From a virus, in IMG/VR virus record IMGVR_UViG_3300025168_000513, positions 1 to 27,578 of that record: a DNA stretch of 27,578 bases; one strand, 5' to 3'. The first letter of the stretch is position 1. Each line of letters begins with the position of its first letter. Position numbers and translations under genes: made by a program. The notes beneath the pieces were generated by a model that did no database searches, was not told where the DNA came from, and saw nothing but the letters and a program-made list of their open reading frames with translations. Below are positions 1-27,578 of the stretch, piece after piece.

Positions 1-19
1 CATAATAGGAGAAAATAAT

Positions 20-307
20 ATGGCAACAACATACGAATGGTCTTTCCCAAATTTTGAGACAGACGCAGATAACAAAGTTTCTGTTATCCATTGGAGATAT
101 ACAGCAGTTGATGGAGATAACTCTGCAACTATGTATGGTTCAAATAGTCAATCAGAATTAGACTTTGACACAATGAGTAAAGAAGATGCTATAGCTTGTG
201 TATTAGAGCATTCAGATACTACTGAAGATGATATGAAAGCTAATCTTGATGCACAAATCGCATCACAAAAAGCACCTGAACTAACATCAAAAACGAAAGA
301 GTGGTAA
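20..307 (+). CDS. DUF7936-like small phage protein
   Basis: A 95-residue acidic protein. An aromatic N-terminal strand (TYEWSFPNF) leads into 'VIHWRYTAVDGDNSATMYGS', and the C-terminus has 'ANLDAQIASQKAPE'. This layout matches what I recall of the DUF7936 family of marine phages, whose function is unknown and which usually sits near tail or lysis genes. An AGGAGA ribosome site at 7-12 fixes the ATG. It is the first gene of the rightward lysis block, 3 nt before the next gene. The family label is from memory; the gene itself is secure. Confidence 0.8.
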   Translation: MATTYEWSFPNFETDADNKVSVIHWRYTAVDGDNSATMYGSNSQSELDFDTMSKEDAIACVLEHSDTTEDDMKANLDAQIASQKAPELTSKTKEW

Positions 308-310
308 TAC

Positions 311-520
311 ATGAACTTTAAATTTGACGACAAAGATTACGATAGCGAAAAGTTATCAGATAACGGAAAACTGTATTTAGCAAAGCTACAACAATGCCAA
401 GCTAAACAGCAGCAGTTAAATTTAGATATAGCTGATGTAAATATTTTACATACTCATTATGCTAATCTTTTAAAAGCTGATCTTCCTAAAGAAGAAGAAG
501 TTAAAGAAGAAGATAAATAA
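311..520 (+). CDS. DUF6447-like small coiled-coil protein
   Basis: A 69-residue protein. It starts 'NFKFDDKDYDSEKLSDNGK', followed by a Gln/Leu-rich helix and an acidic tail of Glu and Lys. The 'FDDKxYDxExLSD' opening and the helix after it resemble DUF6447, a family of unknown function often found beside the DUF7936-like gene in phages. The stop overlaps the next start (TAATG), so translation is probably coupled. No catalytic motif or membrane segment is visible. Confidence 0.75.
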   Translation: MNFKFDDKDYDSEKLSDNGKLYLAKLQQCQAKQQQLNLDIADVNILHTHYANLLKADLPKEEEVKEEDK

Positions 521-759
521 TGAAAAGAAGAAAACTTACACCTAAAGCTGTTGTTGATCAAGCAACTGGTGTAAGACTTTCTTCTCATGAAAAACTTTGT
601 GCTGAAAGAATGAAGCAATTGCATGAAGCTATTAAAGAATTAAAAACAGAAGTTAAGTCACTTAGAACAGATGTAGCAAAAGGCAAAGGTGCTGTAGCTG
701 TCCTTGTTTTTTTAGGTACATTAGTTGCAAGTATTTTAGGCTACATACAATTAAAATGA
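520..759 (+). CDS. small tail-anchored membrane protein (XhlA-like layout)
   Basis: A 79-residue protein. A basic N-terminus (KRRKLTPK) is followed by a coiled-coil helix ('LHEAIKELKTEVKSLRTDV', about residues 34-52) and one C-terminal hydrophobic span ('GAVAVLVFLGTLVASILGYI', about 57-77). This is the layout of hemolysin XhlA-type proteins that help phage lysis. The gene at 2499-2741 has the same plan and a similar junction before the membrane span. TAATG and ATGA overlaps tie it to both neighbours. A role in lysis is inferred from layout and place only. Confidence 0.7.
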   Translation: MKRRKLTPKAVVDQATGVRLSSHEKLCAERMKQLHEAIKELKTEVKSLRTDVAKGKGAVAVLVFLGTLVASILGYIQLK

Positions 760-968
760 AATTTGTATTAGCTTATACTATCTGTTCAGCAATAACAGGT
801 ATGTGTAATACACCAGCAGTACATCATACTACATTTAATACTTGGTCTGATTGTACTAAGCATGGTGCAATGGTAACTATAGGAGTTACAAATCAATATT
901 TAGAAAATTTTAATGACAAAAAATTATATGTTTCTTACTTTTGTACTGAAAAAGGAAAAGAAATATAA
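756..968 (+). CDS. small Cys-containing protein, possibly exported
   Basis: A 70-residue protein of unknown family. The N-terminus 'MKFVLAYTICSAITGMCN' is weakly hydrophobic and may be a signal or anchor. Four cysteines (residues 10, 17, 33 and 63) could form disulfides outside the cytoplasm. The start overlaps the previous stop as ATGA and the stop overlaps the next start as TAATG, so it is translated as part of the lysis operon. Export is a guess from composition; no lipobox of the classic LxxC kind is clear. Confidence 0.65.
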   Translation: MKFVLAYTICSAITGMCNTPAVHHTTFNTWSDCTKHGAMVTIGVTNQYLENFNDKKLYVSYFCTEKGKEI

Positions 969-1732
969 TGTTTAAAGGTCATAGAATAATAGTAATTGGA
1001 GATGCTCATGATTGTCCACATATAAAACAAGATAGATTTAAATGGATAGGGGAATATATTAAATCTGTTAAACCAGATTATATAATACAAATTGGTGATT
1101 GGGGTTCTTTTGATAGTTTAAGTTTTTTTCAAAAAAATTCTACTCAATCAGGTAAACTTAAAGATGATTATATGATGGACATAGAATCAATGCGTAACTC
1201 AATAGATTTATTAGACAAACATATAGATAACGATTTAATACCAAGACACGTTACTTTTGGTAATCATGAACAAAGAGTTTATAGATTTGAAGAAAATGTT
1301 CCAGAAATAGCAGGAATGATGAAAAAAGAATTACATGATTCTTTTGACAAACGTAAATGGGGAAGATCTCCTTATGGTGCATTTAAAAATATAGGTGGTG
1401 TATCATTTACACATTGTCCATTAAATATAATGGGTAAAGAATATGGTGGTAAAAACTGTGAAGTACAAGTAGCTAATGATGCTACAAATGACATTGTATT
1501 TGGACATACACATAAATTTAGAGATTGGAAAGCTCCTAAAATAGGAGATAAAAATTATGTAAGAATAGTAAACGTAGGATGTGCGTTGCCACATAACCAT
1601 GTAGAAGACTATGCTAAAATGAATTTAACTGGATGGTCTTGGGGTATAGTTGAACTTGGTATTTGGGATAACCATATACAAGAAAGTCAATTTATATCTA
1701 TGGATCGATTGGAAAAAACATATGATAACTAA
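968..1732 (+). CDS. calcineurin-like metallophosphoesterase
   Basis: A 254-residue protein with the full set of metallophosphoesterase motifs: 'GDAHDC' (D12, H14), 'GDWGS' (D44), 'GNHE' (99-101), a His in 'FTHCPL', and 'GHTH' near residue 180. These residues bind two metal ions and hydrolyse phosphomonoesters or diesters. The natural substrate cannot be read from sequence; nucleic acid ends, cyclic nucleotides or a phosphoprotein are all possible. It lies directly before the endolysin, whose start overlaps its last 11 nt. Location in the late lysis block, not among the DNA genes, is notable. Family assignment is secure. Confidence 0.9.
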   Translation: MFKGHRIIVIGDAHDCPHIKQDRFKWIGEYIKSVKPDYIIQIGDWGSFDSLSFFQKNSTQSGKLKDDYMMDIESMRNSIDLLDKHIDNDLIPRHVTFGNHEQRVYRFEENVPEIAGMMKKELHDSFDKRKWGRSPYGAFKNIGGVSFTHCPLNIMGKEYGGKNCEVQVANDATNDIVFGHTHKFRDWKAPKIGDKNYVRIVNVGCALPHNHVEDYAKMNLTGWSWGIVELGIWDNHIQESQFISMDRLEKTYDN

Positions 1733-2123
1733 TGGAAAAAATTTTGCTAAATATAATAATTTTAGCAGCAATGAATTTAAATGTAAATGTTGCCAACAAT
1801 TAAAAATTTCTGAAATTGTTTTAGATTTTTGTCAGGCTTGGCGTACACATCTTCAAGAAGGTGTTACAATTACTTCAGCATATAGATGTTCAGAACATAA
1901 TAGTAAAGTAAGTTCAACAGGTGATAGTGGTCCACATACTACAGGGTTTGCTGTAGACATTGGAACATCACCACAAAAACAATATGAGTTGTTAGACTTT
2001 GCTTTGCATTGGGATCCAAAACCTACAGGTATTGGAATAGCTAAAACTTTTACTCATCTTGATTGGTTGACTGTAGATGTTAATCAAAAATATGTAGTAA
2101 GACCTAACGTATGGAAATATTAA
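1722..2123 (+). CDS. M15 family peptidase, endolysin
   Basis: A 133-residue protein with the M15 (peptidase M15_3, VanY/L-Ala-D-Glu type) signature: 'SAYRC' (52-56), 'PHTTGFAVDI' with zinc ligands H72 and D79, and 'THLDW' with H112. Such enzymes cut peptide cross-links of the cell wall, so it is the likely endolysin. I chose the ATG at 1722 (MITNGKNF) and not the upstream in-frame ATG at 1650, because that one lies deep in the phosphoesterase gene and adds no domain. A four-Cys cluster near residues 21-37 (CKCC) is typical of phage M15_3 proteins. The holin-like gene follows 1 nt later. Confidence 0.9.
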   Translation: MITNGKNFAKYNNFSSNEFKCKCCQQLKISEIVLDFCQAWRTHLQEGVTITSAYRCSEHNSKVSSTGDSGPHTTGFAVDIGTSPQKQYELLDFALHWDPKPTGIGIAKTFTHLDWLTVDVNQKYVVRPNVWKY

Positions 2124-2124
2124 T

Positions 2125-2502
2125 ATGTGGTTGAGTGCAATAAAACTTGCAATGTCTGCAGGTTCTCATGTATATAAAAAACGACAGCAAACAAAAATGT
2201 TAATGGCTGATGCACAAATGCGTCATGCTGAAAAGATGAGCAATGGTGAACTTGAATATAAAGCGAAAATTATTGAGAGCAATGATAATGGTTGGAAAGA
2301 CGAATTTGTACTTATCCTTGTATCTATGCCTATTCTTTTATTGGGTTGGTCTGTTTTTTCTGACGATCCAGAAATACGTAATAAATTAGATTTATTTTTT
2401 GAATATTTTAAAAACCTACCTTATTGGTATCAAGCAATTTTCATAGGGGTAGTATCAGCAATTTATGGATTAAAAGGTGCTGATATTATGAAACGTAAAT
2501 GA
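2125..2502 (+). CDS. putative holin, two membrane segments
   Basis: A 125-residue protein. A basic, Met/Ala-rich N-terminal helix is followed by 'GWKDEF' and a hydrophobic span 'VLILVSMPILLLGWSVF' (about 63-79). A charged loop and a second span 'YQAIFIGVVSAIYGLKG' (about 102-118) come next, then a basic end. This order matches phage proteins commonly annotated as 3TM-type holins in marine podoviruses. It directly follows the endolysin, the usual holin place. It would form the membrane lesion that lets the M15 enzyme reach the wall. Function is inferred from layout and place. Confidence 0.7.
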   Translation: MWLSAIKLAMSAGSHVYKKRQQTKMLMADAQMRHAEKMSNGELEYKAKIIESNDNGWKDEFVLILVSMPILLLGWSVFSDDPEIRNKLDLFFEYFKNLPYWYQAIFIGVVSAIYGLKGADIMKRK

Positions 2503-2741
2503 AGAAAAAAGTTACCAAAAAAAAAAATACTCCTGCTATAATTGATGTATTAGTACAAGCTGTAAACGATATGAGTTCTAAACTACATAGAGTTCACAAA
2601 GATGTAGCTAATAATTCAAAAGATATAAATGAACTTAAGCAGCAAGTTAGTTTTAGTAAAGGTGCAGTTAAAGTTTTACTTTGGTTAGCAGGTGCGTTTA
2701 CAACTATTATAGCTGTATTCCAATGGTTAGGTATGCAATGA
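2499..2741 (+). CDS. small tail-anchored membrane protein, paralogue-like to 520-759
   Basis: An 80-residue protein. It has a lysine-rich N-terminus, a polar helix with 'NDMSSKLHRVHKDVANNSK', then 'SKGAVKVLLWLAGAFTTIIA' as one C-terminal membrane span. The junction 'KGAV.VL' also occurs at the same place in the 520-759 product ('KGAVAVLVFLG'), pointing to a duplication or a shared family. The start overlaps the holin stop (ATGA) and the stop overlaps the next start (ATGA). Likely an accessory lysis protein of XhlA-like layout; this is inference. Confidence 0.7.
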   Translation: MKKKVTKKKNTPAIIDVLVQAVNDMSSKLHRVHKDVANNSKDINELKQQVSFSKGAVKVLLWLAGAFTTIIAVFQWLGMQ

Positions 2742-2920
2742 CAAGAAAAACTAACACAGCTTTAATTGCATTGCTTGGTACAATCCTAATGGGTTTAGCT
2801 ACCTGGACTTTGGTCACACTTATAGAACTTCAATTAACAGTAACCATGATCCAATCTGACTTGATGTCTATTGATAAACAATTCGGTAGAGTTTATAATT
2901 TTATAGATTCAGTTAGATAA
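2738..2920 (+). CDS. small single-span membrane protein
   Basis: A 60-residue protein starting MTRKTNTALIALLG. I chose the ATG at 2738, which overlaps the preceding TGA as ATGA, over the longer reading from 2681 that lies inside the previous gene. One hydrophobic stretch ('ALIALLGTILMGLATWTLVT', residues 8-27) follows a basic N-terminus, then a soluble C-terminal helix. The layout fits a spanin-like inner-membrane component or a pinholin-like protein, but no lipoprotein partner is seen. It is the fourth membrane protein in this lysis block. Confidence 0.65.
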   Translation: MTRKTNTALIALLGTILMGLATWTLVTLIELQLTVTMIQSDLMSIDKQFGRVYNFIDSVR

Positions 2921-2925
2921 AAATA

Positions 2926-3141
2926 ATGTGGTGTATTATTTGGAAACAAAATAATCTTTATAAAATGTTTACAAATGTAATATTTGAATCTGAAACAAAA
3001 GCTATTGAATTTAGAGATAAACAGAAGTCTATGCGAAAAGCTCATGATTGTAGAGCTGTGCCTTATAATTACAATTACTTCTATGGAATGAGTAATTTAG
3101 ACCATTTAAATAGCTCTGAGAAGCTCTTAGATAGGCATTGA
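2926..3141 (+). CDS. hypothetical small protein
   Basis: A 71-residue protein of unknown function, last of the rightward lysis genes. It contains 'FESETKAIEFRDKQKSMRKAHDC', a pattern seen in small uncharacterised phage proteins. No good ribosome site precedes either the ATG at 2926 or the next in-frame ATG at 2965. The first is preferred for length and its 5-nt gap to the previous gene. It ends 53 nt before the convergent leftward gene. Confidence 0.6.
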   Translation: MWCIIWKQNNLYKMFTNVIFESETKAIEFRDKQKSMRKAHDCRAVPYNYNYFYGMSNLDHLNSSEKLLDRH

Positions 3142-3194
3142 AGACTAATTCGGTATCATTGGGTACAATAATAAAGATATTTATATACGTAGAT

Positions 3195-3467
3195 CTATGA
3201 AAGCTTATGACCTGTTTCTGTAAAATGTTCAGATTCTAGCTCAGCTAAAGCTCCTTGCAACAAATCTATAGCAAATTTCTTATTATTATAGCTTGATGCT
3301 ATTTGCATTACATTAGATACCAAAGCAACTTGAGCTGCATCTACACTTTTACCTTTAAGTAAGTCTATTGTTAATGTGTCGGCTATATTATCAAAAACAT
3401 TTATAACTTCATCATTAGAAATTTGACGTTTTTTAAATATATCTTTTAAGCATATTATTGTTTTCAT
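3195..3467 (-). CDS. hypothetical helical protein
   Basis: A 90-residue protein read from the ATG at 3467; a GTG at 3473 would add two residues. It is all-helical by appearance, with 'GKSVDAAQVALVSNVMQIASSYNN' and an acidic C-terminal part. No family is recognised. It is the last gene of the leftward region and is separated from SSB by about 330 nt of hairpin-rich non-coding DNA. A leftward terminator-like hairpin ends only about 43 nt upstream of its start, so its expression may depend on read-through or on its own promoter. Confidence 0.65.
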   Translation of the reverse strand: MKTIICLKDIFKKRQISNDEVINVFDNIADTLTIDLLKGKSVDAAQVALVSNVMQIASSYNNKKFAIDLLQGALAELESEHFTETGHKLS

Positions 3468-3509
3468 ATGCACAGGTTATTATGAAATTCGGAAGCTCAC
3501 ACCTCACAT

Positions 3510-3591
3510 AAAAAAAAGTAAGCAACTCAGACAGGATAAACCATTGGTGGTATTTATCATTACACCATACTGGACTGCGTGGTTGCTTACT
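3510..3591 (-). terminator. leftward terminator-like long hairpin
   Basis: On the minus strand AGTAAGCAAC (3591-3582) pairs perfectly with GTTGCTTACT (3526-3517), followed by U8 (3517-3510). The 55-nt interior folds further: ATAAA-CCA with TGG-TTTAT around a CCAA loop (3536-3557, one 2-nt bulge), and short CAG/CTG pairs. The whole is one long imperfect hairpin with a U-tract, as in a Rho-independent terminator, though the arm is unusually long. It lies between SSB and the last leftward gene. Confidence 0.6.
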
Positions 3592-3796
3592 CACATAATT
3601 TTTAATTAAGCAGCAGGACTTTAGCTGTATAGAAGACTAGCATTCTATATCAGCAGGTTCTAGCTTACCTATTTGTTATCACAAATTCTATACTGTAGGC
3701 GCAATCAATTCAAAGTATTCATACGCCTACAGTTAACAACAGATGTAGTTACATACTACGTGTTAATTATTTTAAGGTAAATTAACTTAACCTTAT
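3510..3796 (-). ncRNA. candidate structured RNA, string of hairpins after SSB
   Basis: This 290-nt gap holds no convincing gene but many inverted repeats in a row. They are TAAGGT/ACCTTA (3774-3779 with 3791-3796), GTAGT/ACTAC (3745-3749 with 3755-3759), a perfect 10-bp stem 3692-3701 with 3724-3733, and ATTTGT/ACAAAT with a 4-nt loop (3671-3686). An 11-bp stem follows, 3624-3634 with 3643-3654 (one bulged base), and then a perfect 10-bp stem 3517-3526 with 3582-3591. The last is followed, on the minus strand, by eight U. The order and the U-run suggest a leftward RNA whose 3' end is the terminator. No known RNA family was recognised. Confidence 0.5.
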
Positions 3797-4197
3797 TAAA
3801 ACTGGTCATCAAAATCATCTGATGGTTTAGACTGTTGAGCAGTCTTTGTACCAGATGGTTTGTCGCCAACCATTCTAATGCTTCCTGTAAATCGAGGTAT
3901 AACAACCTCAGTTACAATTCTGTTTTGATCGTTAGAATCTTTAAATTGTCTAGTTTCTATTTCACCTTCAACAAACAATTGAGTTCCACTCTTAGCATAC
4001 TTTTGCATAGTATCTGCAAGTCTTGGATCCCATACTACAATTTTATGCCATGTAGTTTTTTCTTGCCATTCATTATCTTTAGTCTTGTACTTTTTATTAG
4101 TAGCTAAAGATAGGTTAGCAAAAGATTCACCTTTTTTAGTTTGTTTTATTTCTGGGTCTGCTCCCAGTCTTCCTATCAGCATCACTTTGTTTAGCAT
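3796..4197 (-). CDS. ssb: single-stranded DNA-binding protein
   Basis: A 133-residue SSB. The OB fold opens with 'MLNKVMLIGRLGADPEIK', continues with 'TTWHKIVVWDPRLADTMQKY' and 'GTQLFVEGEIETRQFKD', and ends in a short Ser/Lys linker and the acidic tip 'SDDFDDQF'. The terminal Phe and acids are the standard docking tail for replication and repair proteins. It coats single-stranded DNA during phage replication and recombination. AAAGGAG lies 8 nt before the ATG. Its first 62 nt overlap the end of the annealing-protein gene in another frame, so the two are co-expressed with the exonuclease as a recombination set. Confidence 0.95.
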   Translation of the reverse strand: MLNKVMLIGRLGADPEIKQTKKGESFANLSLATNKKYKTKDNEWQEKTTWHKIVVWDPRLADTMQKYAKSGTQLFVEGEIETRQFKDSNDQNRIVTEVVIPRFTGSIRMVGDKPSGTKTAQQSKPSDDFDDQF

Positions 4198-4693
4198 TAT
4201 TTAACTCCTTTGTGTTAATTACTGTTATGTTATTTGGTTTAGCATCAAACTTAGCTTTCATTTCTTGTACATATTTGTTGTTATCAAACAAACCAAGAAA
4301 CACATCAGCACTGATACCTAGATGACTAAAACCTTTGGTCATAGCATCTGTCATTGCTTTTTTTGGTGCTTCATCATCTAGTCCACCATTCTTTTTGTAC
4401 AATGCTTGTACTGATGATACTGGACCAAATTGATTCCATTCTAAGCTAGGTTCTTTTCTGTATCTTATTGATACTTCTGCAAATACATTTTTATCTGTAT
4501 AAGTATAATCAACATTATAAGCCCAACCTAAACCTACTGGACCAAACATACCAGTCATAACTTGTATCTGATACATTGGATCTATAGTTGTAAGTTCTTT
4601 ACCACCAAACTTTGTAAATGCTTTTGTATATTTTGGATTAGTATTTTTTACTTGATCCCATATCCAAAAGTTTTCTTCTTTTCCTGTTCTCAT
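4136..4693 (-). CDS. putative single-strand annealing protein (Rad52/Sak-like)
   Basis: A 185-residue protein. An N-terminal half carries 'WIWDQV', 'GFGLGWAYN'-type aromatic strands (here 'GPVGLGWAYNVDY', 52-64) and 'VSIRYR'. The helix 'DDEAPKKAMTDAMTKGFSHLGISADVFLG' follows at 106-134. That last pattern (A-KKA-TDA--K----LG) is characteristic of Rad52, DUF1071 and Erf-type annealing proteins. It would anneal strands exposed by the neighbouring YqaJ exonuclease, with SSB as partner. The exact superfamily cannot be settled by eye. AAAGG precedes the ATG and TAATG couples it to the winged-helix gene. Confidence 0.75.
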   Translation of the reverse strand: MRTGKEENFWIWDQVKNTNPKYTKAFTKFGGKELTTIDPMYQIQVMTGMFGPVGLGWAYNVDYTYTDKNVFAEVSIRYRKEPSLEWNQFGPVSSVQALYKKNGGLDDEAPKKAMTDAMTKGFSHLGISADVFLGLFDNNKYVQEMKAKFDAKPNNITVINTKELNNAKQSDADRKTGSRPRNKTN

Positions 4694-5025
4694 TATATAC
4701 CTTTCTCTGTGTATTGATTATTAATATGAGTTTTACTAACTACATAAACATATGCAGAACGCTTACTAGCATTCTTACGTTTATCTTTTCTTTCTATCTT
4801 ATCTTGTTTATATAGTTCAGTTACTCTTGGTCTTACAGTAAATGAAGATAACCCTAATAGGTCAGCTACTTCATCTGCTGTTGCTCCAAAGTTACCTTTG
4901 TTTGCAATAACTTGAAACACTTTAGATCTTATAGTATCAGCACCTTCTTTTAATAACTCGGCAGCTTCAACTGATGTATCAACTTTTTGACTGCCTGGTG
5001 AGTAAGGGTACGATTTCTCTACCAT
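4693..5025 (-). CDS. winged-helix DNA-binding protein
   Basis: A 110-residue protein. Residues about 33-85 form a winged helix: 'RSKVFQVIANKG' then 'ATADEVADLLGLSSFTVRPRVTELYKQDKI' and a basic wing 'RKDKRKNASKRSAYVYVV'. The recognition helix is 'SSFTVRPRVTEL'. It overlaps the exonuclease C-terminus by 47 nt and is coupled to the annealing gene. It may regulate the recombination genes or act as an accessory DNA-binding factor; neither can be told from sequence. AAAGGAG lies about 8 nt before the ATG. Confidence 0.8.
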   Translation of the reverse strand: MVEKSYPYSPGSQKVDTSVEAAELLKEGADTIRSKVFQVIANKGNFGATADEVADLLGLSSFTVRPRVTELYKQDKIERKDKRKNASKRSAYVYVVSKTHINNQYTEKGI

Positions 5026-5602
5026 TGTTATGCTCCTTTATCTGTTCGTTAAAATTATTAAAATCAACAAAATCTGGTGGGGGTGTTTTTGTTTGTACTA
5101 AATGCCAAAACAAAATTAATGCTGATTCTAATTGTTTTTGAAATTCTTTATCTGGAAGTACTTCAGCTAATCCCCATTTCATATTACCAAAGAACATAGA
5201 TAAATACATTTTATCTGCACCATATATCATTAGATAATGTTGTATCTGTGCTTTGTATTTTTCTGCTGTTTTGATTTCATTAGTAAAAGCGTTGGTATGC
5301 TTACATTCTAGCAATGCCTTTTTTTCTTTGAGGACACCATCTATATTGCAATACATAAATGGATATTTTTTAGATTTAATAAATACTTGTTCACCTACAA
5401 CTTTAATACCTGTTTGTTTTTCAAACCAGCGAATATTAAAATCTTCGGTATGCACTCCCATTTGTACTGGTAAAACATTAGAGAGATCATCTGATTCTTT
5501 CTCTCCAATCTTTTCTAAATACAAATCGTGCCAATCACCATTGTATAACCTGGTGGCATCTGATCCTCCAATGCCTGTCTTACGATCAAAGTCTTTGTTC
5601 AT
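4979..5602 (-). CDS. YqaJ-type recombination exonuclease
   Basis: A 207-residue protein of the PD-(D/E)XK fold, lambda-exonuclease/YqaJ branch. Visible motifs are 'GIGGSDATRL' (10-19), the early acid in 'MGVHTE' (E53), 'CNIDGV' (D88), 'LLECK' (E99, K101) and 'AQIQHYLMIYG' (119-128), which supplies the Q--YL motif. Such enzymes degrade one strand from duplex ends to leave single strands for annealing. With the annealing protein and SSB downstream in the same operon it forms a Red-like set. Length is normal for the family. AAAGGACTAA precedes the ATG. Confidence 0.92.
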   Translation of the reverse strand: MNKDFDRKTGIGGSDATRLYNGDWHDLYLEKIGEKESDDLSNVLPVQMGVHTEDFNIRWFEKQTGIKVVGEQVFIKSKKYPFMYCNIDGVLKEKKALLECKHTNAFTNEIKTAEKYKAQIQHYLMIYGADKMYLSMFFGNMKWGLAEVLPDKEFQKQLESALILFWHLVQTKTPPPDFVDFNNFNEQIKEHNNGREIVPLLTRQSKS

Positions 5603-5617
5603 TTAGTCCTTTCTGTT

Positions 5618-5842
5618 TTATTCTTTAGGGAAGTTCATTCTGTTATCTGGAGATTCTACATTTTTATGATTTTTTTTTTCTATGTCTTGAATCATATTAT
5701 ATATTTCAGTATAGATCCATCTAAGTTCTTGTATTCCTAACAAACCTGCAACTGTTTTAATAGTTTGCATTCTTTTTTGTTGTAAAGCTCTATCTTTATT
5801 TTGTGATTGTATTTCTTGTATTGTTTCATCTTGTTCTGGCAT
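5618..5842 (-). CDS. hypothetical helical protein
   Basis: A 74-residue protein of unknown family. It is Gln/Lys-rich and looks helical throughout, with 'VAGLLGIQELRWIYTEIYNMIQDIEKK' as the central part. The ATG follows GGAATAAATA, and the start touches the stop of the upstream gene, so the two are coupled. It sits just upstream of the exonuclease, which suggests co-expression with the recombination set, but nothing in it shows a function. Confidence 0.7.
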   Translation of the reverse strand: MPEQDETIQEIQSQNKDRALQQKRMQTIKTVAGLLGIQELRWIYTEIYNMIQDIEKKNHKNVESPDNRMNFPKE

Positions 5843-6135
5843 TATTTATTCCTGTATATATTTCGGAAGTTTAAACCTACACGAGTTGCACCTTTACGTT
5901 TTATATCTTCCCATTTTTTTTGTTCTTGTTTATTGTGTTTTCTTCTTAAACTATCTAATTGTTTTAATATTTTTTGATTTATTTTACCTGCAAATAATTT
6001 GGTAGCAAAGTCTGTATATACTTTATCATTATATTCAATATTTTTATAAAATTTTAACAATGACATCCACCATGCTTGTTGTCTTACATGATAAGGTGTA
6101 TAATCTATATTAACTTTGCGTTTCTGTTTTATCAT
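5842..6135 (-). CDS. hypothetical basic protein
   Basis: A 97-residue lysine-rich protein. It has 'DYTPYHVRQQAWWMSLLKFYKN' near the N-terminus and 'QKILKQLDSLRRKHNKQEQKKWEDIKRKG' in the middle. The high net positive charge fits nucleic acid contact, but no fold is recognised. Its start lies 26 nt inside the upstream MazG-like gene and no good ribosome site is seen, so translation probably depends on coupling. Confidence 0.65.
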   Translation of the reverse strand: MIKQKRKVNIDYTPYHVRQQAWWMSLLKFYKNIEYNDKVYTDFATKLFAGKINQKILKQLDSLRRKHNKQEQKKWEDIKRKGATRVGLNFRNIYRNK

Positions 6136-6421
6136 TAGTAGATGTTTTTTCTTGTAAACTTTTTAGAGCTGCTTTAACTTTATCTGAATCATTATCAAAC
6201 TGTTGAAAAATTGATTTCATTTTAGTTAAATAGTGAACAGCATCTAATAGTTCTTCAATTAATTCATCTGCCCATTCGGACATAGGTCTTTTGTTATCTG
6301 ACATAGTTTTACCAAACTTTTCCATGCCTTGCATATGTCTATCAATTGTTTTTTTAATTACGTCATTGACGATAGAATCGTCTGTTATATCACCAGGATT
6401 AAAATCTGGATTAACTGCCAT
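6110..6421 (-). CDS. MazG-like / all-alpha NTP pyrophosphohydrolase-like protein
   Basis: A 103-residue helical protein. The stretch 'RHMQGMEKFGKTMSDN' followed by 'WADELIEELLDAVHYLTKM' (50-68) is the pattern found in small phage MazG-related and dNTP-diphosphohydrolase-associated proteins. The acids in 'ELIEELLD' match the second metal-binding motif. A clear first EExxE motif is missing, so activity is uncertain. If active it would hydrolyse nucleotide triphosphates, for pool control or to blunt host alarmone signalling. GAGGTAAAAC precedes the ATG. The C-terminal tail is Ser/Thr-rich and disordered. Confidence 0.55.
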   Translation of the reverse strand: MAVNPDFNPGDITDDSIVNDVIKKTIDRHMQGMEKFGKTMSDNKRPMSEWADELIEELLDAVHYLTKMKSIFQQFDNDSDKVKAALKSLQEKTSTNDKTETQS

Positions 6422-6653
6422 GTTTTACCTCTTTCTTTTGTATTATAATTTCGGCATCAAGTGCTTCTGCCCAACAACAGAATAACCAGCCACTTGGTTT
6501 TCTTATACCACACTCCCATTTTGATACAAGTCCCTTGGCTACACCTAATATTTCATCCATTTCTAATTGAGAAATACCCATGTTTTTTCTTATTTTAACA
6601 AATTGTGGTATTACTTGATTATGAAATTGTTTACCTAGTGCTTTATTAGACAT
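6411..6653 (-). CDS. XRE-family transcriptional regulator, second copy
   Basis: An 80-residue protein beginning MSNKALGKQF. A helix-turn-helix spans about 19-56: 'VKIRKNMGISQLEMDEILGVAKGLVSKWECGIRKP'. I chose the ATG at 6653; an in-frame TTG at 6689 exists, but it lies inside a strong -35 element and has no ribosome site. No Shine-Dalgarno is seen before 6653 and the promoter at 6662-6689 would start the RNA almost at the ATG, so the mRNA may be leaderless, as for lambda cI from PRM. It probably acts as a repressor or Cro-like switch with the adjacent XRE protein. Confidence 0.8.
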   Translation of the reverse strand: MSNKALGKQFHNQVIPQFVKIRKNMGISQLEMDEILGVAKGLVSKWECGIRKPSGWLFCCWAEALDAEIIIQKKEVKHGS

Positions 6654-6661
6654 AAACACTA

Positions 6662-6689
6662 AATATATGTATATTTTAATAGCTGTCAA
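6662..6689 (-). promoter_or_regulatory. sigma70-like promoter for the second XRE gene
   Basis: On the minus strand TTGACA (6689-6684), a 16-nt spacer, then TATATT (6667-6662). The -35 is a perfect consensus match and the -10 matches 5 of 6. The stop codon of the upstream XRE gene lies inside the -35. Transcription would begin about 6654-6656, one to three nt before the ATG at 6653. This is the best promoter match noticed in the leftward region. Confidence 0.6.
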
Positions 6690-6946
6690 CCAGATATGGT
6701 AGTACTATCTACAACTGTATGTGGAAGAAAATAAGCTAATGGTTTTTTAGTATATTGAGCTATTCTATCTAGCTTTTCTATACTAACTTTATTAGTTGCT
6801 TTTTCATATTTTTGAATTTGTTGAAAAGTGCAACCAGCAGCTTTTGCTAATTCAGTTTGCGTCATAAGTCTATGACCAAAAGAATCAGTTCTAGCTTGTT
6901 TTATTCTTAATCCTATAAAAAAATATAGTTCACTATTTTCTGACAT
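6686..6946 (-). CDS. XRE-family transcriptional regulator (cI-like)
   Basis: An 86-residue helix-turn-helix protein: 'LRIKQARTDSFGHRLMTQTELAKAAGCTFQQIQKYEKATNKVSIEKLDRIAQYTKKPLAYFLP', written here only to show the order, covers residues 13-75. The recognition helix 'TFQQIQKYEK' and the ending 'PLAYFLP' are like alphaproteobacterial XRE regulators, which supports an alphaproteobacterial host. There is no C-terminal cleavage or oligomerisation domain. AAAGG lies about 9 nt before the ATG. The gene ends within the promoter of the second XRE gene, so transcription through it could affect that promoter. Confidence 0.88.
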   Translation of the reverse strand: MSENSELYFFIGLRIKQARTDSFGHRLMTQTELAKAAGCTFQQIQKYEKATNKVSIEKLDRIAQYTKKPLAYFLPHTVVDSTTISG

Positions 6947-7254
6947 TATATATTACCTTTCCTTCTTGATGCTTCTAATGTTCTCCATATTTCTATTTTC
7001 ATTTCTGCAGTTCTTCTTTTATTTTTTAATTGCAGAAGTTCAATATTAAAGTCATTAATTTTCTTAATTGAAGTTACATAACTTGCAGAAGCGTAATAAC
7101 TTTCGGTAGCTTTAGACACAGCTACATCTGATTGAGTTACATAAGCTCCTTTGAAATGTTTAATCATATCTCGCTGATATTCTACCTCTGCCATAAGTTT
7201 AGCAAAGGTAGTATCAGTTTCAGCTAGATAATTTATTTCATTATCTATATCCAT
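6946..7254 (-). CDS. hypothetical helical protein
   Basis: A 102-residue protein of unknown family, helical and polar. Landmarks are 'DIDNEINYLAETDTTFAKLMAEVEYQRDMIK' at the N-terminus and 'LLQLKNKRRTAEMKIEIWRTLEASRRKGN' at the end, likely coiled-coil segments. Its stop overlaps the start of the cI-like gene (TAATG) and it begins 1 nt after the gene upstream, so it is a regular member of the leftward operon. Confidence 0.7.
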   Translation of the reverse strand: MDIDNEINYLAETDTTFAKLMAEVEYQRDMIKHFKGAYVTQSDVAVSKATESYYASASYVTSIKKINDFNIELLQLKNKRRTAEMKIEIWRTLEASRRKGNI

Positions 7255-7255
7255 A

Positions 7256-7849
7256 TTATTTACTTTCTAATTGTAGAAACTCTTTAGGTGCAGCTACTGG
7301 AACACCAGATGCTTTGAATGTATTACCTAAATGTTTCCATACATCTTTTATATCTCTACCAGAATATAAAACATTTTTAGCTTGTTCTTCAAGCAAATCT
7401 AAATCATGTTTTACTTTAAACTTAGGTAATTTTTCTACTGACTTTTTAGTTTCTTGTTTACAAGCTCTAGACAATGTAGTTAAAACATCATCATAATCTT
7501 TGATGCTTATGTCCATTGTGTCATTGTAGTTACCTTTCCATCCTCTAATAGAAGCCCAAGACTGAAGTTTTTGTTCAAGCTCTATTTTTTTATTTGTTTT
7601 AGCTGCAAACAATTTAGATTCATAAGATTCTTTTTGTTCTTGAAACTTTTTAAGTTTCATATCAGCTTCTTTGTAAGCTTTAATTTGATTTTTAAGACCT
7701 AATCTTTCAACAAACTTTGAGTAATTTTTATCAGTTTGTTTTTGAGTAGCAGCTTCTATTTCTGATTCAATGTTTTGTCTTCTGTTTCTAAACTTGTCAT
7801 GTATAAGTGTATCAAGATAGTTTAGTTCATTACTTCTTATTGGTTTCAT
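7256..7849 (-). CDS. hypothetical coiled-coil protein
   Basis: A 197-residue protein starting MKPIRSNELN. A longer reading from 7906 overlaps the small gene 7830-7952; the ATG at 7849 has AAAGG a few bases upstream and overlaps that gene by only 20 nt. Residues about 20-105 are a long charged helix rich in Lys, Glu and Gln, followed by 'WASIRGWKGNYNDTMDIS' and a C-terminal part with 'DVWKHLGNTFKASGVPV'. The family is not recognised. The layout resembles phage proteins that scaffold or bind DNA, but no motif proves it. Confidence 0.7.
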   Translation of the reverse strand: MKPIRSNELNYLDTLIHDKFRNRRQNIESEIEAATQKQTDKNYSKFVERLGLKNQIKAYKEADMKLKKFQEQKESYESKLFAAKTNKKIELEQKLQSWASIRGWKGNYNDTMDISIKDYDDVLTTLSRACKQETKKSVEKLPKFKVKHDLDLLEEQAKNVLYSGRDIKDVWKHLGNTFKASGVPVAAPKEFLQLESK

Positions 7850-7952
7850 CTTTACCTTTCTTTTTTGGTTTAGTTGTTTTAGTGGTAACAGTTTTTTGAT
7901 TAGCAAAACTATTTACCCATTTAGTGTACTCTTTCTTTTGTTTAGGTGTCAT
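7830..7952 (-). CDS. small basic protein, 40 residues
   Basis: A 40-residue reading frame, MTPKQKKEYTKW..., rich in Lys and Thr with the tail 'KPKKKGKDETNKK'. Its ATG overlaps the upstream stop as ATGA and its 3' end overlaps the next gene by 20 nt, the normal packing of this operon. Without it there would be a 100-nt hole in an otherwise gap-free gene string. The first half looks folded and the second half disordered. Function unknown. Confidence 0.65.
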   Translation of the reverse strand: MTPKQKKEYTKWVNSFANQKTVTTKTTKPKKKGKDETNKK

Positions 7953-8368
7953 TTTTCTACACCTAATCTTTCAAAGATATTTTCTTTTTTATCTTTAAAA
8001 ACATTACCAGACTTTGATTCATCACTATATTCTGATGTTGTAAAATCAGCACTATCATCAAAGTCACCTGTTTCTGTATTAATAGTAAGTGTACCATTAA
8101 CAGAATATTCACCTGCAAATGAATACCATTGATTTAATCTACCTTCATCAGCATAAACTAATGCTTCAAAGTTATCGTCATCAAAGTCTTCATCTTCATC
8201 AAGATCTAAAGTTTTAGTCCAATCTACTGTAACAGATTTGTCATCTGCATAAAATACTGGTCTATCAAATGATCCTTCATCATTACCACCAGAATATTCT
8301 ATTTCTACTTTAGTAATACCTTGTGTGTGTAATGCTCTTAATACGTTTTCAATTGTCTTGTCCGACAT
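7949..8368 (-). CDS. DUF6878-like acidic protein
   Basis: A 139-residue, very acidic protein. The opening 'RALHTQGITKVEIEYSGGNDEGSFDRP' and the later 'WYSFAGEYSVNGTLTINTETGDFD' resemble DUF6878-type proteins, which sense-match as 'V-V-F-G-GDSG' plus 'GAYG-FTFD'. The match is from memory and weak. A run of Asp and Glu (54-66, 'DLDEDEDFDDDNF') could mimic DNA, as in some anti-restriction proteins; that is speculation. AAAGG precedes the ATG. It is the neighbour of the DUF6915-like gene. Confidence 0.65.
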   Translation of the reverse strand: MSDKTIENVLRALHTQGITKVEIEYSGGNDEGSFDRPVFYADDKSVTVDWTKTLDLDEDEDFDDDNFEALVYADEGRLNQWYSFAGEYSVNGTLTINTETGDFDDSADFTTSEYSDESKSGNVFKDKKENIFERLGVEK

Positions 8369-8693
8369 TTCTATAACCTTTCATTGTCCATTTGGTTGGC
8401 TTAATTAAAATTGCCCAATCGTAAAAACTTGGAATCCAACCCATGTCTTCAACGATATGTCTTTCTGCAATTAATCTGACAGGAACTATTTTACCATCAG
8501 AATTTTTTATTGATGTGCCAAACTTTTGTTCGGCAGCAAAACAACCTTCAGCATGGTGTCGCAAAGCTCTGTGACTCCAATGTGCAATAATCTTTTTTGA
8601 TTCATCAAACCAGTCATGTATAGGTTGGTAATCTTCTGGTTTACCACCCCATTTTTTAACCGATGATACTGAATGATAATAACAATTAGCCAT
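8349..8693 (-). CDS. DUF6915 family protein
   Basis: A 114-residue protein matching the DUF6915 pattern: 'YYHSVSSVKKWGGKPEDY', 'HDWFDESK', 'HRALRHHAEGCFAAEQKFG', 'NSDGKIVPVRLIAERHIVEDMG' and 'IPSFYDW'. The family is frequent in phages and mobile DNA and its function is unknown; conserved His and acid residues (HRALRHH, AERHIVED) could bind metal. It overlaps the DUF6878-like gene by 20 nt, so the two are probably made together. AAGGAAATTA precedes the ATG. Confidence 0.8.
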   Translation of the reverse strand: MANCYYHSVSSVKKWGGKPEDYQPIHDWFDESKKIIAHWSHRALRHHAEGCFAAEQKFGTSIKNSDGKIVPVRLIAERHIVEDMGWIPSFYDWAILIKPTKWTMKGYRNVGQDN

Positions 8694-9049
8694 TAATTTC
8701 CTTTCATTGCATTAACTTCATCTTCAGTTAATACTTTTGGTTTAAACTTTTGTTTTTTAACAATAGCAACAGTACCAGCTATGTAATCACCAGGAATACA
8801 AGATCTTTTAGTTTTGTCTTGCCAGTTGTACCAAGCTTGAGTTGCTCTTTTATTTGGATAATTTAAATTATTTAATTTACTTTCTTCATCCATGTGCATT
8901 TCAAAAGTACCTAATTCTTTATTGTAACCTTTTAGAATTTGAATTAAATCACATCCAATAAGTTTATATAATTCTGAAAATGTAGGCTTATTTTCAAACA
9001 CATGAATGTCTTCATTGTCATTATCTTTCCATAGTATTACATTATACAT
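8693..9049 (-). CDS. DUF3846-like protein
   Basis: A 118-residue protein. 'FSELYKLIGCDLIQILKGYN', 'MHMDEESKLNNLNYPNKRAT' and 'DYIAGTVAIV' follow the order of DUF3846 proteins (I-E---L, then DE-GKL--LP-N--AT, then D-I-GT-). That family is common on phages and plasmids and is sometimes found with anti-restriction genes; its function is unknown. I chose the second ATG (9049) because AAAGG lies 6 nt before it, while the ATG at 9055 touches the ribosome site. The basic tail 'KKQKFKPKVL' is a lineage feature. Confidence 0.7.
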   Translation of the reverse strand: MYNVILWKDNDNEDIHVFENKPTFSELYKLIGCDLIQILKGYNKELGTFEMHMDEESKLNNLNYPNKRATQAWYNWQDKTKRSCIPGDYIAGTVAIVKKQKFKPKVLTEDEVNAMKGN

Positions 9050-9257
9050 TGTCATCCTTTTGTTCTGCTTTATCTAAATAATCTACTACTAATGATTTAA
9101 CTAAAGTAGCTTTGTAAAGATTATGTTTAATACAATAGTTATGTAATCTATTATAATTATCTTCACCTAATGATAATCCAAACATTCCATATTTAATTGT
9201 ATTTTGATTTCTATTTGTTCTTTTTATTGCACTCGTTAATAATTCTTCTTCAGTCAT
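9042..9257 (-). CDS. hypothetical protein, possibly ribbon-helix-helix
   Basis: A 71-residue protein. 'KYGMFGLSLGEDNYNRLHNYCIKHNLYKATLVKSLVVDYLDKA' reads like a short strand, then a helix, turn and second helix. That is the order of ribbon-helix-helix DNA-binding proteins ('-LS---Y--L---A---G-S---L---A---YL'). The match is only in layout. It overlaps both neighbours by 8 nt. If correct it would be another regulator or a relaxosome-like accessory. Confidence 0.55.
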   Translation of the reverse strand: MTEEELLTSAIKRTNRNQNTIKYGMFGLSLGEDNYNRLHNYCIKHNLYKATLVKSLVVDYLDKAEQKDDNV

Positions 9258-9459
9258 TTTTTTCCTTTGTTATTGTTTGTTTAATAAATTTTACATAGTG
9301 ATTACAAATATCTATGCTTAAGCCTATAAAATATAATGCCCAACTTATTCCTGATAATGTTGCAATTAATATATATTTCCAGAATCCAAAAAACTTAGGT
9401 ATGACACCTTCTACATTTGTGCGTAGATTTTTAGCTTTTTCTTTGATAACGGACTTCAT
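9250..9459 (-). CDS. small single-span membrane protein
   Basis: A 69-residue protein with a basic N-terminus, one hydrophobic segment ('YILIATLSGISWALYFIGLSI', about 29-49) and a basic C-terminus. Early-region phage membrane peptides like this often act on the host envelope, or in superinfection exclusion; no motif tells which. Its ATG overlaps the stop of the upstream broken frame as ATGA, and AAGG lies about 10 nt upstream. Confidence 0.65.
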   Translation of the reverse strand: MKSVIKEKAKNLRTNVEGVIPKFFGFWKYILIATLSGISWALYFIGLSIDICNHYVKFIKQTITKEKND

Positions 9460-9612
9460 ATAGCTATACCTTTCATAGTTATTTCTTTCTTTCTGTTTAT
9501 ATAAGCTATCTCATTTCTTGGGATAGCTGCAGCTTTTTTTTCATACTTAGCTCCAGGAATAAACTTAGCTTAACATCTCTGGATACGCATTAGTCTTAGT
9601 TAAGTACTGCAT
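9456..9612 (-). pseudogene. 51-codon gene split by a +1 frameshift
   Basis: On the minus strand an ATG at 9612 opens MQYLTKTNAYPEML and stops one codon later at TAA (9567-9565). If one A at 9570 is skipped (TTA-A-GCT), the frame continues for 37 sense codons, AKFIPGAKYEKKAAAIPRNE and on to ...ITMKGIAI. It ends in TGA at 9458-9456, overlapping the next ATG as ATGA. The second part begins directly after a stop and has no start of its own, yet has normal codon use and ends in the operon's usual coupling overlap. The natural reading is one gene with an extra base: a mutation, an assembly error, or programmed shifting. Confidence 0.6.
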
Positions 9613-9614
9613 AT

Positions 9615-9678
9615 GCGTTGCTTATATCCTACAAGTGCAACGCTAAACTTGCTGTTTAGATTGAGGGAGGGAGCAATC
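9615..9678 (-). repeat. three short inverted repeats before the frameshifted gene
   Basis: In the 73-nt gap there are GCGTTGC/GCAACGC (9615-9621 with 9637-9643), CTAAAC/GTTTAG with a 5-nt loop (9643-9648 with 9654-9659) and GATTG/CAATC (9659-9663 with 9674-9678). ATGCGT at 9614-9619 can instead pair with ACGCAT at 9585-9590, and GGATA (9581-9585) with TATCC (9625-9629). The first stem ends just upstream of the ATG at 9612, so it could affect translation. Function not known. Confidence 0.4.
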
Positions 9679-9685
9679 GTTTCAG

Positions 9686-9901
9686 CTAATCCTCAACACT
9701 AGGATTCTTTAATTCATATAAACCAATTAAATGTTTTAATCTTTCATTGAAATCATAACATTCAATATCTTTAGTTTGTCTATGATTTAATGTTTCTTGT
9801 TCAAGAAAATATAAATGTAGTATTTCTTGTAAATCAAATATCTCTTTAGAATTTATCTTGATGTTTAGATACTTTGTAATCGTATCTTGCTTCTTCTGCA
9901 T
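9686..9901 (-). CDS. hypothetical small protein
   Basis: A 71-residue protein, MQKKQDTITKYLNIKIN..., with a helical, Leu/Glu-rich middle ('IFDLQEILHLYFLEQETLNHRQTK') and an acidic end. GAGGAG lies about 10 nt before the ATG. It overlaps the upstream gene by 56 nt in another frame, more than most pairs here, but the ribosome site supports the start. No family recognised. Confidence 0.6.
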   Translation of the reverse strand: MQKKQDTITKYLNIKINSKEIFDLQEILHLYFLEQETLNHRQTKDIECYDFNERLKHLIGLYELKNPSVED

Positions 9902-10061
9902 TAGATCTATGCTCCTCTATGTCGCCTGGCGAATCTACTCCTAGTCTAGTTATACTAGAAATAAATTCAGCCATTTCAATTCTGCATTCTGCATAATCAA
10001 ACTGCAACTTAGCTAGTTCATCTATTATATGTTGTTTATATTTTGTCATTATTTGTACCAT
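9846..10061 (-). CDS. hypothetical small protein
   Basis: A 71-residue protein. Its first part 'KYKQHIIDELAKLQFDYAECRIEMAEFISSI' looks like two short helices, and the rest is polar ('SPGDIEEHRSNAEEARYDYKVSK'). A second in-frame ATG lies at 10049 (MTKYKQ) and could be the true start. The gene overlaps the one upstream by 13 nt. No family or function recognised. Confidence 0.6.
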   Translation of the reverse strand: MVQIMTKYKQHIIDELAKLQFDYAECRIEMAEFISSITRLGVDSPGDIEEHRSNAEEARYDYKVSKHQDKF

Positions 10062-10231
10062 TCTTTAGGTTGTTCATTCTTCACAACTTTGTAAGGTAAT
10101 TCAACCTTGTTAGGCATATGCTTTGATACAGCAAATATCAAACCTAGAATGATTCTAATTGGCAACATGATTGCAATCCAAATCCATTTAGCAGCAACAT
10201 TCATTAACCAGTTTTGTAGTTTTATTAACAT
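10049..10231 (-). CDS. small membrane protein
   Basis: A 60-residue protein starting MLIKLQNWLM. I chose the ATG at 10231, which has AAAGGAGAAATACT upstream, over the reading from 10288 that begins in the leader hairpin and adds a Cys/Arg-rich piece. One hydrophobic segment ('WIWIAIMLPIRIILGLIFAV', about 15-34) is followed by a soluble tail with Lys and Pro. It is the first gene after the leftward terminator at 10323-10358, so it may head its own transcript. Confidence 0.65.
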   Translation of the reverse strand: MLIKLQNWLMNVAAKWIWIAIMLPIRIILGLIFAVSKHMPNKVELPYKVVKNEQPKEWYK

Positions 10232-10274
10232 AGTATTTCTCCTTTTATTTATTATTTGTATTCGGCAGCAACGC

Positions 10275-10312
10275 CCAATGATTTTCAACGCCGAACGTTT
10301 TTTGAAAATTGG
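10275..10312 (-). repeat. 11-bp hairpin in the leader of the 10231 gene
   Basis: CCAA-TG-ATTTTCAA (10275-10288) pairs with TTGAAAATTGG (10302-10312) with one 2-nt bulge and a 13-nt loop. It lies between the leftward terminator and the ribosome site of the next leftward gene, so it would be in that gene's 5' leader or mark a processing site. GGCGTTG occurs twice on the minus strand here. Role unknown. Confidence 0.4.
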
Positions 10313-10322
10313 CTTTAGCGAT

Positions 10323-10358
10323 AAAAAAAACCCAGTACTCGATTAAGAGTACCGGGTT
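10323..10358 (-). terminator. Rho-independent terminator, leftward
   Basis: On the minus strand AACCCGGTACTC (10358-10347), loop TTAATC, then GAGTACTGGGTT (10340-10329), followed by T's to 10323. The stem is 12 bp; the single mismatch on the plus strand (A34 with C53) becomes a G-U pair in the leftward RNA, which fixes the direction. It lies 13 nt after the stop of the 10371-10865 gene and so ends the first leftward transcript, separating two genes from the rest. Confidence 0.85.
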
Positions 10359-10370
10359 AGATATATTATA

Positions 10371-10865
10371 TTATTTACCTAGAGCTTCTTTTAGTCTAGT
10401 CATATTGTATTCTTTCATCTGTTTTGTTACATCTTTGGCAGGTGTTTTGCTTTGAGGCATAAACTTCTTACCAAATGTAACTTCATAACATAAATGAAAT
10501 TCATTTAATATTGATTCAGCTCGTCTGATATTTACCTGTTGTGCATCACGTCTAAAGATTAACTTGTCAACATTTAGCTTAGTTATCTCATTACCAACAT
10601 CTTCTCGTAACGCAGTCTGCATAAGATCTTTTGTCTTATCTAGACTTTTGATACACTGTTCATGGTGTCTTTGAAATACACCTATGATACTATTAGCATT
10701 CCATTCAGCTAACATAGACCAATCTGGATGATCTGCAAATGGTGATATAACTGTATTGAAAAAGCTAGTAACACCAGCTTTCATATCAATACTATCTAAT
10801 ACATCTTCCATATCATTTAGTCTGCTATCTGAATAATCTTGTTGATTTAATTCACTACCCATCAT
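10371..10865 (-). CDS. hypothetical protein, 164 residues
   Basis: A helical, acidic-to-neutral protein of unknown family. Landmarks are 'DYSDSRLNDMEDVLDSIDMKAG' near the N-terminus, 'LAEWNANSIIGVFQRHHEQCIKSLDKTKDLM' in the middle and 'MTRLKEALGK' at the end. AAAGGAG lies 6 nt before the first of two adjacent ATG codons. It is followed by a strong terminator and preceded by a 56-codon gene that overlaps it by 11 nt, so these two form the transcript nearest to the early/late junction and are likely the first made. Confidence 0.75.
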   Translation of the reverse strand: MMGSELNQQDYSDSRLNDMEDVLDSIDMKAGVTSFFNTVISPFADHPDWSMLAEWNANSIIGVFQRHHEQCIKSLDKTKDLMQTALREDVGNEITKLNVDKLIFRRDAQQVNIRRAESILNEFHLCYEVTFGKKFMPQSKTPAKDVTKQMKEYNMTRLKEALGK

Positions 10866-11025
10866 ACTTAACTCCTTTTGTTATATTATTAATTTCGCTT
10901 GACAGCTCAACAACTTTATCCCAGTCATTTTTAACTATCGCTTCTTCCTTTAACATTGATAACTCAACAACTCTTTTTCTATCGTGTTCATCTGTTATCA
11001 ACTCATAGTATGTAACGTATTCCAT
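10855..11025 (-). CDS. small helical protein, 56 residues
   Basis: A 56-residue reading frame, MEYVTYYELITDEHDRKR..., then 'VELSMLKEEAIVKNDWDKVVELSSEINNITKG'. GAGG lies 6 nt before the ATG, and its 3' end overlaps the next gene by 11 nt while carrying that gene's AGGAG. Two amphipathic helices with many acids are visible. It is the first leftward gene after the divergent junction and would be expressed very early. Family unknown. Confidence 0.7.
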   Translation of the reverse strand: MEYVTYYELITDEHDRKRVVELSMLKEEAIVKNDWDKVVELSSEINNITKGVKYDG

Positions 11026-11048
11026 AGTAACCTCTATTGTTAGCGTTT

Positions 11049-11078
11049 ATATTAACCAGTGCCTAACGCACGTGGTAA
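11049..11078 (-). promoter_or_regulatory. possible leftward early promoter
   Basis: On the minus strand TTACCA (11078-11073), an 18-nt spacer and TAATAT (11054-11049). Match to sigma70 is moderate. Transcription would begin near 11042 and give a leader of about 17 nt with GAGG before the ATG at 11025. The -35 lies within the long inverted repeat. The same AT stretch read on the plus strand gives TATATT (11048-11053), so it could serve both directions. Confidence 0.3.
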
Positions 11079-11211
11079 CGCTTAGTAAACAAGGGGAGAA
11101 CTCACCAGTCAACAGCTTGACACCTTTAGGTGTGGCGTTCATGTCCCTCGTGGACATTACGCCCTGTTGAATGGATGAGGGGATTCCTTGTTATACTTTA
11201 GCGTTCACGTG
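11069..11211. ncRNA. long nested inverted-repeat structure at the early/late junction
   Basis: Outer helix: CACGTG (11069-11074) with 11206-11211, AACGCT (11077-11082) with AGCGTT (11200-11205), AGTA (11084-11087) with TACT (11094 side: 11194-11197), and AACAAGG (11088-11094) with CCTTGTT (11186-11192). That is 23 pairs with three small bulges. Inside, CTCACC (11101-11106) pairs with GG-a-TGAG (11173-11179) and CAACAG (11110-11115) with CTGTTG (11164-11169). This encloses two hairpins: ACACC/GGTGT with loop TTTA (11120-11133) and GGCGT..ATGTCC/GGACAT..ACGCC (11134-11163). GC content is far above the genome average. It could be an RNA, a replication origin or a packaging site; strand undecided. 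Confidence 0.6.
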
Positions 11212-11226
11212 TATAGGACTTCTCTT

Positions 11227-11299
11227 GCGACCAGGATCGTTACCCTTTAGGGACAAGACCGAAGGGCTTGGGTGCAAAGCACTAGAGCCTGTAAGTCGC
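11227..11299. ncRNA. three-hairpin domain closed by GCGAC/GTCGC
   Basis: GCGAC-c-AGG (11227-11235) pairs with CCT-gtaa-GTCGC (11288-11299). Inside lie three small hairpins in a row: CCC-TTTA-GGG (11243-11252), CAAG-a-CC-GAA-GG-g-CTTG (11254-11270) and GTGC-AAA-GCAC (11272-11282). The layout resembles a four-way junction of about tRNA size, but acceptor, T-loop and anticodon features are missing. It follows the long helix at 11069-11211 by 15 nt and shares its high GC content, so the two are probably one element. Confidence 0.5.
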
Positions 11300-11354
11300 C
11301 ATACAACATCTTGTTATGTGAGTTTCATTACCTACTAAAGTACTGTTATTTATC

Positions 11355-11383
11355 TTGACAGGGACAAATTAAATAATTACGAA
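11355..11383 (+). promoter_or_regulatory. possible rightward late promoter
   Basis: TTGACA at 11355-11360 is a perfect -35. The best-spaced -10 (17 nt later) is only TACGAA (11378-11383), a poor match; TATTAG at 11386-11391 is better but too far away. If used, it would drive the terminase and head genes from just before the ATG at 11411. It lies downstream of the structured elements, which would then not be part of this mRNA. Confidence 0.3.
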
Positions 11384-11410
11384 CCTATTAGGGTAGAATT
11401 AAAAGGTATT

Positions 11411-11785
11411 ATGAAAGACGATCTAACAGAGAAACAACGAGCCTTAGTAGATACAATAGTAGCTACAGGGTGTAGTATAACAGAAGCTGCTAAAACAGCA
11501 GGATATTCAACAGCTATTAGCAAAGATTCAGCGAGAGTAAGTGCTTCTCGCACACTACGTTTACCAAAGGTACAACAGTATATGCAACAACGGATTGCAC
11601 AAACTCTTGGACTTGGCGCAGTAAGTGCGAGTAAAAGACTTATCGAGCTATCTACAGGAGCTAGAAGTGAATACGTTCAGCTAGAAGCTAGCAGAGATAT
11701 TCTCGATAGAGTAGGATTGAGGACACCAGACAAGGTATCACACAATATACAGGGGGAGATTAAAATTAATATAGATCTAACGTGA
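11411..11785 (+). CDS. terS: terminase small subunit
   Basis: A 124-residue protein with the typical layout: 'LTEKQRALVDTIVATGCSITEAAKTAGYS' (N-terminal helix-turn-helix, 5-33), 'RVSASRTLRLPKVQQYMQQRI' (linker), then an oligomerisation helix and 'LRTPDKVSHNIQGEIKINIDL'. The 'A---AGYS' turn and 'PKV--YM--R' are standard in terminase small subunits. It binds the packaging site and hands DNA to the large subunit. AAGG lies 5-8 nt before the ATG. It is the first gene of the late rightward region, 1043 nt upstream of the large subunit. Confidence 0.88.
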   Translation: MKDDLTEKQRALVDTIVATGCSITEAAKTAGYSTAISKDSARVSASRTLRLPKVQQYMQQRIAQTLGLGAVSASKRLIELSTGARSEYVQLEASRDILDRVGLRTPDKVSHNIQGEIKINIDLT

Positions 11786-11795
11786 GGTGTTGGTA

Positions 11796-11860
11796 CGCAC
11801 CCACACATTTAGAATCGTGAGATTCGGAGGGTGGGGGCGAAAATCATCAGCCATAGCTGA
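11796..11860 (+). repeat. two hairpins downstream of terS
   Basis: First structure: CACCC (11798-11802) with GGGTG (11829-11833), and CG/CG outside it (11796-11797 with 11838-11839), enclosing GAATC-GTGA-GATTC (11812-11825). Second: TCAGC-CATA-GCTGA (11847-11860). GC-rich in an AT-rich genome and just after the terS stop. No U-run follows, so it is not an ordinary terminator. A packaging (cos or pac) site or a processing signal is possible. The rest of 11786-11900 shows nothing coding. Confidence 0.45.
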
Positions 11861-11900
11861 CGAGTGGACTATCACAGACAACAGGGTTTAAAAAAGTACG

Positions 11901-12035
11901 ATGGCAAAGCAGAAGTTTACACATTTCATACCAAGAGATAAACCTAAGAAAAGAAAAGGCGTTCATACAAAGAGCCAAAACAAATCAGCCAAAAGACAAA
12001 AGAAACAACTTCGCTACAAAGGACAAGGGCGATAG
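11901..12035 (+). CDS. small basic protein, 44 residues
   Basis: A 44-residue frame: MAKQKFTHFIPRDKPKKRKG..., ending 'KKQLRYKGQGR'. It is strongly basic, with Lys and Arg in about two fifths of positions, so it likely binds nucleic acid or acts near packaging. Small proteins with this 'FTHF-PRDKPKKRKG' opening occur near terminases in marine podoviruses, as I recall. No strong ribosome site is seen. It is the only plausible gene in the 11786-12106 gap. Confidence 0.65.
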   Translation: MAKQKFTHFIPRDKPKKRKGVHTKSQNKSAKRQKKQLRYKGQGR

Positions 12036-12078
12036 ATTGCTTAAGTGCGTTTCAAAAAATTTTTTAGTTCTATAAGGT

Positions 12079-12106
12079 TCTCCTTTCAATTAAACAAAGG
12101 AGAGAT
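12079..12106 (+). promoter_or_regulatory. hairpin that masks a ribosome binding site
   Basis: TCTCCTTT (12079-12086) pairs perfectly with AAAGGAGA (12096-12103), with a U-G pair outside (12078 with 12104) and a 9-nt loop. The right arm is the Shine-Dalgarno of the gene starting at 12107. In the folded RNA the ribosome site is closed, so translation would need opening by a protein, an RNA, RNase or heat. AAAAAATTTTTT lies just upstream (12055-12066 region). The pairing is directly visible; control is inferred. Confidence 0.6.
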
Positions 12107-12316
12107 ATGAATTACAAAGTAAATATATGGCAAGATGACACTTTAAAAAGAGAGATTGTATATTCAGCAAACAATGATATACAAGCCATACAGATGGCAA
12201 GTGCTGCAACACCAGATGGATGCAGATCAACATACGAACAAATGGAGGAAAAATGCCCTACGGAAAAGGAACTTATGGTTCAAAAAAAGGAAGACCTGCT
12301 GCAAAAAGCAAGTTAG
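12107..12316 (+). CDS. hypothetical small protein behind the masked ribosome site
   Basis: A 69-residue protein: MNYKVNIWQDDTLKREIVYS..., then 'NDIQAIQMASAATPDG' and a polar Lys/Glu end. The N-terminal strand-strand-helix order ('YKVNIWQD', 'REIVYSAN', 'DIQAIQMAS') looks like a small compact fold. The last 64 nt overlap the next gene in another frame. AAAGGAG sits 4 nt before the ATG but is paired in a hairpin. Function unknown. Confidence 0.7.
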   Translation: MNYKVNIWQDDTLKREIVYSANNDIQAIQMASAATPDGCRSTYEQMEEKCPTEKELMVQKKEDLLQKAS

Positions 12317-12384
12317 CAGGAAAACAGAAAACATTACCAGAAGCTTTAAAAAAAAAGATCATAGCAAAAATGAAAAAGAAGTAA
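12253..12384 (+). CDS. small basic protein, 43 residues
   Basis: A 43-residue frame: MPYGKGTYGSKKGRPAAKSK..., ending 'IIAKMKKK'. GGAGG lies 4 nt before the ATG, and its stop overlaps the next start as TAATG, both strong signs of a real gene. 'PYGKGTYG-K-GRP' is a motif of many tiny phage proteins found among head genes. It is basic throughout and may be packaged with DNA or bind it; that is inferred. Confidence 0.75.
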   Translation: MPYGKGTYGSKKGRPAAKSKLAGKQKTLPEALKKKIIAKMKKK

Positions 12385-12671
12385 TGGCGACAAAGAAAGA
12401 AAAAGAACATATGAGGTGGGTTGCTGAGCTTGGTTGCTATTGCTGCGAACGCCCAGCTAACCTACACCATATAAGACCACCTGGAACTGGCATAGGAAGA
12501 CGTACAAGCCACTTCCATGTTATTCCGTTATGCCACGACCATCATCAAGGAAACTTCTCTATACATATGTCTAAGAAAGCATTTGAAGAAAAGTTTGGCA
12601 AAGAAGAAGAAATACTTAAGATAGTATTGGAAAGGGTTGAACAATTGAAATGTCGTTCCTCAATAATATAA
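12384..12671 (+). CDS. HNH nuclease, Ref-like
   Basis: A 95-residue protein; the ATG at 12384 overlaps the previous stop as TAATG. Motifs: zinc-type Cys cluster 'CYCCERP' (18-24), catalytic 'LHHIRPPGTGIGRR' (27-40) and 'HFHVIPLCHDHHQGNFSIH' (43-61), then 'AFEEKFG'. This order matches the RecA-dependent nuclease Ref and related short phage HNH enzymes. HNH proteins beside terminases often help cut DNA at the packaging ends, so a packaging or recombination role is plausible. Its length equals a single domain. Confidence 0.85.
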   Translation: MATKKEKEHMRWVAELGCYCCERPANLHHIRPPGTGIGRRTSHFHVIPLCHDHHQGNFSIHMSKKAFEEKFGKEEEILKIVLERVEQLKCRSSII

Positions 12672-12838
12672 GTTTAAAAGATCGTAATAGATTAAGAACT
12701 ATAGTTAAGAAAGTACATTTAAAAAATTATCCAACACACATGATAACAGACTACGAAGCTGATAAGCTTGTTGAAGCTTTTGGTGAAGAAACAATATACA
12801 ATCTGTTGAAAGCTAATGTTGGTGTAAATGTCGATTAA
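12650..12838 (+). CDS. hypothetical small protein between HNH and terL
   Basis: A 62-residue protein: MSFLNNISLKDRNRLRTIVK..., with 'HMITDYEADKLVEAFGEETIYNLLKANVGVN' at the end. It is helical and has the look of a small DNA-contacting or adaptor protein. It overlaps the HNH gene by 22 nt and terL by 11 nt, so it is translated with both. No family recognised. Confidence 0.7.
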   Translation: MSFLNNISLKDRNRLRTIVKKVHLKNYPTHMITDYEADKLVEAFGEETIYNLLKANVGVNVD

Positions 12839-14360
12839 TTTTAAATATAAACCTGAAGGTGTTGTATTAAAAGAATTTATGAAGTCTGACGACTTCTTTA
12901 GAGGACTGCGTGGTCCAGTAGGTTCTGGCAAATCAGTTGCTTGTTGTATTGAATTATTTAGACGAGCATTATTACAACAAAAGAATGCAGAAGGTAAAAG
13001 AAAATCTAGATGGGCTGTAATTAGAAATACAAATCCACAGCTTAGAACTACAACAATCAAAACATGGTTAGATTGGTTTCCAGAAGATACATGGGGGCAT
13101 TTCGCCTGGAGTGTTCCTTATACTCATAGAATCTTAGTTGGTGAACTTGATATAGAAGTTATCTTCTTAGCTCTTGATAGACCAGAAGATGTTAAAAAAT
13201 TACTATCATTAGAATTGACTGGCGTTTGGGTTAATGAAGCAAGAGAAATACCCAAATCAATTATAGATGCTTGTACTATGAGGGTAGGAAGATTTCCTAG
13301 TATGAGAGAAGGTGGAGCTAGTTGGTATGGAGTTATAGCTGATACCAATGCACCAGAAGAAGATCACTGGTGGCCGATCATGGCAGCAGATGTACCTGTA
13401 CCAGACCACATCTCTCGAGATGAAGCTTTAATGTTAATCAAACCAGATAACTGGAGTTTTCATACCCAACCCCCTGCTTTGCTAGAGAACAAAGGATCTG
13501 ATGGGTATATAACTGGTTATGAAGATAACAATAAAGCAGAAAATAAAAAAAACCTAACCAAACAATATTATAATAATATTATTAGAGGTAAAACAAAAGG
13601 ATGGATAGATGTTTATGTTTTAAATAAACTAGGATCTATTGAAGAAGGTAAACCTGTATATCACAGCTTCAAAGAAGAATTACACATTACAAAAGAAAAA
13701 ATAAATTTAGTACCAGGACAACCAATATGGATTGGAGTTGACTTTGGATTAACACCTGCTGCTGTGTTTGGACAAAGAACCTCAACTGGTAAATGGAATA
13801 TAGTAAATGAGCTTGTTTGTTTTGATATGGGTGTAATAAGATTCTCAGAATTACTGAGAGGAGAGATTGCTAAATTATACAAAGGATATGAAGTTATGAT
13901 CTATGGTGATCCTTCTGGAGATTTTAGATCACAAACAGATGAAAGAACTCCATTTCAAATTATGCGTAATCATGGATTGAAAGCTATACCTGCACCATCT
14001 AACGATGTTGCTTTAAGAATAGAAGCTGTTGATTCTACACTATCTAGATTAGTAGATGGCTCACCAGGATTTAATATGAATACAGATTGTATTAATCTTA
14101 AGAAAGGTTTTAATGGTGGTTATCATTATAGAAGACTACAAGTATCTGGAGATAGGTATGATGAGAAACCATTAAAGAATAGATACTCTCATGTTCATGA
14201 TGCTTTGCAATATTTAATGATGGGAGCTGGTGAAGGTAGAACAATGATGTCTGGTAAAATACAAACTCAGCCAACTGTTGCTAAGAAACAATGGGATGTA
14301 TTTCAAAAGCCAGGTGTAAGCAAAAGGAAAGTATGGGATATTTTCAAACGGAATGGTTAG
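12828..14360 (+). CDS. terL: terminase large subunit
   Basis: A 510-residue packaging motor. The ATPase domain has the Walker A loop 'GPVGSGKS' (29-36) and a Walker B-like strand 'LTGVWVNEARE' (130-140, with E137). The nuclease domain shows 'IGVDFG' (D305), 'IYGDPSGDF' (D361) and 'YSHVHDALQYL' (H456, D458), the three acids and partner expected for an RNase H-like nuclease. It pumps DNA into the procapsid and cuts it at the ends. It belongs to the terminase_6-type family of podoviruses. A 28-nt overlap joins it to the next gene. Confidence 0.96.
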   Translation: MSINFKYKPEGVVLKEFMKSDDFFRGLRGPVGSGKSVACCIELFRRALLQQKNAEGKRKSRWAVIRNTNPQLRTTTIKTWLDWFPEDTWGHFAWSVPYTHRILVGELDIEVIFLALDRPEDVKKLLSLELTGVWVNEAREIPKSIIDACTMRVGRFPSMREGGASWYGVIADTNAPEEDHWWPIMAADVPVPDHISRDEALMLIKPDNWSFHTQPPALLENKGSDGYITGYEDNNKAENKKNLTKQYYNNIIRGKTKGWIDVYVLNKLGSIEEGKPVYHSFKEELHITKEKINLVPGQPIWIGVDFGLTPAAVFGQRTSTGKWNIVNELVCFDMGVIRFSELLRGEIAKLYKGYEVMIYGDPSGDFRSQTDERTPFQIMRNHGLKAIPAPSNDVALRIEAVDSTLSRLVDGSPGFNMNTDCINLKKGFNGGYHYRRLQVSGDRYDEKPLKNRYSHVHDALQYLMMGAGEGRTMMSGKIQTQPTVAKKQWDVFQKPGVSKRKVWDIFKRNG

Positions 14361-14767
14361 TATATTTCTATGGAGAGCAAGATCACAGTGAATGGTTACA
14401 ATTTTTAAAAAAAGGTTTTAAACATTGTGGAGCTTTATCTTATTCAGCTAAATATGATTTGTGGATTCATTTAGAATATACTCATGTAGGAATAAGAATG
14501 TCTTATTTAGACAAGGAAGAAATATCTACAATACTTAATTACTTGAAAGACTATAAAGTATTAAGATGTCCTATTAAAGATGAATGGCAGCTCTTTAGAA
14601 TTAAAGATCTAACTTGTGTTGGATTTATTATGCGTCTTATAGGATTCTATAAATGGTATATCCTAACTCCATATCAACTTTATTGTGCGTTGATAAAAGC
14701 AGGATATAAGTCATTTTGGAAAGAACATGACAAAACCAAAGAAATCACTACAACAGATACTAGATGA
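14333..14767 (+). CDS. hypothetical protein, 144 residues
   Basis: A protein starting MGYFQTEWLVYFYGEQDHSE. I chose the ATG at 14333 over 14291, since the earlier one lies deeper in terL and adds only a frame shadow. It is rich in aromatic residues ('LVYFYGEQ', 'WIHLEYTHVG', 'YKWYILTPYQLYCALI') with several Cys, and has no obvious membrane span or motif. The last 41 nt overlap the next small gene. It sits in the head operon, so a packaging or assembly role is possible. Confidence 0.65.
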   Translation: MGYFQTEWLVYFYGEQDHSEWLQFLKKGFKHCGALSYSAKYDLWIHLEYTHVGIRMSYLDKEEISTILNYLKDYKVLRCPIKDEWQLFRIKDLTCVGFIMRLIGFYKWYILTPYQLYCALIKAGYKSFWKEHDKTKEITTTDTR

Positions 14768-14879
14768 TATGAGAGATCTTCATGATAAAGAAGATGATTT
14801 ACTTCAAGAAATGGAAGATGGATTCGGTTCATTAACATCTAGCGATCTTGATGATATTGATTTTGAAGACGAGGAGTAA
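14727..14879 (+). CDS. small acidic protein, 50 residues
   Basis: A 50-residue frame: MTKPKKSLQQILDDMRDLHD..., then 'KEDDLLQEMEDGFGSLTSSD' and an acidic end 'DDIDFEDEE'. It is among the most acidic proteins here. Its last codons (GACGAGGAG) contain the ribosome site of the next gene, 1 nt further on. It overlaps the upstream gene by 41 nt. A short acidic helix next to strongly basic neighbours may be a chaperone or charge partner; this is a guess. Confidence 0.65.
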   Translation: MTKPKKSLQQILDDMRDLHDKEDDLLQEMEDGFGSLTSSDLDDIDFEDEE

Positions 14880-14880
14880 T

Positions 14881-15078
14881 ATGGGAAAAATATTTAAACC
14901 AAAACCACCACCAGTAGTAAAAATAGATCCAGCTATTAAGAAAGCTAAAGAAGAAGAAGAAAAAAGAAAACTTGAATTAGAAAAACAACAAGAATCATTT
15001 GATGCTAGAAAAGCTAGAGGAATGGTAGGATCAAGATCTTTATTTGGTAAACCTGGGGGCAAAGGTTATTTAAGTTAA
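14881..15078 (+). CDS. small basic protein, 65 residues
   Basis: A 65-residue protein: MGKIFKPKPPPVVKIDPAIK..., followed by a charged Lys/Glu helix and 'ARGMVGSRSLFGKPGGKGYLS'. The start at 14881 has GAGGAG 4-9 nt upstream; the longer frame from 14848 is not supported. Many podoviruses carry a protein of this Pro-rich start, coiled helix and Gly-rich end near the portal; the function is not known. The stop overlaps the next start (TAATG). Confidence 0.75.
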   Translation: MGKIFKPKPPPVVKIDPAIKKAKEEEEKRKLELEKQQESFDARKARGMVGSRSLFGKPGGKGYLS

Positions 15079-15353
15079 TGGTAGCAAAAGTTTATCAAAA
15101 TCCTAAAGGTGGACTTAATGCTAGAGGTAGAGCTTTCTTTAAACGTAAAGAAGGATCTAACTTAAAAGCACCAGTTAAAAAAGGTAAGAATCCTAGAAGG
15201 GTTTCTTTTGCTGCAAGGTTTGCAGGAATGAAAGGTGCAATGAAAGATAGTAAAGGCAGACCTACTAGAAAAGCCTTAGCATTAAGAGCTTGGGGATTTG
15301 GTAGTGTAGCTGCTGCAAGGAGTTTTGCAAACAACAATAAGAAAAAAACTTAA
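15078..15353 (+). CDS. DUF6321-like basic protein
   Basis: A 91-residue protein: 'NPKGGLNARGRAFFKRKEG', 'FAARFAGMKGAMKDSKGRPTRKALALRAWGF' and 'AAARSFANN'. This is the pattern I recall for DUF6321, a short basic domain in many viruses and phages. Repeated Arg, Lys and Gly point to nucleic acid contact, perhaps with packaged DNA. It forms a pair with the next basic gene, both coupled by TAATG overlaps. The name is from memory. Confidence 0.75.
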   Translation: MVAKVYQNPKGGLNARGRAFFKRKEGSNLKAPVKKGKNPRRVSFAARFAGMKGAMKDSKGRPTRKALALRAWGFGSVAAARSFANNNKKKT

Positions 15354-15727
15354 TGGCTGTTGCAAAAAAAACTAAACCTGCTTTATGGGCAAGAGCTAAA
15401 TCTCAAGCCAAAGCAAAAATGGGAGGCAAACACAGTGCTAGGGCTATGCAACTTGCTACAAAGATTTATAAGAAAGCAGGTGGAGGCTATAGAGGATCTA
15501 AGTCTTCATCGAACAAACTTAGTAAATGGGGTAAACAAAAATGGCAAACAAGCAGTGGTAAAAAATCAGAAGGCAAAAGAAGATATTTACCTAAAAAAGC
15601 TTGGAAAGCTCTTACGGCTAAAGAAAAATCAGCGACTAACAAGGCTAAAGCAAGTGGAAATAAAAAAGGAAAACAGTTCGTTAAACAACCAAAAGCTATC
15701 GCAGCGAAAACAAAAAGATTTAGATGA
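15353..15727 (+). CDS. DUF5872-like basic protein
   Basis: A 124-residue, very basic protein. 'ALWARAKSQAKAKMGGKHSARAMQLATKIYKKAGGGY' is followed by 'KWGKQKWQTSSGKK' and 'RRYLPKKAWKALTAKEKSATNKAK', and it ends in Lys/Ala repeats. The middle matches DUF5872, a domain I recall from large algal viruses as well as phages. It may bind DNA in the head or help the portal assemble; neither is shown by sequence. Another long frame at 15360-15743 is a shadow. Confidence 0.78.
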   Translation: MAVAKKTKPALWARAKSQAKAKMGGKHSARAMQLATKIYKKAGGGYRGSKSSSNKLSKWGKQKWQTSSGKKSEGKRRYLPKKAWKALTAKEKSATNKAKASGNKKGKQFVKQPKAIAAKTKRFR

Positions 15728-15804
15728 AGAAATTTATAAATAAAATAGTTTTAAAAATTAAAGTTTTTATTGTAGAACTTAAAAACAAGTGGAGAAAAAA
15801 ATAA
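15724..15804 (+). CDS. 26-residue amphipathic peptide before the portal
   Basis: A frame of 26 codons, MKKFINKIVLKIKVFIVELK and a basic end. Its ATG overlaps the upstream stop as ATGA and its stop overlaps the portal start as TAATG, so it is joined on both sides as real genes here are. The peptide alternates hydrophobic and Lys residues, like a membrane-active helix. It also carries the portal's GGAG. Its main purpose may be to link translation across the gap. Confidence 0.45.
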   Translation: MKKFINKIVLKIKVFIVELKNKWRKK

Positions 15805-17354
15805 TGGAATACACAATTGACGATTCACCAAGAGTAGATACTAAAGATAAAGCAACTAGTATATTAGAAAAATATAAAGAAGCTGTATCAGTTAAAGATC
15901 ATTGGAGAGAAAAATTTGAAGAAGCTTATGAGTACTGTCTTCCAAACAGAGAATCTTTTTATGATGAATCGCCAGGACAAAGAAGAACAGATAAAATATT
16001 TGATGAAACAGCAGTAGTAGGAGTACAAGAATTTGCATCAAGATTACAATCTGGTATTGTTCCAACCTTTGCTAGATGGGCAGATTTTCAAGCAGGTGTA
16101 GAAATACCAGAAGAAGAAAGATCACAAGTAAATTTACAGTTAGATAAAATTACAGAATATGTTTTTGAAGTATTACAAAACTCTAACTTTAATCAAGAAG
16201 TACACGAAGCATTTATGGATCTTGCTGTAGGTACTGGGTGTATGTTAGTTGAAGAAGGAGATGCTGTTAATCCTGTAAAATTTACAGCTGTACCATTACC
16301 AAAAGTATGTTTGTTAAATGGACCAGATGGTAAGATTGATACTGTTTATAGAACTAGAAAAGTAAAACCAGAACACGTTTCTGTTTTATATCCTAAAGCA
16401 GTTATGCCAGAAAATTTTGATTTGTTACAACAAAAAAAAGAATTAACAATTATAGAAGCTGTTTATAAAATACATAAAGAAAATGAAGAAAAATATAAAT
16501 ATTGTGTAGTCTTAGAAAATCCTAAAGCTGTAATCTTTGAAGAAGAATATGAAGGCGAAGGATCTAATCCATATTTAGTATTTAGATGGAATAAGGCATC
16601 TGGCGAGGTGTACGGTAGAGGCCCAGTATTTAATGCCATGGGGGCAATTAAAACTTGTAACTTAACTGTTGAATTAATATTACAAAATGCACAGATGTCA
16701 GTAAGTGGTGTTTATACTTATGAAGATGATGGTGTAATTAATCCAGATAATATTGCTTTAGTACCTGGTTCATTAATACCAGTAGCACCAGGATCAAGAG
16801 GATTAAGTGCTATACAATCTGCATCTAACTTTGATGTAGCTCAATTAGTATTACAAGATATGAGAGCTAATATTAAAAAAGCTTTATACATGGAAGCTCT
16901 TGGAAGACCAGAAGGAACTCCAATGACAGCAACAGAAGTTTCAGAAAGAATGGCAGATCTATCAAGACAAATTGGTTCTTCTTTTGGAAGACTACAATCT
17001 GAGTTTATACACCCATTGTTAAAAAGAATTATTAGAATATTATCTAAACAAGGTAGAATAGAATTACCAAAAGTAAATGGTAGAGAAGTTAAAATAGGAG
17101 CTAGATCTCCATTAGCACAAGCTCAGCATATGCAAGATGTTTCAGATATAAATAGATTTAATGAAATTATTGCAGGTACATTTGGACCACAAATGATTAA
17201 TGTAATTGTTAATCAAAATGAAACAGCAAAATACTTAGCAGAAAAAATGAACTTACCAGAAAAATTAATTAGAGATGAAGAAGAACAGAAACAGATAATA
17301 CAACAAATTAGTCAGTTACAAACTTCAGCAGGAGAAGGAGAGATACCACAATAA
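15804..17354 (+). CDS. portal (head-to-tail connector) protein
   Basis: A 516-residue protein of the T7 gp8-like connector family. Landmarks are 'YKEAVSVKDHWREKFEEAYEYCLP', 'DETAVVGVQEFASRLQSGIVPTFARWADF', 'GEVYGRGPVFNAMGAIKTCN' and 'TATEVSERMADLSRQIGSSFGRLQSEFIHPLL'. Twelve copies would form the ring at one vertex through which DNA is packaged and ejected. I chose the ATG at 15804, with GGAG at 15791-15794, over the GTG at 15789. Length is normal. The stop overlaps the next start as TAATG. Confidence 0.95.
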   Translation: MEYTIDDSPRVDTKDKATSILEKYKEAVSVKDHWREKFEEAYEYCLPNRESFYDESPGQRRTDKIFDETAVVGVQEFASRLQSGIVPTFARWADFQAGVEIPEEERSQVNLQLDKITEYVFEVLQNSNFNQEVHEAFMDLAVGTGCMLVEEGDAVNPVKFTAVPLPKVCLLNGPDGKIDTVYRTRKVKPEHVSVLYPKAVMPENFDLLQQKKELTIIEAVYKIHKENEEKYKYCVVLENPKAVIFEEEYEGEGSNPYLVFRWNKASGEVYGRGPVFNAMGAIKTCNLTVELILQNAQMSVSGVYTYEDDGVINPDNIALVPGSLIPVAPGSRGLSAIQSASNFDVAQLVLQDMRANIKKALYMEALGRPEGTPMTATEVSERMADLSRQIGSSFGRLQSEFIHPLLKRIIRILSKQGRIELPKVNGREVKIGARSPLAQAQHMQDVSDINRFNEIIAGTFGPQMINVIVNQNETAKYLAEKMNLPEKLIRDEEEQKQIIQQISQLQTSAGEGEIPQ

Positions 17355-17524
17355 TGGCAAAAAATATGAAACACTATTTTCAAAATGGTAAAGAACATAA
17401 AGGCAATAGTCACAAAATGTCAAATGGTAAACTACATAGTGGAGCTACACATAGTAAAACTAGTAAGCCTTTATTTCATTTTGGAAAACTATCTACAGCT
17501 GCTAAAAAAACTGCAAAGTCATAA
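17354..17524 (+). CDS. small His/Lys-rich protein, 56 residues
   Basis: A 56-residue frame: MAKNMKHYFQNGKEHKGNSH..., with repeated 'HKMSNGKLHSG-THSK' and a basic end. TAATG overlaps on both sides make it a sound gene. Six His, many Lys and Gly, and no hydrophobic core suggest a disordered, nucleic-acid-binding or metal-binding peptide. Its place between portal and scaffold genes implies a head assembly role; unproven. Confidence 0.7.
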   Translation: MAKNMKHYFQNGKEHKGNSHKMSNGKLHSGATHSKTSKPLFHFGKLSTAAKKTAKS

Positions 17525-17805
17525 TGAGTTGGGATGGTCTTAAACAAAAAAAACCAATTCCTGCAAAATCTATTGATGGTTACGTAAGAACAAACGATGA
17601 AGAACGTAATCTTAATAAAATATTTGCAGGTGTATTCAAGGATGATAATGGAAAAAAAGTTCTTGATTATATTAAATCAATTACAACAGAAGCTGTTGCT
17701 GGACCTAATATAGAAAGCAACAAACTATTTCATTTAGAAGGAATGAGATTTTTAACAGCAATAATACAAACAAGAATAAAAAAAGGAGAAAACGATGGTA
17801 GATGA
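17524..17805 (+). CDS. Bbp19-like phage protein
   Basis: A 93-residue protein. 'NKIFAGVFKDDNGKKVLDYIKSITTE' then 'FHLEGMRFLTAIIQTRI' follow the order F---F---G--VL--L, then G-R-----I, of the Bbp19-like family found next to portal and scaffold genes. The function is unknown. The stop overlaps the scaffold start by 11 nt and its 3' end carries that gene's AAAAGGAG. The family label is by memory of the pattern. Confidence 0.7.
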   Translation: MSWDGLKQKKPIPAKSIDGYVRTNDEERNLNKIFAGVFKDDNGKKVLDYIKSITTEAVAGPNIESNKLFHLEGMRFLTAIIQTRIKKGENDGR

Positions 17806-18541
17806 TAATGCAACAGCACCAATCGCCACAGAAGTTCAAGAACAAACTGTAAGCGATAAACCAGAATATGTACAAGACAAATTTTGGAATGTTGATAGAA
17901 AAGAAGTTAACTTAGAAAACTTAGCTTCAAGTTATAATGCTCTTGAAAAAAAACTAGGTTCAAGAACAGATGATCTTTCTAAACAAGTAAGACAAGACTT
18001 AGAACAAGAAAGATTAGGTAAAGTTCCAGAAGAATATAAAATTACTGTTCCAGAACTTCCAGAAAATGTAGATGTTTCGGTATCGGATGATATGGAAATA
18101 GTACAATGGTGGAAAGAAACAGCTAAACAAAACGGATTATCTCAAGAACAATTTGATCAAGGTGTTCAAGTGTTTATAGATAATGCAATGGCTACACTTC
18201 CAAATGTAGAACAAGAAATGCAAAAACTTGGTGATGCGTCAAAAGAAAGAGTAGAAGCTGCTGAGCTATGGTCAAAAAAAAATTTATCGCCAGAAGCTTA
18301 CAGTACTATTTCTAGTTTTGCAGCAACAGCTGATGGTGTAAAAGCAATAGAAGAAATAATGAAATTGACTAAAGATAGTCCTATGCCTAGCACACCTACA
18401 CAAGTATCTGTTACTCCAGATTTAGGAGATCTTAAATCTATGATGAATGATCCTAGATATTATGATTCAGGTAAAAGAGATGATAGTTATATTAAGCGTG
18501 TAACAGAGTTGTATGAAAAAGCATACGAAACAAAAAAATAA
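17795..18541 (+). CDS. scaffolding protein
   Basis: A 248-residue acidic protein. The Pro- and Glu-rich N-terminal half ('EYVQDKFWNVDRKEVNLENLASSYNALEKKLG') is followed by 'PEEYKITVPELPENVDV' and helical regions. The 'FW------VN---LA-SY--LE-KLG' and 'P--Y' pattern is standard for T7-like scaffold (capsid assembly) proteins, which guide the capsid shell and then leave. Its place just before the capsid gene agrees. AAAAAGGAG precedes the ATG. The end overlaps the next frame by 29 nt. Confidence 0.88.
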   Translation: MVDDNATAPIATEVQEQTVSDKPEYVQDKFWNVDRKEVNLENLASSYNALEKKLGSRTDDLSKQVRQDLEQERLGKVPEEYKITVPELPENVDVSVSDDMEIVQWWKETAKQNGLSQEQFDQGVQVFIDNAMATLPNVEQEMQKLGDASKERVEAAELWSKKNLSPEAYSTISSFAATADGVKAIEEIMKLTKDSPMPSTPTQVSVTPDLGDLKSMMNDPRYYDSGKRDDSYIKRVTELYEKAYETKK

Positions 18542-18776
18542 ATTTAAGTATAAAAAACTTAAAAAAGATTTGCATTGGCTAGATGCAATTAGCGATACAG
18601 GTTGGGTTAGTCAATCTGATATGGATGAACAAGAACCTGCTAAAGCTGTATCTAGTCAAATGTGGATATACAAAGAAACCAAAACATATATTACATTGTT
18701 TGGAACATACTCGTATGACAAAAAGGGTAATATAGAATTTGGTGAAGTAATTACTATTCCTAAAATATGGATGTAA
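18513..18776 (+). CDS. hypothetical protein between scaffold and capsid
   Basis: An 87-residue protein. A Lys-rich start is followed by 'HWLDAISDTGWVSQSDMDEQEPAKAVSSQMWIYKETKTYITLFGTYSYD' and a short end 'EVITIPKIWM'. The strand-rich middle ('W-YKE-K-YITLFGTYS') looks like a small beta fold. The overlap with the scaffold gene and lack of a good ribosome site suggest coupling. Role unknown; a minor head part is possible. Confidence 0.7.
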   Translation: MKKHTKQKNKFKYKKLKKDLHWLDAISDTGWVSQSDMDEQEPAKAVSSQMWIYKETKTYITLFGTYSYDKKGNIEFGEVITIPKIWM

Positions 18777-18783
18777 TTGTGCG

Positions 18784-18803
18784 TTGTTTAAATAATTAAA
18801 CAA
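18784..18803. repeat. 8-bp perfect inverted repeat before the capsid gene
   Basis: TTGTTTAA-ATAA-TTAAACAA, perfect 8-bp arms with a 4-nt loop. It lies in the 144-nt gap between the 87-residue gene and the capsid, which also has TGGAT-AACA-ATCCA (18853-18866 area) and a strong AAGGAG at 18910-18914. No T-run follows, so terminator function is doubtful; a processing site or protein site is possible. Most pairs are A-T, so stability is low. Confidence 0.35.
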
Positions 18804-18920
18804 ATCTATTTCTATTACAAGACCTTAAAAATGTTTAATGTTTGCCCTTAACTGGATAACAATCCACTGCATTTGTAAGATAATCGGATAATAACGTAAC
18901 TTAACAACAAGGAGCTAATA

Positions 18921-19751
18921 ATGGCAACATCAATAACTAATGCCTTTATAACTCAGTTTGAAGCAGAAGTTCACATGGCTTACCAAAGAATGGGTTCTAA
19001 ATTAAAGAACCTAGTAAGAACTGTGAATGGGGTTAACGGTAATACTGTTAAGTTTCAGAAGGTTGCAAAAGGATCTGCAAATACTAAAGCAAGACATGCT
19101 GAAGTAGTTGCAATGGATCTTTCACACAGTAATGTGTCAGCAACTTTAACTGATTTCTATGCAGCCGATTACGTTGACAAGCTAGACGAGTTAAAGGTAA
19201 ACATCGACGAAAGACAAGTAGTATCTCAGAGTGCAGCATATGCTTTAGGTAGAAAAACTGATAGCGTATTAACTGGTATTATGAACGGAGCTACAACTCT
19301 TGCAAACAACTCATCAGGTACAGGTACTGGTATGAACTTAGGAAAAGCAACATCTATGATGGAACTTTTTAATACTAATGACCTTCCAGATGATAATCAA
19401 AGATACTGGGTAGTAGGACCAAAACAATGGTCTGATCTACTAGCATTAGATCAATTCTCTAGAGTAGAATATGTAGGCGAAGGTGAGCTTCCATATGCTG
19501 GAGGAATGACTGCAAAAAGATGGTTAGGATTCTTATGGTTTGTACACAGTGGACTAGAAACTTCTGGTTCTACTGATAGACATACTGTGGCTTTCCACAA
19601 ATCATCTCTGGGCTTAGGAATAGGTTCTGATGTAAAAACTGAAGTGAACTACATACCAGAAAAAGTTTCTCACTTAATTACTTCTATGCTTAGCATAGGT
19701 GGTACATTAATTGATACTAATGGTATTAGAGTTCAAAAATGCGCAGAATAA
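18921..19751 (+). CDS. major capsid protein
   Basis: A 276-residue protein. 'MATSITNAFITQFEAEVHMAYQ' and 'VRTVNGVNGNTVKFQKVAKG' open it. 'LSHSNVSATLTDFYAADYVDKLDELKVNIDERQVV', 'NDLPDDNQRYWVVGPKQWSDLLALDQFSRVEYVG' and 'GFLWFVHSGL' follow. This is the order of capsid proteins in pelagiphages and related marine podoviruses (phage capsid, Gp10A-like group). It builds the head shell on the scaffold. AAGGAG lies 6 nt before the ATG; this is among the best ribosome sites here, in line with high expression. Confidence 0.92.
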   Translation: MATSITNAFITQFEAEVHMAYQRMGSKLKNLVRTVNGVNGNTVKFQKVAKGSANTKARHAEVVAMDLSHSNVSATLTDFYAADYVDKLDELKVNIDERQVVSQSAAYALGRKTDSVLTGIMNGATTLANNSSGTGTGMNLGKATSMMELFNTNDLPDDNQRYWVVGPKQWSDLLALDQFSRVEYVGEGELPYAGGMTAKRWLGFLWFVHSGLETSGSTDRHTVAFHKSSLGLGIGSDVKTEVNYIPEKVSHLITSMLSIGGTLIDTNGIRVQKCAE

Positions 19752-19763
19752 TAGGAGTATAAT

Positions 19764-20015
19764 ATGGCATACGCAACAGACAACCCAATCAAAAAGATTG
19801 CTGAGGCTGGTGGTAATTCAATCTTCTTCTATAAAGATGGAGATGCTATCGGTACTATCGATAACTCTGATTACTTCTTAGCTGCAAAAGATGAAGTTAA
19901 ACAAGGTGATATTATCATTTGTACATCTGGTATAGGTGGAACAATTGCAGTAGATATGTTAGTAATAACATCAGCTACTGGTGCAGCAGCAATAACAACT
20001 GCTGTCTTAGCATAA
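19764..20015 (+). CDS. small Gly/Ala-rich protein after the capsid gene
   Basis: An 83-residue protein: MAYATDNPIKKIAEAGGNSI..., then 'YFLAAKDEVKQGDIIICTSGIGGTIAVDMLVITSATGAAAITTA'. It is beta-rich and small, with a strong AGGAG before the ATG, so it is likely abundant. Small proteins encoded right after the capsid are often head decoration or fibre-base proteins; this fits but is not proven. The hairpin at 20030-20051 follows the gene. Confidence 0.8.
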   Translation: MAYATDNPIKKIAEAGGNSIFFYKDGDAIGTIDNSDYFLAAKDEVKQGDIIICTSGIGGTIAVDMLVITSATGAAAITTAVLA

Positions 20016-20029
20016 TACACTACAATTTT

Positions 20030-20051
20030 GGGGGCGAGTTTTCTCGCCCTC
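20030..20051 (+). terminator. GC-rich hairpin after the capsid genes (T-phi-like position)
   Basis: GGGGGCGAG (20030-20038), loop TTTT, CTCGCCCTC (20043-20051): a 9-bp stem with one G-U pair, the most stable short hairpin seen in the late region. No U-run follows it, so it is not a textbook terminator; it may pause or partly stop RNA polymerase, or stabilise the capsid mRNA. T7 has its main terminator at this same place, after gene 10. Confidence 0.6.
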
Positions 20052-20073
20052 ATACAAGAATTTAAAATAAAAT

Positions 20074-20673
20074 ATGGCAACATCAAAAGTAGATATATGT
20101 GCAAGAGCATTAATAATGATAGGAGCGCAACCTATATCTTCTTTTAGTGATGGATCTACAGAAGCTTTAGTAGCATCTAATATTTATGATGATATTTCTG
20201 AATCATCTTTAACAAGACATAGATGGAAATTTGCAACTAACCAAAAACAATTATCATTATTAAATGCAGCACCAGCAGGGAGATATGATTTTGCTTATCA
20301 ATTACCTGCAAGTCCTGGTGTTTTACAAATTAATACATTAACAGTAAATGATTTTGTAATACCTTACACAAGATATAAAGATATGATTTATGTTAATTCT
20401 TATGGTGCAAATAGTAAATTAATCTTAGATTATATTTATAAAGTTGGAGAAGAATATTTTCCACCACATTTTAGATTAGCTTTAGAATATGAGTTGGCAT
20501 CTATTTTTGCTGCATCAATTGCTAGAGATTCTGGAATGATTAGAGAATATAAAAATTTAGCTGATAGACAATTTTTAATATCTAAAAACATAGACGCTTC
20601 TGAAGTTACAACTAAAAAACTTGATACATCAAGATTTATTAACTTAAGAAACTCTACAAGAACTGATGTATAA
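20074..20673 (+). CDS. tail tubular protein A (T7 gp11-like)
   Basis: A 199-residue adaptor protein. 'VDICARALIMIGAQPISSFSDGSTEALVASNIYDDISESSLTRHRWKFAT' is the family's typical opening, followed by 'YDFAYQLPASPGVLQI', 'LDYIYKVGEEYFPPHFRLALEYELASIFA' and a Lys/Arg-rich end. It forms the ring between portal and nozzle. The stop overlaps the next start as TAATG. No Shine-Dalgarno is visible before the ATG, unlike its neighbours. Confidence 0.93.
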   Translation: MATSKVDICARALIMIGAQPISSFSDGSTEALVASNIYDDISESSLTRHRWKFATNQKQLSLLNAAPAGRYDFAYQLPASPGVLQINTLTVNDFVIPYTRYKDMIYVNSYGANSKLILDYIYKVGEEYFPPHFRLALEYELASIFAASIARDSGMIREYKNLADRQFLISKNIDASEVTTKKLDTSRFINLRNSTRTDV

Positions 20674-22985
20674 TGGCAAGAAAACTAAAAACAGTAATTA
20701 CAAATTTTTCAGCAGGTGAACTTAATCCTTTATTAAATTCTCGTATAGATATTCCTGCTTACACCAATGGTGCAAAGCAATGTAGAAATTTTTCATTGTT
20801 AGCAGAAGGTGGAATAATGAGAAGACCAGGTACTGAATATCTATCAACACTTCCAGCTGCTAGAACTAGATTAATTCCTTTTGTTTTTTCTAGTGATGAA
20901 ATAGCTATTATAGTTTTACAACAATATAAATTTGGAATTTATGATATAAATGGTAATCCTATACAAGCTTTAGCAGGTAGTGCAAACACTACTCCTTGGA
21001 CAAGCTCACAATTAAATGAATTAACTTTTGCACAGTTTGGAGATACTATTTTTATATCTCATTATCAATGGAGAACTGTAAAAATATTTAGAGCATCAGC
21101 TAGTAACTTTACTGTTTCTTTTTTTGATTTTGATGAAGACACTACTATTACACAAGGAAGTCATAATAAAAAGTTATTACCTTTTTATAAATATGTAGAT
21201 AGTAGTATTACATTAACATTATCAGCAAATACAGCTGGAGCAAATAGAACTGTAACAGCAAGTGCAGCTTTTTTTATTGATCCACCTAATTCAAGTATAA
21301 ATGCAGCACATAATAATCGTTTATTAATTAAAGGTAAACAATGTGTAATAACAACTAGAACATCTGATACTGTTGCTACTATTACAATTTTAGAAGATAT
21401 TGGAAGTAATGGACCACATACTGATTGGCAAGAACAATTAATATCAGACACTAGAGGTTATCCTCATGCAGTTGTTTTTCATGCAAACAGATTATGGTTT
21501 GGTGGAATAGCATCTAAACCTGCAGCAATATTTGCATCAAGAACAGCAGAGTATTTTAACTTTGATGTAGGCACAGGAGAAGCAACAGATTCTATTAATA
21601 TAGATGTTGCAGGATCAGAAGTTAATGAAGTTAGACATTTTGTATCTGGTAAAGAGTTACAAGTTTTTACAGATAGTGGTGAATTTTATATTCCAAAAGC
21701 AAATGATCTTTCTATTACGCCTGGTAACGTAACTGTATTAAAACAAACACCATATGGATGTAATAGAGCTGCACCTTTAATGTTTGATTCAGCAGCAATC
21801 TTTGCACAAAAAACTGGTAAATCAATTAGAGAGTTTGTTTATTCAGATATGGAAGATGGTTATAAATCAACTTCGGTATCATTACTTGCACAACATTTGG
21901 TAACTAATCCAAAACAAATAGCTGTATTAAAAGGTGGTAATTTTAGACCAGAACAATATGCGTATTTTTTAAACACACAACTACCTGTAATTCCTTATGA
22001 ATCACAATTAACAGAACCTAATGATGAACATCCAAATGTAGGATCAATAGCTGTATTTCATTCTGTTAGAGATGAAAAACTTACAGGTTGGACATTATGG
22101 ACAACAGAAGGTGCATCAACAGAAACAAATAATATAGATACATTTGAATCTATTATATCTCTTAATGAAAATTTGGTTTGTGTTACTAGAAGAACACTTA
22201 GAGGTGGAACACATTTTATATTAGAAAAATTTGGTAATGATGATAGAGTTAATTTAGATATGCAAACTGTAACTACTATTAATCAAAAAGGCGCACCTAG
22301 AGTAGAAGGTGCTAGTCAAACAGGTATAGTATTAAAAGTTAATGGATTTTCATCTGCACCAAAAGTAGGAGAAGCAATTACTATTGCAGGTTTTTCACTA
22401 GAGTTTAATATAGAAGCTGTAATTAGTAATGGTGGTACTTCATACAATATAACTTTAAGTGCAACACTTCCTTCATCACCATCTAATGATGCAGTTGTTA
22501 CAATAACAAAAGGATTGTTACATAATGTTAATCAAGAGTATGGTGGTAATAAAATATTTGCAGTTGATGGTAATAGTTCATTAGGTGAATTTACAGCAGA
22601 TGTTTTAACAGATACAATTGAATTAAGTACTGCTGCAAGAGCAGGAGTTAAAGTTGGATTTAATTTTACAGCTACTGTAGAAACAATGCCAATAGATAAA
22701 GAATTACCAGATGGTCCATTAACTGGAACACCAAGAAGAATCTCAAGAGCTATCATTGATCTTAACTCTGCTTTAGATTTAACTGTCAAAGCTGCAGACA
22801 CAACCTCAAAATCTTTAGTAATCCAACAAGTTAACTTTACTGGTGGCTCTGACCTAGTTCCTTTTACAGATAAAAAAGAATTTTTCTTTATGGGATATGA
22901 TAAAAATCCTACAATTACTTTATCGCAAACAGAACCATTACCATTAAAAATATTAGGTATGAATGTAGAGGTAGTTTTTTCATGA
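20673..22985 (+). CDS. tail tubular protein B (T7 gp12-like nozzle)
   Basis: A 770-residue protein. The N-terminal 'NFSAGELNPLLNSRIDIPAYTNGAKQCRNFSLLAEGGIMRRPGTEYLS' is the standard opening of this family. Later come 'NRLWFGGIASKPAAIFASRTAEYFNFD' and 'GSEVNEVRHFVSGKELQVFTDSGEFYI'. Six copies would form the tail nozzle below the gp11-like ring and carry the fibres. Length is close to the T7 protein. It is translated together with the genes on both sides (TAATG before, ATGA after). Confidence 0.94.
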   Translation: MARKLKTVITNFSAGELNPLLNSRIDIPAYTNGAKQCRNFSLLAEGGIMRRPGTEYLSTLPAARTRLIPFVFSSDEIAIIVLQQYKFGIYDINGNPIQALAGSANTTPWTSSQLNELTFAQFGDTIFISHYQWRTVKIFRASASNFTVSFFDFDEDTTITQGSHNKKLLPFYKYVDSSITLTLSANTAGANRTVTASAAFFIDPPNSSINAAHNNRLLIKGKQCVITTRTSDTVATITILEDIGSNGPHTDWQEQLISDTRGYPHAVVFHANRLWFGGIASKPAAIFASRTAEYFNFDVGTGEATDSINIDVAGSEVNEVRHFVSGKELQVFTDSGEFYIPKANDLSITPGNVTVLKQTPYGCNRAAPLMFDSAAIFAQKTGKSIREFVYSDMEDGYKSTSVSLLAQHLVTNPKQIAVLKGGNFRPEQYAYFLNTQLPVIPYESQLTEPNDEHPNVGSIAVFHSVRDEKLTGWTLWTTEGASTETNNIDTFESIISLNENLVCVTRRTLRGGTHFILEKFGNDDRVNLDMQTVTTINQKGAPRVEGASQTGIVLKVNGFSSAPKVGEAITIAGFSLEFNIEAVISNGGTSYNITLSATLPSSPSNDAVVTITKGLLHNVNQEYGGNKIFAVDGNSSLGEFTADVLTDTIELSTAARAGVKVGFNFTATVETMPIDKELPDGPLTGTPRRISRAIIDLNSALDLTVKAADTTSKSLVIQQVNFTGGSDLVPFTDKKEFFFMGYDKNPTITLSQTEPLPLKILGMNVEVVFS

Positions 22986-23506
22986 GTGCAGATCCAGTTA
23001 CACTAGCAATTATAAGTACTACTATACAAGGTGTTGGAGCTTATTCTGGATTACAAGCAAGTAAAGCTAGAAACAAAGCTTTAATTAATCAATATGAAAG
23101 CGAAAAAAAATTCAATCAATTAAAAGGATTACAAGATTCTAATGATGTATTAGAAGAAGCTAGAAGAAAAAGAAAACAAAATTTAGCCATAGTTGCAGGA
23201 TCTGGATATAGTGATGATAGTGGTAGTTTTTTAACTACACAAGCTGAGATAGATAGAATAGCTGAAAGAGATATTAGAAATATTAAAATAAATGTTTTAC
23301 GTGGAGAATCTAAATTAGATTCAGCAATATATACAACAAGAGTTATGGGTAAAGCTGAAAAATATGGAACATATGCAAAAATAGGTGCAGCAGCATTTAG
23401 CACTTATTCTTATAGTCAATCATATAGACCAAGAGGACAATATATGGGTGGTATGCAAGATGATGGTAACTATTATGATCCTCTTAATCCAGGAACAACA
23501 GAATAA
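22982..23506 (+). CDS. internal virion protein (gp14-like)
   Basis: A 174-residue protein. The N-terminal 'VTLAIISTTIQGVGAYSGLQASKARNKALINQY' is hydrophobic then helical, followed by 'EEARRKRKQNLAIVAGSGYSDDSGSFLTTQAEIDRIAERDI' and a Tyr/Gly-rich end. This order matches the smallest of the T7-like ejection proteins (gp14), which form a channel in the outer membrane after leaving the head. The start overlaps the previous stop as ATGA. Confidence 0.82.
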   Translation: MSADPVTLAIISTTIQGVGAYSGLQASKARNKALINQYESEKKFNQLKGLQDSNDVLEEARRKRKQNLAIVAGSGYSDDSGSFLTTQAEIDRIAERDIRNIKINVLRGESKLDSAIYTTRVMGKAEKYGTYAKIGAAAFSTYSYSQSYRPRGQYMGGMQDDGNYYDPLNPGTTE

Positions 23507-23509
23507 TTT

Positions 23510-26500
23510 ATGGCATTAAAACAAGGTAAAAAACAAGTTAGTTTAAAAGGTAGTGTTGCTGAAAATATAGGAATAGCACCATATCCCAAGACTAATATTA
23601 CAGCACAAATAGCTAAACCTATATCTCAAGTTGTAGATACATTTCGAAAAAGAGCAGAAGCTGATGCTAAAGTAAGTTGGCAATATCAATTTAATCAATC
23701 ATCTAGAGATCATTATTTAGATTTAAGAGATAAATTTAAATCAGATCCAGATGGTATGAGAAATGCTGTGGATAGTTATTCAAAAAGTACACTAGCAAAT
23801 ACACCACCAGTATTTAAAGACATTGCAGGAAATATACTTGCTCAAAAAAATTTATCAAATTTATCTTTTGCTACTACAAATTATAATAATGAACAAACAC
23901 AATTAGCAATTGTTGGATGGGAAACTGCAAAAGAAGATTCAAATAATGATATGATTTTAAATTTAGATACTATTAGTAATAATGAAAATCTAGGTATAAA
24001 TGATATAAATAATTTAATAGGTAATACTGTACATAAACAACAAAATCATAATTATAAACTAGCAGAAGATACATTGGTAGAAACACAAAGAGTTAAACAA
24101 AGTGTTATTACAAAAGATTTAAATAATGATATTGTTAACACAGAAACATTAAGAGTATTTAATATAATAAAAAAACTTGGTGATGTACAAGGTAATCAAT
24201 ATTTTGTAGATTATGCAAAAGGTAAAGATAGTTTTCCTTTAACACCAGAAAATACAGAAAATCCTATTTATCAAAAATATTTAAATCAAATAAAAGATCC
24301 TTTTGAAAGAACAAAAATTATAAGTAATGTTAAAAAATTATATGATGATTATAATGGTAAAAATATTAATGGATTGAAAAGTGCTAAAACAAAATATAAT
24401 CTTGATAGATTACAAGATTCTGGTTCAATATTAGATGTTAATAATTTTGCTAATGGTGCAAATGGAAATGCAACTAATTTTGTAATTAATGGTATGCCAG
24501 GTATTTCTGATACTGATTTTCCTAGAGCTGTAGAAATTGTTAGTAAAAATATTAAAGTTCAATCTTTAGTAAGCAAAGCTTTAGAATATGAAGTTATTGA
24601 TAACTTTGAAAATAATGAACAAATGGAATTATTTAAAACTGCTTTATTTAGAAGATATGGAATTAATGATGAAAATATAACAGATATTGAAAATGAAGAT
24701 TTAGGAACAGCAATGGAAATATTAAAAAATCAAAATATGGAACCAACAGCTGTATTAAAAAAAATTAATAAAGATTATAATGTTAATTTTAAAACACCTG
24801 GAATGATACAAGATTTTAAAGAAAATTTATCTTTATTTAATTACATAAAATCAAAAGATATGTTTCCTTATATTACAATAGAAAATGAACATATTTATAA
24901 TGCTGCAAATAAAATAGGTGTAATGGCTAAAGAATCTGATGAAGTAATTGCTGAAAAATTAAATAATTTAATGACTAACAAAGGTAATTTAGAAGAAAAT
25001 TACAATAAAATATCTAATAGTATTGATAATAATATAGATATTGCAATCAATAACATGAAATGGACTATTGAAATGCAAGACATAAATACAGATACTTGGT
25101 GGGTTAAAAAAATATTTAATAAAAAACAAAATAAATTTTCTCATATGTTTATACCAGAAAGTACAAGTGCTTGGTATAAAGGACTTGATATGACACCTTT
25201 AGTACAGCAAGAATGGTTAAATGAAATTAAAGTACAATTAACTTATATAAATGGTAATAGTGATATAGATCTTAAAACAGACGAAGGTAAAGAACAATTT
25301 TACAAAGCAAGTATTCAAGGTTTAAAAGCTTTAAATAAAAAAGGTTTTTCAGCTACAAGATTAAATGGAACTGGCAAAGTAAGTATGATTAAACATAGTT
25401 TTGAAAAAGAAATAGGATTTACTGGTCAAGGTTTTGATTCTGCATTAATGGCACAAGCAAATTATTTAAAAAAAAATTTATCTTCAGAAGAACAAATAGA
25501 AAGATTTGGTTTTAATCCTGTTGGACCATCTGGTAAAACACAAGAACCAATCAACATTACTGATGTAATGAAAAGAGTTATAGATGAAAATTACAAAAAT
25601 TTAATAATAGAACCTACTGGAACTTTTAATAAAGAAGGCAAACCTAATTATCATGCTAAAGTTATATATGATGAAAAATTAATATCTTTAACACAAGGAG
25701 ATAATTATTTTGATCCTACAGGTTTAAGAAGTAATATGTTTGTAGAAGATTTACCAGATTCCAGATCTCAAGTTATGCAAGAAATTGCTACTAAAAAATT
25801 TGATTTATTTATGGAAAAAGGTTTAGGTAGATTTATTGATGGAGATTCTGGTACAGAAAAATGGTTACAAAAATTTTTTTATGGTACTACTAAAACAATG
25901 ATCGAAGCTTCTGATTATAGATTTTATCCAGATTATCCTTTAATAGATGATGTACCTGCTGAAGTAAAACCATTTGGTTTTATATTTAAAGCTTTAGGAA
26001 AAGATATAGATGTTGAATCTTATTACAATGAAGCTGCAGAAATTAATAATGAAGTTAATGAAATTGTATCAATGGATGCACAAATTCAAAATAATAGAAA
26101 TTTTAACGATAAAGAAAAAATAATAGATTCTAGATTTCCTCCACATAAAGCTTCTTTTACAGAAGAAAATGTTCAAAAAAGTTATATGCAACATGTATAT
26201 AATAATTATCAAAATAAAGATTTACCATTAACATTTAGAACTAATAACTATATGGCAGTTATAAAAACAGATCAAACTTGGGATGGTGAAATGACTAACA
26301 TTACAACAGGTAATCAAGCAGCAATATTTGCTAGTCCTGTAGATTCTATAAGAGCTGGTATTAGGGTAATGATTAATAATTCAACTTTAATTAATAATAA
26401 AACTACAAAAAGATATGGAAATAATCCTACTGTAGAAGAAATACTAACTGTATATGCAGAAGATAGTACAAATTATTTAAATGCTTTAGAAGAAAAAACT

Positions 26501-26707
26501 AATTTTACTAGAGATACTGCAATTAATTTTTTTGATGGAAATCAAATAAACCAGTTAGTTAAATTTATGATTGAACATGAAATGGGATCAGAAGCATTCT
26601 ATAATTATTATCCACCACAAAATCAATTACTTTTAGATAAAATGATTTTTGAAGGTTATACAAGAGGCATAAATTCTTATGGTGGTAAATTAGGTAAATT
26701 AAATTAA
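23510..26707 (+). CDS. large internal virion protein (gp15-like)
   Basis: A 1065-residue protein rich in Asn, Lys and Ile, mainly helical. The order after the gp14-like gene and before another long gene fits the T7 gp15/gp16 pair of ejection proteins that build the periplasmic tunnel. No lytic transglycosylase motif (a catalytic Glu with nearby GxxQ) was seen in it. 'WWVKKIFNKKQNKFSHMFIPESTSAWYKGLD' and 'HEMGSEAFYNYYPPQNQ' are landmarks. The high Asn content follows the AT bias. The stop overlaps the next start. Confidence 0.8.
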   Translation: MALKQGKKQVSLKGSVAENIGIAPYPKTNITAQIAKPISQVVDTFRKRAEADAKVSWQYQFNQSSRDHYLDLRDKFKSDPDGMRNAVDSYSKSTLANTPPVFKDIAGNILAQKNLSNLSFATTNYNNEQTQLAIVGWETAKEDSNNDMILNLDTISNNENLGINDINNLIGNTVHKQQNHNYKLAEDTLVETQRVKQSVITKDLNNDIVNTETLRVFNIIKKLGDVQGNQYFVDYAKGKDSFPLTPENTENPIYQKYLNQIKDPFERTKIISNVKKLYDDYNGKNINGLKSAKTKYNLDRLQDSGSILDVNNFANGANGNATNFVINGMPGISDTDFPRAVEIVSKNIKVQSLVSKALEYEVIDNFENNEQMELFKTALFRRYGINDENITDIENEDLGTAMEILKNQNMEPTAVLKKINKDYNVNFKTPGMIQDFKENLSLFNYIKSKDMFPYITIENEHIYNAANKIGVMAKESDEVIAEKLNNLMTNKGNLEENYNKISNSIDNNIDIAINNMKWTIEMQDINTDTWWVKKIFNKKQNKFSHMFIPESTSAWYKGLDMTPLVQQEWLNEIKVQLTYINGNSDIDLKTDEGKEQFYKASIQGLKALNKKGFSATRLNGTGKVSMIKHSFEKEIGFTGQGFDSALMAQANYLKKNLSSEEQIERFGFNPVGPSGKTQEPINITDVMKRVIDENYKNLIIEPTGTFNKEGKPNYHAKVIYDEKLISLTQGDNYFDPTGLRSNMFVEDLPDSRSQVMQEIATKKFDLFMEKGLGRFIDGDSGTEKWLQKFFYGTTKTMIEASDYRFYPDYPLIDDVPAEVKPFGFIFKALGKDIDVESYYNEAAEINNEVNEIVSMDAQIQNNRNFNDKEKIIDSRFPPHKASFTEENVQKSYMQHVYNNYQNKDLPLTFRTNNYMAVIKTDQTWDGEMTNITTGNQAAIFASPVDSIRAGIRVMINNSTLINNKTTKRYGNNPTVEEILTVYAEDSTNYLNALEEKTNFTRDTAINFFDGNQINQLVKFMIEHEMGSEAFYNYYPPQNQLLLDKMIFEGYTRGINSYGGKLGKLN

Positions 26708-27578
26708 TGACAGCTTTTCCATTTAGACCTTCTGATGCAGAAAGTTTAAAGCAACAAAGAAATACTCCAATAGAGTATAGTCCTTATGCAGATTTTCAAC
26801 AAGGTTTTGCTTCTGAAAATTTAACATCAATAGCTGTAGATTATTTAGTTAATCAACAAGATTTTGTTCCAGATGAAAACTATAATCCTAAAGAAGATCC
26901 ACAATTACATAACTATAAAGATTTTTATGATTTGTTTATGTTTAGTAAAAGTCAAGCAGAATCTACTTCTATTTTACAAAAACTAAATAAACAAGCAGAA
27001 GAAAATTATGCTAGTCCTTGGTATCACATAGGAAAAATAACTGGTGCTTTTTTAGATCCTTCAAGTTTATTATTAGCATCAAAGTTTGGACAAAGTGCAA
27101 AAGTATTTGGTACTGCTTTTGCTGCAGAAGAAATATCAAAACAAATGTTAGACCCAACAAGACCAGATGAATATGTGCCTTGGGTTGTAGCAGGTGGATA
27201 TGGATTACCTTATGTAATTAACAAAATGGCAAGAGGATCTATAGGTGGAGCTACACAACAAAAAATTATTGACGCAGATAAAAGTTTTCATTTACCACCT
27301 AAAAAAATAACACAAGAAATATATGAAGATGGTAGATTTATTAATCCTAATGAAAGACCACCAACGCCAGGTAATGTAGGTGCTGCTGCTAGTGAACAAA
27401 ATATTAAATCAAGTCCTATAAAAGAATTTGAAGGTGAAAGATTTGTTAAAAGTAATTTAGGTATATTTGGAGAAGATGGTCCTTGGACTAATGTATTTAG
27501 AGTTACTAAAGCTGTATCTAAAAATGCAAGAACAATGATAGGAGATATATTAGATACTCCTTTACTTAAATTAAAAAA
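26707..27578 (+). CDS. internal virion protein (gp16-like), cut by the window edge
   Basis: An open frame of at least 290 codons that starts MTAFPFRPSDAESLKQQRNT and runs off the right edge, so only the N-terminal part is visible. It includes 'WYHIGKITGAFLDPSSLLLASKFGQSAKVFGTAFAAEEISKQML', with a mild hydrophobic helix, and 'PWVVAGGYGLPYVINKMARG'. Position and the Ala/Gly-rich membrane-like helix fit the largest ejection protein. The start overlaps the previous stop as TAATG. No enzyme motif is seen in the visible part. Confidence 0.75.
   Translation, partial: MTAFPFRPSDAESLKQQRNTPIEYSPYADFQQGFASENLTSIAVDYLVNQQDFVPDENYNPKEDPQLHNYKDFYDLFMFSKSQAESTSILQKLNKQAEENYASPWYHIGKITGAFLDPSSLLLASKFGQSAKVFGTAFAAEEISKQMLDPTRPDEYVPWVVAGGYGLPYVINKMARGSIGGATQQKIIDADKSFHLPPKKITQEIYEDGRFINPNERPPTPGNVGAAASEQNIKSSPIKEFEGERFVKSNLGIFGEDGPWTNVFRVTKAVSKNARTMIGDILDTPLLKLK

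Follow-up and report, generated by a model that had tools for sequence, protein, structure and literature searches.

The DNA analysed here raises the question of what a long nested helix does at the point where the early and late genes of a pelagiphage diverge, and whether it works as RNA or as DNA. The window, meaning the whole stretch of DNA that was analysed, is a virus record of 27,578 bp which is probably a fragment. As the first-pass annotation had noted, the helix is located in a gene-free stretch beside terS, inside a gap of 385 nt between these two genes:

10855-11025, minus strand: first gene of the leftward early block, 56 aa (open reading frame; the orthologue adjoins the element in most near relatives)
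11411-11785, plus strand: terS, the first late gene (Pfam Terminase_2, E 4.5e-13)

Scanning of the early proteins detected matches to SSB, exonuclease and recombinase families, and none to a polymerase, primase or replicative helicase. No tRNA was found by a tRNA scan. The 164-aa early protein adjoining the element (10371-10865) is conserved in relatives, lacks a family match and is predicted to be all-helical. Directly 3' of terS, a second G-rich noncoding stretch (11786-11900), possibly structured, is followed by a small basic ORF (11901-12036), conserved in relatives and overlapping DNA matches to the cultured pelagiphages HTVC100P, HTVC024P and HTVC028P. Cumulative GC skew has its maximum at about 3 kb and its minimum at about 11 kb, both of them switches in gene direction and thus confounded with the coding strand.

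Folding of both strands has recovered the nested helix at 11069-11211, where it had first been described, and has placed it beyond chance. With RNA parameters, the MFE of 11060-11220 is -72.4 kcal/mol on the plus strand (z -6.8) and -68.6 on the minus strand (z -7.3), while DNA parameters give -44.7 (z -9.1) and -42.8 (z -8.5), respectively; no shuffle reaches these values on either strand under either energy model. The outer stem extends to about 11062-11217, and the structure, designated M1, is composed of the following parts:

11062-11217, plus strand: M1, a long imperfect stem closing a three-way junction, with its core at 11069-11211 (folding z, covariation and R1 matches)
11120-11133, plus strand: inner hairpin 1 of M1, 5 bp with a TTTA loop (fold; double changes in 4 of 6 pairs, helix 5)
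11134-11163, plus strand: inner hairpin 2 of M1 (fold; double changes in 8 of 12 pairs, helix 6)

Relatives were gathered through a TerS scan, which yielded 80 viral loci, and two motif scans, which added more. In an alignment of M1 from 13 relatives, standard pairs occupy 95.3% of cells and 24 of the 47 pairs have changed on both sides, a number reached by none of 500 shuffles (mean 12.6); sliding the partners as a control left only 1-11 pairs with double changes. Compensatory changes among relatives, which had been set as the test of function, are therefore present, and by this measure M1 is a functional, conserved paired structure. A covariance model built from M1 (R1) detects further relatives beside other terS genes, with E values down to 6e-17, including clades left out of training. 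In other relatives, M1 is replaced by unrelated sequence forming the same kind of long, topped stem. In the cultured pelagiphage Hodr (L081, locus 2640-2900), whose TerS is related, unrelated sequence at this position likewise forms a stem that is long and nearly perfect, without M3 (see below). The element was found in none of the phage isolates that were checked. Outside the clade, M1 gave no R1 match in 93 plasmid and inovirus loci, no plasmid BLAST match and no match in three cultured phages. An Rfam search with the window and its relatives returned nothing usable: no family reached its gathering score, and none matched at E up to 1-5.

The helix had been regarded as a lone element. It is instead the first module of a longer conserved region, a composite upstream of terS in the pelagiphage clade that is structured to about 11300 and has the order early gene, M1, (M2), M3, late promoter. 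Besides M1, the window holds the following elements of this region, two of them within the arms of M1:

11227-11299, plus strand: M3, a cloverleaf-like element common to conjugative plasmids and filamentous phages (R3 match)
11355-11383, plus strand: late promoter upstream of terS, TTGACA (11355-11360), 17 nt, TACGAA (11378-11383), conserved
11084-11112, minus strand: promoter-like site directed at the early genes from within the left arm of M1, TTGACT (11112-11107), 17 nt, TTTACT (11089-11084)
11167-11197, plus strand: promoter-like site in the right arm of M1, TTGAAT (11167-11172), 19 nt, TATACT (11192-11197)

The M2 module is a hairpin ending CCCATAGC...GCGTATGGG and is present, together with M3, between M1 and terS in most relatives, where its length is about 100-290 nt. 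It is absent from the window and from the near-identical closest relative (L138), as seen when 11212-11226 is compared with L006, L115 and L116; this absence is a natural deletion inside the composite. Some relatives have kept M1 and are missing M3.

Promoters had been proposed on either side of the helix, and the late one stands. Its TTGACA, located between M3 and terS, is conserved in nearly all distinct relatives, and a -10 hexamer of TATAAT, TACAAT or TACTAT follows at 16-17 nt in several clades, making this a sigma-70-type promoter. Transcription of terS from this site therefore excludes M1-M3. The early side is doubtful, the candidate site being inside the left arm of M1 itself: among leftward sites in the 560 bp before terS it scores highest (p about 0.02 against shuffled arms), and it is weak or absent in divergent M1 copies. 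The site in the right arm (p about 0.01) is likewise not significant in several divergent copies.

The two strands of the composite are not equivalent. The plus strand gives the better fold in 23 of 24 M1 sequences and in all 35 M2 sequences, although the relatives are not independent and these counts overstate the number of events. Per sequence, M1 has 4.9 G-T pairs on the plus strand vs 1.1 on the other. This wobble bias does not discriminate between RNA and single-stranded DNA (ssDNA), because M3 as a whole has no strand asymmetry by MFE (9.2% vs 9.5%) while its second hairpin is asymmetric (15 GT vs 4 AC). The preference for the plus strand bears on the suggestion that the locus acts as double-stranded DNA, either as divergent early and late promoters arranged as an inverted repeat, with a possible cruciform, or as a theta-type origin with ordinary protein sites. 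The outward-facing promoter-like sites in both arms of M1 would fit such an element, as would the cumulative GC-skew minimum at 11 kb, though gene direction switches there too. Nonetheless, the strand asymmetry of M1 and M2 would not be expected if only double-stranded DNA mattered, the covariation extends to the inner hairpins and the real late promoter is a separate downstream site, so that an element of this kind is considered improbable. The cruciform originally put forward would, by itself, leave the bias towards one strand unexplained.

The M3 module connects the pelagiphages to very different replicons. A model built from plasmid and filamentous-phage copies only, without pelagiphage sequence (R3), has a sole match in the window, at 11227-11299 (72.8 bits, E 3.8e-15); the R3 loci were gathered with a word pattern derived from pelagiphages, and the similarity to the window thus arises partly by selection. 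The R3 matches in the leading regions of R388 (two copies, E about 5e-9) and of plasmid F (two copies, E 5e-6 and 1e-4) came without pattern selection. The F copies, which occupy 58093-58172 and 63481-63560 and run opposite to the leading genes, fail the word pattern. In the reverse direction, a model from pelagiphages only (R2) scores inovirus M3 copies at E 1.6e-10. The first matches to the word pattern were two filamentous-phage contigs, and the pattern occurs in at least 117 stretches in bacterial genomes as well as in many inoviruses, among them one of Synechococcus and Pf1, where it precedes gene V. Most of the initially unrecognised viral M3 loci that were checked encode Zot or Rep proteins. 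BLAST searches with two M3 copies matched 59 and 487 plasmid records, with 33 and 338 of these being conjugative, the latter corresponding to about 70%. There is no Rfam entry for M3, no match was found in ColIb-P9, a plasmid that also has Frpo-like sequences, and none was convincing in the 1-100 kb of pTiC58 that were searched, a range outside the tra region. Several M3-like copies, three of them strong and on one strand and others weaker, occur at 826-9691 in a 13.5-kb contig (L302, IMGVR 3300006954_000008) that has integrase, Erf and methyltransferase genes.

This distribution is difficult to reconcile with a packaging (pac or cos) site, which had been suggested from the position of the helix. 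Adjoining terS is what such a site would do, but nothing else ties the helix to TerS, M3 is found on plasmids and filamentous phages that lack TerS, and neither the strand bias nor the partner modules have a packaging rationale. A role of this kind is very improbable.

A strict rule relates M3 to the genes around it. At plasmid loci, the genes encoding SSB (17 of 17), ArdC-like proteins (18 of 18), DUF736 proteins (12 of 12) and ParB (7 of 7) run opposite to M3, with nine of the ArdC-like genes on each side of it, while TraG is encoded upstream on the same strand as M3 (9 of 9). Where M3 is present in multiple copies, these share a single orientation. At inovirus loci, all 29 of 29 SSB genes lie downstream of M3 and on its strand. 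Leading-region genes are encoded with the transferred strand as template (PMC11541004), which puts M3 on the strand that plasmids transfer and on the one that filamentous phages package. M3 is thus a widespread structured element (loci L172-L381) of F, R388, rhizobial and sphingomonad plasmids and filamentous phages that follows the strand which becomes single-stranded, and the pelagiphage M3 is this same element of transferred and viral strands. Such a rule is not needed by a regulatory RNA and is needed by an element working in ssDNA, which argues for action as a DNA strand.

The rule weighs against a separate RNA of an unknown class, which had been proposed for the helix and which survives as the main rival. 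This would be a plus-strand noncoding RNA, transcribed towards terS and folding as M1-M2-M3, that could prime replication in the manner of ColE1 RNA II or affect host machinery in trans. The compensatory changes would suit an RNA, as would the plus-strand bias with its G-U enrichment. A promoter-like site on the plus strand is present in the right arm of M1, and other structured phage RNAs have a similarly ornate layout and size (here 200 to over 600 nt). GOLLD, ROOL and other ornate phage noncoding RNAs likewise have large, intricate and conserved structures in phages, but the pelagiphage element differs from them in having no Rfam match. Among 28 relatives, moreover, there is as a rule no sigma-70 promoter 5' of M1 on the plus strand that is better than shuffles, and M3 on plasmids keeps to one strand whichever side the genes lie, as expected of a DNA-strand element. 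An RNA is therefore unlikely, if less so than the double-stranded and packaging alternatives, and the DNA-level or origin-like role that had also been raised is the better reading, supported by the strand rule on plasmids.

Among known systems, the composite works most like the single-strand promoters of conjugative plasmids and the ssi sites of ssDNA phages. Frpo1 and Frpo2 provide early expression from ssDNA in vivo (PMC9849209). In F, 470 nt separate each M3 from the beginning of the leading gene that comes next, and the DNA in between forms the long Frpo stem-loop, better on the M3 strand. Both Frpo elements thus have a strand-specific imperfect stem-loop 5' of a gene start and then M3 at the outer end, with genes, ssb among them, templated by the folded strand. 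In R388, the distances from the M3 copies to gene starts are 525 and 600 nt, one of the genes being ArdC-like. Across plasmids as a whole, an unshuffled strand comparison shows strong folding and strand bias in the 200 nt 5' of M3 and not on the 3' side. The order gene, structured stem-loop, M3 is common to F, R388 and the pelagiphage, where the early genes run leftward and M1, the stem-loop favoured on one strand, is next to genes templated by that strand. There are also differences. The Frpo stems have no sequence similarity to M1, the flanking M3 being what both have in common, and the Frpo stem of F is about 330 nt long vs about 150 nt for M1 with its three-way junction. F is conjugative, while the pelagiphage is a tailed dsDNA phage in which promoter activity is putative. 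Because no homology links the stems and promoter activity is only putative, the composite is not classed as a member of the Frpo/ssi group.

Among ssDNA phages, the top R2 match in phiX174 is on the viral strand at 2296-2366 and is weak (10.3 bits, E 0.36), so that homology is not established, and R3 has no match in this phage at E up to 10. These positions fall in the F-G intergenic region, which holds the primosome assembly site. This ssi site shares small GAA-loop hairpins with the pelagiphage element, and the R2 match, not significant by itself, hints at PriA-type loading. The G4-type complementary-strand origin (DnaG) is alike in being structured on the viral strand, where it initiates complementary-strand synthesis; the M3 models gave no match at the annotated G4 origin.

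On balance, and by a small measure, the evidence favours an Frpo/ssi-like element that acts as a single strand and heads the early operon as a promoter, a primer or both. In single-stranded plus-strand DNA, M1 would fold into a hairpin that resembles a promoter and heads the leftward early operon, for which this plus strand is also the template. M3, just 3' of M1, would form the outer end of the element, where host proteins of priming or of the primosome probably land. The plus single strand produced by replication could then be used by host RNA polymerase or primase, either to transcribe the early genes (SSB, exonuclease, recombinase) or to start the complementary strand. The phage plausibly depends on host priming, given that no polymerase, primase or replicative helicase was matched by the early proteins that were scanned. 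The promoter step is the weak one because the hexamers in M1 are not significant in several divergent copies. Exposure of the plus strand may come about through rolling-circle or strand-displacement replication, or through extrusion from supercoiled DNA. Counting against this reading, no ssDNA stage is known for tailed dsDNA phages of this clade, M1 has no sequence match beyond the clade, some relatives with M1 are missing M3, and ColIb-P9 gave no M3 match.

In the open-access literature searched and in Rfam, no description was found of such a composite element in a tailed dsDNA phage, or of M3 itself. The phage aside, the outer end of Frpo-type promoters, as found in F and R388, gains a sequence handle in M3, which makes the host protein that reads incoming ssDNA directly testable in E. 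coli. The hosts of pelagiphages are among the most abundant bacteria in the sea. A broader and more doubtful proposal, offered tentatively, is that a tailed dsDNA phage of SAR11 makes a plus-strand single-stranded genome and reads its early genes, replicates, or both, from a folded promoter of the plasmid type, with M3 recruiting a universal host factor in all its carriers, namely F, R388, Ti-type and sphingomonad plasmids, Pf1-like phages and pelagiphages. The Frpo/ssi-like reading itself, if right, would extend single-strand gene control from conjugation to a clade of tailed phages and would imply a single-stranded stage in their life cycle.
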